DNA of 64,000 nt from contig JAKFWA010000024.1 of the NCBI GenBank assembly GCA_021732995.1, positions 62,001-126,000 on the forward strand, written 5' to 3'. Below the pieces are notes generated by a model. It made no database searches. It worked only from the letters and a program-made list of their open reading frames with translations, and had not been told where the DNA came from. Source of the DNA: Planctomycetaceae bacterium (lineage in GTDB: Bacteria > Planctomycetota > Planctomycetia > Planctomycetales > Planctomycetaceae). Positions 1 through 64,000 of this stretch are shown here, one piece after another. The first letter of the stretch is position 1. Each line of letters opens with the position of its first letter. The translations under genes were made by a program, and so were the position numbers.

Positions 1-936
1 CTGCCGCTTCTTGTTGAACGGTGGCTGCCCGGCTGCCATGACGTACAACACGCTGCCCAGACTGAAGAGATCCGTGCGGTGGTCGAGTGTCTCGCCGCGA
101 GCCTGTTCGGGCGACATGTACTTCGGCGTGCCCAGCAGAACGCCCGACCGAGTCAGCCGGATCGCGCCGTCGGCTTGAGCCAGGCCGAAGTCCGTAATTT
201 TCACCTGATCGGTGCCGTTCACCAGCAAAATATTTTCCGGCTTGATGTCACGATGCACGACCTTGCGATCGTGAGCCGCGCCCAATCCAGCCGCGATCTG
301 CGATCCGATGCGCGCGACCTGATCAACCGGCAGCAGACCCACGCGCTTCATGCGGCTCTGCAACGATTCACCATCGACGAACTCCATCACCAGATAGGGA
401 GTGTCGCCGATCTCTTCGACGCTGTGCACGGTGACGACGTTCGGATGATTGATGGCTGCCGCAGTGCGGGCCTCGCGCAGGAAGCGATCCACGAAGCTAA
501 TATCACGCGTGTACTCGGGCCGCAGAAACTTGATGGCCACATACCGGTCAAGGCGCGTGTCACGCGCCTTAACAACCGCCCCCATGCCACCGCGACCGAT
601 CCGCGCCACAATCTCGTAAGGACCAATCTGGCCGAGACAGGTCGCTGACGGTCGGCAGATGCGCCGCAGGAAGTCCGTGAAGTCTTCTTCTTCGGATGGA
701 ACAGTTTCCAGATCCCGCTTCGGACGTTCCGGAGCTTTGGCTTCGACTTCCGTCATCTGGGGATCACCCACGCCGGCGGACTCGGTCCCTTCATCCAGAA
801 TGAGGTCCATCACTGCACGGCACTGAGCACACGTCTGAAGATGTTCCTCAATCCGTTGCTGTTCGTCGGCGTCCGTCGAGCCGCGCATGATCGCCCGCAG
901 GAGATCACTATCTGGGCACGGTGACGGAAAAGTCAT
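1..936 (-). CDS. Serine/threonine protein kinase, C-terminus outside window
   Basis: The minus strand reads open from an ATG at 936 to the window edge, giving 312 codons with no stop, so the C-terminal part is missing. Residues 1-45 hold a short H32-x3-C36-x2-C39 cluster like the zinc-binding region of anti-sigma factors (zf-HC2). The kinase domain follows from about residue 107: the glycine loop GRGGMGAVVKARD, the VAIK lysine, the catalytic loop [11 protein letters not shown], and SPEQ in place of APE. All key catalytic residues are present. A zf-HC2-like head on a Hanks kinase is common in planctomycetes and suggests cytosolic signalling, possibly with a metal or redox input (inference). 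It diverges from the BatA/VWA gene across about 180 bp. The substrate cannot be told. Confidence 0.9.
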   Translation of the reverse strand, partial: MTFPSPCPDSDLLRAIMRGSTDADEQQRIEEHLQTCAQCRAVMDLILDEGTESAGVGDPQMTEVEAKAPERPKRDLETVPSEEEDFTDFLRRICRPSATCLGQIGPYEIVARIGRGGMGAVVKARDTRLDRYVAIKFLRPEYTRDISFVDRFLREARTAAAINHPNVVTVHSVEEIGDTPYLVMEFVDGESLQSRMKRVGLLPVDQVARIGSQIAAGLGAAHDRKVVHRDIKPENILLVNGTDQVKITDFGLAQADGAIRLTRSGVLLGTPKYMSPEQARGETLDHRTDLFSLGSVLYVMAAGQPPFNKKRQ

Positions 937-1117
937 GGCGAACTCGGGACGGGGTTTGGGAGCGCGACCGGTCGAGAACAGAATGGTAGCCGGAAGCGGC
1001 CCGGTTCAACCCCTGACAACCAGAAATAAGAACAGCGGAGTCGCTTGCAGGACAGGTCGGACGGCAAGGAAGATCGCACGACATGACGAAAATGACTTCT
1101 CACCTGAGACTTCGCAC

Positions 1118-3826
1118 ATGCTGAAATTCCTGGCAGGTAGTTTTGCGGTGGCCGGACTGATTGCAGCCTCGGCACCGATCATCATCCATCTGCTCAACCG
1201 GCGACGCTTTCGAGTCGTCGAGTGGGCGGCGATGAACTTTCTGCGCCAGGCCATGCAGCGAAACCGCCGGGTTCTGCAGTTGCGGGATCTGGTCGTGCTG
1301 GTGCTGAGATGCCTGGCCGTCGCTCTGTTCGGTGCGGCACTGGCCCGTCCGTTCGTGTCGGGAGTTTCCACACTCGCCATCTTCGCGGCGGCTGTCGTCT
1401 TTCTGGCGGTGGTGACAGCGTTTACCTCGGCCGTAGCCGGGATTCTGACCTCGCAGAAGAAGGCGCGCGTGATGGCCTTCGGGACCTGCGCGGCCGCTGT
1501 AGTCGTCAGCCTGATCGGCATCGGAGCGATGCTCTCGAATCAGGACGATTCCACTGCGACAGCTCTCACCGGACGTCAGCCAGTACACGCAATCGTGCTG
1601 GTGGATAACAGCCAGAGCATGGGCTACGAAGCTCTCAATCGAACGCTGCTGGACGAAGCGAAAACCAAAGCTGGTGAATTCATCGACGCGCTGCCGTCCG
1701 ACAGCCAGATTCATGTCATCCCCTTGTGCGGTTCGGATGAGACGAGCGCGCTGAGTGCCTATCGCAGCAAGACCGACGCGCGAGCCGCCTTGGATCGTCT
1801 GGGCGTCGTGGACCGCATCGGCCGCGCATCGCACGGTCTGGATTTGGCGACTCAAGCCGCACGGCAGGTTCCGGAACTAGACACCAAACGCGTGGTCTTG
1901 ATCAGCGATCAGCAGCAGACGTTGTGGGAAGGCGGAGCGGCTAAGAATCAACTTGCGCAACTCCCCGACGTGCAACTGGTCCACATCCCGATCGAGAAAC
2001 CCGAGAACGTGTGGATCTCGAAGTTTGAGCTGCAAGACGGCGTGGCCGACGTGGAAACTCCGGCAGTGTTTCATGTGACCGTGGAACATACGGGCGAGCA
2101 ACCGCTCACCAATGTCCGTGTCGCGTTGTCGATTGATGGGGAGGAAGTCGCCAGTCGTCTGGTAGACTTGGAACCCGGCCAGGCGCGCGAAGTCGAATTC
2201 AAGCATCGCATGGAGAACCTCGCCGATACGGCCGGTCTCAGCGAAGGTGCAGGCAGTGCGGCGTTCCTCAAGGCGACAGCTACCGCGACTGCGGAAGGCA
2301 GCGTTGGTGACCGGCAACCGCGCGACAACGCTCGGCATCTGATCGCTCCGGTGGTCTCCGGTCTGCCCGTGGTCTTTGTCGACCAATACGGCCAGGAAGA
2401 AAACCTTAACCGCAATGAAGTCGGTGAGACCTATCGTTTGCGACGTCTGCTCGCGCCCCGCACGTCTACCGACGAAGAACAGAACCGCCAGCTTGTTCGC
2501 ATTCGACATCTGACCATTGATCGACTCAACGAAGAAACGCTGAGCGATGCGCGGCTGGTGGTCATTGCCGGTGTCGCCAATCCGGGCGACTCGGTGCCTT
2601 TGCTGCGTCAGTACGTGCAGCAGGGTGGTTCTGTGGTCATCGCGGCGGGAGCGGACTTCGACCCTCAAAACTGGCAGCAGGCAGGTTGGCTGGGCGGCGG
2701 TGGCATTCTGCCCGCGCCGCTGAGCTTTGAATCCGTGGGCCAATTGCCTGAGACGGCGACACAACAACTGGAGACGTTCTCGCTCGATCCGAAGTCACTG
2801 CAGCACGATTTCTTTCTGATCGAAGGAGAAACGTCGGAGTCGCTGGAAGACCTCTACCGCTCGCCCATCTTCTTCAAGGCGGCGATTGCGGATGATTCCG
2901 ACGCGATGAAAACGAATCTGGCGAACGCCGAGCGCACGCGATTGACGGAGGCTCGCGAGTTCCTGAAGGGCTCTGACGAACGCCGTCTCGCGTGGGATGA
3001 GAAGGAGCGTCAGGGAACGCTCACGGAAGCGGAACTCAACGAGCGCAAGGCGGACGATGATCGCCGTCGTGAGTACCGACCCACGTGGCTGTTGTGGGCT
3101 CACGAAGACGCCCAAACGCAACTCGACGAACGTGATATCGAACAGCTCGCGTTGGAAAGCCGACCGCGAGTAGTGGGCTACTATACCAAAGACCGTCATC
3201 CCTTCCTGGTGGAACGCAGCATCGGTGCGGGGCGCGTCTACTTCGTGTCGACGGGACTGTATTCCAGTTGGAACACGCTCACCTCAACGAATGCCATTCT
3301 GGTCTTCGATCGCATGCTCCGGCAGTTGCTGCAACAGACGCTGCCGCAACGCAATTATGAGACCGGTGACGTCGTAACGCTGCCCGCCCAGAAATCCGAC
3401 CGCGCTCGCTGGGAAGTGCAGACGCCGCTTGATCGCCGCGATCCGCTGACAATCGAAGCTCTGAGCGCCAACCGTTACGGCGTGCGCGTCCGTCGTGGAC
3501 TGTGGCAAGGCCACTACGCCGTCAACGCCATCGATACATCCAGCGACGCCAAGAACGTTACCAAGACCGTTCCGCTGGCCTTCAACTGCCCGCCCGAAGA
3601 ATCCCAACTAGCCGCGTTCGACGCACTGAGCTTCCGACAGCGCATGGGTGAGGGTACCTACCGCTGGCTGGAGCAGGACGACTCAATCAGCGTCGAAGGC
3701 GCCCAGATCCGCGGCCGTGATTTATGGAAGTGGCTCATTGGCGCCGTCTTCCTCTTCCTGCTCGCCGAAATGCTCATCCTCGCCTGGCCGTATCGAAAAC
3801 CGGAACCAACAGCGGCGACGGTGTAG
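1118..3826 (+). CDS. BatA/VWA-domain membrane protein
   Basis: This is a 902-aa protein starting at MLKFLAGSF. An in-frame ATG at 887 would run back into the divergent kinase gene, and its extra 77 residues look non-coding, so I chose 1118. Residues 1-80 match the aerotolerance-regulator N-terminal region (BatA): a membrane helix, then HLLNRRRFRVVEWAAMNFL and a second hydrophobic stretch. A von Willebrand A domain follows, with the MIDAS motif DNSQS. The middle is a long, probably periplasmic part containing a glutamine-amidotransferase-like fold region. The C-terminus ends in one membrane helix (LWKWLIGAVFLFLLAEML) and a short basic tail. Proteins of this type usually sit with MoxR ATPases and DUF58 proteins; neither is visible here. 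The function is unknown beyond being a membrane-anchored VWA scaffold. Confidence 0.85.
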   Translation: MLKFLAGSFAVAGLIAASAPIIIHLLNRRRFRVVEWAAMNFLRQAMQRNRRVLQLRDLVVLVLRCLAVALFGAALARPFVSGVSTLAIFAAAVVFLAVVTAFTSAVAGILTSQKKARVMAFGTCAAAVVVSLIGIGAMLSNQDDSTATALTGRQPVHAIVLVDNSQSMGYEALNRTLLDEAKTKAGEFIDALPSDSQIHVIPLCGSDETSALSAYRSKTDARAALDRLGVVDRIGRASHGLDLATQAARQVPELDTKRVVLISDQQQTLWEGGAAKNQLAQLPDVQLVHIPIEKPENVWISKFELQDGVADVETPAVFHVTVEHTGEQPLTNVRVALSIDGEEVASRLVDLEPGQAREVEFKHRMENLADTAGLSEGAGSAAFLKATATATAEGSVGDRQPRDNARHLIAPVVSGLPVVFVDQYGQEENLNRNEVGETYRLRRLLAPRTSTDEEQNRQLVRIRHLTIDRLNEETLSDARLVVIAGVANPGDSVPLLRQYVQQGGSVVIAAGADFDPQNWQQAGWLGGGGILPAPLSFESVGQLPETATQQLETFSLDPKSLQHDFFLIEGETSESLEDLYRSPIFFKAAIADDSDAMKTNLANAERTRLTEAREFLKGSDERRLAWDEKERQGTLTEAELNERKADDDRRREYRPTWLLWAHEDAQTQLDERDIEQLALESRPRVVGYYTKDRHPFLVERSIGAGRVYFVSTGLYSSWNTLTSTNAILVFDRMLRQLLQQTLPQRNYETGDVVTLPAQKSDRARWEVQTPLDRRDPLTIEALSANRYGVRVRRGLWQGHYAVNAIDTSSDAKNVTKTVPLAFNCPPEESQLAAFDALSFRQRMGEGTYRWLEQDDSISVEGAQIRGRDLWKWLIGAVFLFLLAEMLILAWPYRKPEPTAATV

Positions 3827-3921
3827 CCCGAACCAACGCTGCCACACGGTGTCATCTGCGAGTTTTCCTCGACTCCAACGCGAGTTCAGAATCCAGATGT
3901 CTTCAGTGACAGGGCCGAAAG

Positions 3922-4716
3922 ATGACTTCCAAAGCCTGGGTGCAAATTGTTCGCGAAAGCGAACGCAACTACATGAGCTCTACTCGAGTTGCACACTGGT
4001 TCTGGCAGCGAGGGTATGAAGTCTGCCGGTTTACGGTCGCACAACTTCAAGAAGGACTGTTGGACCAGGACTTTCGGGAGAACCTCGACGATATCGTTGT
4101 GTTTGGCGGAGTTGGCACGACTCGCAAAGCGGTAGAACGCGCAAAACGACCGCCTCCGCCCAACTTGGACCTGCCTCTTTCCGTGAGGCCCTGGGCAAAG
4201 CGAAAGGTTTGGGAAACGACACTTGGAGAGATCCGGCGAATCGTTGACACCGAACCAGGAAATCTGCCCGTTCACATTAAACCTAGAGATCATCAGAAGC
4301 TCTTCACCGGCACCGTGATCTCGGCGTTTCGAGATCTTATTCCTTCCGCGCATGTCGACCGGGACGTTCCGGTCCTAGCTCAAAAGGTCGTTTCACTTGA
4401 GTCGGAATGGAGAGCATCCATCCTGCGTCGAGAGGTCGTGCACATCGGTCACTACAAAGGCGATCCGCTCCGCTTTCCCGATCCCACAGTGGTTCGCGAA
4501 GCATGCACGGCTTTTGTGGATCAACCGATTGCTTGCAGCATGGACTGGGGTGTGACAACGAACGGCGAAACGGTTCTGGTAGAGGTGAACGATGGATTCT
4601 CGCTGGGAAACTACGGCGTTTCTGGTGCGATCTATTCAGCAATGGTTGAGGCACGCTGGCGTCAACTTATGGGACTACCAGACAACGGCGTTGGTATTGC
4701 TTCAAGTCAGGACTAA
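3922..4716 (+). CDS. ATP-grasp protein, R2K clade
   Basis: This is a 264-aa soluble protein resembling the R2K-clade ATP-grasp ligases (DUF4343). Supporting features are the conserved HIKPRDHQKLFTG segment (the K of the R2K pattern), the SEWRASILRREVVHIGHY block, and the C-terminal acidic metal/ATP site LVEVNDGFSLGNYG. These enzymes form amide or peptide bonds using ATP. They are often found in peptide-tagging or toxin/anti-phage contexts, but no such partner is adjacent here. It lies 95 bp after the BatA/VWA gene on the same strand and may be cotranscribed with it. A purine-rich AGGG sits about 10 bases before the ATG. The substrate is unknown. Confidence 0.75.
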   Translation: MTSKAWVQIVRESERNYMSSTRVAHWFWQRGYEVCRFTVAQLQEGLLDQDFRENLDDIVVFGGVGTTRKAVERAKRPPPPNLDLPLSVRPWAKRKVWETTLGEIRRIVDTEPGNLPVHIKPRDHQKLFTGTVISAFRDLIPSAHVDRDVPVLAQKVVSLESEWRASILRREVVHIGHYKGDPLRFPDPTVVREACTAFVDQPIACSMDWGVTTNGETVLVEVNDGFSLGNYGVSGAIYSAMVEARWRQLMGLPDNGVGIASSQD

Positions 4717-4817
4717 AGAAGCGATCGCTGAACGCGAATTCCTTCTCGATTGCGTCATTACTCATCCACCTTCAGCGGTTGCGGGACGACTCAAGTGGAA
4801 CTCGCGACGATGGGCAG

Positions 4818-4875
4818 CGATCACCCCTCACCCCCAACCCCTCTCCCCGGCGAGACCGGGGCGAAGGAGTGATCG
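4818..4875. repeat. Dispersed GC-rich palindromic repeat, copy 1
   Basis: A C-rich arm (CCCCTCACCCCCAACC and CTCTCCCC) followed by a G-rich arm is bounded by CGATCAC and its inverse GTGATCG. It lies in the convergent gap between the ATP-grasp gene and the nitrate reductase gene. Related sequences occur at 33804-33867 and inside uvrA at 36841-36885. As RNA it would fold into a strong hairpin and could act as a terminator for both genes. Confidence 0.75.
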
Positions 4876-4916
4876 GATATTGCTTGTCGAGAGTAATAGC
4901 TGGTTGTGAGCTGTAG

Positions 4917-7157
4917 CTACTTTTTCATCACGTTGGCGGCGCAGGCCTTGTAGGACGGTTGCTTCGAGTACGGATCGAACACGGCGTCGGTCAGCCGGTT
5001 GGCGGATTCGTAGTGCATCGGGATGAAGATCTGGCCCGGTTGCACGCTGGGAGTGATGAAGGCTGTGGCATCCAGTTCGCCGCGTTGTGACGTGATCAGC
5101 ACTTGTTCGCCGGAACGAATGCCAAGGCGTCGCGAGTCTGCCGGGTTGATCTCGACGTAGATGCGTTCCGGGTACAATTTGCGCAGCACGTCAGACTTGG
5201 ATGTCCGGGTTTGGGTGTGCCATTGCGATGCGGTGCCCCGTCCCGTCAGCAGGATGAACGGATAGCGGTCGCTGGGCGGCTCGGGCATCGTCTTCGGCAT
5301 CTCGAAGATGAACTTCGCACGACCATCCGCATGGCAGAAGCGACCATCGGCAAAGAGCCGTCGTTGAGCCGGTTGGCTGGCAGGCGTGTTGAACCCGTCG
5401 TCTCCCGCTGACAGTCCGAGTTCTTCAAGCTCATTCGCCTTTGTGAACGGCCATTGCACACCGCCTGCAGCATCGAGCATTTCATAGCCTTGAATGCCCG
5501 TGATGTCGCAGGGCTGGTCCTCGCTCAGTTGCTGCATGATCCGGAAGGCCGCTTCAGGACTGGTCCATTCCTTGAACATGTCGCCGCAGCCCCAGGCGTC
5601 GGCAATCAGGCGGAAGATCGAGAAGTCCGAGAGCGCCTGGCCCGGTGCACGCCGAACCTTCTTGATAACGCCATGACGACGCTCGGAGTTGATCAGCGTG
5701 CCGTCTTTCTCACCCCAGCCAGCAGCCGGCAGCACGAGGTCCGCATACTGAGCGGTCTCAGTGGTGTGATACATGTCCTGGACCACCAGGTAGTCCAGTC
5801 GTTCGAGGATGTCGCGACATTGCGTCTGATGAATCCACGAATGAGCCGGGTTCGTGCAGATGACCCACAGGCCCTTGATCTTCCCTCGCAGGACGCCTTC
5901 CAGAATCTCGTTGTAGGCCCAACTGGCTTCGTTGGGGATCACGGCCTCGTCGATGTTCAGAATCCCCGCGACCTTCGCGCGATGCGCCGGGTTACCGAAG
6001 TCGTGACCGCCGAGCAGATTCGTCGTGTTGCTGAAAAGCCGCGAGCCCATCGCATTGCACTGGCCGGTGATCGAGTTCGCTCCCGTGCCCGGCCGTCCGA
6101 TATTACCGGTCATCAACGCGAGATTGATCAACGCCTGAGCCGTCCGCACGCCTTGATGGCTCTGGTTGACGCCCATCGTCCACCAGAAGGAAACCCGCTT
6201 GCCGGAATGAATGGTCTCAGCAAACTTGCGAATGGCAGCTTCGGTGAGACCCGTCAGCGCGGTGACGCGTTCAATCGTGAACGTCGAAACGAACTCAGCG
6301 AACTCGGCGAAGCCGTTCGTGTGCTGCGCAATGAAATCGTGATCGAGCCAGTCATGCTCGATGAGGATGCGAGCGATGCCATAGAACAAGTCCATGTCCG
6401 ACTTGGGTGCAATCGCCAGATGCTGCGTCGCCGACATCGCGGTTTCAGTGAAGCGCGGATCAACAACGATGATCTCGGGCTTGTTCTTATTGCGCATCAC
6501 TCGTTCCCACATGATGGGATGCGCCAGACACAGATTGCTGCCTACCAAGACCAGCACGTCGGACTCTTCGAAGTCCTGATAAGTGTAGGGCGGCGCGTCG
6601 AACCCGAACGCCTGCTTGTAAGCCACAACAGCCGTGGCCATGCACTGCCGGGTGTTGCCGTCACCGTGCTTGATACCCATGCCAAACTTGGCCACCGAGC
6701 CCAGCAGGGCCATCTCTTCGGTCGCCATCTGGCCGGTGCTGATGAACGCCACCGATTCCTTGCCGTGCTTCTCCTGAATGGCTTTGAAGTTATCGACGAA
6801 GGCCGTCAGCGCCGTTGGCCAATCCACAGGACGCTGGTGCCCGGACGCATCCTTCAGCAGCGGCGTTGTCGCGCGGTCGGGTGCATCGAGAACCGTCAGG
6901 GCCTCCCAGCCTTTGGGGCAGGCCATGCCGAGATTCACCGGGTAGTCGGTGTTGGGCGACAGGTTGATCGCTTCGCCGTTCTTGAGGTGGACCTTCAAAC
7001 TACAACCGGTCGAGCAGTAGCCGCAAACCATGTTGGTCGTGGCGTCGGGCTTCACCTTGGCTGGGACTCGTCCCAGTCCAAAGCCACCGGGTTCGAGCAG
7101 CAGCTCGCGCGTGAGTCGTCCGTCACGTTGATGAAGCAGTTGCATGGGATCGATCAT
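4917..7157 (-). CDS. nasA: Assimilatory nitrate reductase catalytic subunit (molybdopterin enzyme)
   Basis: This is a 746-aa molybdopterin oxidoreductase that reduces nitrate to nitrite in the cytoplasm. The N-terminus has the 4Fe-4S ligands C-x2-C-x3-C (VCGYCSTGC), with the fourth cysteine in MACPKG. The body carries family motifs including [30 protein letters not shown] and the C-terminal guanine-dinucleotide-binding region ([20 protein letters not shown]). There is no Tat signal, which fits an assimilatory enzyme. It also lacks the C-terminal [2Fe-2S] BFD-like domain of Klebsiella-type NasA. It overlaps the preceding Fe-S/membrane gene by 4 bp (ATGA), so the two are translationally coupled. 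That arrangement makes the DmsBC-like protein its probable electron donor. Confidence 0.92.
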
Positions 7158-8911
7158 CGCACGTTCCCCGGCATCCGCGGCGCGGCTACCGTCGCAAAGA
7201 ATAAGAATCGTTCCAGCAACTCACCCACGAGGCTGGCGACGAAGATGAAACCGACTTGCAGTGTGAGCGACAGCGGCGTGACCTGATCGCGGGTCAGAGT
7301 ATTCAGCAGCAATGCGGGAACCAGAATGCCTCCGCAGATGCCGAAAGCGAACCGGGCAAAGGTCACTCGCGCCAACGGTCCAGTCATCAACGTGGCCGAT
7401 CGCTTAAGCGGCGGATTGTTTCGGCTGAGCAAATGCCGGAAGACGGAAGCCTCCCAGACCAGCTTCGCCGTCGCGAAGACCAGGATGCCCACACACAGGC
7501 GACGTCCTGAATTCGCAATGACAGTTTCAGCGGCGGTAACTCCCGATGCGTTCAGCACCAGCAATGTTAACCACGTTGCCGTCAGACCCAGCAGGCCAGT
7601 TGTCAGGCCGAAGCGAGTCACGGTGTGAGGGAACTCCCAGAGCGCCCGTCGCGTGACGGCATAGATCATCACCGAACAGCCAACACCCACGAGTCCCGAA
7701 ATACCCACGCCCCAGCCGATCCAGTGCAGCACCAGCGGCGGAATGGGCAGGACACTCGGTCCGAACCAGTTGCCTGCGGCATACAGCTTCGCGAGTCCGG
7801 CGAAGACGCCGAAGGCCACGATCTCACGGCTGAGCCACGAGTGCTTCAGCCCGATCACCGCGCGGAAGGCATACTGCGGACGTCCCAGGTGCATGGTGCT
7901 GGCGGCCAGGGCCATCAGACCAAACAGCAGGGCACTCACGGAATGCAACGGCCGCACTGCCGCCATCAAAGTGGCGTCGAGCCGACTCTCCAGCCAGAGG
8001 CCCGTCAGGAATGCCCCGACTGAAAGTTGAGTCAGCACCAGCATCACAATCAGCGGCCAGTGCGGATGCTGCGCTGTGGCGGCGTGATAGTCCGCAGGCA
8101 GCATGTTCTTGGGGAGGACTCGCCGAGTCCGATAGGTTGTGGTCGGTAACGTGAGTTGCGAATCCGGAGCGGCAGGCAGGAACAAAGCCGCTTCCGCGTC
8201 CTCGACGATCTGCCGTTGATCAACAATGCGAATCGAGATGGCTTCGTGTGGACAAGCCTGCACGCAAGCCGGAGCTTCTCCGACGGCCAGTCGTGACGAA
8301 CACATGTCGCACTTGCGGACGATGCCTTTGTCCGCATGGAACTTGGGCACGTCATACGGGCAAGCCAGAGTGCAGTACTGGCACCCGAAACATTGATCAT
8401 CCAGATGCCTGACGATGCCGGTGATCGGATCTTTCTCGTAGGCATTGACCGGGCAGCCCTTCAGGCAGCCGGGATCGATGCAGTGATGGCAAGCCATCGT
8501 GACGTGCTGCAGCACGGGCGCTGAGGTCGTGCCTCCCACCAGCAGGCCGACATCGCGCCAGGTTTCGTTCGCGTCGAGACCATTCAACGAATGACAGGCC
8601 GCCACACAGGCCTTGCAGCCCGAGCAGCGATCAAGGTCAACGTCGAAGGCGTACTGCTGCCCCGGTCCCGGCGGACTGGCCGGGATAAGGCGTGAATAAT
8701 ACTTGGCCTGAGCGGGCAGAACGTCCGCCGCGTGCTCGATCGAAAATCGTTCAACCGCTGACAAGTCGTGCTGGTCGGTCAGCAACACGTCCAGCAGTGT
8801 CATCGGTCGCTTGAAGGGTGCGACCGAGGGAGTGGAACCAAATGCGATCTCGGCTGACGGATGTTGCTCTTCGGCTGACCCGACAGGCACAGATTCGCGT
8901 GTGGCGGGCAT
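7154..8911 (-). CDS. DmsB-DmsC fusion: Fe-S electron transfer protein with membrane anchor
   Basis: This is a 585-aa fusion. After about 90 residues of non-conserved leader comes a ferredoxin module with four cysteine clusters: [35 protein letters not shown] and CDMC...CVQAC. This is the DmsB/PhsB four-[4Fe-4S] pattern. From about residue 280 there are eight or so hydrophobic helices of the DmsC/NrfD-like anchor type, with HLGRP between helices. Families of this type take electrons from membrane quinol to a molybdoenzyme. The gene starts 3 nt after the nirB stop (GGAG ahead of the ATG) and overlaps nasA by 4 bp. A membrane quinol-linked module for a cytoplasmic assimilatory nitrate reductase is unusual compared with ferredoxin or NADH donors. 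Confidence 0.88.
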
Positions 8912-8914
8912 CGC

Positions 8915-11900
8915 TCACACTCCTGTCGTGATGAGCGCATCCGAGTTCGTGGCACATGAGGTGGCCAGCTTGCAGCCGATGTCCGTTGCCAGGCGCTGGT
9001 CAAGAACATCGGTCGGTGGCAGTTCCAGGAAGACCTCACCGTTCTCGACTTTCACCGGGAACGTTTCGATGTGGTATTCCTCGCCCTGCAGCGATTCACC
9101 GGATTCCAGCGAGAACGTCTTCTTATGCAACGGGCACGCGACCTTCGGAATACCGCCCATGTCTCCGATGATGCCGCGACCGAGCACGAAGGCTTTCTTG
9201 TGCGGGCACATGTTCTGACAGGCGTACCACTCGCCGCGGCTCGCGAAGTTGAACACTGCGATCTGCACTTTCCCGTACTTGACCGTCGCACCACCATCAT
9301 TCGGGAAGTCGTCCACCTTGCCGACCGCGACCCAACTGCGCTGCGGTTCGACATCTCGTTCATGATCGGCCCAACTGCGGCCGTCATGCATCTTGAACTG
9401 TTCCAGCGAGACGAACTCGGACGGCCACATCCCAGGATGAGTCTGGCCGCGTTCGTTGACGAACTCGATCGTCGGCTCGTTGTCATCCGAATTCATGAAC
9501 TGCTTGAAGCGAGCCCGCTTCTCGGGATCACGCACGACGGCGGCCCATTCGCATTCGTAGCGATCGACCAGCCGCTGCAGCATGCCTTCCAGATCGGCGG
9601 CAATCTCCAGCTTGTCGGTAATCACGACATCGCGAATGTGATCAATGCCGCCTTCCAGTTTCTCGAGCCAGACCGCCGTACGCGTCAGGCGATCGGCCGT
9701 CGAGATGTAGTACATCAGGAAGCGGTCGATGTATTTCAGCGCGGTGTCTTCATCGATATCACCGATCAGCAGATCAGCGTGACGCGGCTTCGCACCACCG
9801 TTGCCGCACACATAGAGGTTGTAACCCTTCTCGGTCGCAACGAGTCCCACGTCCTTGCATTGAGCTTCGGCACATTCGCGGACGCAGCCGGAGACGGCCA
9901 TCTTGATCTTGTGAGGGGCGCGAATGCCCTTGTAACGATTCTCCACGCGGATCGCGAAACCGACGGAATCCTGCACGCCGTAGCGGCACCAAGTCGAACC
10001 CACGCAACTCTTCACGGTTCGCAGCGCCTTGCCATACGCATGACCGCTCTCGAACCCGGCATCGACCAGCCGTTCCCAGATGTCCGGCAGGTCCTGAACC
10101 TGAGCCCCGAACAAGTCGACGCGCTGACCGCCGGTAATCTTCGTGTAGAGCCCGTACTCGCGAGCGACCTCGCCCAACACAATCAGCTTCTCGGGAGTGA
10201 TCTCTCCGCCAGCCACGCGCGGCACCACCGAGTACGACCCGCCGCGTTGAATGTTGGCGAGGAAGCGGTCGTTGGAGTCCTGCAGGGCTTCGTGTTCTTC
10301 GCCGAGAATGTGGTCATTCCACAAGCTGGCCAGAATCGACGTCACAGCGGGCTTACAGATTTCGCAGCCATTGCCCTTACCGTGCTTCGCGAGTGCATCG
10401 GCGAAGGTCTTAATTTCCTGCACCTTGATGACAGCGAACAGTTCCGTTCGCGACATCGGGAAGTGTTCGCAGAGGTGATTCACGACGGTCTTGCCGGCCT
10501 TCTTCAACTCCGCGTTGAAGAGGTCCGTCACCATCGGCATGCAGCCACCGCAACCGGTACCAGCGCGAGTGCACTTCTTAAGTCCGGCGAGTGAATCGCA
10601 AGTCCCGTCCTTGATCGCCGAGCAGATCTGGCCCTTGCTGACGTTGTTGCAGGAGCAGATCTGAGCTGAGTCAGGCAACGCATCCACGCCACCGAGTCCG
10701 CCCTTGCCACCGTCAGACTTGCCGACGAGCAGTTCATGCGGTTCGCACGGCAACGGATCGTCAGTGCGGGAGAATGGCAGGAACGTACCGTAGTCCGACG
10801 CATCGCCAACCAGGATGCCACCAAGCAGTCGCTTGCCGTCCACGCTGAAAAACAACTTCTTGTAGATGCCCTTGAAGGGATCTTCGAAGGTCAGCGGAGT
10901 GGCCTGTTCGGGAGTGAGTTCGTACTTGCCGAAGCTGGCGACGTCGCAACCCATTAGCTTGAGCTTCGTGGACAGGTCCGTGCCTTTGAAGGTGCGCGAG
11001 TCGCCGATCAAGTTCGCAGCCACGATCTCAGCCATTTCGTAGCCGGGCGCGACGAGTCCGTAGACCATGCCGCCATGCAAGGCGCATTCGCCAATCGCGA
11101 AGACCTTTGGATCGCTGGTGGTAAGTTGATCGTCGACGGAAATGCCGCCCCGCTCGCCAACTTTCAGACCGAACTGCTTCGCCAGTTCATCACGCGGACG
11201 AATACCGGCCGACACGATGATCATGTCGCAGTCGAGCTTGGACCCGTCCTGGAACTCCAACCCGGTCACATGTCCTTCACCCATGACGGATTTAGTGGCC
11301 TTGTGCAGGTGCACCTTCACGCCGAGCGATTCAATCTTCTTGATCAGCACTCTGGAGCCGGCATCATCGACCTGACGCGGCATCAAGCGACCGCTGAATT
11401 CAACGACGTGAGTTTCCAGACCTAGATCATATGCTGCCTTAGCGGCTTCCAGACCGAGCAGACCACCGCCGATGACGGCGCAGCTTTTGGAGTGTTTCGA
11501 GTATTCGATGATGTGCGACAGGTCTTCGATCGTGCGGTACACGAAGACGCCGCGATTCTGAATGCCCGGCACCGTGGGCACGAAGGGGAATGAACCCGTC
11601 GCCAGAATGCAGGCGTCGTATTGAATCTCGACGCCCTTCTGCGACTTCACAACTTGAGTGTCGCGGTCGATCTCACAGGCCCGGTCGCCGACGTGCAACT
11701 CCACACCATGCTCGGCATACCACTCGCGGCGCGCGATCATCAGTTTTTCGGCGTCACGATGGGCGAAAAAGCTGGTCAGACCGACGCGGTCATACGCAGC
11801 GCGAGACTCTTCGCAGAATGTGACAATCTGCCATTCCTGGCGGGTGTCAAATTCGACGAGCTTCTCGCAGAAGCGCTGGCCGACCATGCCATTGCCAATC

Positions 11901-11974
11901 ACCACCACAGTCTTCTTACGGACTGCCTGCACCACTGGCACAGCAAGCGGTGATTCCGTTGCGGACGAAATCAT
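8915..11974 (-). CDS. nirB: Nitrite reductase, large subunit fused to NirD-like Rieske domain
   Basis: This 1019-aa protein reduces nitrite to ammonium. The N-terminal NAD(P)H/FAD part begins at VVVIGNGMVGQRF and has a second dinucleotide-binding motif (VIGGGLLGLEAA). A BFD-like [2Fe-2S] segment follows (CSCNNVSKGQIC...CTRAGTGCGGC). The sirohaem/4Fe-4S ligands are CVGSTWC and CVRECAEAQC. The last 110 residues or so are a Rieske domain with C-x-H (CPHK) and C-x2-H (CPLH), equivalent to the separate NirD subunit of E. coli. GAAGG lies about 8 nt before the ATG. It is the first gene of the nirBD-dmsBC-nasA operon and lies 343 bp after a globin-coupled sensor kinase. The leader contains overlapping hairpins, listed separately. 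Confidence 0.93.
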   Translation of the reverse strand: MISSATESPLAVPVVQAVRKKTVVVIGNGMVGQRFCEKLVEFDTRQEWQIVTFCEESRAAYDRVGLTSFFAHRDAEKLMIARREWYAEHGVELHVGDRACEIDRDTQVVKSQKGVEIQYDACILATGSFPFVPTVPGIQNRGVFVYRTIEDLSHIIEYSKHSKSCAVIGGGLLGLEAAKAAYDLGLETHVVEFSGRLMPRQVDDAGSRVLIKKIESLGVKVHLHKATKSVMGEGHVTGLEFQDGSKLDCDMIIVSAGIRPRDELAKQFGLKVGERGGISVDDQLTTSDPKVFAIGECALHGGMVYGLVAPGYEMAEIVAANLIGDSRTFKGTDLSTKLKLMGCDVASFGKYELTPEQATPLTFEDPFKGIYKKLFFSVDGKRLLGGILVGDASDYGTFLPFSRTDDPLPCEPHELLVGKSDGGKGGLGGVDALPDSAQICSCNNVSKGQICSAIKDGTCDSLAGLKKCTRAGTGCGGCMPMVTDLFNAELKKAGKTVVNHLCEHFPMSRTELFAVIKVQEIKTFADALAKHGKGNGCEICKPAVTSILASLWNDHILGEEHEALQDSNDRFLANIQRGGSYSVVPRVAGGEITPEKLIVLGEVAREYGLYTKITGGQRVDLFGAQVQDLPDIWERLVDAGFESGHAYGKALRTVKSCVGSTWCRYGVQDSVGFAIRVENRYKGIRAPHKIKMAVSGCVRECAEAQCKDVGLVATEKGYNLYVCGNGGAKPRHADLLIGDIDEDTALKYIDRFLMYYISTADRLTRTAVWLEKLEGGIDHIRDVVITDKLEIAADLEGMLQRLVDRYECEWAAVVRDPEKRARFKQFMNSDDNEPTIEFVNERGQTHPGMWPSEFVSLEQFKMHDGRSWADHERDVEPQRSWVAVGKVDDFPNDGGATVKYGKVQIAVFNFASRGEWYACQNMCPHKKAFVLGRGIIGDMGGIPKVACPLHKKTFSLESGESLQGEEYHIETFPVKVENGEVFLELPPTDVLDQRLATDIGCKLATSCATNSDALITTGV

Positions 11975-11983
11975 AACGTACCT

Positions 11984-12009
11984 TCACGCCACGTGAGCTA
12001 AACCTCACG
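11984..12009 (-). promoter_or_regulatory. Overlapping alternative hairpins before nirB
   Basis: Two inverted repeats share sequence. TCACG-CCA-CGTGA (11984-11996) would fold right onto the ribosome-binding site (CCTTC on the plus strand, 11981-11985). CGTGAG-CTAAAC-CTCACG (11992-12009) is a perfect 6-bp stem with a 6-nt loop. They cannot form together, so they could act as a translation switch for the nir-nas operon. This is inferred from sequence alone. Confidence 0.35.
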
Positions 12010-12049
12010 CGTCACGGAGTCTGCGCCGGTGAGCAGCCAGCGGACTCAA

Positions 12050-12080
12050 GCCTTATGGGGAGTTCGAAGTCCAATAAGGC
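12050..12080. promoter_or_regulatory. Inverted repeat in the nirB leader/promoter region
   Basis: GCCTTAT (12050-12056) and ATAAGGC (12074-12080) form a perfect 7-bp inverted repeat around a 17-nt centre that itself has GGA/TCC pairing. It lies about 75-105 nt upstream of the nirB start in a 343-bp gene-free stretch. It could be an operator or a leader hairpin. There is no T-run, so a simple terminator is unlikely. I see no other clear sites in 11975-12317. Confidence 0.3.
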
Positions 12081-12317
12081 AATCACTGTGCCGGGGGCGG
12101 GGACACGCGTGGCAGAAACTCGCCCACACGTGGTGAACCCCGTAATTCGTGGCATTTTCTACAATTGGAGGGTTTACACGCGACGGTGGGCTTGCGCAGG
12201 AGCTATGCAGGACTGACTCGACCCTCATCATTTCAACACCCAGCGATATGGCGAAGTCTATGTCGGCGATGGGGTTACTGCGAGAAAACGTCGGCGGAAT
12301 GAGCTGAACAGGTCTGG

Positions 12318-13514
12318 TCAGGTTTCGTCAGCAGGGCAGGGTTGGCCAGGCAACTCGACGGAGAACGTCGTCCCGACTCCCGGAGTGCTGGCGACGGCGA
12401 GATGGCCGTGATGCTTATCCAGAATCGTACGGCTCAACGCCAGGCCGAGCCCCAACCCGCGGGACTTGGTCGAGAACAGCGGCTCCATGACCTGATGAAT
12501 GATTGAATCCGGAATACCGATGCCGGTGTCAGAGACTTCAATCACAATAGTCTGTCCACGCTGGGGATCGACAATGCCGGCTCGCGCCTTGATCGTCAGG
12601 GTGCCTCCATCCGGCATGGCGTCGACGGCATTCCGGACCAGGTTGCCGATCACGATCTGCAACTGCGAGGGGTCGGCTTCGATCCGGGAGTACTCGCCAG
12701 CGCATTCGATGGAGACATTCACACTTTGAGGAATCGGATTCGAGCCGACAGCCTGCACCATGAAGTCCTGCAGGTCGAGCCATTCCAGTTTCGGCCACGG
12801 CATGCGCGCGAAATTGGACAGCGTGGTGATGACCCGGTTTGAAAGCTCCACCTGTCGATCAATCCGAGTCAGATGTTCGCGCTGCTTCTCCGTCGTCGGC
12901 TGCCGCGCGTTCAATAGATAGTAGACTGAAGTCTTGATCACATTCAGCGGATTTCGCAACTCGTGCGCAATCCCCGCCGAGATCTGGCCGATCGTCGCCA
13001 GACGCTCGATACGCTGCTCGCGCGCGTTGAACTCCGTCTGATAAGCGAACTCAATGATGACCAGATCGAGGTCTAGCAATCGATGCAGCGACGCTACCGC
13101 CGCCTCCAATTCGCGAGATGGCAAGGTGGATCGCGCATAGGCGGCTTCGGCCAGCTTCGCGCGAATCCGGCAGAGAGCCGCGTTGACGAAGTAAGGAGCC
13201 AGGCCGATTTCCACATGCCGGTGCCCGACCCGAAACCGCTGGGCCACGAAACGCTCGTCGTAGGGCCCCCGAAACAGTTCTTCGATCCAGAATTTCAGAG
13301 TCTGCTTGAGAGTGGCGATCTGCGCATCGCCGCCGGAAATCGTCTTCATCGCGGCGGGATGACGCCGCAGTTCCTCGTAAAAGGCATCCACGATCTCACC
13401 GATCGCCGGTGCGACGTCGCGATGGAGTTGTTGCAGGTGCCGCCCGTCTTCGTCGGTCCAACCGACGTAGCCCTGAAGCTCGCGATACAGCTCGATAACA
13501 GCGGATGACTGCAT
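12318..13514 (-). CDS. Globin-coupled sensor histidine kinase
   Basis: This is a 398-aa soluble sensor kinase. Residues 1-165 resemble the protoglobin/globin-coupled-sensor fold. The pattern G-x2-H-x2-IGL puts the likely proximal haem histidine at H100. A HisKA dimerisation helix follows with the phospho-acceptor H184 in GIAHELRNP. The ATPase domain has the N box NLVRNAVDAM, DTGIGI, and the G2 box GLGLGLAL. Globin sensors bind O2, NO or CO. Placed directly upstream of the nir-nas operon on the same strand, it probably reports oxygen or NO status to nitrogen assimilation (inference). No response regulator is in the window, so its partner must be encoded elsewhere. Confidence 0.88.
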   Translation of the reverse strand: MQSSAVIELYRELQGYVGWTDEDGRHLQQLHRDVAPAIGEIVDAFYEELRRHPAAMKTISGGDAQIATLKQTLKFWIEELFRGPYDERFVAQRFRVGHRHVEIGLAPYFVNAALCRIRAKLAEAAYARSTLPSRELEAAVASLHRLLDLDLVIIEFAYQTEFNAREQRIERLATIGQISAGIAHELRNPLNVIKTSVYYLLNARQPTTEKQREHLTRIDRQVELSNRVITTLSNFARMPWPKLEWLDLQDFMVQAVGSNPIPQSVNVSIECAGEYSRIEADPSQLQIVIGNLVRNAVDAMPDGGTLTIKARAGIVDPQRGQTIVIEVSDTGIGIPDSIIHQVMEPLFSTKSRGLGLGLALSRTILDKHHGHLAVASTPGVGTTFSVELPGQPCPADET

Positions 13515-13763
13515 GGAGACCCTTCACCTGCCCTGGCACCCTGCTCCCGAGTGCCACCTACCGAACCCACGACCCCGTTTAGAAAACACCGAATGAACCT
13601 CGCCGAAGGCAACTTATGTGCCTCGAATTGACTGCGAGTGTCTGAGAGCGGCCTTTGACGTTCGCCGCCGCTGCATCGGCAACTCAGTTTGCTAAATCCT
13701 GCATTTCCCGCCCAAAACAAGCTGGCGTCTTTAATTGGATTTAGGCATCCTATTTGCAAGTTT

Positions 13764-13831
13764 GACTGTCAACAGTCGTTCTGAGCTGGCAACCGTGCGG
13801 TAGTGCTCAGTCTTGAACCTCAGCCGCACGG
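13764..13831. promoter_or_regulatory. Two inverted repeats between the sensor kinase and the DUF3365 gene
   Basis: GACTGT-CA-ACAGTC (13764-13777) is a compact perfect inverted repeat of operator type. CCGTGCGG (13793-13800) pairs perfectly with CCGCACGG (13824-13831). Both lie in the 393-bp divergent gap 13515-13907, 77-144 nt before the DUF3365 start. They may be binding sites or leader structure for that gene. Nothing else was recognised in this gap. Confidence 0.35.
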
Positions 13832-13907
13832 CCGGGTGAGTGTGCACCGCGCAGAGCCTCGCTCACACATCGTTCTGGTCAGGAAACCTCGCATTTCAGG
13901 AGTTACC

Positions 13908-14441
13908 ATGAAGCTCTCTCGTCGCGTCACCGTGCTGGGAACCACGTTCGTGTCCTTGGCAGCGTTTGTCGGCTGGCTGTCCGCAGCAGATGCCAGCCGC
14001 GCCCCTGCGCCTGAGGCGGTCGCCAGAACTCGCAAACAGGTGAAGATGCTGGACGACCTGTACAAGACGGCTGTGGTGTTAATCACCAAGCACTATGTCG
14101 AAGGCAAGCAGGCGGCGTCCGCGGGTACTGCCGCGAAGTTGATCTTCAAGGAGATGAAGGCCAAGGGCCATCACGACGTCGAACTGCTCGATGTGACCGG
14201 TCAGCCCTACAACGAAGAGAACGTGGCCAATGACGACTTCGAGAAGGAAGCCATCAAGCAACTAAAGGCGGGCAAGAGCTTCGTCGAACAAGTGGTCTCG
14301 AAGGACGGCAAGGATTACTTCCGAGCCGCCACACCGATTCCCGTGGTGCTCGATAAGTGCATTCAATGCCATGAGAACTATCGCGACGTCAAAGCCGGCG
14401 CGCCCATCGGCGCCTTGGTGTACACGTTGCCAATCGAGTAA
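13908..14441 (+). CDS. Exported DUF3365 haem-binding protein
   Basis: This is a 177-aa protein starting at MKLSRRVTV, with AGGAG 6 nt upstream. Residues 1-28 are a signal peptide ending near LSAADA. The rest resembles the DUF3365/Tll0287-like domain, a PAS-like fold that binds c-type haem. The haem site CIQCH is near residue 145, followed by a conserved ENYRDVKAGAPIGALVYTLP tail. The protein probably sits in the periplasm as a redox or gas sensor/carrier. It diverges from the globin-coupled kinase, and a haem protein next to a haem sensor may share regulation (inference). It is complete and of normal length for the family. Confidence 0.82.
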   Translation: MKLSRRVTVLGTTFVSLAAFVGWLSAADASRAPAPEAVARTRKQVKMLDDLYKTAVVLITKHYVEGKQAASAGTAAKLIFKEMKAKGHHDVELLDVTGQPYNEENVANDDFEKEAIKQLKAGKSFVEQVVSKDGKDYFRAATPIPVVLDKCIQCHENYRDVKAGAPIGALVYTLPIE

Positions 14442-14630
14442 TGCGTTCCGCATCTCGGTATGAGTGCACCGGCGGGCGGAATGAGCGCCCGCCGCCGTGC
14501 TACGCGCTATGGTCGTGACGTGCTGGGTTGTCAGAGTCGCGGGGCGGTTTCGAATTGCCATTCAGGCACGGCGGGCTTGTGAGCTAAGGTTTGCACCTTG
14601 CAAGACTTGGACGCACGCAGAAAGGGCAGC

Positions 14631-16913
14631 ATGGCAGCCGCGACTCAACATACTTGGCGTTTCTTCCGAGCTGGTGGTTTCGATCAAGTCAGGCTCGATA
14701 CCGGGGCCGACATCGCCAACCTGGAGCACCTTGACCAGAAGCTCTGGGTCGCATTGAGCTGTCCCGCGCGCGGTATCGAGTTCGATGAAAAAACTCTGGA
14801 ACTGATCGACCTCGATAAGGATGGTCGCATCCGGTACGTCGAGATTCTGGCGGCAGCGCGGTTCGCGTGCAGTCTACTGAAGAACCCCGGTGAACTGTTG
14901 AAGGGCTCGGCGTCGCTGCCGCTGTCGGCGATCAGTGACAGCACTCCGGAGGGCAAACGTCTGCTGCAGTCGGCCAAGCAGATTCTGAACGATCTCGGCA
15001 AAGGCACAGCCATCGCGATCAGCGTGGATGACACATCCGACACGACGAAGATCTTTTCGGCGACGATCTTCAATGGCGACGGAATTGTGCCCATTGACTC
15101 GACCACGAATCCCGTCACTCAGGCCGTGTTGCAGAACATTATTGATTGCATGGGTGCTGAGAACGATCGCAGTGGCAAACCGGGAGTGAATCAGGCCAAG
15201 GTGGATCAGTTCTTCGGCGAGATCGCCACGTACACTGCCTGGAACAGCCTGGTCGAAACCGACCCGTCCATCCTGCCACTGGGTGATCAGACGAAAGCGG
15301 CCTCGGATGCGCTCAATGCTGTTCGATCAAAAGCTGAAGACTACTTCGCCCGTTGCAAGCTGGCGGCGTTCGATGCCCGTTCCGTCGCGGCCATGAACCT
15401 GACGGAAGAGGAGTATCTGCGAGTCGCTTCCAAAGATTTTTCCCTGACTGCGGATGAAGTGGCCCACTTCCCGCTGTCACGAATTGATGCCAATCGTCCG
15501 CTGCCGCTGACTGGCGGTCTCAATCCCGCGTGGGAAGCTCGTATCGCGGCCTTTGCGAAAGAGACCGTGCAGCCGATTCTCGGCCCGCGCGAAGAATTGA
15601 CCGAGGCCGACTTTGCCACCGTAACCGCCAAACTGGTGCCCTACGACAAGTGGCTTGCCGCGCGTCCCATGACGTCGCTCGACAGGCTGGGACCTCAACG
15701 TGTGCGCGAGATTGAACAGCTCAACGCCAAGCCGGAAATAGACCTCTTGCTGGCTGAAGACATCCGACTGTCGGAGTACAGCCAGCAGATTGAAACCGTC
15801 GACAAGCTGGTGCGGCTTAACCGCGATCTGTACCGGCTGCTGTGCAACTTCGTAAACTTCCGCGACTTCTACGCGCGGCAGGACAAAGCCATCTTCCAGG
15901 TTGGCACTTTGTACCTCGATCAGCGCAGTTGTGATCTGTGTGTGCGAGTGGAGGACATCACCAAGCACGCGACGCTCGCGACGCTGAGCCGCGCTTACCT
16001 GGCCTACTGCGAATGCACTCGACGATCAGGCGATGCCGAGAAGATAACGATCGCCGCGGCGTTCACTGCAGGCGATTCGGACTACCTGATGGTCGGCCGC
16101 AATGGCGTGTTCTACGACCGCAAGGGATGTGACTGGGACGCGACGATCATCAAGATCGTGGACAATCCCATCAGCGTGCGGCAGGCATTCTGGGCTCCCT
16201 ACAAGCGTGCCATGCGGTGGATTGAAGAGCAAATCACGAAGCACGCCGTAGCAGCCGATGCAGCCGCGACGAACAAACTCACCACGACCGCCACCACGGT
16301 CGGTACCGCGGCCACGACGCCACTCCCCGCGCCTGCCCCGGTAACAGCCCCTGCTTCCGTCCCGGTAAAACCCAAGTTCGATGTGGGTGTTGTCGCCGCG
16401 ATGGGCGTCGCGATCGGCGGCGTGACGGCTGCGTTTGGAGCAATCCTGCAGGCGTTCTTCGGACTTGGACCGTGGATGCCGATCGGATTCTTCGCGGCGA
16501 TCCTGTTGATCTCTGGCCCGTCCATGCTCGTCGCCTGGCTGAAACTGCGGCAACGCAACCTCGGCCCGATCCTGGACGCGAACGGCTGGGCCGTGAATTC
16601 CCGCGCGATGATCTCCATTCCATTTGGGAGCGTACTCACCGCGATTGCGACGCTGCCGCCGGGAGCCCGCCGCGACATCTTCGATCCCTATGCGCCGAAG
16701 AAGTCTGCGTGGAACTGGATACTCTCCATCCTGCTGTGGGTCGCCACGCTCGCGGTGCTGGGCGGAGCGTTCTGGAACTTCGGGGGTCTTGAACAGATTG
16801 CTCCGGGCAAGTTCCGCAAGAGCCAGTGGATGCTCGACAACGAGAAGTCCGACAAGGCAGCCGCAGACAAAGCCGCTGCCGAGAAGGCCAAAGCCGCTCC
16901 CGCCACCAAGTAA
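14631..16913 (+). CDS. EF-hand-containing protein with C-terminal membrane helices, function unknown
   Basis: This 760-aa protein starts at MAAATQHTW. An ATG at 14598 would add 11 residues, but AAGGGC precedes 14631. Near residue 65 is an EF-hand loop of the form D-x-D-x-D-G-x-I-x3-E (DLDKDGRIRYVEI). The following 500 residues look soluble and have no motif I recognise. Near residue 545 a Thr/Ala/Pro-rich linker leads to two or three hydrophobic helices (about 590-650 and 710-735). The C-terminal tail is rich in Lys/Ala. No catalytic function can be assigned. The 190-bp gap before it holds no clear signal. Confidence 0.7.
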   Translation: MAAATQHTWRFFRAGGFDQVRLDTGADIANLEHLDQKLWVALSCPARGIEFDEKTLELIDLDKDGRIRYVEILAAARFACSLLKNPGELLKGSASLPLSAISDSTPEGKRLLQSAKQILNDLGKGTAIAISVDDTSDTTKIFSATIFNGDGIVPIDSTTNPVTQAVLQNIIDCMGAENDRSGKPGVNQAKVDQFFGEIATYTAWNSLVETDPSILPLGDQTKAASDALNAVRSKAEDYFARCKLAAFDARSVAAMNLTEEEYLRVASKDFSLTADEVAHFPLSRIDANRPLPLTGGLNPAWEARIAAFAKETVQPILGPREELTEADFATVTAKLVPYDKWLAARPMTSLDRLGPQRVREIEQLNAKPEIDLLLAEDIRLSEYSQQIETVDKLVRLNRDLYRLLCNFVNFRDFYARQDKAIFQVGTLYLDQRSCDLCVRVEDITKHATLATLSRAYLAYCECTRRSGDAEKITIAAAFTAGDSDYLMVGRNGVFYDRKGCDWDATIIKIVDNPISVRQAFWAPYKRAMRWIEEQITKHAVAADAAATNKLTTTATTVGTAATTPLPAPAPVTAPASVPVKPKFDVGVVAAMGVAIGGVTAAFGAILQAFFGLGPWMPIGFFAAILLISGPSMLVAWLKLRQRNLGPILDANGWAVNSRAMISIPFGSVLTAIATLPPGARRDIFDPYAPKKSAWNWILSILLWVATLAVLGGAFWNFGGLEQIAPGKFRKSQWMLDNEKSDKAAADKAAAEKAKAAPATK

Positions 16914-16964
16914 CTGGCGGCGGGATAGCAGCACTCATTCGAATGTCGCAGCCTCGTCCCCTGA

Positions 16965-18434
16965 CTAGCCCATCAACTCGGGAATCGGTCGGCCGCGATC
17001 AACGATCGGGGTCGGGCGGCCGTTGAAGTCGCGAATCAGAGTGGTCGCGGAATCGATGCCCATGTGGTGGTAGATCGTCGCGAGGAAGTCGCCGGGGCCG
17101 CAGATACGTTCCACCGAGTCTTCACCGCGTTTGTCGGTGCCGCCGATGAAGCCTCCAGTGCGGATGCCTCCGCCAGCCCAGATGTTGGAGAAGGCCCGGG
17201 GCCAGTGGTCACGGCCCGGCTGGATGGTGCCCGCAGGAGCGCTGGCATCGCCGCCGCCCGTGCTCGCCGCATAGCTGATCTTGGGAGTGCGACCGAACTC
17301 GCCCGTCACGACAACCAGCACTCGCTTATCGAGGCCGCGTTCGTAGATGTCTTCGATCAATGCCGTGACCGCTTGATCGTAAGCATCCGCGCGGAACTTC
17401 ATGGCTTCGAAGACGTGCATGTTAACGGCGTGATCGTCCCAGTTCTGAACTCGTCCGCAGAGCGGTCCAGCCAGACTGGTGGTCAGCACTTCGACGCCAG
17501 CTTCCACCAGACGGCGAGCGAGCAGCAGTTGCTGCCCCCAGGCATTGCGTCCATAGCGATCACGCACGCGCGGGTCTTCGAGGTTGAGGTCGAAGGCTTG
17601 TTTCGTCTTGGGATTTGTCAGCAGCGTCATGGCCTGCGATTCGAATTCGTCGAGCGCCGCCAATTCCCGTTGCTTATCGAAGGCTCGCTCCAGCGTGTCG
17701 AGGTTCTGACGTAGCGAAGAACGGCGTCCGAGACGGCGGACTTCGTTCGAATCGGAGAGGCCAATGTTTGGCACCGAGAAGGTCGGTTGATTCGGATCGC
17801 CTGACACCACGAACGGCGAATAGGCATCGCCGAGATACGCCGGGCCGTTGTATTCGAGCGGCGGGTTGATCCCGACGTAGGCAGGCAGCGGGTTCTGACG
17901 AGGTCCCTTCTGTGATCGGACATAGTTTGTCACGGACATCCAATCGGGCAAACGTGGCTTAGGCTTGTCGCGCGTATCGGAATCGCCCGAGAGCAACTGC
18001 ATCGAGCCAGCAGGGTGTCCGCCCGCGTTCTGACGCATCGACCGCAGCACCGTGAACTTGTCCGCAATCGCCGCCTGCCGTGGCATGAGTTCGCAGAAAT
18101 TCATTCCCGGTATTTTGGTCGGAATGGTGGAGTAGGGACCTCGATACTCGCTGCCCGCGTTGGGCTTGGGATCGTAGGTTTCCATGTGCGAACATCCGCC
18201 GGGCTGCCAGACCATGATGACGGCGTTCTTCTCACGGCCGGGGATGGTCGTGGTTTCGTTGGCATAAGCCGCGTTCTCGGCTCGCAGCCGGAGCAGGCCC
18301 GGCAGGCTCAATGTCGCGAAGCCGGCGAGACCCATTTGCAGGAAGCCACGACGGCTGTTCGAACAAATGCTGTCCGGGCCGGGGCAAAATACAGGCGACT
18401 TCGCATGAGAAAGATGTGTCATGGTCAGCTGCAT
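16965..18434 (-). CDS. DUF1501 protein, Tat-exported
   Basis: This 489-aa protein carries a twin-arginine signal (SRRGFLQMGLAGFATLSLPGLL). The DUF1501 body belongs to the alkaline-phosphatase/sulfatase-like superfamily: VWQPGGCSHMETYDPKP near the start, RMDADEAD-type acidic and His positions, VVVTGEFGRTPK, GRDHWPRAFSNIWAGGGIRTG, and DFLATIYHHMGID at the end. These proteins are abundant in planctomycetes and nearly always paired with DUF1549/DUF1553 proteins. Their substrate is unknown. It is the last gene of the minus-strand operon running from 23677. A second in-frame ATG at 18422 is possible as the start. Confidence 0.85.
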   Translation of the reverse strand: MQLTMTHLSHAKSPVFCPGPDSICSNSRRGFLQMGLAGFATLSLPGLLRLRAENAAYANETTTIPGREKNAVIMVWQPGGCSHMETYDPKPNAGSEYRGPYSTIPTKIPGMNFCELMPRQAAIADKFTVLRSMRQNAGGHPAGSMQLLSGDSDTRDKPKPRLPDWMSVTNYVRSQKGPRQNPLPAYVGINPPLEYNGPAYLGDAYSPFVVSGDPNQPTFSVPNIGLSDSNEVRRLGRRSSLRQNLDTLERAFDKQRELAALDEFESQAMTLLTNPKTKQAFDLNLEDPRVRDRYGRNAWGQQLLLARRLVEAGVEVLTTSLAGPLCGRVQNWDDHAVNMHVFEAMKFRADAYDQAVTALIEDIYERGLDKRVLVVVTGEFGRTPKISYAASTGGGDASAPAGTIQPGRDHWPRAFSNIWAGGGIRTGGFIGGTDKRGEDSVERICGPGDFLATIYHHMGIDSATTLIRDFNGRPTPIVDRGRPIPELMG

Positions 18435-18527
18435 CCGGGAGTCTGGAAGGAAGGGTCGTAGGGGCGGGAGCTGGCGATGCTGCCCTGCGAAACGGCGTGC
18501 TTCGCAGAGCAGGCGGGAAAGTAAAGC

Positions 18528-20804
18528 TTACTTCTTCTCGGGCGGGTTTACGCGGATCGCAATCGGTTCGGAAACGACGATATCCACAATATCGGTCGGA
18601 GCAGCCGTTGCCGTTGCCTTTTTGACTTGTGCCGCCGCATTGGTCACAGCAGCGGCGGCAACTTTCTGTTTGGCAGTCGCGGCTTCGACGGCCTTGTCCG
18701 CTTCGGCTTTGGTCTCAGCAGTTGCGGCCGCGGCAGCTTCCATCAACTTCTTCAGCTCAGCGTCAGCGGCGGTGAGTTCTTCCTGAGCTTTCTTGTGAGC
18801 CTCTTCCGCGACGGGAATGGCATCGGGCCGGTGTCGATACTTGGCAACCGCGCCGCCGTAGAACGCAATCAGGTAGTCGCCAGGCGCGACCTTCAACGCG
18901 GCGGTATCCAGGACCGCTTGAGACTGATCGGCGTTGATCTGCACATCAAACTGCGGAGCACGATCGAAGCCAGCCCCCATCGTCTTGAGTTGCAGGACCG
19001 CACCGGAGAACTCACTGCGACGGGTGTGATTGAGCGGAACGGTCAGCTTCTCACCGGCTGTCACGGTCAACACATCCTTGTTGGGCGTGCTCAACGACAG
19101 CGGAGTGAATTCCAAACCGCTGACCGAAACAGGGATGTCGGCGAATAACCGTGGGCTGGGAATCTCGCCCCAGGAATCCGGAATCGGCCAGGCATGCGAC
19201 GCCAGTCGACCGGTCCGAGTCACAACTTCATCGTTGATCTTGGCTCGACCAATGAAGTTGGCACTGCCGATGACTCGCGGTGCGTTTTGGTGCGCGGTGA
19301 CCAGCATCAGGCCGCGCGACTGACCAGCCGGAATCTTCAGGCCACTGGCAGTCACGCCTTCCGGCAGACCTTCCAGCGCCAGTTCGATGTCGCCATCAAA
19401 GCCATCCCGTCGGATCGCGACGACTTCCAGAGCCATCGTGGCGCCACCACGCAAAGCCAGCGGCTTCGAGACCGCATTCCGGTCCCCATTGCGCAATTCC
19501 ATGTGCAGCGCCCAGGCGACGACTGCAAAGTCGGGAGCCGCCTTGCGAATCACCAACCGATAAATGTTCTTCGGATCGTTGCGCGTGCCGCCAAACAAGT
19601 CCGAGAGCTGCAGGCGATGCAGGCCGTCTTCCTTGATCTCTACCTTGCCGAGGATGTCTGCGCTGCCCGCGTTGTACGGAGGACCGTCATAAGCATAACC
19701 GTTGCTCGACACCTTCACGGGACTGGGAATGTCACTGAGTTCCGCGATGTCCGTCAGCTTTTCTGTATCGCCCGTGCGAGCCACATGCTGCACGAGGATC
19801 GACGGATCGGTCGGCAAACCGAATCGCTCCGAACCAACCTCAACCCACCAGACCTCGCCCTTCTTGGCTTCAAACTCAAAGACATCGACATCAGCCGCCG
19901 GGTAGAAGCTGCCCGCGATGTCGCACGGCAGAGTAATCTTCTGAGCCTTCGTGCGATCGTTGTTCGGTTCGGCCTCGGCGACTTCCGCCTGCTCCTTCAA
20001 ACCTTGCGGCGGCCAGGAGAACGAATTCACCGGCTTGGTCGATGGCATGCGCACGATCGGTGCTCCGGGCGTCAGTTCCGACACGCCCAGCCGGTAGTAG
20101 TAGGCAGGTCCGCCTTTGAAGGTGAGTTCATGCACCTTGATCACATACTTGCCGTCGGCAGGCACGTTGAAATCCAGAACTCCGCCGCGACGTTCGACAA
20201 GCAGATCGCGTCCGGCGGCGTCGGCGACGATCACCACCGCATCGAGCTTCGAGTCAATGCCGCGCGTCGCGCAGTCCACGATGATGCGTTGCCCCTTGCG
20301 GGCTTCGAAGCTGTAGAAGTCGACGGCACGCTGCGTCATCGTCGCGTTGCAGATCGAGTTGACTGGCAACTCCAACGCCGTCGACAGCGTCGTATTGGGC
20401 TTCGTCTGAGACACCTCGTTGAGTGTGCCCACACAGAACGCTCGCGACGACGAAATCCCCAATCGCGTCATCACGCGCGATTCATAGATCCCGGGTGGGC
20501 AATCACCAGCAATCGAGACCACGTACTTGTTCGGTTCCGGTTGACCGGCAGCGTTCAGCTTGCGAGTCGCCTTGATGCGCGGATCAGAAAACGTGAGCGC
20601 ATCGGCGTCTTCGATGTGTTCGCCGCTGATCGTCACATCGACCTCAGACCCGACTTTGGCGCCCATTGGTTGGGTGGTTAATAGCCTTGGGGCAGGCAGA
20701 CCGACCGACTGGGCGAAGACCGGGGCTGTTAGAAGTAGCGCGCTGCAGGTTGCGCCAAAGGACAGAAAGGACCTCAGGGACCAAAGGTAGTTGGCACCGA
20801 TCAT
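18528..20804 (-). CDS. Secreted protein with bacterial pre-peptidase C-terminal (PPC) domains
   Basis: This is a 758-aa exported protein. The signal peptide ends near LLLTAPVFAQS. An Ig-like domain follows (LLTTQPMGAKVGSEVDVTISG). Two PPC-type beta-sandwich domains come next: VDFYSFEARKGQRIIVDC and VDVFEFEAKKGEVWWVEV. Residues 650-740 are Ala/Lys/Glu-rich and probably coiled-coil. The start overlaps the four-helix gene by 4 bp. The signal-peptide code contains one copy of the 22-bp direct repeat (20765-20786), which suggests the original 5' end was altered when the four-helix gene arrived. It lies between DUF1549 and DUF1501 genes, a standard planctomycete trio. Confidence 0.82.
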   Translation of the reverse strand: MIGANYLWSLRSFLSFGATCSALLLTAPVFAQSVGLPAPRLLTTQPMGAKVGSEVDVTISGEHIEDADALTFSDPRIKATRKLNAAGQPEPNKYVVSIAGDCPPGIYESRVMTRLGISSSRAFCVGTLNEVSQTKPNTTLSTALELPVNSICNATMTQRAVDFYSFEARKGQRIIVDCATRGIDSKLDAVVIVADAAGRDLLVERRGGVLDFNVPADGKYVIKVHELTFKGGPAYYYRLGVSELTPGAPIVRMPSTKPVNSFSWPPQGLKEQAEVAEAEPNNDRTKAQKITLPCDIAGSFYPAADVDVFEFEAKKGEVWWVEVGSERFGLPTDPSILVQHVARTGDTEKLTDIAELSDIPSPVKVSSNGYAYDGPPYNAGSADILGKVEIKEDGLHRLQLSDLFGGTRNDPKNIYRLVIRKAAPDFAVVAWALHMELRNGDRNAVSKPLALRGGATMALEVVAIRRDGFDGDIELALEGLPEGVTASGLKIPAGQSRGLMLVTAHQNAPRVIGSANFIGRAKINDEVVTRTGRLASHAWPIPDSWGEIPSPRLFADIPVSVSGLEFTPLSLSTPNKDVLTVTAGEKLTVPLNHTRRSEFSGAVLQLKTMGAGFDRAPQFDVQINADQSQAVLDTAALKVAPGDYLIAFYGGAVAKYRHRPDAIPVAEEAHKKAQEELTAADAELKKLMEAAAAATAETKAEADKAVEAATAKQKVAAAAVTNAAAQVKKATATAAPTDIVDIVVSEPIAIRVNPPEKK
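20765..20786. repeat. 22-bp direct repeat, right-hand copy (inside PPC gene)
   Basis: These 22 bases are identical to 21378-21399 (minus-strand core CTTTGGTCCCTGAGGTCC). Here they encode part of the PPC protein's signal peptide (WSLRSF). The other copy carries the start of the four-helix gene in a different reading frame. The two copies bracket the four-helix gene. Confidence 0.85.
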
Positions 20805-21397
20805 TGGCTTCTCCGTTGATGATTCCGTGAAGCGACCCGTGCACGGGTCATGGCTTCGCGGAGACCGCCTTCTTTGAGGAAGGTTTGTTCCAAAGTTTTT
20901 AGTTGCTGATCCAGCAGATAATTCGTGAGTTTGATCAACCCGATGATGACGTTCGCACAGATCGCGAGGTCATCGTGTTCAATTCCTTTGCGGAAGGTTT
21001 CGTAGTTGGCTCCCGGTGTGCGATTCAGTTCTCTCAGTCGCTGCGTGTAAGGATGCTGACGATCCCATTCTTCCAATCGGCGAGTTCTCAGGAAGTCGCG
21101 ATAGTCTTCGAGTAGCTCTTCCAGACTAGCTCGCGCGATGTTGGTGAGTTTGATTTCCATTTCTCTGGACGTTCCGGAAGCCTGACTACCTTCGACGATA
21201 TTCTGTTTGCCGGAGCAGGCGGCTTGAATCATTTGGTCATAAGTGCGATCTCGTTTGTCGAGGAAGCGGCTGCAAAAGTAGACGGTCGCGTCATAGACGA
21301 TCTGTGATTTCTGGTAGGACAGCAGGTTTTGATAGCCGCCGTGCGGTGGAATAAAGCCCGGCTGAGTTGAAGGGTCGGAAAGGACCTCAGGGACCAA
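20801..21397 (-). CDS. Four-helix-bundle protein with suffix domain (23S rRNA IVS-type family)
   Basis: This 198-aa protein starts with TTG; upstream in-frame codons reach a stop with no ATG. It begins with FIPPHGGYQNLLSYQKSQIVYDATVYFC and has the helix segment DQMIQAACSGKQNIVEGSQ and SLEELLEDYRDFLR. These are typical of the four-helix-bundle family related to proteins encoded in 23S rRNA intervening sequences. It ends with a suffix EGGLREAMTRARVASR. The function is not established; related proteins are structural or RNA-associated. The gene is flanked by 22-bp direct repeats and sits inside a DUF1549-PPC-DUF1501 operon to which it does not belong functionally, which suggests a mobile insertion. 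Confidence 0.85.
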   Translation of the reverse strand: MVPEVLSDPSTQPGFIPPHGGYQNLLSYQKSQIVYDATVYFCSRFLDKRDRTYDQMIQAACSGKQNIVEGSQASGTSREMEIKLTNIARASLEELLEDYRDFLRTRRLEEWDRQHPYTQRLRELNRTPGANYETFRKGIEHDDLAICANVIIGLIKLTNYLLDQQLKTLEQTFLKEGGLREAMTRARVASRNHQRRSQ

Positions 21398-21399
21398 AG
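21378..21399. repeat. 22-bp direct repeat, left-hand copy (start of four-helix gene)
   Basis: This copy is identical over 22 bases to 20765-20786. It contains the TTG start and the first codons of the four-helix gene. It is immediately preceded, in minus-strand sense, by a degenerate purine repeat (21421-21450). Confidence 0.85.
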
Positions 21400-21420
21400 A
21401 ACTTTTGCGGCGTTCTTCTT

Positions 21421-21450
21421 TCCTTTATGTCCTTTTCGTCCCTTCTATCC
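21421..21450. repeat. Degenerate 10-mer repeat upstream of the four-helix gene
   Basis: Three imperfect 10-base units are seen on the plus strand: TCCTTTATGT, CCTTTTCGTC, CCTTCTATCC. They sit between the DUF1549 stop and the four-helix start and provide purine-rich sequence on the transcribed strand. They may be part of the inserted cassette. Confidence 0.5.
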
Positions 21451-21463
21451 GACATGACAGCCT

Positions 21464-23677
21464 CTAATGATTGAACAAAAACTCTTTCGTATTAATCAAC
21501 GCCCAGATCAGGTCCTGATAATTTGCATTGGCGGCGGTTCCGGGTTCGTTCAGATATTCAATCGCTGTCTTTAATTCTTGCGGCCGAGGCTCTCGTGAGA
21601 ACGCCGCCAGGTACAACTCTCGCACCTTGGCTTCAGCGGGTTTGTCTTCTTTGGAAAGGCGTTCGGCGCGGCCGGTTGCTGCGGCGAGCTTGGCTTTCAT
21701 TTCAGGAGCGTTCAGCAAGTGCAGGCTTTGAGCGAGGCTTGAAGACTGCACGCGTTCGCACTCGCAAACGCTCTCACCTTGAGGTCGTCCGAAGACTCGC
21801 AGGAACTGCGACGATGCGTTGTAGCTGTTGTCTGGTAACCCAACGGCTCGAGTGCCGGGTGGCAGGTTGGCGAAGTCCGTCTGAGTTCCTGCCAGTCGAT
21901 CGATTGCGTCGAGTAACACCTCCGCCTGCAGGCGCCGCGGGTAGTAACGCGAGTAATTCTGCTGGTCGACGATGTTATGTTCGTTCGGGACCTCGCTGAG
22001 TTGATACGCGCGAGACTGCGTCATCACGCGCACCAGTTCTTTGAGATCAAAGTTACTGGCGATGAAGTGCTTTTCCAGAGCGTCTAGCAACGCGGGATTC
22101 GTCGGAGGGTTCGTGTCGCGAATGTCGTCTTCCGGTTCGATCAGACCTCGCACGAAGAAGTGCTTCCAGTAGCGGTTCACCAATGACTTCGCGAAGAACG
22201 GGTTGTTCTTCTGACTCATCCAGTCGGCGAGTTTCAAACGCGGATCTTCGTCAGCGGCAATGGCGGGGATCGCATCACCCAGCGCTGCCGGCTTGAGCGG
22301 CACGCCGGTCTTCATGTTGGCGGCGGTCGCAATTCCGCGTTTGTGGAAGATCAGGTCTTCACCGCGCGTGCTTGACGGCTTGCGCCCGACCTGACTGAAG
22401 AAAGCGACCAGCGAGTAGTAATCATCCTGGCTCCAGCGTTCGAACGGATGATGATGGCATTGAGCACATTGCATCCGCACGCCGAGGAACAATTGGGCAA
22501 CGTCTTCAATCTGCTGCTTGGGTTCTTTGACTCGCTTGTACCACGCAACCGGCGGATTACCGATCACAGTGCCCGTGGCTGCCAGCACTTCGCGCACAAA
22601 CTGGTCGTAAGGCTTGTTGGCGAGGAAACTGTCGCGCACCCACGCATGAAAAGCGAAGTTCGAAACTGTGTCGCTGGCATCGTCACGACGATTCTTCAGC
22701 AACGCGGTCCACTTGTTGGCGAAGAAGTCCGCGTAGTCAGGACTGCGGAGCATCTCGTCGATGAACTTGTCGCGCTTGTCAGCATCCGTGCTGGCCAGAA
22801 ACGCGGCAGCTTCCTCTTCAGTCGGCAGGCGGCCGCCGATGTCCAGCGCGACGCGACGCAGGAACGTCGCGTCATCGCAAACTGCAGACGGCGGAATGCC
22901 CAGCGACCGCAGATTTGCGAACACGTGCTCGTCAACAAAGTTCTTCGGCGAGGGAATGTTCTCAACCGGAGCACCCAACGGCACTGACGCGCTGTAAACC
23001 GCGACTTGGCCTTGATACCTCACCATCACGGCTACGTTGCCGGAGATATCCGAAATCTTCACGAGGCCGCGATCGCTGACATCGGCCATCGCCCTGTCGT
23101 TGGCTTCGTACAGTGCCATGGTAGTGACATCGCGGACGCTGCCATCGGCGTACTTCGCAATCGCCCTGAGTTGCTGCTCGGCGCCGCGCTTGATGGAACC
23201 CTTACCGGGTTGAATCTCGATGGACACCAGATTCGGCGCGGTCTTCAGGTCATTCGGAGCGCCTTGCCGAATCCATTCGCGCAGCAGGGCGTAACCTTCG
23301 GAAGTGGCAGCCAGGCGAATGCCGCCGCCGTGAGGTACCTGCCCCGACGCTTTCATGAGCAATAAGCTACGTTCCGGAACACCCGCAAACAGGCGGCGGC
23401 TGCGGCCCTCTTTGACAAGGTGTTCCAAGTCTTCCTGTGGCTCGAACCCCAGCAGCGACAACTGGAACCCATTCTGCCCGTTGCCCGCCTTCGCGTGGCA
23501 GACCCCGACGTTGCACCCCGCCTTCGTCAGCACCGGCATCACGTCATTGACGAAGCTCACGGGTTGTTCGGCGGTCTTCGCATTGAGCGGCACGCCGAAA
23601 AGACAGCACAAAGCAGCCAGCAAGCCGATGCACTTCGCCCACGGCGGACAAAGTGATCCAGTATTTCGAGTTGGCAT
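21464..23677 (-). CDS. DUF1549/DUF1553 protein with Ig-like domain and haem-type CxxCH motif
   Basis: This protein has 737 aa from an ATG at 23677; GGAAAC lies about 8 nt before it. A GTG at 23707 would add 10 residues. It has a signal peptide ending near PLNAKTAEQ, then a planctomycete-type N-terminal motif CNVGVCHAKAGNGQNGF. A BIG2/Ig-like domain (GKGSIKRGAEQQLRAIAKYADGSVRDVT) follows, then DUF1549. The CAQCHHHPFERWSQDDYY segment has a CxxCH haem-type motif, and a C-terminal DUF1553 domain ends LINTKEFLFNH. It is the first gene of the operon ending in DUF1501 at 16965. Such proteins are exported. Their biochemical role is unsettled. Confidence 0.87.
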   Translation of the reverse strand: MPTRNTGSLCPPWAKCIGLLAALCCLFGVPLNAKTAEQPVSFVNDVMPVLTKAGCNVGVCHAKAGNGQNGFQLSLLGFEPQEDLEHLVKEGRSRRLFAGVPERSLLLMKASGQVPHGGGIRLAATSEGYALLREWIRQGAPNDLKTAPNLVSIEIQPGKGSIKRGAEQQLRAIAKYADGSVRDVTTMALYEANDRAMADVSDRGLVKISDISGNVAVMVRYQGQVAVYSASVPLGAPVENIPSPKNFVDEHVFANLRSLGIPPSAVCDDATFLRRVALDIGGRLPTEEEAAAFLASTDADKRDKFIDEMLRSPDYADFFANKWTALLKNRRDDASDTVSNFAFHAWVRDSFLANKPYDQFVREVLAATGTVIGNPPVAWYKRVKEPKQQIEDVAQLFLGVRMQCAQCHHHPFERWSQDDYYSLVAFFSQVGRKPSSTRGEDLIFHKRGIATAANMKTGVPLKPAALGDAIPAIAADEDPRLKLADWMSQKNNPFFAKSLVNRYWKHFFVRGLIEPEDDIRDTNPPTNPALLDALEKHFIASNFDLKELVRVMTQSRAYQLSEVPNEHNIVDQQNYSRYYPRRLQAEVLLDAIDRLAGTQTDFANLPPGTRAVGLPDNSYNASSQFLRVFGRPQGESVCECERVQSSSLAQSLHLLNAPEMKAKLAAATGRAERLSKEDKPAEAKVRELYLAAFSREPRPQELKTAIEYLNEPGTAANANYQDLIWALINTKEFLFNH

Positions 23678-23848
23678 ATCGTTTCCACGCAAGTCCGGTA
23701 TCGCCACGCAGAGCCACGCACGGCCTGCAGGGGCGCAAATCGCCTAAATATATCAGACGACGCTAATGCGTTCGGCGAATCGTCGTCAATAAGCGGGCGG
23801 GCTCGCGGGAAGCAGATCGGGAAATGCCACAGTCGACGGTTGATCGGG

Positions 23849-25015
23849 CTAGCCAAAGGTGGGCGACAGCGCCGTTTGCAGTGAAGAAGTCGCGGCAAGG
23901 CGATCATTCCGGTCGATGTCACGAAGTGCCTGCTGCAGGCACTCAAGCTGCCGCCGCGTGACGGGAATCGCGGCGGTTTCCTCGGGTTGCTGAGGAATTA
24001 GCGTCGCCACGATCTGCCGCATCAGAGCGTCGAGTCCTGTTCCCGCTGCGGCGGAGAGACAGAGCAAATCAGTGGTCGAGGTTTCCGGCCAGGCACGCGG
24101 CAGGTCGCTCTTGTTGCCGACCAGGAGACTGCGCGGCTGCGACTTGGCGAGGGCCAGCATCTGGGCGTCTTCCGCCGATGGAGGCTGGCTGAGGTCAAAC
24201 ACGAAGCAGGCGCAGTCAGCTTTCGCAAGTGCCCGCTTCGCACGACTGATGCCATCGGCTTCCAGTTCGTCCGAGGTTTCTCGCAGTCCGGCCGTGTCGG
24301 CCAGTTGTATCGGCCAGCCTTCGAACGCCGTGTCGCCGGTTACGACATCGCGCGTGGTGCCGGGTTGGTCGAAGACGATCGCGCGGCGGTACCCGAGCAG
24401 GGCGTTCAATAGAGTGGACTTGCCGACGTTCGGGCGTCCGGCAATCACCACGCGCCACGGTTCTGTCAGATGGAGACCGAACTCGCCCCAGCGAACAAGT
24501 TCCTTGAGTCGCGTTGCCAGTTCATCCGCCTGGGCCACGTTGAGCAAATCTTCGATCGACGTGCGCAAACGCCCTTGCTCCTGACGGAGCAGGTACAGCG
24601 CGGAGCGTTCCGTCGGAGCCTTCGTGAGTGCCACCTGGCACTCAACGTCGAACGGATGAATCGTCTCGCACAACTGTTCTTGCCACGACAGTATCTCGAA
24701 ACCTGCGGACTCCAGATCGTTCAGGATGCGGCGCGGAGCAGCGAGGCCGCCGTGGCAGTTGACCTCGACGGTGACTTCGTCCGTGCGGCAGATCACCAGA
24801 TCCTCGACGATTTCGGTGCCCCAATGTCCGTAGTAAATGCGATCCACTTTCTGTTGCGACAAGGATCGCCTATTCGCCGCTTTGAAGAATTGAGCGAAGG
24901 CGCGATCCAGCAGATCCAGCGGACCTCGAACATTGACGATCGCGACGGCTCCCCGGCCCGGCGGTGTCAACATGGCAGCGGTTGGTCGAACGGACGTTTG
25001 AGGATTCGCAGTCAT
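23849..25015 (-). CDS. MnmE/TrmE-like GTPase lacking the C-terminal cysteine motif
   Basis: This 388-aa protein is related to the tRNA U34-modifying GTPase MnmE. The N-terminal TrmE-like tetrahydrofolate domain is present but shortened (MLTPPGRGAVAIVNVRGP, IYYGHW). The helical region follows, then a complete GTPase domain: P-loop GRPNVGKST at 193-201, the switch PGTTRDVV, DTAGLRE, and NKSD. Normal MnmE is about 450 aa and ends in a catalytic C-x-GK motif. This one ends ...QTALSPTFG with no such cysteine, so it is unlikely to perform the MnmE reaction by itself. It may be a diverged paralogue using the GTPase switch for something else. No mnmG is adjacent. Confidence 0.85.
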   Translation of the reverse strand: MTANPQTSVRPTAAMLTPPGRGAVAIVNVRGPLDLLDRAFAQFFKAANRRSLSQQKVDRIYYGHWGTEIVEDLVICRTDEVTVEVNCHGGLAAPRRILNDLESAGFEILSWQEQLCETIHPFDVECQVALTKAPTERSALYLLRQEQGRLRTSIEDLLNVAQADELATRLKELVRWGEFGLHLTEPWRVVIAGRPNVGKSTLLNALLGYRRAIVFDQPGTTRDVVTGDTAFEGWPIQLADTAGLRETSDELEADGISRAKRALAKADCACFVFDLSQPPSAEDAQMLALAKSQPRSLLVGNKSDLPRAWPETSTTDLLCLSAAAGTGLDALMRQIVATLIPQQPEETAAIPVTRRQLECLQQALRDIDRNDRLAATSSLQTALSPTFG

Positions 25016-25169
25016 AGAGAAGAGCGACGGGCAGTCGTGCAGCTAATCAGTGAGAGTTCGTAGACGGGATTGGTTGAGGATCGTATTCGGCAGGGGTAAC
25101 GTCGTCAGTCCTGTTGATCGCCGCAATCACATCTCGGCTGTCTGAGCACTTCTTCAAGGAGCGTCACCC

Positions 25170-26282
25170 ATGCTACGTCGATCCTTCTTCCTGCACTTCT
25201 GCCTGCTGATGACCTGCGTCGTCTTTGGCTGTGGCAAGGGTGAGCAACCCACCGCGCCGGGTGGTTCCAACGTCACGCCTAAAGGCATGACTGCGAAACG
25301 CATTGTGATTCTGACGAACGGAACCGCTCCCTTCTGGGATGCCGCCGTCGCCGGAGCTCAGGATGCAGCTCGGGATCTGAAGTGCGATCAGGCGGGCTTG
25401 GCAGTCACCGTCGATCGCGGCGACTTCAAGGTGGAAACTCAAATCAACAAGCTGCGGCAGTACGCGAGTTCCAGTGACGTCGTGGCGCTCGGAGTGTCCG
25501 TGATGGACGCCAAAAGCCAGTCCATCATCGATGAACTCAAGAAGCTGCAGGAAGCGGGCGTGAAGATCGTCACGATCGACTCAGACGTTGATCGCGAAAC
25601 GAGTTCCAATGTGCGGTTCGCCTATCTGGGAACCGACAACACGACCGCTGGCAATCAACTCGGCAAGGCTGCCAAGGGGTTGATGGAGTCCGCTACCTAC
25701 GCCGCCTTCGTGGGTGACAAGGGTGCCGCGAACGCGAATGAACGCATCGGTGGTTTCCGCGCCGCGGCGGGCGAAACCTTCAAAGAAAGCGACTTCCTGG
25801 CGGACGCTCCGGACGGTGCGACGAAGGCTCGTTCCAACGTGCGTGACGCATTGGACCGCAATAAGGACGTCAATCTGCTGATCGGCATCTGGTCGTACAA
25901 CACACCGGCGATTGTCGACATCGTCTCGGACCTGAAGGTCCGCGACAAAGTGAAGATCATCGGTTTCGACGCCGATCCACCTGCCATCACCGGCATGAAG
26001 GACAAGATGGTCGACGCGATGGTGGTACAGAACCCCTACCAGATGGGTTATCAGGGCGTGAAGGTCCTGAAGGCTCTGATCGAGAAGGACGATGCTACCG
26101 TCAAGGAAATGTTTCCCAACCACGGCCAGCCCGGCGGTGACATCTATGACACCGGCCTGAAGGTTGTCGTGCCCAATGAAGGCTCGCCGCTGAAGGCTGA
26201 GATGTTCGACAAGAACACCCAGTTCCTGAAGCTCGATGAATTTCAGGAATGGCTGAGCAAGAACAAGCTCACGGGCTCGTGA
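25170..26282 (+). CDS. Sugar ABC transporter substrate-binding lipoprotein
   Basis: This is a 370-aa protein. The signal peptide ends in the lipobox VFGC (Cys near residue 22), so it is a membrane-anchored lipoprotein. The body is the type I periplasmic-binding-protein fold of ribose/xylose binders: KRIVILTNGTAPFWDAAVAGAQDAARDL, GVSVMDAKSQSIIDELKKLQEAGVKIVTIDSDVD, YLGTDNTTAGNQLGKAAKGL and IIGFDADPPAITGM. AAGGAG precedes the ATG by 7 nt. No permease or ATPase gene is adjacent; the neighbours are an MnmE-like gene and an NHL-repeat gene. It is therefore an orphan binder, perhaps serving a transporter elsewhere or acting in sensing. Confidence 0.88.
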   Translation: MLRRSFFLHFCLLMTCVVFGCGKGEQPTAPGGSNVTPKGMTAKRIVILTNGTAPFWDAAVAGAQDAARDLKCDQAGLAVTVDRGDFKVETQINKLRQYASSSDVVALGVSVMDAKSQSIIDELKKLQEAGVKIVTIDSDVDRETSSNVRFAYLGTDNTTAGNQLGKAAKGLMESATYAAFVGDKGAANANERIGGFRAAAGETFKESDFLADAPDGATKARSNVRDALDRNKDVNLLIGIWSYNTPAIVDIVSDLKVRDKVKIIGFDADPPAITGMKDKMVDAMVVQNPYQMGYQGVKVLKALIEKDDATVKEMFPNHGQPGGDIYDTGLKVVVPNEGSPLKAEMFDKNTQFLKLDEFQEWLSKNKLTGS

Positions 26283-26296
26283 TCCGAACCTGACGA

Positions 26297-26349
26297 CCTG
26301 ATCGATCGGTGTGAGCCTCCTCGCTGCGCAGGCTCATCGATCGATCAGG
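26297..26349. terminator. Bidirectional terminator-like hairpin between convergent genes
   Basis: CCTGATCGATCG (26297-26308) pairs perfectly with CGATCGATCAGG (26338-26349). An inner TGAGCC/GGCTCA extends the stem. It lies right after the binding-protein stop and covers the stop codon of the converging NHL gene. There is no long T-run on either side. Confidence 0.7.
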
Positions 26350-27421
26350 CGACCTTCTTCAGGAAGCTCACGCGGCCCGTCGGTACCCACTCGACAACGA
26401 AGATGTTGCCCGCGTGATCGAAGCAGGCATCATGTGGATGGATGAAGCGACCCGGTTGCCAGCGTGCGGTATTGCCGCGCACCGGGAACTTGCCGTCGCC
26501 GAGTACTTCCTTCGTCCACTGCTCGTCATAGCCCAGATGAGTGATGACCTGATTGTCCTTGTTGAACAGGGTGACGCGCGCGTGCAAATCGGGGCACAGC
26601 ATGATTTCACCCCGCGTCTCCAGGTGAGCCGGGAATGAGACTCCATCGACCATACGCAGGAACTTGCCATCTAAGTTGAAGACCTGCAGCCGCGCGTTCG
26701 CTCGATCGCAGACGACGAGTTCTGGTTCTCGCCCCGGGCGATCGTCGAGCCACAAGCCGTGCGGCGTCTTGAACTGACCCGGCTGCTCACCAAAGCCGCC
26801 CCATGACCGGACCCACTTCGCGTCCTTGTCGTATTGATGAATGAAGTGAGCCCCGTAGCCATCGGCGACATAGAAGCCACCGTTCGGCGCGAAGCAGATA
26901 TTCGTCGGCTTGTAGAGCACAGCCGGGTCGTCGTACTTGCCGGTCTCGGTCGGTCGGCCTTTGGTCCAGACCTCTTCGCCCTTCAAGGTCGCCTTCACGA
27001 CGGTGCCCGTCGTCACGCAAAGATAGAGGAACTCTTCGCTGCCTTCTTTGCGAATGTCAATGCCGTGACCGCCGCCGTGATACTGCTTGCCCCAGGATCT
27101 GACGAACTTGCCGTTCGGATCAAACACGGCGATCGAGTCCATCGGCGCTTCGGCCGCGCGTGTGCGATGCTTGATGTAGACGAATCCCTGAGCGTCCACC
27201 GCGACACCATGAGTCTCACCCCACTTGATGTGATCCGGAACTTCTCCCCAGCCGTGAGTCACCTCGTACTTAAACTCACCTGATCCAACGACAGGCGTTT
27301 TGGTCCCGGACTTGTCTGCGGCTCCGACGGCGGTCGGTCCCAGGCTGGCGGTCATGGCGGCGACTCCTGCTGTTTTGATGAACTCACGGCGATTGGACGT
27401 ATCTGCTGAGAACGCGGTCAT
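26345..27421 (-). CDS. NHL-repeat beta-propeller protein, Tat-exported
   Basis: This 358-aa protein has a twin-arginine signal (NRREFIKTAGVAAMTASL, Tat type). Six-bladed propeller repeats of NHL type follow: HGVAVDAQGFVYIKHR, SIAVFDPNGKFVRSWG, TNICFAPNGGFYVADGYG, IHQYDKDAKWVRSWGG, LWLDDRPGREPELVVCDRANARLQVFNLDG. It resembles peptidylamidoglycolate-lyase-like or 6-phosphogluconolactonase-like propellers of planctomycetes. No enzyme activity can be assigned from motifs. It is transcribed alone and converges with the binding-protein gene. Confidence 0.82.
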   Translation of the reverse strand: MTAFSADTSNRREFIKTAGVAAMTASLGPTAVGAADKSGTKTPVVGSGEFKYEVTHGWGEVPDHIKWGETHGVAVDAQGFVYIKHRTRAAEAPMDSIAVFDPNGKFVRSWGKQYHGGGHGIDIRKEGSEEFLYLCVTTGTVVKATLKGEEVWTKGRPTETGKYDDPAVLYKPTNICFAPNGGFYVADGYGAHFIHQYDKDAKWVRSWGGFGEQPGQFKTPHGLWLDDRPGREPELVVCDRANARLQVFNLDGKFLRMVDGVSFPAHLETRGEIMLCPDLHARVTLFNKDNQVITHLGYDEQWTKEVLGDGKFPVRGNTARWQPGRFIHPHDACFDHAGNIFVVEWVPTGRVSFLKKVA

Positions 27422-27607
27422 GGCGGTTCCTCAATCGAGACCAAGAGAAGATCTGACGCAGCACAGCAAACCACGACTCAGTTTGCATCCGTCAGAACTG
27501 CGAATCTGGTGAATCGCTGTCCGCAGCAGTGACAGGCTCCATGAGATTTGAGAGAACCCTTGCGGTTGAATGAACACCCGCCGGGACTGCTGACATAAGC
27601 TACGCCC

Positions 27608-28129
27608 ATGTTAACGATCTACATTGATGCCGATGCCTGTCCCGTGAAGGACGAAATCTATCGAGTCGCCAAGCGGTACTCGTTGAAGGTGTTTGTCGTT
27701 GCCAACACCGTCATGCGAGTCCCCAGCGACCCGTTGATTGAACTCGTCGTGATTCGCGATCAGGGACTCGACATCGTGGACAACTGGATCGCCGAGCAGG
27801 CCGGACCGGGAGACATTGTCATTACGTCCGACGTGCCGCTGACCGCGCGCTGTGTGGAACGCAAGGCACGCGTCATCGACGGCAAGGGCCGAGTGCTCAC
27901 AGATCGCGACATCGGCGAAGTGCTCGCCATGCGTAATCTGATGGATGAACTGCGTCAGACCGGCGCCGTTACCGGTGGGCCCGCTCCCATGAACGACAAA
28001 GACCGCTCAAGGTTTCTCGCGAAGCTGGATGAAACGATCAACGCCATCCGGAAAGCACACCGGACTCAGGCTTCGTCGCTGCTGCCGCGCATTCCGGGCA
28101 TCAAGAATTCGGAGCCCCGCGAAAGCTGA
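27608..28129 (+). CDS. yaiI: YaiI/YqxD family protein (DUF188)
   Basis: This 173-aa protein matches the DUF188 (YaiI/YqxD) family over its whole length. It begins IYIDADACPVKDEIYRVAKRY, with ANTVMRVP, ADNWIAEQ-like IVDNWIAEQAGPGDIVITSDVPLT, the RDIGEVLAMRNLMDELRQTG block, and KDRSRFLAKLDE. The fold is PIN-like with conserved aspartates, but a physiological role is not established. It is monocistronic. Nothing else is seen in 27422-27607. Confidence 0.92.
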   Translation: MLTIYIDADACPVKDEIYRVAKRYSLKVFVVANTVMRVPSDPLIELVVIRDQGLDIVDNWIAEQAGPGDIVITSDVPLTARCVERKARVIDGKGRVLTDRDIGEVLAMRNLMDELRQTGAVTGGPAPMNDKDRSRFLAKLDETINAIRKAHRTQASSLLPRIPGIKNSEPRES

Positions 28130-28180
28130 ACACGGGAGGGCTGCAGGTTTCGGAATGTGCCTGCTACTTTTGGAGCGATC

Positions 28181-29068
28181 TCACGGAGCTGACGGAATCA
28201 AAGAATAGAGATCGAAGCCATCATCACGGTCTGAGACAAAGGCAATGCGGCCCTCAGGAGTCCACGCCGGAAAATTGTCGATGCCCTCATGGCGAGTGAC
28301 GTTCACGGCGTCGCCGCTCAGCGGTTGCAGGTAGATTTCCAGATTGCCATCTCGGTTCGATGTGAATGCCAAACGACGGCCATCGGGAGACCACGCGGGG
28401 TAATCATCCAGGCCCTTGCTGTATGTCAGCCGTCGCAGGTTCGAGCCATCAGGATCGATGAGCGCGATCTCCAGATCACCCCAGCGATTGGTCGCGAAGG
28501 CGATCGTGCGACCGTCGGGAGACCACGCGGGATGGGCGTCGATCGCGGCATCAGTCGTCAGCCGCACCCAATCTCCGCCGGCGATGTCGGCGACGTACAG
28601 TTCCTGATTGCCATGCTTCGTTGATGTGAAAGCCAGCCTCTTGCTGTCCGGTGACCAGCAGGGTGATTCTTCGTGCGACAATGCGCCTTGAGTCGTCGCC
28701 TGCGGAATCAGCTTTCGGTCGGTGAGAGCCAACCGGTAGACTTCAATGTCGCCTTGGTTCGGAGACGTCTTGTCGAACGTCAGCAGCATGCTTGCGCCGT
28801 CTGGCGAGAAGACCGCGTCGTACTCGGGAGCATCTCCTGACGTGAGTCGTTCTTCCTTACCGGTCTTCAAGTCGCGCAGGAACAGAAGGATCGTCGCGCC
28901 TTCGTGTCTCGCAAAGGCAACCTGCTTGCCGTCCGGTGACCAGCACGGGCGTTGCTTCAGATGCCCGTCCTTCGTGAGACGAAGCAGGTCCGGTTCGGCA
29001 GCGGCACTGCGAGGCGGCAGTTCGATCAACGCGAGCGACAGCAGCACGCTAACGATCGCCGTCCGCAT
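28181..29068 (-). CDS. TolB-like beta-propeller (PD40/WD40-like) exported protein
   Basis: This 295-aa protein has a signal peptide ending near PPRSAAAEP. It is made of six PD40-type blades with the recurring WSPDGK/WSPDSK motif: CWSPDGKQVAFARHE, AVFSPDGASMLLTF, CWSPDSKRLAFTSTKHGNQELYVADI, AWSPDGRTIAFATNRWGDLEIALI, AWSPDGRRLAFTSNRDGNLEIYL. The C-terminal blade ends in RIAFVSDRDDGFDLYSL. It resembles the TolB propeller but lacks the TolB N-terminal domain, and no tol genes are near. Its start shares one base with the stop of the preceding DUF1501 gene (TGATG), so the two are translationally coupled and probably act together outside the cytoplasm. Confidence 0.82.
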   Translation of the reverse strand: MRTAIVSVLLSLALIELPPRSAAAEPDLLRLTKDGHLKQRPCWSPDGKQVAFARHEGATILLFLRDLKTGKEERLTSGDAPEYDAVFSPDGASMLLTFDKTSPNQGDIEVYRLALTDRKLIPQATTQGALSHEESPCWSPDSKRLAFTSTKHGNQELYVADIAGGDWVRLTTDAAIDAHPAWSPDGRTIAFATNRWGDLEIALIDPDGSNLRRLTYSKGLDDYPAWSPDGRRLAFTSNRDGNLEIYLQPLSGDAVNVTRHEGIDNFPAWTPEGRIAFVSDRDDGFDLYSLIPSAP

Positions 29069-30441
29069 CAGGTCAACTCCTCGATCACTGTGCCTTGAGG
29101 CAACAGGCCATTGGTCGTCAGCGCGGTCGTGTCGATGCCCATCTGGGTGAGCACCGTCGCGAAGAGATCCGCTGAAGTCGCAGGCCGGTTGATCGGGTAC
29201 TCACCCAACCGATCGCTGGCGCCGACAACGCGTCCAGCCCGCAAGCCGCCGCCTGCGACGATGCCGGAATAGCAGTGTTCCCAATGATCGCGGCCGGACT
29301 TGTTGTTGATCTTCGGAGTCCGTCCGAACTCGCCCACCGCGACGACCGTTGTTTCCGGCAGCAGGCCGCGTTCATCGAGATCATCCAGCAACGCAGAAAG
29401 CGCCTGGTCCAGCATCCACGCATGCCGGTCCTGATACTGTTGGAAGTATCGGTCGTGCATGTCCCAGCCACCGTCACCAGTGTCTTCCACAGGTTCGACG
29501 TGCGAACTCCAGTTGACCTGCACGAACCGCGTCCCGGCTTCCACCAGACGCCGAGCCAGCAGACAGCACTGGCCGAATCGGAACCGACCATAGCGACGCC
29601 GCAGTTGATCGGGTTCTCGACTGAGGTCGAAAAGTTCACGCGAACCGGCCTTCGTCAGCAGGGAAAAGGCTTGCTGATAGTAGGCATCCAGCCGGCTGAT
29701 GCTTTCTGAACGGTCAACGTTGCGAGCCAGTTGATCGAACTCGGTCAGCAGTCGTTCGCGGGCATCAATGCCACTGGGCGTCAGGCCTTCGGCGAGCTTC
29801 AGGTGCGGAATCTCGATGCCGCGTTCAGGGTGATATTCGAGGCGAAAGGGATCGTGCATTGGTCCGAGTGCGGCCGCGCCTTCGCCGGTGATGGCTCGCT
29901 TTCCCTGATGCAGATGACCGCCCACGGTGATGAATCGGGGCACGGTCGGAGAAAAGCCCAGCACCTTCGAAACGATCGCGCCGTGATTGGGCTGCAACGC
30001 GCCAGCGATGGTCTGACCGCTCAGACTGGCTGCGCCGGCCGTGTTGCCTGTCAGGCCAATTGTTCCCGCGATGCCGTGATCGTTCGATGTTCCGCGCAGT
30101 GACCGGATGATCGAGAACTTGTGAGCCCGCTGAGCCAGTTTCGGCTGCAGCTCGCCAATCTCGATGCCCGGCACGCTGGTCGCGATGGGAGCGTACGGCC
30201 CGCGATATTCGACCGGTGCTTTCGGCTTCATATCCAGCGAATCGAGATGACTCGGTCCGCCCCACAGCCAGAGCAGGATGGTCGACTTCGCGGGTGCTTT
30301 TCGTTCTTCAGCGGCCTCTGCCTGCCAACGCAACACGTCTGCCAGACTGACGCCAATTGCCGACAACATCCCTGCGCTCAGCAATTCCCGTCGGGAAACG
30401 CCGCGGCATTCGTGAGGTCGCAGTCGGCCGATTTTCAGCAT
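29068..30441 (-). CDS. DUF1501 protein, Tat-exported
   Basis: This is a 457-aa DUF1501 protein from an ATG at 30441, with GAGGGAC about 10 nt upstream. A TTG at 30456 is the alternative. The Tat-type signal is SRRELLSAGMLSAIGVSLADVL. Conserved blocks are LWLWGGPSHLDSLDMKPKAPVEYRGPY, FSIIRSLRGTSNDHG, VAVGEFGRTPKIN, SGRDHWEHCYSGIVAGGGLRAG and DLFATVLTQMGID. It is coupled to a TolB-like propeller rather than to a DUF1549 gene, which is less usual. Its enzymatic role is unknown. Confidence 0.87.
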   Translation of the reverse strand: MLKIGRLRPHECRGVSRRELLSAGMLSAIGVSLADVLRWQAEAAEERKAPAKSTILLWLWGGPSHLDSLDMKPKAPVEYRGPYAPIATSVPGIEIGELQPKLAQRAHKFSIIRSLRGTSNDHGIAGTIGLTGNTAGAASLSGQTIAGALQPNHGAIVSKVLGFSPTVPRFITVGGHLHQGKRAITGEGAAALGPMHDPFRLEYHPERGIEIPHLKLAEGLTPSGIDARERLLTEFDQLARNVDRSESISRLDAYYQQAFSLLTKAGSRELFDLSREPDQLRRRYGRFRFGQCCLLARRLVEAGTRFVQVNWSSHVEPVEDTGDGGWDMHDRYFQQYQDRHAWMLDQALSALLDDLDERGLLPETTVVAVGEFGRTPKINNKSGRDHWEHCYSGIVAGGGLRAGRVVGASDRLGEYPINRPATSADLFATVLTQMGIDTTALTTNGLLPQGTVIEELT

Positions 30442-30527
30442 GCGCAGGTCCCTCAAGTTGAGCGTGAAACGTCAGGGAACTCCGAGTGCAGTCGCTGGTG
30501 CAGGACAAGGCAAGTCAGATCGTCGCG

Positions 30528-32546
30528 TTAGAACAACTTGAAAGTGTGCACCAGCACGTCGAGACCGATGACGAAGATCATCAGACCGACGACGAAGACG
30601 ATGCCGCACAGCGTCGCGAACTCGAGCACCTTGCGGCTGGGCTTGCGGCGCGTGACGCCTTCCCAGATCAGGAACACCATATGCCCGCCGTCCAGCACCG
30701 GAATCGGCAGGAAGTTCAGCACGGCCAGATTCACGCTCAGGAAGCCCAGGAACCTCAGCAGCTTGGTCATGCCTTGTTCCGAGACTCCGACGGCTGCTTG
30801 CGCGATGCCCAGCGGACCATGCAGGTTCTTCACGGACAGGTCGCCCGTGAACAGGCTGCGCAGTGTTGCGTAGATCACCGTTGCTTTTCTGCGGGTATAA
30901 GCCACACCCATCGACACCGCGTTCGACCAACTGTCCGCCTTCATGATCGCCTTGATCGGTTCAAGAATGAGACCGCGCTTCGGCAGGTAGTACTCGTCCG
31001 ATTCAACGGGCTTCAGCTTGATCGGTTGCGGCTTGTCGCCCACGAATTCCAAGGTCACGGTCGGCGAGGGAATCTGCTGCAGAATCCACTGCGCGGCGGC
31101 CATGTTCTTCAGAGTTACGTCCTTCTTCGCAGTCGTAAACGGGATCGTAATACTGGCATCTTCCTGCAGGGATTTCTGCAGAGCTTTGTACTGCTCGTTT
31201 TCAGTCGTAATCGTGATCGACTTGATCGACGCCGCTTCGGGCACGCCCGCCTTCGCGGCTGGACTGTCAGGCTTGACCTTCAGCACGTTCGACGTCAGGT
31301 GATAAGCCACGCCGATTGACGGTATGGAAAGCGGCGTGCCAGGCATCAGCGGCTGCTCAATCCACGCGGGTACCTTCTTTGGAGTCAGCTTCACGGTCAC
31401 TTGTTGCGGCTCCGGATTGCCCGCCACCAGCCGCTTGACCTGAACTTCAACTTCTTGACCGGCGAGCTTCTCGAAGTAATCGGACAGGAACAGTGGATCG
31501 ATCCGGGTGCCAACATCCTCGCCATTGACCTTGGTGATCTTGTCATCGACCAGCAGCTTGGCCGTCGCGGCGGGTGATCCCTGTTGAATCGCGGCGATCT
31601 TTTCAATGTCAAAGACCATGCCAAGGTCCTTGAACTTCTTCGGCGCGACGGGAATGGTGACCTTCTCATTGCCACGCTGGACGACGAAATCCAGGGTCTC
31701 ACCACGACGCTCAGCCATCAGTTGCTGCAGTTCGAAGTAGGACTGGACCGGCTGATCTCCAACCTGAACGACTTTGTCACCCTTCAGAAAACTCGGCTTG
31801 GCCTCGGCGGCCGCGCTCTCCGGAAGTGCGATGAGGGGCATCTCTGGACTGAACTCGGCGATGGTCAATTCCTGCAGTTCGTTGGGCGAAATCCCCAGCG
31901 TCCGACGCGAGCCCTGATCAGGAGTGATACTGATCTTGAAGGTCTCTCCCGAAAGGCGGGTTCCCTCCAGTTCGAGAACGCCGCGGGACACCACCACACC
32001 CTCGACAATGTCATCGAAGATGACGGTGTCCTCATTGTTGATCCTGGTGATCTTGTCTCCCGGTCGCAGCCCTTTCTCCCAGGCTGGCTTTCCGATCTGC
32101 AGATTACCCACCATCGACGGCAGGGAATCGACGCCCATCTTGAAAGCGATCGCGAAGAACATCATGCCGGTGATGATGTTCATGATGACGCCGGCCGAAA
32201 TGATCGCCATCCGCTGGCCGACCGTCTTGTTGGAATAAGCCTTCGGGTCGCGGGCAATCTCTTCGCTGGTCAACTGGCTGGGGTCGAGGTCGTCCTGCCC
32301 CAGCATTTTCACGTAACCGCCGAACGGCACGAGCGACAGCGCGTACTCGGTTTCGCCCTTCTTGAAGCTCCACAGGATCGGGCCGAATCCGATGCTGAAG
32401 CGTTCCACGGAAACTCCGCACCACTTCGCGAGAGCAAAATGTCCGAACTCGTGAAAGAAGATCACCAGACCCAGACCCAAAGCGGCTTGCAGAATATTCA
32501 GCGCGTAATCGAGGCTCGATTTCAGATCGAACGCGAGGATGTCCAA
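30528..32546 (-). CDS. rseP: Site-2 metalloprotease RseP-like, multiple PDZ domains
   Basis: This 672-aa M50 intramembrane protease has its zinc motif HEFGH (H32, E33, H36) in the first membrane helix and the C-terminal LDGGH-type motif PIPVLDGGHMVF. Between them are at least three PDZ-like regions: the segments near IGKPAWEKGLRPGDKITRIN, KGDKVVQVGDQPVQSYFELQ and IAAIQQGSPAATAKLLVDDK. A fourth is possible near VLKVKPDSPAAKAG. E. coli RseP has about 450 aa and two PDZ domains, so the periplasmic part is enlarged. The start is a TTG with AGGAG about 9 nt upstream, and it overlaps the end of dxr by 25 bp. It likely cleaves anti-sigma factors or remnant signal peptides in the inner membrane. Confidence 0.92.
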   Translation of the reverse strand: MDILAFDLKSSLDYALNILQAALGLGLVIFFHEFGHFALAKWCGVSVERFSIGFGPILWSFKKGETEYALSLVPFGGYVKMLGQDDLDPSQLTSEEIARDPKAYSNKTVGQRMAIISAGVIMNIITGMMFFAIAFKMGVDSLPSMVGNLQIGKPAWEKGLRPGDKITRINNEDTVIFDDIVEGVVVSRGVLELEGTRLSGETFKISITPDQGSRRTLGISPNELQELTIAEFSPEMPLIALPESAAAEAKPSFLKGDKVVQVGDQPVQSYFELQQLMAERRGETLDFVVQRGNEKVTIPVAPKKFKDLGMVFDIEKIAAIQQGSPAATAKLLVDDKITKVNGEDVGTRIDPLFLSDYFEKLAGQEVEVQVKRLVAGNPEPQQVTVKLTPKKVPAWIEQPLMPGTPLSIPSIGVAYHLTSNVLKVKPDSPAAKAGVPEAASIKSITITTENEQYKALQKSLQEDASITIPFTTAKKDVTLKNMAAAQWILQQIPSPTVTLEFVGDKPQPIKLKPVESDEYYLPKRGLILEPIKAIMKADSWSNAVSMGVAYTRRKATVIYATLRSLFTGDLSVKNLHGPLGIAQAAVGVSEQGMTKLLRFLGFLSVNLAVLNFLPIPVLDGGHMVFLIWEGVTRRKPSRKVLEFATLCGIVFVVGLMIFVIGLDVLVHTFKLF

Positions 32547-33688
32547 CTCAAAGTCTCCTGACGAGCCCAGGCATCGAGTCGGAGTAATTCCGACAGCGAC
32601 GGGCTGGGATCGAAGTGATGTGAATCCAGAACCGCGCGGCAGGCGCGGGGGATGTCGTTGAAATTCAACAGGCCCTTGAGAAACCGGTCAACGGCGATCT
32701 CATTGGCCGCATTCAGTACGGCTCCGCAACTGCCTCCCTGCCGAGCCACTTCAAATCCTAAGTCTAATGCAGGGAAGAGGTCACGACGAGGTGCCTCAAA
32801 CTGCAGACTCCACGTCGCCGACCAGTCCAGCTTCGGCGCCGGACAGTCATAACGATAGGGCCATGTTAAAGCACACTGAATAGGCAATTTCATGTCCGGC
32901 GGCGACATCTGAGCGATTACCGAACCGTCGTTAAACTCTACGAACGAATGCACAATGGATTGCGGGTGGACGACGACCTCAATCTGATCGGCCCGCAGAT
33001 CGAACAACCATTTGGCCTCAATGACTTCCAAGGCCTTGTTCATTAGCGTGGCCGAGTCGATCGTGATCTTCGGACCCATGACCCACTTGGGGTGCTTCAG
33101 GGCCTGCTCTTTAGTGACGGAGTCCAATTGTTCTTTGGTCCAGCTGCGAAACGGTCCGCCGCTGGATGTCAGGATCACGCGTCGCACGTCGTCTCGACGC
33201 CCCGACTGCAACGCCTGAAAGATCGCCGAGTGTTCGCTGTCAACGGGCAGCAGGGCCGAGCCGGTCCGTTTCGCGAGTTCCACCACCAGCGGCCCGGCGA
33301 CGACCATCGTCTCTTTGTTCGCGATGGCGACCGCTTTGCCCGCTTCGACCGCCGCCCACGTGCCGTGCAAGCCAGCGGCTCCGACGACGGCGCTCAGGAC
33401 GATGTCCACATCCCGGTGACTCGCGAGCTCCGCGACGGCATCCGGACCGAACTTCAATTCAGTCTGCGGATGAAACGCATCGGCCGGAACCTGTCCGCGC
33501 AGACTGGGATCACTGATGACGGCAACTCGCGGCTTCAGTTGGTGCGATTGCGCGGCGAGTTCTCGCCAGCGTGAATGAGCCGCGATTCCGTACAGCTCCA
33601 GCCGGTCGCCGAGTCCCGTCAGGACCTCCATGCAACTGGTTCCGATCGATCCGGTCGATCCAAGAACGGCAACTCGCTTCATTCGCAT
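32522..33688 (-). CDS. dxr: 1-deoxy-D-xylulose 5-phosphate reductoisomerase
   Basis: This is 388 aa, the usual length for the family. It converts DXP to 2-C-methyl-D-erythritol 4-phosphate with NADPH in the MEP isoprenoid pathway. The N-terminus has the NADPH-binding loop VLGSTGSIGTS. NKETMVVAGPLV, the catalytic-site segment LLPVDSEHSAIFQAL, the flexible-loop SSGGPFR and the HPKWVMGPKITIDSATLMNKALEVIEA block are all present. Upstream of rseP with 25 bp overlap, the pair is a common arrangement in bacteria. The C-terminal 8 residues or so are coded in the overlap. Confidence 0.96.
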   Translation of the reverse strand: MRMKRVAVLGSTGSIGTSCMEVLTGLGDRLELYGIAAHSRWRELAAQSHQLKPRVAVISDPSLRGQVPADAFHPQTELKFGPDAVAELASHRDVDIVLSAVVGAAGLHGTWAAVEAGKAVAIANKETMVVAGPLVVELAKRTGSALLPVDSEHSAIFQALQSGRRDDVRRVILTSSGGPFRSWTKEQLDSVTKEQALKHPKWVMGPKITIDSATLMNKALEVIEAKWLFDLRADQIEVVVHPQSIVHSFVEFNDGSVIAQMSPPDMKLPIQCALTWPYRYDCPAPKLDWSATWSLQFEAPRRDLFPALDLGFEVARQGGSCGAVLNAANEIAVDRFLKGLLNFNDIPRACRAVLDSHHFDPSPSLSELLRLDAWARQETLSWTSSRSI

Positions 33689-33803
33689 CTGGCTTCCGTA
33701 CGATGCCTCACAACATTCGCCGCCTGATTCTCAGGCCGCAAAACTCCCAAGGAGCCGGATCTTATACGGATTTCGAGAATAAGTCGCGCGTCCGACTACG
33801 CGA

Positions 33804-33867
33804 CGATTGTCGCTCCCCTCGCCCCGGATTCCTGAGAGAGGGGCCGGAGGTGAGGGGCGGTCGCTCT
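33804..33867. repeat. Dispersed GC-rich palindromic repeat, copy 2
   Basis: CTCCCCTCGCCCCGG and then GGGGCCGGAGGTGAGGGGC lie in the 211-bp gap between uvrA and dxr. It belongs to the same family as 4818-4875 and the copy inside uvrA at 36841-36885, though it is more diverged. It can fold and may end uvrA transcription. Confidence 0.6.
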
Positions 33868-33899
33868 CTTTCGTTTTCGATTCCGGTCAAGCTCGCCGC

Positions 33900-36800
33900 T
33901 CAACCTTTGAGCGTCTGCTTCAGAAAATCCTTGAGTCGCGGCGATTTGACCTGCTCAAGTTTCAGGAACCTCAAGCGGATGGACTGCTTTCCGTTCTTGC
34001 CCGGCAGCACTTCGTGTTCGCTGGCCAGATCCGCAATGCTGCCGATGCCGACCTCGCTTTTCGGAGTGATGACGACATCAATTCCGGCGCGGCGTTTTGT
34101 AACCACGACGGCCCAGTCGTCCTTCGTGCCGGACGTGCGGTAGCGAACAAACTGCCGCTCATTCCAAACGACATCCGCGCTCGGCAACACCGAGTCGAAT
34201 GTTTCGAACAGAGCCTCAATCGTCTCGGCTTTCCACTTCGGACGCTTCTCGTTTGGAAAACCCTTCTGCAGCAGATGCCACTTGCGGCCGAGCACCTTCC
34301 ACGGAGTCACGTCTTCCGGTGCGGTTGAGGCTTCAGTCACGAGTCTCAGATAAGACTCCTGAGCTTCCTGCAGGAACTCCCAGAATTCCGGAGTGTCGAT
34401 CTCGCGCAGCCAGTGCACGGTGATCGACACTTCCTGAAACGCCCCACGCTGGTTCTTCACTGTGACGCGATCACCGCGGTTGTAGACCTGAATCTCATTC
34501 AGATCGTTGACCGGCTTCAGGTCGAGTCGCGTTTGCAGGTCCTCTTCCTTGAAACGGTTCTTCTCCACGCGGAACTTCAGTTTCAGCAGCCATTCGTCGC
34601 GCGTCAGAGCATGCAGGAACCAGCCGTAGCGCGCGGATTCGCCGATCACCTCGACAGTTGATGGATCATTCCAGAGTGTCCGCAGCGCGACCGCGGTTGG
34701 CTGAGCTTCCTCTGAGGCTTCTGCATGATCGGCCTGCTGGGCTTTGAGCAGGTCCGCTCCGCTCATCAATTTACCCGACAGCGGCAGCTTGGCCTTGGTG
34801 CCGCGTTTTGACTTAGCCTTCGGCGCTTCGGCTTTGGGAGTGCTGCTGGCGGTCTCGGAGCTGATCTCTTCGATGGTCTCAATCACGCGTTCGAGCGCCG
34901 CGCCTTCCCAGCGGCAGGGCTTCCCGCTGTGAGCCAACCGGTCTCGTAAGTGCCACTTCTTGCCGTTCATTTCCCACGGCATCTTGGCGTCTTTGCCGAC
35001 CTCGTTGAGCGACAGATCGCCGCTGCGTTTCTTGCCCACATCGGCGGCGTTGAAGATCTCGCGTTCGCCGCGTTTGCTCGCCGCGAGCACCGGCGCGAGT
35101 TGCTCGGCAGTGTGAGACCGCTGGCCGTCTTTGCGAGGCGTACCAGATCCGGCGCACAACTCCTCGGGCGTGCCTTCCGCAACGATCCAGCCGCCACCGC
35201 TGCCCGCTTCGGGTCCGAGATCGATGATCCAGTCCGCCGTTTTGACTACGTCCAGATTGTGTTCAATCACGACGACGGTGTTGCCCAGTTCAACCAGGCT
35301 GTTGAGCACCTTCAGCAGCTTGTCGATGTCATCAAAGTGCAGGCCGGTGGTGGGCTCGTCCAGAATGTAGATCGTCTTGCCGGTACTCGGGCGAGCCAGT
35401 TCAGCGGCCAGCTTCACGCGTTGAGCTTCACCGCCCGACAGCGTTGTCGCGGATTGGCCGAGCGTCAGGTAATCGAGCCCGATAGCACACAGCGTCGCCA
35501 GCGGTTTGCGGATCGCGGGGATGTTCTCGAACAGCTCATGGCATTGTCCAATCGACATGTTGAGCACGTCGGAAATCGAATGACTCTTGTAGAGCACGCT
35601 GAGTGTTTCGCGGTTGTAGCGTTTGCCGTGACACTCATCGCATTCGACCCACACGTCCGGCAGGAAGTGCATTTCGATCTTCTTCTGGCCGTCACCTTCG
35701 CAAGCTTCGCAGCGGCCACCCAGTCGATTGAAGCTGAAGCGTCCGGGCGCGTAGCCACGTACCTTCGCGTCAGGCAGCCGCGCGTAGAGTTCGCGAATGT
35801 GATCGAACACGCCGGTGTATGTGCCGGGGTTGGACTTCGGAGTAAACCCGATCGGTGCCTGATCGACGATGATGACTTTGTCGATCAACTGCAGGCCGCG
35901 CAGTTCGGTGTACGGGCCGGGTTGTTCGGACGCGCGATGCAGCAGCTTCTGCAGTGCCTTCGCCAGAGTGTGTTCGACCAGCGAACTCTTGCCGCTGCCG
36001 CTCACGCCTGTGATACACGTGAAGGTGCCGAGTGGAATCCGTAGATCAACGTCACGCAGGTTGTTGAGTCGCGCGCCGATCAGTTCGAGATGATTCGCCT
36101 TCGCTCGATCTTCCGCCGAGATGCGTCGCGTGAGCGGTACCATGATCTCGCGTTTCTTGCCGAGGAACTGTCCTGTGAGTCCCTTCGCCCGCTTAGAGAC
36201 TTCTGCTGGTGGACCTTGATCGACCACCGTGCCGCCAAATCGACCCGCTCCCGGACCGAAGTCATAGATGCGATCCGCCGCGGCGATGACCTCTCTATCG
36301 TGCTCAACCAGCACCAGCGTGTTGCCGAGTTCCTTCAGTCGCTTCAGCGCGCCGAGCAACCGGGCGTTGTCGCGCGGATGCAAGCCGATCGTTGGTTCGT
36401 CGAGTACATACAGCACACCCGTCAGAGCGCGGCCAATCTGCCCAGCCAACCGGATGCGTTGTGACTCACCACCGGACAACGTCGGCAGCGAGCGTGAGAG
36501 CGTCAGGTACTCGAGACCCACTTCGAGCAGGAATGAGATACGGCTCTTGGCCTCGATGAGCAAGTCGCCCGCGACGCGTGCCTCGGATTTGTCGAGTTCC
36601 GCAGCATTCAGGAAGTCGAACGCCTGCTGCAGAGGCAGTTCACAAATCTGCTGTAACGTTTTGCCCTGCCATCGCACCGCGCCCGAGTCATCGCGCAGGC
36701 GACTGCCATCGCAGGTTGAACACGGAACTTCGCCCACCAGTTCAGAAAGCCGCTGGCGATACGAGTAAGACACCCTCGCCGCCTCTTCGACTGCCGGGAA

Positions 36801-39800
36801 CAAGCCTTTGTATTGGAAACGAAACTTCCAACTCTTATTGCTCCCCTCGCCCCTCTGGGGAGAGGGGTTTGGGGTGAGGGGCGAACTCAGGACGACCGGC
36901 GCTTCGGCTGAGAACCAAGTGTCGTCTGTCCCGTACAGCACCGCGCGGCGTTGAGCGGGATCAAACTGCGAGAACGGCAGATCCAGATTCCAGCTCAGTT
37001 CTTTCGCCATCGCATTCAACATGGCCGCGAAGAACGGTGTCGTCTTGGGATCAGGCCAAGCGCTGATCGCGGCGTCTCGCAGCGAACGATTGGGATCGCT
37101 GATGAGCACTCGCAAATCGGTTCCGCGTTGAGTGCCCAAGCCCTCGCACTGCGGACACCAACCCAGCGGGCTGTTGAAACTGAAATTGTTCGGCGTGAGT
37201 TCCTCGAAGCTGCGTCCGCAGGATTCACACGCGCGATGCAGACTGAAGGGATCAACGCGCCACTGAGTTTCGTCGCGCGATTCATCCACGTGAGCCACAC
37301 GCATCAAGCCCTTGCCGAGTTCCAGTGCGGCCTCAATGGATTCCGCCAGCCGCGAACGCTGTTCGCGTTTGATCGTGACGCGGTCCACCACCACTTCGAC
37401 GTTGTGCTTGCTCTTGCGATCGATCGCTGGAACTTCGTCGATGCGGTACGTGGTACCGTCGACTCGCACACGCGCGAAGCCTTGTTCCTTCAAGTTCTGC
37501 CACAGCTTGTCGTAGTGGCCACCGACCTTCACTTCCTGCGGAGCCAGCAGCAGCAGCTTGGCACCCTCATCGAGCGACAACAGCTTGCCGATGACCTGAT
37601 CGATCGTCTGAGTGTCCACAGCCTGCTGGCAGTCCGGGCAATACAGCGTCCCCAGACGACACCAGAGGATGCGCAGGTAGTCGTAGATCTCGGTGACGGT
37701 GCCAATCGTCGAACGGGGCGTGCTACCGACCGTCTTCTGCTCAATAGCAATAGCCGGTTGCAGACCGTGAATGTGTTCGACTCGCGGCTTCGGCATCTGG
37801 CCCAGGAACTGCCGCGCATAGGCCGACAGCGATTCGACATATCGCCGCTGACCTTCAGCGTAGAGCGTCTCCATCGCCAGCGACGTCTTACCGCTTCCGC
37901 TGGGACCGCAGAAGACATTCATCTGCTCGCGCGGAATGGTGAGGTCCACATGCTGCAAGTTGTGTTGAGCAGCTCCGCGGATCGAGATCTCCAACGGAGT
38001 TCCCTCGCGCGCGGTTGCGGACTTCTTCGCGGGAGTTGCGGTTGTCGGTGGCGCGCTCGGCATGCCTAGCGAGGCTCGCAGAGCACGGCCAGTATGTGAA
38101 TTCGCACAGCGGGCAACGTCTTCGGGGACGCCGCAGGTGACGACGGTGCCGCCGCCCGAGCCGCCTTCGGGGCCGATGTCGATCACCCAGTCGGCGGTCT
38201 TGATGACATCCAGATTGTGTTCGACAACCAGCACCGTGTTGCCGGCATCAACGAAACCGTGCAGGACTTCCAGCAACTTCTCGATGTCCACAAAGTGCAG
38301 GCCGGTTGTTGGTTCATCCAGCAGGTAGATCGTCTTGCCGGTCGATCGTTTGCCGAGTTCCCGCGCCAGTTTGATGCGCTGAGCCTCGCCGCCCGACAGC
38401 GTCGGCGATGGCTGCCCGAGCTTGAGGTAATCCAGCCCGACATCGTGCAGCGTCTGCAAGAGGTTCTTGATCTGCGGGACGTTCTCGAAGTGTTCCAGTC
38501 CTTCCTGCACGTCCATGTTCAGGACTTCGGCAATGTTCTTGCCTTTGAAGCGGACTTCGAGCGTTTCGTGGTTGAACCGCTTGCCGCCGCAGACCGGGCA
38601 CGTCACCCAAATGTCCGCGAGAAAGTCCATCTCCAGCTTGTTCGCGCCGTGCCCTTCACACGCCTCGCAACGCCCGCCGCTGACATTGAAGCTGAACCGT
38701 CCCGGCTTGTAGCCGCGACGTTTCGCATCGGGCAGTTTCGTGTAGAGGTCGCAAATCAGGTCCGCGAGTTTCACGTAGGTAGCCGGATTGGATCGAGGCG
38801 TACGACCAATCGGCGACTGATCGATGTCGATTGCTTTGTCGAGATGCTCCAGTCCCGAAATCGAACGATGCTCGCCGGGCTTGCCTTCACCCTTGTTGAG
38901 ATCTCGATTGAGCACTTCCCACAGAATGTCATTGACCAGCGAACTCTTGCCCGACCCGCTGACGCCGGTCACGCACACAAAGCGACCGAGCGGAATGTCG
39001 ACATCGACGCCCTTCAGGTTGTGATGCGTCGCGCCGCGGATGGAGATGACTCGCGGCGACTCGGTAGCACTCTGCAGTTCACGCTGCCTCGCCGCGGCTT
39101 TCTTTTTGGCTTTGCTACTTTTGAATAGGGGGACGGCGGGCGCTGCTGCAGGGCCATTGCCAGTGCGACGCACTTCGGGCACGGGGATCTTGCGAGCGCC
39201 CGACAGGAACTGGCCGGTCACGCTGCGTTTGGCTTTCTTGATGTCGTCCACCGAGCCTTCAGCAACGACTTCGCCGCCGCGCACGCCGGGGCCGGGACCG
39301 AAGTCGACGATGTGATCGGCGGCCAGCATCGTTTCATCATCATGTTCGACGACGATGACGGTGTTGCCTTGATCCCGCAGGTCTTGCAGGCTGCCCAGCA
39401 GCATGGTGTTGTCGCGCGGGTGCAGGCCGATTGACGGCTCATCAAGAATGTAAACGACGTCACACAAGCCGCAGCCAATCTGACCCGCGAGGCGAATGCG
39501 CTGCGATTCGCCGCCGGACAACGTCGGAGCCGTACGATCCAGCGTGAGATAGTTCAGCCCGCAGCGCAGCAGGAAACCCAAGCGGCCGCGAACTTCTTTG
39601 AGTACCTCGGTCGCAATCAATTGTTGCGTGTCGCTGAGTTCCAGCCGCTCGAAGAAGTCCCAGGCAGACTGCACATCCAGCGAGCACACCTGAGGCAGCG
39701 ACAACGAAGCAGCGCGGCCCGTCGGCTGCGAGCCGCCATTGTTGACCTTCTTCCGTCCCTTCTTAGCGGACGCGCCGTTCGCAGGTTGCTCGCCGCCGTT

Positions 39801-41258
39801 CGAAGACAAGTAGGCTGCGCTCTGAGTCGTCACCACGACGGCGGCGGCTTGTCGATTCAGTCGATCGCCGCCGCAGGTCGAGCACGGGACGAACCGCATG
39901 TACTTCTCGAGCTGCTTCCGACGCATCGGGTTCTTGCTCTTACGGTACTCGTCGAGCAATTCATTCACGTACCCTTTGAACGTCCCGCCGTGCTTCCACA
40001 CGCCGCCGGAATAACGCCACTCGAAGACAATGTGACGTTCGCCCATGCCGGAGAAGAATAGCTCGCGCGCCGCAGCAGGCAGGTCTTCCCACGGTGTCTT
40101 CAGCACTGTGTCGGCTGGCAGCTTGAGGTCTTCTTCGATCGCCTTCGCAATGCCGACGTAGAGATGTTTGCGCCAGCGGCCGATCTTGCCGACCGGTCCG
40201 AGCAACGTCAGTGCCCCCGTCCACATGGACTTCGAGCCGTCAGCAATCAACTGATCGACCATGAACTCGAAGCGTTCGCCGAGTCCATTGCAGTCGAGGC
40301 ACATGCCCTGCGGGCTGTTGAAACTGAAGAGTTGCGGTGATGGTGGATCGAAGCTGAGTCCACAGTGCGTGCAGGCATACTGCGACGAAAAGAGCTGATC
40401 CAGACGCTGCCCTCTGGCTTGCTCGTCCGCGTCAGCCTGCTCGCCTGAATCGGCGACGTCACCATCTTGCGGTGCTGCATCAAAGGCTGCCGAGCCGCGT
40501 TCGTCCGCTTCCTTCGCGACGATCAGTTTGCCACCAGCCTGCTTGATGGCCAGTTCCACCGCTTCGGCCAATCGCGCGCGCGCCGTCTTGCCTGCGACAA
40601 GTCGGTCAATCACGACTTCGATGTAATGCCGCATCTGCTTGTCGAGCTTGAGATCATCCGACAACTGGACAATGCGACCATCGACGCGCGCTCGCACGAA
40701 GCCTTGCTTCAACAGGTCATCGAACAGGTCGCGATACTCGCCCTTTTGACCCTGAATGAGCGGCGCCAGGATGGAAAACTTCGTGCCTTCCGGCAGCAGC
40801 GAAATGGTGTCGATGATCTGTTCGGTCGACTGCGCCGTGATCGGACGGCCGCACTGCGGACAATTCTGTCGACCGACTCGGGCGAACAGAACGCGCAGGT
40901 AATCGTAGACTTCCGTAATCGTGCCGACCGTCGAGCGGGGATTGCGACCGCTCGTCTTCTGCTGGATTGAAATCGACGGCGCCAGCCCGGTGATGGAGTC
41001 CACTTCGGGCTTCGGCATCTGGCCAAGGAACTGCCGCGCGTAGCTGGAGAGCGATTCGACATAACGACGCTGGCCTTCGGCGTAGAGCGTATCAAAGGCC
41101 AGTGAACTCTTGCCCGAGCCGCTGACGCCCGACATGACGATCAGCTTGTTCTTGGGCAGCGTCAGCGAGACGTCTTGCAGGTTGTGTTCGCGTGCCCCGC
41201 GAATATTGATGAAGTTGCGTTCGTCTGAAGCCGTCCGTTTCGAGTTCTTGCGTGCCAT
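33900..41258 (-). CDS. uvrA: Double-length UvrA excinuclease subunit with C-terminal extension
   Basis: This 2452-aa protein is two UvrA units fused head to tail. Unit 1 has Walker A motifs near residues 45 and 763 (GVSGSGKSS) and LSGGE signatures near 579 and 952. Unit 2 begins near residue 1088. It has Walker A near 1116 (GPSGSGKTS) and 1749 (GVSGSGKSS), and signatures near 1591 and 1937. Zinc CxxC pairs are present in both units. UvrA finds bulky DNA lesions for nucleotide excision repair. From about residue 2070 there are about 380 extra residues with two related segments (GKKWHL and GRKWHL). The start is ATG at 41258; an in-frame TTG at 41279 is possible. A repeat element is translated in frame near residues 1458-1472. 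Confidence 0.95.
36841..36885. repeat. Dispersed palindromic repeat, copy 3, inside uvrA
   Basis: The plus strand reads CTCCCCTCGCCCCTCTGGGG and then AGAGGGGTTTGGGGTGAGGGG. In the uvrA frame this is read as [13 protein letters not shown], a peptide known as the translation of this kind of repeat. It sits in the second UvrA unit without breaking the frame, between VLSS and NKSW. Confidence 0.85.
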
Positions 41259-41428
41259 GGATCCGTCGCGGTTCGCCAAAGAAGAGGCTGCCGAAAACCC
41301 GCAGCCATCCCAACAAGTTTAGTCGGCCAGCTTCTGACTACCACTCCGGGAGCCCGCAGTCTTAACGTAACCTGGACGCCATGCATGTGGTGCACCAGTG
41401 ACCCACACGGACCCTGATCATCGAAAAC

Positions 41429-41474
41429 AAACGGGGCGTCTGATCCTTCGTCGAAGAATCAGACGCCCCGGTTT
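41429..41474. terminator. Rho-independent-type terminator after the Gfo/Idh gene
   Basis: GGGGCGTCTGAT (41433-41444) pairs perfectly with ATCAGACGCCCC (41458-41469). AAAC is on one flank and GGTTT on the other. It is 31 bp past the stop of the minus-strand oxidoreductase gene and also insulates it from uvrA. Upstream 41259-41428 holds the uvrA promoter region with no clear motif. Confidence 0.85.
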
Positions 41475-41504
41475 CATGCTGATTAAGGTGTGACAAACGT
41501 CACT

Positions 41505-42845
41505 CTAGAGCGTCCAGCCTTCGCGGTATTCGCGGGACAGCAGCTTGTCGAGTTCGGCGTCGCCGGTTGACAGCTTGCTGGCGTCCCAGTTGACCTTCTT
41601 GCCGGCTCGCAGAGCCACGTTGCCGAGCAGAATGGTCTCGGTCAGACGACCTGCGTAGGCGAAGTTGGACATCGCCGCTTCGCCACCCTGGATGGCCACC
41701 TGGAACTCTTTGAAGTGACCGGGTGATCGCTTGAGCGATTGCTCGGGCTTCTTGATGTCGAGCTTCTCGGAAGTACCGGGCTTGAAGATGCTGTAAGCCG
41801 CGCCGTAGTCATTCGGCGAGTAGAATGTGGCTTCCGAGCCGACGACCATCGAGCCGCTGCTCTGGAACTTCACGCCAGGCACGAGTTCCTGGTTCGGCAA
41901 GTTACCGCCATCGTACCAGTACACCTTGACCGCGCCCCACTTTCCGTCGCCGCTGGCCTTGGCTCGTTCTGGGAACTGGAAGGTGATCTTGCAGTTCTTC
42001 GGATAGGTTTCGTTCTCCACGATGCCTGAGGATTCAGCTTCGACCCACGTCGGCTCAAAGAGGTCCAGGCCCATGACTGCGGTATTGGCGGTATGGCAAG
42101 CCATGTCGCCCAAAGCACCGGTGCCGAAGTCCAGCCAACCGCGCCACTTGAAGGGGTGGTAAGCAGAGTTGTAAGGACGGTACTGAGCCGGTCCGAGGAA
42201 CAAATCCCAGGCGAGACCTTCCGGAACCTTCTCTTCTTCCTTCGGACGACCGGTACCTTGCGGCCAAATCGGGCGGTTAGTCCAAATGTGGACTTCTTTG
42301 ACCTCACCGAGCAGACCTGCCCGCATGATTTCAACAGCTTCGCGCAAGCCGTTCTCGGAAGTTCCCTGGTTGCCCATCTGAGTGGCAACGCCCTTTTCCT
42401 TGGCGAGGTCGCGCAGCACGCGAGCTTCCTTGACCGACCAGGTCAGTGGCTTCTGGCAGAAGCAGTGCTTGCCCATGCGCATGGCCATCGCGGCGGCGGG
42501 AGCGTGGCTGTGGTCGGGAGTGCTGACCGTCACGGCGTCGATCTTGTCGCCGAGCTTCTTCAGCATCTCGCGGTAGTCCAGAAACTTCTCAGCGCCGTCG
42601 AATCGCTCGCCAGCCTTATCGAGGCGACGACCATCGACGTCACAAATCGCGACAACTTTGCCGTGCTTCCCTGCATCGCTTGAGTCGCTCGAACCTTTAC
42701 CTTCAACACCGATACAAGCGAAGTTGATTTGACCGTTGGCCGACTTGCTCTGTGCAAAACTTTGAGCGGAGTTGGCTACCCACACAGCGGACGCGATGCC
42801 GGCTGTATGCTTCATGAAGTCACGACGTGATGAAGCACGACTCAT
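41505..42845 (-). CDS. Gfo/Idh/MocA family oxidoreductase, Tat-exported
   Basis: This 446-aa protein begins with a twin-arginine signal ([19 protein letters not shown]). The Rossmann region follows ([32 protein letters not shown]), then the family catalytic-type motif [21 protein letters not shown] and HKCFCQKPL-like HCFCQKPL, and the C-terminal beta-sheet dimerisation domain. Exported members of this family in planctomycetes bind NAD(P) before Tat export and probably act on sugars or sugar acids. The specific substrate cannot be named. It stands alone, with its own terminator and a 430-bp upstream gap. Confidence 0.9.
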
Positions 42846-43084
42846 CGACTACTCCTTGGAAGAACACGGTTGGAAGCCCGGTGGGGGAATTCTGCCTTCG
42901 GGTGCCCCGAAGCGCGCGCCGACCCGAGGTCAGATCCGAGCTGCCTGAAGCATAGCAGTGGCGGAAATCCTCACCAACGAAGCGAACGGTTGGGAAAGGT
43001 GTGGAGTGCGCTAAAGTGCAGACGAGAGCGCACGGCAACGATGGGGCAAGTTTCACAGCCTCGGAATGATGTGAACAGGCAGTC

Positions 43085-43100
43085 CGGACAATCCTGTCCG
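43085..43100. repeat. Short palindromic repeat CGGACA-ATCC-TGTCCG
   Basis: This hairpin core (6-bp stem, 4-nt loop) is repeated exactly, in both orientations, at 48172-48187 and 48212-48227. Here it lies in the gene-free stretch 42846-43278 upstream of the Gfo/Idh gene. I recognise no gene in that stretch. Confidence 0.7.
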
Positions 43101-43278
43101 ATCTGCTGATCATTCCAACCGGGTCGGGTCACGAGTCCACCTTGTGCCCGGTGTAGAGCGGGGCAAGCGATCACAATTCCTCGGTGGGCTTGCGCATTGG
43201 CGAACAGCAGGGCTCGATAGCGCCGACCCACCACACGACGGCCTCGAAGCCGGCCCCGCCCTGCAGATTGAATGCTGT

Positions 43279-45624
43279 CTAGTGGCTAGCCACGTTGCGG
43301 GTTGAGGTTCCGAACAGCCGATGTGGTAGACGTTCGACGTTACCCGCGACGTCTTCCGCGTAGGCGGCAATTTCCTGCTGAGCATCGTCGATCAGCAGTT
43401 CCCATGTGGCGAAGTTGGGCGATGTCGCCTTGGCTTCGCGGCCTCCGACCAGCACGCGTTTCACCGTGCCGTTGTCGGAGCAGGTGCCGCTGACAATCCA
43501 CTTGCCATCGCGTGGCACGACATGAGTGATGACCGTGGCCGGAGGCAGGTCGTCGACAGGATCGAGCAACTGCGGGAAAGTGGCGTCGGAGATCTCAGCG
43601 ACGCGGGATTCATCGCCGGTCAGCGGCGCTTCCGTGCGGAAGATGCCGGGATTGGCTTTGAATTCCGGCGACCGGACGCTGACGACCTGCGCGTGGCGAC
43701 CGGCTCCGAACCAGTCGTGCAGGATGATTGGCACGCCCTTCTCGGTCTTCGGCTGCGGACGAGGGCCGCCGCCGAGATTCACAATCGCGCGTTGCTTGCT
43801 GTTATCCTTCCAGTTGGCGACCTGCACGTTGCGGAAGTGTGTGGCCGCCTTGCCGGTCGGGTTGTCGTCCGAAATCTGAATCAGAGGCATCCCGCCGGAT
43901 CGGCAACCATCGAAGGTCAGGCCATCCACTGTCACCGCACCATGCTGCTCGCTGAGATCATCGTGGCCGCGATTGAACGGTTCGGTGTTGGTCTGGCGGA
44001 TCGTGACGTTGCGATAAACGTGGTTGTCGAAGTTGGGGTGATAGATGCCGTAGTGCGATTGAATCGTCAGGTTCTCGACGAGTAGCGAGGGTACCTGCGG
44101 ACGGAATCCGTAATGCACGTTCCAGATCTTCGTGTTGCGGACGATGAAGGGATGCTTCGTGTCCGGGCCAACGCGATTCACGCCTTCGCCGAGGTTGATG
44201 CCATACAAGCCGTAGCTGCTGTGAACTTCGTTGTCGTCAAATCGGACGAATGGCAGGGTGCGGATATCGACCTCGGCCTGCTTGCCGTCCGGCTGCATCA
44301 CCGGCAGCGTCAATTTCAACGCGCTGGTCTGAGTGGCCTCGTAACGGAAGCCGTACGCGTCGTTCGCAGCGGCGACGTTGCGAGTAAACGTGTTGAGGCT
44401 GTTGGACCACCAGTAGCCGGCGCCCTCATTCTGATCGAACGGCAGCACCTGCTTGGGCAACTTCTTGCCATGCCGGGCTTCAACGGCGAGGTTGCGATCC
44501 AGCACGTTGTAGATCTCCGTGCCGTCCTCCATGAAGTAGCCGTGGCCGATGCTGCGATAGCCCACGCAATCACGCACGACGAGATAGTTCGTGCCGTGAA
44601 TTGTCAGCCAGCGATTGTGGCTGTCCCAGATGGACGCGCCGACCACCGAGCTGCCGCGCATCGTGTTGCCGACCAGATGGAAGTGCAGGCTGTAACGACC
44701 GAGCACGTTCTTCTTGCCCAGATGCCGGAACTCGGCGTAACCGATCGAACCCGCCGAACTGCGGTGGTACATCGTGTGCCCGCGCTCGCCGTCGGGATTC
44801 GCGGATTCCACAATCACGTTGCGGCTGAGATTGGCCACTTCGCCGCGAAACTCACCTTCGCCCAGATGTTCGTGATCCAACGCCTTATTCAGGGTGACCT
44901 GCAGACCATCAATCGCGGTGATGGTGCGTTGCTCGGTCATACCCTCCTTGTGATATCCCGAGTGAGTATCGGTAAGGATGACTCGATCGCCGACCTTCCA
45001 GCCGGTGACCGCTTCCGCCAACGTAATTTTTTGATTTCCTCCAGCAGCAGTAGCTCCCAGCTTCACCCAGGTGCGGTTCAGGGGTGCTCCATGAAGGTCC
45101 ATGCGACCGGCACAGCACACGATGGCCGGGCACGATTCCTTATTCATGCCGGGCACGTAGACCAGTCGAATCAGAGCGCGAGCGTTAGCGGCAATCGGTT
45201 GATCCGGAGTGCCCACCAGCAGCGACGCTTTCGGGATTTTGGGATCAACATCATCGAAGTGCATCGTGCAGTCGAAGCCTTCTTCGTCGGTGCTATCGCT
45301 GGCTTCGATCTTGATGAGGCCCACGTTGAGCTGCGTTGGTTTGTCCGTGGCGAAGGACACTGTGCCCGCCACGAACAGCGAGCGAATGACGAGTTCATCC
45401 GGCGCTTGGACGTCGTAGGAGACCGTGTGGCCCGGCCGGACTTGGACCTTCACGCCGTGACTCGGAACCTTGCCGCCTTCCCACGTTGCAGCGTTAGACC
45501 AGGCTCCCGAAGCAGCACTGCGAATTAACGCCGGGTCGGCCGACTTCTTATCTTCCGCTTGAGACCAAGGGCTCAGCGCGCAAAGTGCCAGCGCCACAAC
45601 TGCGACCAGATAAACTCGATTCAT
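43279..45624 (-). CDS. Secreted G8-domain / right-handed beta-helix protein (CEMIP-like architecture)
   Basis: This 781-aa exported protein has a signal peptide ending near SPWSQAED. A G8-type domain at about residues 32-165 begins SGAWSNAATWEGGKVPSHGVKV and includes RPGHTVSYDVQAPDELVIRSLFVAGTVSF. Next comes a segment with MDLHGAPLNRTWVKL and the VGDRVILTDT motif. From about residue 270 to 620 a parallel beta-helix follows, with RYSLHFHLVG, DCVGYRSIGHGYFMEDGTEIYNVLDRNLAV and EGAGYWWSNSLNTFTRNVAA. The order G8 - GG-like - PbH1 is that of animal CEMIP/TMEM2 proteins that bind or depolymerise hyaluronan. A similar role on an extracellular polysaccharide is possible but unproven. A C-terminal Ig-like tail may anchor it. 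Confidence 0.85.
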   Translation of the reverse strand: MNRVYLVAVVALALCALSPWSQAEDKKSADPALIRSAASGAWSNAATWEGGKVPSHGVKVQVRPGHTVSYDVQAPDELVIRSLFVAGTVSFATDKPTQLNVGLIKIEASDSTDEEGFDCTMHFDDVDPKIPKASLLVGTPDQPIAANARALIRLVYVPGMNKESCPAIVCCAGRMDLHGAPLNRTWVKLGATAAGGNQKITLAEAVTGWKVGDRVILTDTHSGYHKEGMTEQRTITAIDGLQVTLNKALDHEHLGEGEFRGEVANLSRNVIVESANPDGERGHTMYHRSSAGSIGYAEFRHLGKKNVLGRYSLHFHLVGNTMRGSSVVGASIWDSHNRWLTIHGTNYLVVRDCVGYRSIGHGYFMEDGTEIYNVLDRNLAVEARHGKKLPKQVLPFDQNEGAGYWWSNSLNTFTRNVAAANDAYGFRYEATQTSALKLTLPVMQPDGKQAEVDIRTLPFVRFDDNEVHSSYGLYGINLGEGVNRVGPDTKHPFIVRNTKIWNVHYGFRPQVPSLLVENLTIQSHYGIYHPNFDNHVYRNVTIRQTNTEPFNRGHDDLSEQHGAVTVDGLTFDGCRSGGMPLIQISDDNPTGKAATHFRNVQVANWKDNSKQRAIVNLGGGPRPQPKTEKGVPIILHDWFGAGRHAQVVSVRSPEFKANPGIFRTEAPLTGDESRVAEISDATFPQLLDPVDDLPPATVITHVVPRDGKWIVSGTCSDNGTVKRVLVGGREAKATSPNFATWELLIDDAQQEIAAYAEDVAGNVERLPHRLFGTSTRNVASH

Positions 45625-45688
45625 GGAGCGCTCCTTCGAGAATGCTTGAGGTCAGTTGTTGCGAACTTCACAAGTTGAAGGGCGTTGG

Positions 45689-46486
45689 TCAACGTCGCAG
45701 GGATTCGTTGAGCAGGTCCGTCACGAACATGCAGCCAGGACTGTGTGTGATGACCAACTCAGGCTTGGCCGCCATCACCGCCGCCTGCGGAGTCACTCCG
45801 CACGCCCAGAAGACCGGAATCTCGTCGGGAGCCACCGGCACCGGGTCGCCAAAATCGGGTTTGTTGATGTCCTGAATTCCGATCTGCTCAGGGAAACCGA
45901 GATGCACCGGCGCGCCATGCACGTCGGGGAACTGCGAGGTGATCTGGATGGCTCGAATGGCGTCCGCCGATTTCAACGGTCGCATCGAGACCACCAACGG
46001 ACCGTGGAACTTTCCGGCCGGTTGGCAGGCCACATTTGTGCGGAACATCGGCACGTTGCAGCCGAGTTCAATGTGTCGCACCGGAATGCCTGCTTGAAGC
46101 AGCCCGGCCTCAAAGGAAAACGAGCACCCAATCAGAAAACTGACGAAGTCCGGTTTCCAGTACGAGCTGATGTCTGTTGGCTCATCGACCAGTTGGCCGT
46201 GTCGCCAGACGCGATAGCGAGGCAAGTCGGTTCGCAGGTCAGCATCGGGAGCAGACTTGTTCGGTACCGGGCTGCCAGCTTCAGTCACGTCCAGCAAAGG
46301 ACAAGGTTTCGGGTTCCGTTTGCAGAACAGAAGGAAGTCAAAGGCATCCGCTTGGGGTAGGATGACAAGGTTCGCCTGGGCGAAACTGGGAGCCAGTCCC
46401 GAGGTTTGATTCGTCCATTCTCCCGCGCGGCAGGACTCGCGCACCTGCTGAGCCGAAACGAGCGACGACCGATTCTGCACGGACAT
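45689..46486 (-). CDS. Putative hydro-lyase of the DUF1445 / D-glutamate cyclase family
   Basis: This 265-aa protein matches the YcsI/DUF1445 family over its full length. Segments supporting this are [23 protein letters not shown]-like [93 protein letters not shown], and [18 protein letters not shown]...[13 protein letters not shown]. Members include D-glutamate cyclase and otherwise uncharacterised hydro-lyases. It is cytosolic. It lies upstream of the G8 gene on the same strand (64-bp gap) and diverges from a DUF1501 gene across 193 bp. Confidence 0.9.
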
Positions 46487-46679
46487 GGTGACGAGAACCC
46501 CTTAGTGGAGCTGAAGTTGCACGTTGATTTGTGACGAATACGCCTCTCAGTGACGGACTCGCGCACGAATGACCGAGTCGTCCAGAGCATAGTTGACAGC
46601 CCCAGTCGATTGTGATGGACTGGAGTTTGTTTATACGTTCACAACTCCAATCATCAACCTTTGCGATCAGGAACACGCG

Positions 46680-48146
46680 ATGTGGAGAATTCTCGGAGAG
46701 CCTGGAAGAGACCTGTGTGACAAGCATCTGGGAGTCTCGCGGCGCGATGTTTTGCGTGTCGGCGGGTCCACCATGCTCGGCATGACTTTGGGCTCGATGC
46801 TCGAAATTCAGGCGGCCGAAGAAGCCGGCGGGGCTCGCCAGCCCGGCTGGAACAAGGCCAAAAGCATCATCCTGTGTTACCTGCAGGGTGGTCCTTCGCA
46901 TCTGGATCTGTGGGATCCCAAGACCAATGTTCCGGACAACGTCAAATCGGTCTTCAACCCGATTTCGACCAAGCTGCCCGGCATCCAGTTCACGGAAGTG
47001 CTGCCGAAGCTGGCTCAGATTAACGACCGTTTCTCGATGATCCGGTCGATGAGCTACACGCCCAACGGCCTCTTCAATCACACGGCCGCGATCTATCAGA
47101 TCATGACCGGCTACACGACGGACAAAGTCAGTCCGTCCGGCCAGCTCGAGCCGCCGGATCCCAAGGACTTCCCGAACTTCGGTTCGAACATCATCCGCCT
47201 GAAGCCACCGACAGTGCCGATGCTTCCCTTCGTGATGCTGCCGCGTCCGCTGCAGGAGAGCAACGTGGTCGGCAAGGGCGGAACCGCCGGCTTCCTGGGC
47301 CGCGCGTTCGATCCTTACACGCTCTATCCGTCGGGCGACGACATGGATATGGCGAAGCTATCGCGCATCAAGATCGACGATCTGCAACTGCGTCCGGACG
47401 TCTTCGCGACGCGTCTGGAACGCCGGGCTCGCCTGCGTGATTCGATCGTCAAGAAGATGGACGATGTCGATGCCGCAACCAAGGACTACACGCTCAACGA
47501 GTACTATGACCGGGCTCTGAGCCTGATCGTCTCTGGCCGTGCTCGTGACGCGTTTGCGATTGAGAACGAGTCCGCCGCCATGCGCGAGCGTTATGGCCGC
47601 AACACCTTCGGTGATAGCTGCCTGCTGGCTCGCCGTCTGGTCGAGGCTGGGACACGGATCGTCGAAGTCGTGTGGCCCAAGGTTGCGAATTCGGACAATC
47701 ACTCCTGGGACGTGCACGTCGGTCTGTCTGGTCGCATGAAGAACCAATCTGGCCCGATGCTGGATGCCGGCATCAGCGCTTTGATTAGCGATCTGGATGA
47801 ACGCGGCCTGCTGCAGGAAACCCTGGTGGTGGTCATCGGCGAATTCGGACGCAGCCCACAGCGTGGCGTCAGCACGTCGGGCAATTCGAACTCGGACGAC
47901 GGTCGCGATCACTGGCCATACTGCTACACCGCCATTGCGGCGGGTGCAGGTGTCAAGCGCGGCTACGTGCATGGCGAATCCGACCGTACCGGTTCGGCTC
48001 CGTTGCGTGATCCGGTCCATCCGACCGATCTGCTGGCGTCGATGTACCACTCGGTGGGTATCGCCCCAAATACGATTGTCTACAACCACCTGAACCAGCC
48101 GCGCGAACTCGTAAAGGCTGAACCGGTGATGTCGCTGTTCTCGTAG
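46680..48146 (+). CDS. DUF1501 protein, Tat-exported
   Basis: This protein has 488 aa from MWRILGEPG. An upstream ATG at 46593 would add 29 unlikely residues, and AGGAA precedes 46680 by about 8 nt. The Tat signal is [22 protein letters not shown]1501 blocks are [68 protein letters not shown] and [12 protein letters not shown]. It is followed by a palindromic repeat and a strong terminator, then a DUF1549 gene. The pair is therefore adjacent but probably not a single simple transcript. Confidence 0.87.
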
Positions 48147-48165
48147 GAACATGGACGCTGTCGTT

Positions 48166-48233
48166 GTAGGGCGGACAATCCTGTCCGCCTCGGGCGTTGG
48201 ACCTGAAGCGACGGACAGGATTGTCCGTCCTAC
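48166..48233. repeat. Large inverted repeat built of two CGGACAATCCTGTCCG units
   Basis: Two 22-nt arms (48166-48187 and 48212-48233) are inverted copies with one mismatch, separated by 24 nt. Each arm contains a smaller hairpin also found at 43085-43100. It lies just downstream of the DUF1501 stop, ahead of a terminator. Confidence 0.8.
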
Positions 48234-48246
48234 ATGAACTGATTCC

Positions 48247-48286
48247 AAAAGCGGAGTTCCTTGCGAGAGGAACTCCGCTTTTTTCT
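48247..48286 (+). terminator. Rho-independent terminator after DUF1501
   Basis: AAAGCGGAGTTCC (48248-48260) pairs with GGAACTCCGCTTT (48269-48281) and is followed by a T-rich run TTTTTTCTTT. This is a textbook intrinsic terminator about 100 nt past the DUF1501 stop. Confidence 0.92.
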
Positions 48287-48374
48287 TTGGGCTGGCGATC
48301 AAAGAGTGCGGCGTCGAAACTTCTGGAGTTGGCGCAGGTATCAGTGAGTATCTTCTTGCCAGGAACCAGAAATC

Positions 48375-49976
48375 ATGAATCGCAGCCTCGCTCCCTTTTT
48401 GGTGGTCTGCGGCATCGCACTGCTGTGCGGTTGGGCGGTCAGTGGTCATAAGCGAGATCACGCACCGGCTGCGGATTTTCGCGCGACTGAGGACCTTGCG
48501 CCAGCCGTCAAACTGGTGGACGATCATCTGGCCCAGGAGTGGCGGGATAACAAACTGACGCCCGCTGAGATGGCTCCCGACCTGCAGGTGCTGCGACGGT
48601 TGATGCTATCGCTGATGGGCACCGTGCCGTCTGTTGAAGAAGTCCGGCAGTTCGAGGCGGATAATCAGCCTGACCGAGTTGGTCGCTGGACCCAGATGCT
48701 GCTCAACGACCGCCGCTACGCGGATTACATCGCTCAGCGGCTGTCCCGCTGCTTCGTCGGGGCGGACGATGGCCAGTTCATTGTCTTCCGCCGAGACCGC
48801 TTCAACGCCTGGCTCAGCGAGCAACTGCACAATTCCACTCCCTACGACGAGATCGTGCGGAAGATGGTCGCGTCGAAGGGGCTGTGGACGGGGCAGCCGG
48901 AATCCAATTTCATCACGGCTGCGCAGGCCAACGACGATCTGGATGAGAACAAGCTCGCCACCCGATCCGTGCGTGCGTTTCTCGGACAGAGCATGGACTG
49001 TGCTCAGTGCCACGACCACTTCTTCGCCGAATGGAAGCAGCATCAGTTTGCGGGCATCGCGAGTCACTTCGGCAAGACCAAGGTCGCACTCGGCGTCTTT
49101 GAAGATAAAGAAAAAGTCTTCAAGGTTCAGAATCGCAAGACGCTGGAAGATGAGGTCGTAGAACCGGCGGTTCCGTTCCATTCTGACTGGGTGCCTCAGG
49201 AGGGAAAAGAACCGCGGCAGCAGTTGGCCGAGTGGTTCACGCATCCCGAAAACCGTCGGTTTGAGCGAGCGATCGCCAATCGCATGTGGGGCCTGATGTT
49301 CGGCAAGCCGTTCATTGCTCCGGTTGACGACATGCCCAATCCGCCCGAGAAGCCCGATGTCTTAGATCTGATCGGTCGGGATTTTCGTCAGCACAACTGT
49401 GACCTTAGACGCATGGTTCAGGTCATCGTGTCCACACGAGCCTTCCGGCAAGCCAGCGATCACAGTGCAACGGATCCGGAAGAGGTCGACCGGCTGACGA
49501 ATCAGTGGGCCGTGTTTCCGCTGACGCGCCTGCGACCCGAGCAGGTCATCGGCTCGATGCTGCAAGCGTCGTACATCCAGAAGATCGACCAGAACTCGCA
49601 CTTGTTCGTGCGCGGCAACCGCTTCTTCCGCGAGCGGGACTTCGTCCAGGCCTACGGTGACCTTGGCGATCAGGAACTTGTCGACCGAGCAGGGACGATT
49701 CCTCAAGCGTTGCTCCGCATGAACGGCGAGATGACGCGGGACACGATCAAGATCGATCCGCTGTCATCCGCGAACCGCATCTCCAATCAATGCGATACGA
49801 ACAAGGACGTCGTCGAATTGTGCTACCTCGCGTGCCTCGCCCGCCGCCCGACGGCTGAGGAAGAGGCTCATTTCCTGGACGAACTCGGCGACCGCAAAGG
49901 CGACGCCCGCGAAGTCATCGTGGAAGACATCTTCTGGACGCTGTTCAACTCGCCCGAGTTCTCGTGGAACCACTGA
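48375..49976 (+). CDS. DUF1549/DUF1553 protein with CxxCH motif
   Basis: This 533-aa exported protein starts at MNRSLAPFLVV with AGGAACC upstream. The signal segment runs to about residue 25. The DUF1549 part contains QVLRRLMLSLMGTVPSVEEVRQFEAD, YADYIAQRLSRCFVG and NAWLSEQLHNSTPYDEIVRKMVASKG. The CAQCHDHFFAEWKQHQFAGIASHF segment carries a CxxCH haem-type motif. DUF1553 follows: ANRMWGLMFGKPFIAPVDDMPNPP to LFNSPEFSWNH. It is shorter than the 21464 paralogue because it has no N-terminal cytochrome-like or Ig-like part. It probably works with the DUF1501 protein encoded just upstream. Confidence 0.87.
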   Translation: MNRSLAPFLVVCGIALLCGWAVSGHKRDHAPAADFRATEDLAPAVKLVDDHLAQEWRDNKLTPAEMAPDLQVLRRLMLSLMGTVPSVEEVRQFEADNQPDRVGRWTQMLLNDRRYADYIAQRLSRCFVGADDGQFIVFRRDRFNAWLSEQLHNSTPYDEIVRKMVASKGLWTGQPESNFITAAQANDDLDENKLATRSVRAFLGQSMDCAQCHDHFFAEWKQHQFAGIASHFGKTKVALGVFEDKEKVFKVQNRKTLEDEVVEPAVPFHSDWVPQEGKEPRQQLAEWFTHPENRRFERAIANRMWGLMFGKPFIAPVDDMPNPPEKPDVLDLIGRDFRQHNCDLRRMVQVIVSTRAFRQASDHSATDPEEVDRLTNQWAVFPLTRLRPEQVIGSMLQASYIQKIDQNSHLFVRGNRFFRERDFVQAYGDLGDQELVDRAGTIPQALLRMNGEMTRDTIKIDPLSSANRISNQCDTNKDVVELCYLACLARRPTAEEEAHFLDELGDRKGDAREVIVEDIFWTLFNSPEFSWNH

Positions 49977-50005
49977 TCCGGCGAATGGGAATCTTCAGGT
50001 ACGCG

Positions 50006-50566
50006 CTACTGCCAGTAGTTACGATCAAGCGTGCGGTAGTTGATGGCTTCGCTGATGTGCAATGCGTCGATGGCTTCGGCTTGTTGCAGGTCGGCTAGTG
50101 TGCGGGCCACGCGCAGGATCTTGTCGTGAGCGCGGGCTGAGAAGCCCATCTCTTCCATCGCCTGCTTCAGAAGCGTTTCGCCATCTGGCTGCAGTTTGCA
50201 GTGTTGGCGGATCTGCTTCGCCGTCATCTTTCCGTTGACCATTGTTGGCTGACCGACGAAACGGCGCTGCTGGATTTCACGCGCGATCATGACCTGTTCG
50301 CGCATCTTCTCGCTCGTCGTTCCGACCGTGGTATCGGACAGCTCGCGAAAGGGGACGTTCGGGACTTCGATGTGGATGTCGATACGATCGAGCAGTGGAC
50401 CGCTGATGCGGCCGAGGTAGCGTTCGATCTGCATCGGATTGCAGTTGCACTGCCGGCGCGGGTCACCTCGATAGCCGCAGGGGCAGGGAGGATTTCCATC
50501 GCCTTGCAAAGCTGCTGGAAAGAACAGTCTTTCTCGCAGAAATTCTTGGGGCTTCGCTGTTAGCAA
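50006..50566 (-). pseudogene. comM: C-terminal remnant of a ComM/YifB Mg-chelatase-like ATPase
   Basis: The open frame encodes only the last third of ComM/YifB. Intact motifs are CPCGYRGDPRRQCNCNPMQIERYLGRISGPLLDRIDIHIEVP and the C-terminal helices ending EAINYRTLDRNYW. Before CPCGY the sequence is degenerate. Fragments such as EFLRERL and FFPA align to family segments EVLRQPLE and TFPA, but the intervening conserved residues and the usual LVAAMN are missing or frameshifted. The N-terminal Lon-like and Walker A parts are absent, and the only start is TTG. It is a decayed gene at the border of the accessory region. Further decayed traces may reach about 50600. The stretch 50567-50720 has no recognisable gene. 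Confidence 0.8.
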
Positions 50567-50720
50567 TCATTCTTTACGAGCTTACAGGCTAGTCGAACGC
50601 CCAATCGGGAGGTCACTCAGTCTTCATGAGTGGCCATCTCGCCCCGATTCTGAGTGGACTTCCTTTTCGCAGTCCTGACCTGCCCGTTTCACTATCCGTC
50701 GAGCTGGCTTCCAGTTTTTG

Positions 50721-50749
50721 CTGAGCCACTTCTGCATCAGCTCTCGCTC
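50721..50749 (+). promoter_or_regulatory. Putative ECF sigma promoter element, copy A
   Basis: CTGAGC, 10 bases, then TCAGCTCTCGCTC. It is gapless with the three other copies (51638, 56020, 55958 reverse). A T-run (TTTTT) lies just before it. It is 44 nt before the small membrane ORF and would also serve the zinc-ribbon gene. A TGACAGG/CCTGTCA hairpin (50754-50774) lies between it and the ORF. Confidence 0.6.
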
Positions 50750-50792
50750 TCTATGACAGGGACATTTCCTGTCACTCTTTAGGGGCGAAACT

Positions 50793-50960
50793 GTGATTCA
50801 ACAGATGTGCCTGAACGCCGCCATCGTGATCGGCTGTCTGTTTGCATTCGCCTTCGTGCAAGGCTTCGTCGCCAGTATGGCCCAAGGATTCAATCTCCGA
50901 ACAAGACCCAAACTGAGGATCTTCGTCGGAGATCGTGAGTCAGTGACCAACAACCAGTGA
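50793..50960 (+). CDS. Small predicted membrane protein, 55 aa
   Basis: This ORF is too short for routine calling. It has a GTG start at 50793 with AGGGG about 8 nt upstream and runs to a TGA at 50958. The protein has one hydrophobic helix (NAAIVIGCLFAFAFVQGFVA) followed by a basic, polar tail (NLRTRPKLRIFVGD). It lies 44 nt downstream of copy A of the shared 29-nt element and 52 nt before the next gene on the same strand. Start signal, promoter-like element and membrane helix support it, but no homology is recognised. On this evidence it is a plausible member of the sigma-factor regulon. Confidence 0.45.
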   Translation: MIQQMCLNAAIVIGCLFAFAFVQGFVASMAQGFNLRTRPKLRIFVGDRESVTNNQ

Positions 50961-51012
50961 GTGGACGCCGCATTCGAATGGACCGCAAACGTCTTCGAAT
51001 GAGGTGGCAACA

Positions 51013-51528
51013 ATGCGTCCAAGAGCGGCGAAGCTTCCCAGCCTGTGTGCGTCGTCGAAGTCGAACAAAGCTGTCCAAAGCTGGTTCGAAATCGTGTCGT
51101 CTGCATTGGAATCAGGTGAGGTGGTGAGGATCACCAAGACCGAACAGCAGAACCCTGAATTCGAGAAACTTGTCGAAGGATATGGGACGATTGAACGTCC
51201 GATCGAACGAGACATCGGGAAGCGGTGGTACTTGAGCGTGGTTGAGAATGGCCCCTTCTACACCCTCAAGTTGATGGCATTGCCCGAGCAGCCGATTTGG
51301 GATTGGGCTGCGGAACGGCGACCTCTACGCCCAAGCGAAGCCAAGAATCGAAGGGTTGTGTTTCCGCTGATTGCTGTCGAATGCATGAACTGCGGAGCCT
51401 TCCTGGAAGTTCATTTCGACGTTCAGGAATCTTGCGATAGCTGCGGAGCGATCACCTACCAACGAATGTGGTGGGCATGGAACCCGGCTTTGTCTGAGTG
51501 GTGCCGGATCGACGAGATCGAGGTTTAG
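51013..51528 (+). CDS. Zinc-ribbon-containing protein, function unknown
   Basis: This protein has 171 aa from an ATG at 51013, with GAGG 8 nt upstream; a GTG at 51004 is less likely. Near residues 128-147 is a two-cysteine-pair cluster, C-x2-C (CMNC) and C-x2-C (CDSC), about 15 residues apart, as in small zinc ribbons. It is followed by an aromatic segment YQRMWWAWNPALSEW. No signal peptide or membrane helix is apparent. I do not recognise the family. It is in tandem with the small membrane ORF downstream of regulatory copy A and probably cotranscribed with it. Confidence 0.6.
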   Translation: MRPRAAKLPSLCASSKSNKAVQSWFEIVSSALESGEVVRITKTEQQNPEFEKLVEGYGTIERPIERDIGKRWYLSVVENGPFYTLKLMALPEQPIWDWAAERRPLRPSEAKNRRVVFPLIAVECMNCGAFLEVHFDVQESCDSCGAITYQRMWWAWNPALSEWCRIDEIEV

Positions 51529-51637
51529 GCGTCCGAGGAGCGACGCCATTTCGGATGCTTCCAACAGGACAGTCTCATTCCATCACAGACTGGTGGCGAT
51601 GGCCGGTCGTGCGTACCGAGAATTCTTTCTGCTTTTT

Positions 51638-51666
51638 CTGAGCCGTGCAGGCATCGGCTCCCGCTC
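51638..51666 (+). promoter_or_regulatory. Putative ECF sigma promoter element, copy B
   Basis: CTGAGC, 10 bases, then TCGGCTCCCGCTC, the exact consensus of the four copies. It is preceded by TTTTT. It lies 139 nt before the J-like/DUF1080 gene in the 277-bp gap 51529-51805, which holds nothing else recognisable. Confidence 0.65.
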
Positions 51667-51805
51667 ATTTGAATAGAGACAGGTCCGTCACCCATCCACT
51701 TCGAAATGGACCAACTACTGCTCGGCAAAAATGCTCTTCAACTAAGGCACAAAGGCGTTGCCGACACCGAGTGTTCGCTCCTCACAACAATCGGACTGGA
51801 ATCAA

Positions 51806-53038
51806 ATGGCTGATGATTTCGATGGTTATCGAAAATGGCTCGGCATCCCAGGAAAGAAAGGGCTGCCATCACACTACGAACTGCTCGGGCTCTCTCTGGA
51901 TGAAGATGATCCTGATGTCATTCGAGCAACGGCAGAACAACGGAGACGGTTCGTCGAGTCCAAGCGTGGTGATGGGCATGACGGCGTTGTCACCGAGATT
52001 CTCTACCGGATTGGTGAAGCTCAGGCCACGCTGCTGAATGCCCAATTGCGACGTGACTATGACAGGCGAATGAACCTGTTCGACAAGCGGCATAAGAGCC
52101 GCCAAGTCGATCCAAACGGGACTCGATCGACTGTCAGTTCCCAGCCAGGAAGAACGGTTGGAGAAGAGTCGGGCATCGTAATGACCGCCATCAAGGTCAT
52201 GGCAGTGGTGTGCGTCGGCTTTGGAGTGATGGCGTGGTTCAGTTTTCAATTGCCAGCCAACAAGTCATCGAAAGAAGCCACGGCTGCACAAGTTCCACTG
52301 CAACCGGCGTCAGCCGACAACTCACCTAAAGAGAAGCCACCTGAAGAGCCCAAGAAAGAGCTGGTCGTTGAAAGACCGCAAACAGCACCGCCAGTCGAAG
52401 TTGCCCAAGTCGCTATTCAACCCAAGCCCGCTCCCAAAAAACCAATCAAACCAGCGGAAGAGAAAGAACCAAAAGCTGAGGCCGAAGAAGTGCTGTTGCT
52501 TGCCGATGATTCGTTGGATGCATGGCAGGCCCCCAAGAAGGGCGAAGATACATCCAATTGGAAAGTCACCGATGGTGTCTTAACCCGCATCGCCAAAGGG
52601 CCGTCGCTGCGGACGAAGCAGACCTACCGTGACTTTGAGTTGCACCTAGAATTCAAGCTGCGTTCAAAGTGCGGAAGCGGCGTCTTATTGCGAGGCAGAT
52701 ACGAAGTTCAATTATTGGACTCAGATTGGCGAACTCGTACCGGTGCTCCAGCACCTGCGATGAGTCGGTGCGGGGCCATTTATGGTCAAGCGGCTCCATC
52801 CAAAGACGTTTACAAAGGCCCCAATAAGTGGAACACCCTCGACATCAAGCTGGTTGATGATGTCGTGACAGTTCGCATGAACGAAACTGTGATCATCGAC
52901 AACTTCACCATTCAAGCAACGTCGCCCGCCGCACTAGATCAGAATGAGTCCGATCCTGGCCCGATTCTGCTGCAATCACCGGAAGAGGTCGGGCAGGAAT
53001 TTCGAAACATTCGGATCAAGCCCATTGAACCTTCATGA
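51806..53038 (+). CDS. J-like domain - membrane helix - DUF1080 protein
   Basis: This protein has 410 aa from MADDFDGYRKWLGI. Upstream codons from 51758 look non-coding, and the paralogue at 57237 starts at the same point. Residues 1-95 resemble a DnaJ-like helical domain (HYELLGLSLDEDDPDVIRATAEQRRRF... LLNAQLRRDYDRRM) without an HPD motif. One membrane helix is at about 123-147. A Pro/Glu/Lys linker follows, and from about residue 230 a DUF1080 (3-keto-disaccharide hydrolase-like, concanavalin fold) domain containing TYRDFELHLEFKLRSKCGSGVLLRGRYEVQLLDS and GPNKWNTLDIKLVDD. The C-terminus would be outside the cytoplasm. The first 148 residues are about 84 percent identical (hand count) to the 57237 protein; the rest differs entirely. 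Confidence 0.82.
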   Translation: MADDFDGYRKWLGIPGKKGLPSHYELLGLSLDEDDPDVIRATAEQRRRFVESKRGDGHDGVVTEILYRIGEAQATLLNAQLRRDYDRRMNLFDKRHKSRQVDPNGTRSTVSSQPGRTVGEESGIVMTAIKVMAVVCVGFGVMAWFSFQLPANKSSKEATAAQVPLQPASADNSPKEKPPEEPKKELVVERPQTAPPVEVAQVAIQPKPAPKKPIKPAEEKEPKAEAEEVLLLADDSLDAWQAPKKGEDTSNWKVTDGVLTRIAKGPSLRTKQTYRDFELHLEFKLRSKCGSGVLLRGRYEVQLLDSDWRTRTGAPAPAMSRCGAIYGQAAPSKDVYKGPNKWNTLDIKLVDDVVTVRMNETVIIDNFTIQATSPAALDQNESDPGPILLQSPEEVGQEFRNIRIKPIEPS

Positions 53039-53077
53039 CTGAAGGCATGCCCGACGCAACAGCGTCTACTTTTCACT

Positions 53078-53575
53078 TCACGGGTAGCAGCTATCTCCAG
53101 TTTTGGTTGCTCGCCAAGACTCTGATTCACGCAGCAAGCTCGATATCTCTGAAGCGACCTTCGGATCGAGTTCAAGCAACGTGACAATAGCCTCAGCAGA
53201 AAGATGAGGTTCGTCAGTGCAAGCGATCTCACGCAAGGTGCTGCTTGCTAAAGGCGTCCTGACAAAGAGCTGACGCACAGCAAGAACGGCGGCCATCCGA
53301 GTGCGAGGGTGTCCGTCCGAGAGCAGTCGCTCAATGGTTCCGTGATATCCTTCAACGTATTCTGGTCCCATGCTTTCGCACTGTTCGCAGAGGACGTCGA
53401 GAACGAGGCATTTCACGTTGGAGTCGCTGCCATCCAACTCACGCCTGAGTGCTGGCCAGCAAGTATCCCAGCCTGCTACTGAGATCCGACACCACAGTTC
53501 AGTTGCTGTGTATGACGTGACTGACTCAGCAAATTCTCGCAGCAGAGCGGGCAATCTTTCAGCAAACGAATCCAT
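53078..53575 (-). CDS. HEAT-repeat-like protein
   Basis: This is a 165-aa all-helical protein. Repeating pairs of helices resemble HEAT repeats: WPALRRELDGSDSNVKCLVLDVLCEQC, IERLLSDGHPRTRMAAVLAVRQLF, TDEPHLSAEAIVTLLELDPKVASEI. It has no signal peptide. AGGAAG lies 5 nt before the ATG. The gene starts 24 nt after the kinase stop on the same strand, so it is the third gene of a sigma-kinase-HEAT operon. It probably mediates protein contacts in the signalling pathway (inference). The family cannot be named more precisely. Confidence 0.65.
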   Translation of the reverse strand: MDSFAERLPALLREFAESVTSYTATELWCRISVAGWDTCWPALRRELDGSDSNVKCLVLDVLCEQCESMGPEYVEGYHGTIERLLSDGHPRTRMAAVLAVRQLFVRTPLASSTLREIACTDEPHLSAEAIVTLLELDPKVASEISSLLRESESWRATKTGDSCYP

Positions 53576-53599
53576 GTCGCTTCCTGGTCTTTTGCGGGC

Positions 53600-55315
53600 T
53601 TACTGGCCCGTTTTGGCAACGACTTCTAGCTCTCCAGTATTGCCACGCCCGCTCAGATCTCGAACGGTCTTTCCGTCGATGCTTTTGGCGGCGTAAACAA
53701 CCAGCGTCTGGTCGTCGGATGAGAACTCGTTGTCGGGTCGAAAGCGGTCCAGATAGCGTTCGCCACTGCTGATCCGCACGCCTCTTAGATCACCCTTGAA
53801 TCGAGCGATTGGATTAGTCAGGCCGACATCACCCAATACAAATTTTGTACTTGTGTCGTCGGCATCACTGCCCGGCCCCGTGTGGACTAGATCGCCATTG
53901 AGGTAGAGCCGAGTCTCAGTCTCCGTAAAGACTCCGGCAATGTGCGACCACTCATTCGCCGGGACTGCAATGGGTGTGTTGATCATGCCTCCGACGTACT
54001 CGGCAGACAGAACAGCCCCGCAAACTCCGATTCCCACCCCGTACTTTGTTGGGACATCAGAGCCAATAACGAATTGGCAATCGGCCTTGGTGTATGGATC
54101 TGGCTTCACCCAAGCTTCTAGAGTCACCGGAAGTTTTCGTTCCACTGGTGTGACGATCCTGGTCTGTCCATCGAAATGGATGACTTCACTCTTGGAGACT
54201 GGAATTTCTGGTCTATTCCATGCCGTAGCAGCTCCGGCCAAAGCAAGAACTATCAAAGCAGCTACCCAGACGAGCCACCACTTGGTCTTCTTTGTGCTCT
54301 CAAGCCAGCCACGAAGCTCATTCGCCATCACCTCCGCAGACTCGAAACGATCAGCGGGATGCTTGGCCATTGCCTTGGAGCACGTGATTTCAAGAGCGAC
54401 GGGCAATGAAGGACTTGCCGCACGAAGCAAGGTTGGTTGCCGAAACAGGATCTGTTCTCGCAACTCCGCTTGGTTCCGAGCTTGAAATGGCGACTTCCCA
54501 GACAGAAGCTCAAACAAGAGCACGCCCAAGGCATGCACGTCGCAACGACCATCAAGTAGTTGTGTCTCCTGCATCAATTGTTCGGGAGCCATGTAGGAAA
54601 GTGTGCCGCTCGCAGCGGCTCTTCCCTTTCGAATTTCATCAAACGTGCAAGCCACGCCAAAGTCAGCAATTCGTGGCTTGCCCTCGGCATCAATGAGAAT
54701 GTTCTCAGGTTTGATGTCCCTGTGGAGACAATCTTGCTTGTGAGCGTGATGGAGGGCGTCTGCTATCGTTGCTACTAGGCCAACGGCTTCGTGTACCGTT
54801 AATCGTTTGGTTCGAATGGCATCGGCGAGAGTTCTGCCTTCTACAAGTTCGAATACCAAGAACATCATTCCATCGTGCTCGCCGCAATCATAGACGCCGA
54901 CGATGCCAGGATGTTTCAATCGAGCCACACGCCGAGCCTCATCGAGAAGGAGGTCACAGGACGTTCGAGCATGCCCTATCTTTACAGCGACGACTCGTCT
55001 CAACTGAAAATCGAACGCACGGTAAACCTGCCCATAGCCACCTCGTCCAAGCAACTCGTCCAGCCGATATCGGTTTGAAAGCAGTTCCCCAGTGAGACTC
55101 TTAGCCACCGCCTCACGATCATCAGTCAGCGGCCTGGCCGCATCACGTTTGAGCCATGCGGTTTGCTTAAGGGCATCGATTCTGGTTTGAAGCTCCGTCG
55201 TCAAATGCGGCCACTCGGTACAGAGTTCCGCAGCAGGGACATCTTTCCCCTCGTCGAAGGCTTCTTCCCACTTTACGAGAAGGTCAGCAAGCAGGTCTGA
55301 ATCGTGGCTATTCAA
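53600..55315 (-). CDS. Transmembrane Ser/Thr kinase with C-terminal LamG/concanavalin-like domain
   Basis: This is a 571-aa receptor-like kinase. Residues 75-340 are a Hanks kinase: [37 protein letters not shown], and MAPEQL. A membrane helix follows ([21 protein letters not shown], about 350-372). The outer part is a LamG/concanavalin-like sandwich: [35 protein letters not shown] and [17 protein letters not shown]. The kinase faces the cytosol and the LamG domain the outside, giving a sensor topology. Its start overlaps the end of the ECF sigma gene by 8 bp, so the two are coupled. Kinase control of the sigma factor, possibly replacing an anti-sigma factor, is likely but not shown. Confidence 0.88.
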
Positions 55316-55898
55316 GGTCTTCGAATCCGTGAGCTTTGTCCTTCAGAAGCAGGCGAGCCCCCTGAAACCTACGCTTCAGGGTCGCTAGGCTGACGCCTAA
55401 AACAGCAGCCGCATTTACTTGAGTAAGCCCGTCGTACCAGAGCAAGCTAAACACTTCTCGCTCAGGGTCGGGTAGTTGTTCGACGGCCTCATGAAAGTCG
55501 GTCCAAGCAGCGACGCTATCTGGTTCTGTGTTTGCATCTGATTGTTCTGCCAACATTTCACTATGGTCGGTGTCGTGGTGGGCTCCGAGTCCCTCGGGAC
55601 CGAAATACGATCGAGCGAGATCCACAAGTTCTCGGCGAATTTGGACAGCAGCCAATCCATAAAACTTCCTGGCGGACTCCGGCTTAACGGTGGTAAGAGC
55701 ACGGTGCAGCCGAAGAAGGCTGGCCTGCAAAACATCATCGGTATCGCTCCACCGACCCACATTTGGGTAGGTCTTCAACATCCGTCGAGCCATCGTTCTA
55801 AGCCGATCACAGCAGTGCTCAATAATGGTCCGCCTCGATTCGGGACACCCAGCCGAGAGCAGAAGCAGTTGCCGCTGAAGTTCACTCGTATGACCCAT
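55308..55898 (-). CDS. ECF-type RNA polymerase sigma factor
   Basis: This protein has 196 aa from [16 protein letters not shown] precedes the ATG at 55898. An in-frame start at 55976 would overlap the element upstream. Region 2 is present ([35 protein letters not shown]). Region 4 is a helix-turn-helix: [44 protein letters not shown]. It belongs to the planctomycete ECF groups associated with Ser/Thr kinases. It is first in an operon with the LamG kinase and the HEAT-like gene. Copy D of the 29-nt element lies 60 nt upstream and points at it, suggesting autoregulation. Confidence 0.9.
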
Positions 55899-55957
55899 GC
55901 AGGTTCCCTTTCGGCGGTTGCCAAATCTGAACGATGAGGTCCGCCTTCTAACTAACT

Positions 55958-55986
55958 GAGCGGAAGCCGAACGCAAAGTAGCTCAG
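55958..55986 (-). promoter_or_regulatory. Putative ECF sigma promoter element, copy D (autoregulation)
   Basis: Read on the minus strand: CTGAGC, 10 bases, then TCGGCTTCCGCTC. It is oriented toward the sigma gene and ends 60 nt before its ATG. Copy C starts 34 nt away on the other strand, forming a divergent promoter pair. Confidence 0.65.
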
Positions 55987-56019
55987 GCTGGACCCAAAAT
56001 TCTCGAATCTGGACAAAAA

Positions 56020-56048
56020 CTGAGCTAGTTGAGCCTCGGTTCCCGCTC
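56020..56048 (+). promoter_or_regulatory. Putative ECF sigma promoter element, copy C
   Basis: CTGAGC, 10 bases, then TCGGTTCCCGCTC, preceded by AAAAA. It ends 73 nt before the coiled-coil membrane gene at 56122 and would also serve the J-like/TIGR03067 gene that follows 20 nt after it. Confidence 0.65.
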
Positions 56049-56121
56049 AGTCTTGTGGATGGGTTGTCATCAGAACCAGATCTGCCATTCCAATCCTCTA
56101 CGACATGAGAGCCACATCGGA

Positions 56122-57216
56122 ATGAACGAACTAAGCCGAGCGGACTACGAGTATCAACGGGAGATCCGCCGACGACAGATGTCAGACCGGCAAAAAATTG
56201 GTCTCCTCGTCGCCATGAACTTGCAGCAGTTCGAGACGAATCAACTGCTGGCTCAGAATCTCCGAGTGGCTTGCCAGACAAATGCTCTTTTGGGCCAGAT
56301 TGGTAGCACTCTGGATCATGTTGCTTCACTGCAAACAACTCACTTCGAACAAGTCCAACGAGAGAGACAGCTTAAGGAAGTGATGTTTCAATTTGACAAG
56401 TTCATCCGTGAAGCCCAGGGCTACGGTGACCCACTGGCGGCTGCATATGGCATGAAGCGGCTGTTCGATCTTGTCGATCGCTCAGGTAATGGATTCTCCA
56501 CGGCGGATCTCTCGGATCTCAACGACAAGCGAGAATTCGATTCGCTGCTGGCGAGAGGGCATGCGATTCTGAGGTCACTAACTAGGGCTGCGTTTGACGA
56601 ACTTGAAGAGTTTGAGAAGCTCGTTGGCATCTACCACGAACGATTAGTCCGTGGCTTCGATGCTGAAACGCTTTATCCAGATAAGGCACACATGACGCTC
56701 CCGGTAAAGCATCAGAAGCCACCCGCTGAGAGTAACTCATTTGACCATGCATCGACTTTGCAAAGCGGAGCGATCCACGTCGGAGCTGGATGCGGATGCG
56801 TCATGGCCGGTTTCGGGATCTTGGGAGTGTTCGCTGTGCTAATCGGCTTGATGTCTGGAGACCCGAAGGCTCTCTCACAACTCGGTGGCGTGGTCATTTT
56901 TGGAGGCTCTGGAGCGTATATCCTGTGGAAGTTCTACGAATGGCGAAAACTTCAACCTGAGAAGCTTCAACGTGAAGCCCACGAGAGGAAGAGCCGGAGA
57001 AACGCCCAACTCGAAAAGTGGGAGACAGAACAAGAACAAGCCGTGGCTGAGATTGTGGCTGCAAATCAGGAGATTGATGCTCACAACGCAGAAGTTGCTG
57101 AGAAGCGAAGACAAGCAAAGAAGGTCTTCCAGGCGACCATGAACGACATGCGATCGTTCATCAATCGTTTTCTCGGGGAGCACCCCAGCGTCCAATATTT
57201 TGTTGCACGAGTTTGA
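56122..57216 (+). CDS. Coiled-coil membrane protein, function unknown
   Basis: This protein has 364 aa from MNELSRADYEYQ. A start at 56029 would run through the promoter element. Residues 1-130 are helical and Gln/Arg-rich (coiled coil likely), and a soluble helical region follows. Two membrane helices lie at about 215-240 (AGCGCVMAGFGILGVFAVLIGLM) and 250-270 (LGGVVIFGGSGAYILWKFY). The C-terminus is a long Glu/Lys/Arg coiled coil (about 275-345). Both ends are probably cytosolic. No family was recognised. It is 20 nt ahead of the J-like/TIGR03067 gene, downstream of copy C of the shared element, and diverges from the sigma operon. Confidence 0.75.
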   Translation: MNELSRADYEYQREIRRRQMSDRQKIGLLVAMNLQQFETNQLLAQNLRVACQTNALLGQIGSTLDHVASLQTTHFEQVQRERQLKEVMFQFDKFIREAQGYGDPLAAAYGMKRLFDLVDRSGNGFSTADLSDLNDKREFDSLLARGHAILRSLTRAAFDELEEFEKLVGIYHERLVRGFDAETLYPDKAHMTLPVKHQKPPAESNSFDHASTLQSGAIHVGAGCGCVMAGFGILGVFAVLIGLMSGDPKALSQLGGVVIFGGSGAYILWKFYEWRKLQPEKLQREAHERKSRRNAQLEKWETEQEQAVAEIVAANQEIDAHNAEVAEKRRQAKKVFQATMNDMRSFINRFLGEHPSVQYFVARV

Positions 57217-57236
57217 AACCTTAAAGGATTTTTCCA

Positions 57237-58289
57237 ATGACAGATGAATTCGATGGTTACCGCAAATGGCTGGGGATCGCTGGAAAGAAAGGTCTACCCT
57301 CGCACTACGAACTCCTTGGGATCACGTTGGACGAAGACGATCCGGATGTGATCCGTGCGACTGCGGAACAACGGCGACGCTTCGTTGAATCTAAGCGTGG
57401 TGACGGGCACGACAAGATTGTCACCGAGATCCTCTATCGCATCAGTGAAGCAGAAGCCACACTACTAAATGCTCAGATGCGGCGTGACTACGACAGAAAA
57501 ATGAACCTGTTCGAGAAACGCCAAAAGAATCGTCAAGTTGATCCACAAGCTCCTCGTTCTGTTGTCAGATCTCAACCGGGGCGAACTGTCGGCGAAGATT
57601 CCGGCATCATGATGACGGCTATAGGGGTCATGGCTGTGGTCTGTGTTGGTTTTGGTATCATGGCTTGGTTTAGCTTCCAATTGCCTTGGACCAAGGAGCC
57701 GAAGCAAACCGAAGTTGTGCAAGTTCAGGCACAGCCTGAGGCAGCCGAGAAGCCCCACCAGGAACAGCCCGTTGAATCTCAAGTCGCCAACGACGACCGG
57801 ATGATCAAGCCTGAAATCGACAAACGGCCTGAGACTGTAGTCTTGGCAAATTCGGATGCTGTGAAGCCTGAGGCACCGTTCCAATCTAACCAGGGAGACG
57901 AAGACGCAACCGCAAAGACAATAAAGCTAATTCAAGGAGAATGGGCCTGTATTGCGATGGAAGAGATTGGTATCAAGGCAAACCAAGCGACCATCAAACA
58001 GGAGAACCGACGAGTAACCATCACGGGCACGTCATTCACCATGAGGCGAGTCAAGAATGGAGCCCTCGGCACTCACGCTGGAACATTCGAGATTGATGCA
58101 TCGAAGGGGCACTTCGATTTCGTTGGACAGGACGAAGAATGGACGGGCATATTTGAATTAAATGGTGACATTCTCAAGCTGTGTTACCGCTATAAGAAGA
58201 ACCAGAACTGCCTTCGTCCAAAGGATTTTAAGACAGACAAAGAACGGCCGAACATAAGTGTGTTCTATACTTACAAGCGGGACGCATAG
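57237..58289 (+). CDS. J-like domain - membrane helix - TIGR03067 protein
   Basis: This protein has 350 aa; AAAGGA lies about 12 nt before the ATG. Residues 1-148 (J-like domain plus membrane helix GVMAVVCVGFGIMAWFSFQL) are nearly the same as in the 51806 protein. After a Pro/Gln/Glu linker the C-terminal 115 residues match the planctomycete TIGR03067 (lipocalin-like) pattern: LIQGEWACIAMEEIG, RRVTITGTSFTMRRV, GTFEIDASKGHFDFVG, GIFELNGDILKLCYRY and RPKDF. That domain would be outside the cytoplasm. It has the same frame and anchor as its paralogue but a different outer module, which suggests domain swapping. Confidence 0.82.
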   Translation: MTDEFDGYRKWLGIAGKKGLPSHYELLGITLDEDDPDVIRATAEQRRRFVESKRGDGHDKIVTEILYRISEAEATLLNAQMRRDYDRKMNLFEKRQKNRQVDPQAPRSVVRSQPGRTVGEDSGIMMTAIGVMAVVCVGFGIMAWFSFQLPWTKEPKQTEVVQVQAQPEAAEKPHQEQPVESQVANDDRMIKPEIDKRPETVVLANSDAVKPEAPFQSNQGDEDATAKTIKLIQGEWACIAMEEIGIKANQATIKQENRRVTITGTSFTMRRVKNGALGTHAGTFEIDASKGHFDFVGQDEEWTGIFELNGDILKLCYRYKKNQNCLRPKDFKTDKERPNISVFYTYKRDA

Positions 58290-58322
58290 CGATACATAGG
58301 ATCTTGTGAAATTCCATTTCGG

Positions 58323-59096
58323 TTACTCAACAATCTTAAGTCCTGTCGAATCGTCGGCGACCGCCAACTTAACGATGCCAGTATGTCCCTTGCCCTTCTC
58401 ATTGTGACCACTGGCCGACAGAAAGCGTCCGTCAGGCAGGCCGACAATCCCCAATGAGCAGTCGAACTCGTGCCGACCCTTCATTTTGAAGTCGGCGTCA
58501 GTGACGAGCAGGATCGCTGGCTTGCCATAACACCCGAACCACCAGCGATCTTTGGCGAAGGTCGCTGTCTGAATTCCGAGATGAGTGTGTCCGCTCTTGA
58601 TCAGGTGCTTCTTGATGAGCTTGAACTGCTGGTCGTACTCATAGACGTAGTTTTCTTCGATCTCTTCGGGCAATCCGCCCACAACGAAGAAATGGCCATT
58701 CCGAAAGCCGATTCCGCCAGCTCCGTGGAACACGTCTTGGACTTCGTGCTTGGAGACGAGTGACAAGTCGCTGGCGTTGTAAACGTAGACCCAAGAGTCA
58801 GCGTTTCCCTTAGGATCGTTGAACTTGCCGAGATTCACCGCCACGAAGAGCTTGCCATCCTGGAAGCAGAGATCGCCGTGGTGGCTGGCCACTGGCACTT
58901 TTTTGAGCAGCTTGGCGTTGCTGTCGGTTTTCACAAGCTCCGTGGTGAAGCACCAGTAGATCGAAGCGCCATCAACACAGACGCCCTGTAGGTGCTGCGG
59001 ATAGGTTCCTTCGCACGTGACGTTGCGAAACTCGGCTGCTTGGAGAGATGAAGATGCCAGAAACAACGCTGCGAGAATGAGTTTGATGGTCGGCAT
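58323..59096 (-). CDS. Exported propeller-like protein, function unknown
   Basis: This is a 257-aa protein with a signal peptide ending near SSSLQAAEF. The rest is beta-rich with weak repeats (GVCVDGASIYWCFTTELVKTD, HHGDLCFQDGKLFVAVNLG, GGIGFRNGHFFVVGGL, LGIVGLPDGRFLSASGHNEKG), as in an NHL-like or strictosidine-synthase-like propeller. There are no catalytic motifs. It converges on the J-like/TIGR03067 gene with 33 bp between. I find no copy of the 29-nt element upstream, so it is probably outside that regulon. Confidence 0.65.
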   Translation of the reverse strand: MPTIKLILAALFLASSSLQAAEFRNVTCEGTYPQHLQGVCVDGASIYWCFTTELVKTDSNAKLLKKVPVASHHGDLCFQDGKLFVAVNLGKFNDPKGNADSWVYVYNASDLSLVSKHEVQDVFHGAGGIGFRNGHFFVVGGLPEEIEENYVYEYDQQFKLIKKHLIKSGHTHLGIQTATFAKDRWWFGCYGKPAILLVTDADFKMKGRHEFDCSLGIVGLPDGRFLSASGHNEKGKGHTGIVKLAVADDSTGLKIVE

Positions 59097-59272
59097 TCGA
59101 GTATCCTGGTTGTAGTCTTGGGAAGGTCAGTAACATCGGAATCACGAAGCGGAAGATCTCCTTCATCAGCCTGTCAACGCTTTGTCCAAACTCTGCATTG
59201 ATGATGCCATGATCCTTGATGGACGGCGAACCGGTCGGCCAACTTGCCGCTCTTGATTCGAAGGCTTCGTTC

Positions 59273-59551
59273 ATGATTCAACCAGACCAATTCCCCAATC
59301 TAGTCGAGTTCATGAGGCAGTGCTTGTTTCAACATGCAGCGACAACATTTGAGGAAGCGATACATACTTGGAAGCTGAATGGCGAGGAGTCAGTTCTAGC
59401 TGTCGTCCGAGAGATCAACGAGCTGTTATCGGGAGACCATTCGCCGAACGAAATCAACAGATTCTTTGATCAGCATTCCGACTACGAAGAGGTAGGTGGC
59501 GGACGAGCCACGCTGGAACACATCAGGAGCGTGCTCCATCAGCAGCAGTGA
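59273..59551 (+). CDS. CdiI-like immunity protein (orphan)
   Basis: This is a 92-aa acidic cytosolic protein from an ATG at 59273. The pattern FPNLVEFMRQCLFQHAATTFEEAIHTW, then VVREINELLSGDHSPNEINRFFDQHSDYE resembles the CdiI-type contact-dependent-inhibition immunity family. Such proteins normally neutralise a C-terminal toxin encoded just upstream. No cdiA or toxin fragment is recognisable here, so this is an orphan or captured immunity gene. The flanking gaps 59097-59272 and 59552-59650 hold nothing clear. Confidence 0.6.
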   Translation: MIQPDQFPNLVEFMRQCLFQHAATTFEEAIHTWKLNGEESVLAVVREINELLSGDHSPNEINRFFDQHSDYEEVGGGRATLEHIRSVLHQQQ

Positions 59552-59650
59552 AGGTGGCTCGCCACGTGAACATCACAGCCGAAGGATCGGATAGAAGGGG
59601 CTCCCAGACAGAATGACCCTATGCCCTCATGACCTTGGCGACAGCTCCAA

Positions 59651-60274
59651 CTAACCTTGATCCTTAGAATCGGCGTTGTTCATTTTCCTTTCCTCTAAGT
59701 ACTCCTTCACTACCTGGGGGTAGCCAATCTTTTTCAGGAACGCCACCATTTCACTGGATATAGGCGTGTCCGGAACGAACACACCAAACATCGACCGAAA
59801 AAATGGCCATGCAGCCTGAAAATGCCCCTTCCGTCTCTCGAAAGGGTGAATCCAAACCCAACCAAGCCTCCAAATATCGGTGTTCAATCTGAAAGAGCAG
59901 GCACCGAATGTCTCCCAATGGCCAGGAAACCCTTCCCGCTCGTTGAACCAAAGGAAAGAGCGTGTGTTAGCATCATTTGTGCGTTGTGACGGAGGATAGT
60001 ATACACGATTAGAGTATTCCGACGCCGTAAAGGGAGGTCTGTCAAATTTCAACTCTCGCACAAAATAGAATGCAAGGGTCTCAACAGCCTTTTTGTACGA
60101 GAGTGGCGATGCTTTCGTAATCATGCACATGCCATTCGGCAGCGACGTGTCGCAATTTTGAATTGAGTCCGACATCGAACTGGCATACGGCTCAATCTTG
60201 CCGTGTTCAAGGTCGCCACGAAGTACGGCGGGACGGATGTCGTAATAAGAGTTCGTCAGCGGGAGCGTAGACAT
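59651..60274 (-). CDS. GNAT-like protein, function unknown
   Basis: This protein has about 207 aa from an ATG at 60274; a TTG at 60358 is the only longer start. The C-terminal half has an acetyltransferase-like core: ETFGACSFRLNTDIWRLGWVWIHPFERRKGHFQAAWPFFRSMFG. It contains the beta4-alpha3 region where acetyl-CoA would bind (HPFERRKG in place of the usual Q/R-x2-G-x-G/A), so binding may be altered. DNA composition is lower in GC than the left part of the window. It is isolated on its strand. The 285 bp to the next gene (60275-60559) hold the MarR operator and nothing else recognised. Confidence 0.5.
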   Translation of the reverse strand: MSTLPLTNSYYDIRPAVLRGDLEHGKIEPYASSMSDSIQNCDTSLPNGMCMITKASPLSYKKAVETLAFYFVRELKFDRPPFTASEYSNRVYYPPSQRTNDANTRSFLWFNEREGFPGHWETFGACSFRLNTDIWRLGWVWIHPFERRKGHFQAAWPFFRSMFGVFVPDTPISSEMVAFLKKIGYPQVVKEYLEERKMNNADSKDQG

Positions 60275-60526
60275 CAAGGGTTTGCCGGTCGCTCTTTGGC
60301 TCGACGTAAGCAAGGTCTCGTTGAACTTTGGGCTCAGCGGCGAGTGCGGTCGAAGCAAATTGAAGCAAGAGGAGAAGGGCTCTCATAAGGGCTCCAAGTG
60401 AGTCAATAGGTGAGCAATCAGACGCCCAACATTCGGGAGCTAACGGATGTCTGCCCAGAAATGCTAGGCAACCGAACGGTCAGCAATTGCTCGCACTCTA
60501 CCGGATTTGCGGCTTGCATCCCCCGA

Positions 60527-60543
60527 TAGTTGCACATACAACA
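60527..60543. promoter_or_regulatory. MarR operator, site 1
   Basis: TAGTTGCACATACAACA, an imperfect inverted repeat (GTTG...CAAC), lies 16 nt before the marR ATG. It is identical in 16 of 17 positions to site 2 at 61036-61052 before the next gene, so the regulator probably controls itself and its neighbour. Confidence 0.75.
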
Positions 60544-60559
60544 AACATGGGAGTTGAAG

Positions 60560-61018
60560 ATGAGCAAAGACGAATCTGCTGCAATGATCGACCGAATTGC
60601 TGGTGAGTGCATCGCCGTCCGGCTGCGAATGATCAATCGGGTGGTCACCAACATCTACGACGACGCCCTGCGTCCGCTCGACTTGAAGGTCAGCCAAATG
60701 AACATCTTGGTCGCCGCTGCCAAGATGGGAACGGTGCGTCCGACCGATGTCGGCGAATTCCTGCATCTCGACACTTCCACGCTCAGCCGCAACCTCACCC
60801 GCATGGAGGCTCGTGGTTGGCTGGAACTTGTTGCCGACGACGAGGATGGTCGCTCACAGCCCATTCGGATCACCGCCCAGGGTCGAAAGCTGCTCGATAA
60901 GGCTGCTCCCGCCTGGGAAGCAGCCCAGGCCAAAGTGAAGAAACTGCTGGGCCATGCAGTCGTCGAGCAATTGTCTGAAGCTACCAAGCGAATCAATCAG
61001 GCAGCGGCGAACGACTAG
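60560..61018 (+). CDS. MarR family transcriptional regulator
   Basis: This protein has 152 aa from MSKDESAAM, with GGGAG 7 nt upstream. The winged helix-turn-helix is clear: LDLKVSQMNILVAAAKMGTVRPTDVGEFLHLDTSTLSRNLTRMEARGWLELVADDEDGRSQPIRIT, with the wing at DDEDGRS. N- and C-terminal helices form the dimer interface. It lies 43 nt ahead of a ferredoxin-SCP2 gene, and both have near-identical 17-bp operators. As in most MarR systems, a small ligand or oxidant probably releases repression (inference). No aromatic-catabolism genes are seen, so the signal is unknown. Confidence 0.92.
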   Translation: MSKDESAAMIDRIAGECIAVRLRMINRVVTNIYDDALRPLDLKVSQMNILVAAAKMGTVRPTDVGEFLHLDTSTLSRNLTRMEARGWLELVADDEDGRSQPIRITAQGRKLLDKAAPAWEAAQAKVKKLLGHAVVEQLSEATKRINQAAAND

Positions 61019-61035
61019 ATTTCTTTTTGGGCAGA

Positions 61036-61052
61036 TAGTTGCATATACAACA
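61036..61052. promoter_or_regulatory. MarR operator, site 2
   Basis: TAGTTGCATATACAACA lies 9 nt before the ATG at 61062. Only one base differs from site 1. Its position over the ribosome-binding-site region would allow repression of the ferredoxin-SCP2 gene independently of marR read-through. Confidence 0.75.
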
Positions 61053-61061
61053 GGTGTTATC

Positions 61062-62399
61062 ATGAAGCTCGAAGAACATCCGACAGTCCAAGCGATTCGC
61101 TTGAGAAATCAGGGCCAGAAGCCGCCAGAACCTCAGATCCTCGATGCGGCGAGCTTGAAGCGGATGGTGCTCGACGCAGGGGCGGATGATGTTGGCATCG
61201 TGGAGATCGACAGACCAGCCCTTGATGATCAGCGGAGCGACATCCTTAAAGCGTTCCCGCAGACTAAAACGCTTCTCACCTTCGTTGTCCGCATGAATCG
61301 GGAGCCGATTCGTTCTCCCGCCCGTTCGGTTGCCAATCTGGAGTTTCATCATTCCGGCGACCAGGTGAATGAGGTCGCACGCCAAGTTGTCCGGCAACTC
61401 GAAGCCGATGGAATTCGTGCGATGAACCCGGCGATGGGCTTTCCAATGGAGATGGCCGAGTTCCCCGCCAAGATCTGGATCGTATCTCACAAGCCAGTAG
61501 CCGTTGCTGCGGGGCTGGGAATGGTGGGGATTCATCGCAATGTCATCCATCCGAAGTTCGGGAACTTCATCCTGCTCGGAACCGTGCTGCTCGCCGCCGA
61601 GGTTTCCGAATACGACCATCCCATCGACTTCAATCCCTGCCTGGAATGCAAACTGTGTGTTGCGGCCTGTCCCGTGGGAGCGATCTCGCCAACTGGAAGC
61701 TTCGATTTCTCGGCCTGCTACACGCACAACTACCGAGAATTCATGGGCGGCTTCACGGACTGGGTTGAACAAGTGGTCGAAAGCAATGACGCACCGGACT
61801 ATCGCCGCCGAGTCAGCGATGCAGAGTCGTCATCGCTTTGGCAGAGTCTCTCGTTTGGTCCAAACTACAAAGCAGCGTACTGCCTGTCGGTTTGCCCTGC
61901 GGGTGAGGATGTCATCGGGCCATATCTCGCCGACAAGAAGGCCCATCTCACCGACACGGTTCGACCACTTCAGGAGAAGGCGGAGACGATCTATGTGCTG
62001 AAGAACTCGGATGCCGAAGAACATGTGGCTAAGCGATTTCCTCACAAGCGTCTGAAACACGTCGGCAACAGCCTGCGACCGAAAGACATTGACGGTTTCT
62101 TGAAAGGCGTGCGTAACGTCTTCCAGGCGGGTCGTTCAAAGGGACTGAATGCCGTTTATCACTTCACATTTATCGGCGACGAGCAGCGAGAAGCCACCAT
62201 CGAGATTCGTGAGCAAGCGATTTCGGTGAGCAATGGCCACGTCAAGGAAGCCGACCTGCACATCACCGCCGACTCTGCGACGTGGTTGGGCTTTCTGCGG
62301 AAGGAGCGGAACATTGTCTGGGCAATCCTGCGACGAAAAGTCCAACTGAGAGGACCTCTGAAATTGCTGCTCGGCTTCGGGAAGTGCTTTCCGCAATGA
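61062..62399 (+). CDS. QueG-like ferredoxin protein with C-terminal SCP2 domain
   Basis: This protein has 445 aa from MKLEEHPTVQ. Residues 40-200 resemble the epoxyqueuosine-reductase-like/reductive-dehalogenase-like B12-related fold (LVDAGADDVGIVEIDRPAL-type, AAGLGMVGIHRNVIHPKFGNFILLGTVL). One 4Fe-4S cluster motif is CLECKLCVAACPVG and a second partial one is YCLSVCPAGED. Residues 340-440 resemble an SCP2 sterol-carrier lipid-binding domain (VYHFTFIGDEQREATIEI...DLHITADSATWLGFLRKERN). It could be a redox enzyme acting on a hydrophobic substrate. It is controlled by the adjacent MarR protein through two matching operators. True QueG is shorter and lacks SCP2, so this is not queG. Confidence 0.82.
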   Translation: MKLEEHPTVQAIRLRNQGQKPPEPQILDAASLKRMVLDAGADDVGIVEIDRPALDDQRSDILKAFPQTKTLLTFVVRMNREPIRSPARSVANLEFHHSGDQVNEVARQVVRQLEADGIRAMNPAMGFPMEMAEFPAKIWIVSHKPVAVAAGLGMVGIHRNVIHPKFGNFILLGTVLLAAEVSEYDHPIDFNPCLECKLCVAACPVGAISPTGSFDFSACYTHNYREFMGGFTDWVEQVVESNDAPDYRRRVSDAESSSLWQSLSFGPNYKAAYCLSVCPAGEDVIGPYLADKKAHLTDTVRPLQEKAETIYVLKNSDAEEHVAKRFPHKRLKHVGNSLRPKDIDGFLKGVRNVFQAGRSKGLNAVYHFTFIGDEQREATIEIREQAISVSNGHVKEADLHITADSATWLGFLRKERNIVWAILRRKVQLRGPLKLLLGFGKCFPQ

Positions 62400-62504
62400 G
62401 TGACGAAGTTAGTTTGTGCTTTTGACTCGCCCACTTCAGCACGTTTAATTGCGACGCCAGCCGATGGACTTCAGTGAAGAGATCATTGCCAACGCCCCGA
62501 GTCA

Positions 62505-62744
62505 GTGCCGGACTCGCTCTACACTGGAATCATCAATGATTTGCCTCGTAGATTGGGTCAGCACAACGCAGGAAAGGCGGCACGTTACACTCGCAGCCGA
62601 CTGCCCGTCTTCGTTGTTTATCAGGAGGTACAGTCCAGTCGCAGTCATGCGTTGAAAAGAGAGTTGGAGATCAAAGCCCTTTCACGGACGGACAAAGAGT
62701 TGTTAATTCGAGCGGCGGGAAATACTACGCAGGGGAAATCGTGA
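62505..62744 (+). pseudogene. Truncated GIY-YIG endonuclease remnant (UPF0213-like)
   Basis: The 79 codons from a GTG at 62505 match most of a small GIY-YIG protein: SLYTGIINDLPRRLGQHNAGKAARYTRSRLPVFVVYQ, then SSRSHALKRELEIKALSRTDKELLI. The usual N-terminal strand carrying the first half of the signature (the Y-x-Y-I-L-R-C region) is not in frame, and upstream codons hit a TGA at 62475. The catalytic tyrosine of that first half is therefore missing. It is probably a decayed gene rather than an active nuclease, unless an upstream frame contributes. Confidence 0.65.
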
Positions 62745-62745
62745 A

Positions 62746-63255
62746 ATGATCTTCCGCCTTTCCCAAAAGCTGAACACCAAGATCAAGGCCGGGCCGCTTG
62801 CCGAAGTGCCACCGGAAGAACCACCCTTCTGCGATTGGTCGGCTCATCTGTTTCTCGTCGGTCGCACGCAGTACATCTTGGTCAGCAATACGAAGTCGCT
62901 CTACTCGACCGTGATCTTAGGCAAGGGGATCAACGACTCCGGCACGTTCATTGAGAGAGCGTTGGAGAGCCTGCGGAAGTCCCTGGCCGACGACAACCAG
63001 CAACTCGTCTTTAGCCGGTTTATCGCTCCTGGTGCCAGTACGGTTCGATTCGCCAAGTCGCTCAACAGAACCGTCACGAGTTCGATGAACGAACTGATTT
63101 TGAATGCAACAGCGGCACTCGAAGATGGTGAGGCACCCTACGACGTGGGCTTCCAGCTCAACGATGTGCTTTTGTCAGCAATAGCTCCGAGCAAGTCAGC
63201 GAAATACGGGAGACCACGAGAAGCGTTCCAAGCAATGGCAAGGGAAATGGATTGA
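62746..63255 (+). CDS. DUF6933-family protein
   Basis: This is a 169-aa cytosolic protein. The N-terminal pattern MIFRLSQKLNTKIK, then CDWSAHLFLVGRTQYILVSNTKSLYSTVI, matches small conserved proteins now placed in DUF6933. The C-terminal part is helical (ERALESLRKSLADDN, SMNELILNATAALEDGEAPYDVGFQLND). No function is known. It starts 1 nt after the GIY-YIG remnant's stop, so the two were probably one transcript. Confidence 0.7.
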   Translation: MIFRLSQKLNTKIKAGPLAEVPPEEPPFCDWSAHLFLVGRTQYILVSNTKSLYSTVILGKGINDSGTFIERALESLRKSLADDNQQLVFSRFIAPGASTVRFAKSLNRTVTSSMNELILNATAALEDGEAPYDVGFQLNDVLLSAIAPSKSAKYGRPREAFQAMAREMD

Positions 63256-63688
63256 CGCTCGTTACGAAAATCTCTGGCTCCATCGATGTTGAAACAAAGT
63301 GCTGATTGACACTGCCGACAGATGAACCTTCCGAAGAGACTGGCCCTGCCCGCTGTTGCTCTCTATTTGATAGACTTGGGAGCTTCCGCCAGAAAAAACT
63401 TGCGACAGGCACCGCATTTCAGGCGGCGGCGATTTTTTGAAAGTCGCTTTTGCAAAGTGCTTTGCCCCCACGCCAGAATCGAAAAGTTTCCGAGTTACAA
63501 TAAATGTAACCGGGGCGGTCTTCTCCACCTGGCCGGGGTATGGAACCTGGTTTGGCAGGATTTTGTTGGAATTGTTGCATTACAATTTTTGCAACAAGCG
63601 TGGTCCTAAAGACAACACTCGGGCAACCAGAACGAGCGGGGACTTCAGTCATTTGGCTGAAGCCCCGCTTCGTTTCTGGTTTCACGAA
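63256..63688. other. Gene-free stretch with inverted repeats
   Basis: No convincing gene is seen here on either strand. It contains GTTACA-ATAAA-TGTAAC (63494-63510), TTGTTGC...GCAACAA with an 11-nt spacer (63572-63597), and the hairpin listed at 63635-63670. The density of palindromes and low GC fit a mobile-element end or regulatory region. Confidence 0.4.
63635..63670 (-). terminator. Terminator-like hairpin after the 63689 gene
   Basis: AGCGGGGACTTCAG (63635-63648) pairs with CTGAAGCCCCGCTT (63657-63670), with one bulged base. It is just past the stop of the minus-strand gene at 63689. The following T-run is weak. Confidence 0.5.
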
Positions 63689-63982
63689 TCAATACTCTTC
63701 TGGCAGAAGAAGTGTGGTCGCTGTTTGATCCGCTTCAGTGATGATCCAAAGCTTGGTCCCTCTGCTCGTGTGATAGCTCGACAACAATCGCTCACTGTGA
63801 AGCAAGGCGTCTTCGTTGGCCTGTCGATCATCCTCACAGACATCGCCCCAATCTCCATTGAGATGACGCTTCAAGAACTCCTCAGGCGATTGGCCACTCA
63901 GTGTGAGTGCTTCTAAGGCACCTGGCGTGGCGACAACTTGTCCGAGGCTGAAGCGAGGCTGGGTTTCGTTCGTTGAGATCAT
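63689..63982 (-). CDS. Conserved mobile-element-associated protein
   Basis: This is a 97-aa protein with a compact conserved pattern: FSLGQVVATPGALEAL, FLKRHLNGDWGDVCEDDRQANEDAL, RLLSSYHTSRGTKLWIITEADQTATTLLLPEEY. This family is well known as a plasmid- or island-related protein in many bacteria, often near anti-restriction and relaxase genes. It is complete in the window, with its ATG at 63982. Its function is unknown. Its presence supports the view that the right end of the window is accessory DNA. Confidence 0.82.
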   Translation of the reverse strand: MISTNETQPRFSLGQVVATPGALEALTLSGQSPEEFLKRHLNGDWGDVCEDDRQANEDALLHSERLLSSYHTSRGTKLWIITEADQTATTLLLPEEY

Positions 63983-64000
63983 GATTCTCTTTCGTGGTTG

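Follow-up and report, generated by a model that had tools for sequence, protein, structure and literature searches.

How did a small four-helix-bundle gene come to lie between the DUF1549/DUF1553 and PPC genes of a planctomycete operon, and what are the identical 22-bp sequences that stand on both of its sides? The locus belongs to a stretch of 64,000 nucleotides, which is called the window here. The original prediction was that a small element related to the 23S rRNA intervening sequences had inserted into the operon and that the 22-bp repeats represented its target-site duplication. The placement of the gene between these two neighbours is confirmed by our analysis, and the window probably contains an S23-type mobile element of about 690 bp, consisting of the gene and inverted 9-bp arrays and located in the first codons of the PPC gene (Table 1).

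Table 1. Positions in the window of the element, its parts and the neighbouring genes
Feature	Positions	Strand	Basis or remark
DUF1549/DUF1553 gene, upstream in operon	21464..23707	-	profile search
Probable remnant of the original PPC start, ATGTCGGATAGA, MSDR	21444..21455	-	inferred from alignment
Inserted element, ~690 bp	20757..21444	-	absent from 11/11 relatives
R1 arm, three purine nonamers AAGGGACGA AAAGGACAT AAAGGAAAG	21418..21444	-	sequence; predicted pairing with Y1
Loop region between R1 and Y1, 18 nt, AAGAACGCCGCAAAAGTT	21400..21417	-	sequence
Y1 arm (repeat copy 2)	21370..21399	-	also codes N-terminus of four-helix ORF
Four-helix-bundle suffix-domain gene, 198 aa	20801..21397	-	TIGR04258, TIGR02436; AlphaFold2 model and fold match
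Y2 arm (repeat copy 1)	20757..20786	-	codes part of PPC signal peptide now
PPC-domain gene, insertion host	18528..20804	-	ATG overlaps four-helix stop codon (CAATGATC); first codons are element sequence

The gene product is a member of the S23 protein family by profile searches and fold match, which upholds the predicted kinship with 23S rRNA intervening sequences. It passes the profiles TIGR04258 (four helix bundle suffix domain; 70.6 bits, cut-off 40) and TIGR02436 (S23 / four helix bundle protein; 31.0 bits, cut-off 24), and its score against PF05635 (23S rRNA-intervening sequence protein; 26.2 bits) lies below the Pfam gathering cut-off of 33.8. The AlphaFold2 model of the protein is all-helical and confident (mean pLDDT 88), and in a Foldseek comparison with the PDB it came closest to the Xanthomonas campestris protein XCC0516 (2gsc; probability 1.00; TM-score by target length, 0.75), with a weak E-value of 0.016, as is expected for such folds because they are helix bundles; the next match, 2rld, is another S23 protein. 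A search of PDB sequences with the suffix-family profile gave no match, the window protein has no match among the PHROGs, and the Pfam and NCBIfam profiles detected only IVP/four-helix domains in the gene, with no sign of a domain for a nuclease, a transposase or a polymerase. Proteins of the S23 family are common; the structure of their pentameric fold was reportedly solved in 2006, and we know of no function for them.

Comparison with related genomes supports the predicted insertion into a protein operon. Both the four-helix gene and the 9-bp arrays are absent from 11 of 11 relatives with an orthologous DUF1549/1553–PPC junction, in which PPC directly follows DUF1549/1553 with 62-192 bp between the two match ends (n=11), so that none of these relatives has the gene at this place. 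In the window, the codons ATG TCG GAT AGA directly precede the R1 arm and resemble the PPC start of one relative (MNDRS, G004/L013), and the native PPC signal peptide picks up again near GATCSALLLTAPVFA. Taken together, these two observations place the landing site in the beginning of the PPC gene, where the element appears to have split the signal-peptide region within the first codons. The sole usable PPC start is now an ATG overlapping the stop codon of the four-helix gene, and the signal-peptide n-region (LWSLRSFLSF) therefore consists of element sequence. Furthermore, this overlap of stop and start suggests that the two genes may be translationally coupled.

The direct repeats were found exactly where they had been reported, as the 22-bp copies are identical at 20765-20786 and 21378-21399, and the similarity extends to 30 bp at 90% identity over the full Y2 and Y1 arms. 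No other 22-mer recurs within 1 kb across the whole window, the random expectation per kb being about 3e-8. As predicted, both copies are also coding sequence, one for the N-terminal end of the four-helix ORF, the TTG start of which lies inside the array, and the other for the residues WSLRSFLSF in the PPC signal peptide. Read in the direction of the gene, Y1 (the upstream copy) is CTTTGGTCCCTGAGGTCCTTTCCGACCCTT and Y2 (the downstream copy) is CTTTGGTCCCTGAGGTCCTTTCTGTCCTTT. Both are composed of degenerate 9-bp repeats, in which a GTCCYTT-like heptamer is combined with two free bases, and the three nonamers of Y2 are GTCCCTGAG, GTCCTTTCT and GTCCTTTGG, with the final two bases just beyond the arm coordinates. 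Y1 and Y2 can thus be described as same-orientation arms of degenerate 9-bp arrays with the core AARGGAC/GTCCYTT plus 2 nt. A degenerate 10-mer repeat that had been noticed just upstream does exist and corresponds to R1; its period is 9, and it is the hairpin arm complementary to the upstream copy. The predicted R1-loop-Y1 hairpin has a fold z-score of -3.15 against shuffles (21360-21450), and R1 could alternatively pair with Y2 around the gene. The window copy hence comprises an upstream hairpin and a single downstream arm, since Y2 has no R partner downstream in this copy, in which no 5-bp duplication is visible either. The loop motif GAACGCC..GCAAAAGTTC was also considered as a genome-wide element end and was rejected, as it gave only chance-level matches in its own genome with a pattern so strict that it missed even the window and L003.

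The arrays are not peculiar to this locus. A blind period scan, which assumed no motif, revealed the period of 9 and detected arrays of period 9 to 11 at 17 of 36 related loci, at 1 of 29 control loci and in 0 of 36 shuffles. Around 80 named homologous loci from many phyla, array density per 10 kb falls from 22.9 in the first 150 bp next to the gene to 3.0 at 150-300 bp and to 0.3-0.7 farther out, with period-9 arrays being about 60 times denser within 150 bp than at more than 600 bp, and at a matched threshold (score 12) an array is present in 46 of the 80 gene neighbourhoods versus 6 of 133 control stretches. Arrays bracket this gene family specifically across phyla, and the search of other suffix-gene loci for flanking repeats, which had been proposed along with the insertion, finds the 9-bp arrays on both sides of homologues at unrelated sites. 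When two arrays lie on one side of a gene, their order is nearly always R then Y, which corresponds to a hairpin, and two loci (L131, L133) have a hairpin on both gene sides. Depending on the threshold, arrays are lacking around about a quarter to nearly half of the suffix loci, among them those of a well conserved group in Planctomycetota (L046, L049-L052), and in some genomes (G001, G336) arrays are present and a suffix gene was not detected. The recurrence of the same gene type with the same array type over many phyla points to a widespread and apparently undescribed mobile element.

The period of the arrays differs between the protein subfamilies. Near suffix genes, period 9 alone is enriched (77 arrays, 8.45 vs 0.38 per 10 kb) and the other periods are close to zero, while near suffix-less TIGR02436 genes, whose products lack this C-terminal domain, it is period 7 alone (31 arrays, 11.25 vs 0.37 per 10 kb). 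Suffix-less genes on plasmids of Nostoc, Calothrix, Anabaena, Azospirillum and others have period-7 arrays on both sides, the suffix-less gene of a Gemmatirosa plasmid has arrays of period 8, and complementary arrays occupy opposite gene sides at 26 of 45 suffix-less loci. In addition, the core of the array follows the protein clade. When loci were labelled by array core (AA/CA-RGAC or AT-RGAC, the labels of loci beyond the 80 named ones being assigned by eye) and mapped on the protein tree, 2 changes per label were found versus 11-12 after shuffling, and 0 of 500 shuffles were as low. The AA/CA clade, which has 99% support and spans several phyla, includes the window gene, and L001, a second suffix gene in the same genome, groups with the AT loci and is likewise accompanied by arrays of the AT type. 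As the two genes of one genome belong to different clades, each with its own core, the arrays are inherited with the gene and are not set by the host. The natural reading of these sequence comparisons would be that the protein recognises its array, although the shared inheritance could also reflect merely that they travel together.

The strongest evidence that gene and arrays move as a unit comes from plasmid pairs of the suffix-less subfamily, which has period 7 and not period 9. Conjugative plasmids of Trichormus and Scytonema contain a period-7 S23 gene that is absent from near-identical plasmids (flanks ~98%), and the filled and empty junctions differ by a 414- or 428-bp insert and a 5-bp GTAAT duplication outside the arrays, the 14 bp between the two insert lengths being equal to two heptamers. 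At a second site, in Nostoc plasmids, the net insertion is about 414 bp with no clean duplication, and the L229/L250 and L237 pairs also exhibit an insertion without a clean duplication. These pairs suggest that the arrays would be part of the mobile unit itself. A shortened remnant of an element, with the left array and part of the gene, was observed at a filled/empty plasmid site in Nostoc sp. C052 (L245:945-1080).

Similar hairpins that have no gene are also dispersed through some of the same genomes. A scan of eight genomes with a strict three-unit nonamer pattern yielded 22 matches in the genome of the window and 51, 26, 15, 9 and 7 in five others (total 130), with 0 matches in the remaining two, and the reversed pattern, used as a control, matched once over all eight. 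In 392 genomes of the phylum, at least five pattern matches co-occur with a suffix gene (6/9 vs 24/383 genomes, P 9e-6; P 8e-5 without the window's own genome), and two of the three exceptions resemble exact tandem repeats. Two AA-type nonamer hairpins lie in frame within one protein kinase gene (L107:2050-2130 and 3085-3160, contig C66 of G000), and alignable kinase homologues are devoid of the G-P-x nonamer insert; the kinase linker varies freely, and the homologues therefore offer no exact empty site. One of the two kinase-gene hairpins codes for G-P-x peptides (GPFGPLSPLDEKGPKGPNGP). Most of the AT-type hairpins of G000 are found on contig C63, in an apparent prophage. About a dozen of them, mostly intergenic, were seen in L105 and L106 (C63, 22.9-51.4 kb) with the structure [ATGGGACNN]3-CCGATG-loop-CATCGG-[GTCCCANNN]3, and the same apparent prophage has a GpA-type terminase gene (L105 2523-4637). 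As a separate observation, one 8.9-Mb Planctomycetota genome with two suffix genes (G238) has 181 strict nonamer matches.

These results bear on the alternatives to a mobile S23 element. One of them holds that the arrays are only RNA stems, which isolate or process the S23 message within the host operon in the way in which RNase III acts on 23S intervening sequences, and that they spread by ordinary recombination. It would agree with the inverted arms around the gene at many loci, with hairpins that fold well, with membership of the S23 family, and with insertions that are frequently located between operon genes, but it fails on the gene-less hairpins, which are intergenic as well as in frame inside genes, and on the precise insertion with a short duplication; copies in antisense orientation to their operon also occur (L229), and we consider this alternative unlikely. 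Still less probable is the insertion of a bare four-helix cassette into a pre-existing 22-bp sequence, with duplication of that target site. An exact 22-bp match does flank the gene on both sides, this common sequence exceeds in length those of 99.9% of arm pairs from different loci and of 99.2% of pairs within the same genome, and a hairpin may have been at the site first, its Y arm being duplicated on the arrival of the gene. Nevertheless, the empty site with one repeat copy that had been anticipated was not found, since the sites of the 11 relatives are empty and contain no repeat copy. In addition, both copies are arms with the array structure of the family, long same-orientation arm matches across the gene recur elsewhere (25 bp at L133, 21 bp at L128), and the one duplication measured in a period-7 relative is 5 bp long and outside the arrays, so that the 22-bp target-site duplication of the original prediction is probably wrong. 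Finally, that the arrays arose by simple slippage, or serve a resident, non-mobile gene as sites for autoregulatory binding, is very improbable, because even though unit number changes by multiples of the period (14 bp between L233 and L234) and arrays would suit a repeated binding site, the complementary inverted arms and the dispersal through genomes speak against it, and the empty sites in relatives and plasmids largely refute it.

The best reading is that S23 elements are akin to rRNA intervening sequences but free-standing, and we infer their mode of movement as follows. The inverted arms of 9-bp arrays (AARGGAC + 2 nt) would fold into hairpins at the element ends, and the direct repeats of the window would be the two Y arms, of which one belongs to the upstream hairpin and the other stayed behind at the downstream end. 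The oligomeric S23 protein may bind the hairpins of the arrays in the form of single-stranded DNA or of RNA and may recruit a strand-transfer enzyme, either a transposase or a reverse transcriptase, which is probably supplied in trans because the S23-type protein has no catalytic domain. The topoisomerase C4 zinc ribbon binds single-stranded DNA, and such a domain (PF01396) is over the cut-off in the proteins of L069 and L070. The PHROG profile of Avd, the reverse transcriptase partner in diversity-generating retroelements, matches the suffix-less S23 protein of L205, so that the candidates for this enzyme may include a reverse transcriptase. At the transcript level, pairing of the arms may produce a stem that undergoes cleavage, as happens in 23S intervening sequences. 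The host PPC gene may have been rescued because the element end provides the signal-peptide n-region along with a coupled start codon, and an operon gene could in this way stay readable after an element has landed in it.

Several known systems resemble the proposed element. The intervening sequence in the 23S rRNA of Coxiella burnetii, which contains an S23p ORF, is 428 nt long, and its stem has been described only as a 28-bp terminal repeat (PMC4990558). Intervening sequences share with the elements an S23-family four-helix protein, complementary ends with a potential to form a stem, and sporadic presence, and the Coxiella sequence is also similar in size to the 414/428-bp elements of cyanobacterial plasmids. 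Unlike them, the elements described here reside in protein operons and have degenerate short-period arrays as arms, and further hairpins that lack a gene are dispersed over the genome; the window element, between DUF1549/1553 and PPC, lies outside a 23S rRNA gene and has no Rfam match in 20300-22000. Avd of diversity-generating retroelements is of the same protein superfamily (via L205). REP/RAYT systems also combine small dispersed palindromic repeats with a presumed mover's gene that is flanked by the same repeats, whereas the S23 protein is a bundle of helices in which Pfam detects no HUH/Y1 nuclease domain, and its repeats are short-period arrays. Descriptions of dispersed heptamer repeats go back years and, to our knowledge, name no cause. 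Two papers describe the heptameric repeats GGGGATT and GGGAATC in cyanobacteria and Xanthomonas (PMC4692102) and TAACTGA repeats in Beggiatoaceae (PMC4679880), which are likewise dispersed short-period arrays and sometimes inverted. The heptamer period equals that around the cyanobacterial S23 genes studied here, and the solved S23 homologue XCC0516 originates from Xanthomonas campestris. Term searches of PMC4692102 and PMC4679880 retrieved no link to S23 genes, and none of the open-access papers searched joins intervening sequences and heptamer repeats; the link between heptamer repeats and S23 genes is a proposal of this analysis.

More generally, it is tentatively proposed, as a serious possibility, that the short-period palindromic repeats of bacteria are moved by S23-type four-helix-bundle proteins, either directly or as partners of the actual movers, with period 9 when the suffix domain is present and period 7 when it is not. 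If true, a single class of tiny mobile elements would explain the heptamers of cyanobacteria and Xanthomonas and the nonamer hairpins of Planctomycetota genomes and prophages, and would unite them with rRNA intervening sequences. The subfamily-specific period and core, together with the empty sites, give the S23 proteins a testable job and the repeats a testable mover.

A few individual loci deserve mention. Two suffix-less S23 genes of G000 (L003 and L004, contigs C37 and C38) share a purine/pyrimidine hairpin (GAGTTGAGCGGAGAAAGTAG...) and have similar outer ends (GATTTTTGGCC..., AAAAGTTC), and they look like copies of one element. In L066, the linker of the suffix gene is expanded by period-9 arrays into long Ser-rich short-peptide repeats (MQSIPSTQSIQSIEST...), and arrays also surround this gene. 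S23 elements of period 7 or similar were also seen inside CRISPR operons (L231, L238, L232), namely between cas6 and cas4 in the type I-D operons of Anabaena sp. 90 and Pseudanabaena galeata, and between cas10/cmr2 and cmr3 in Picosynechococcus.
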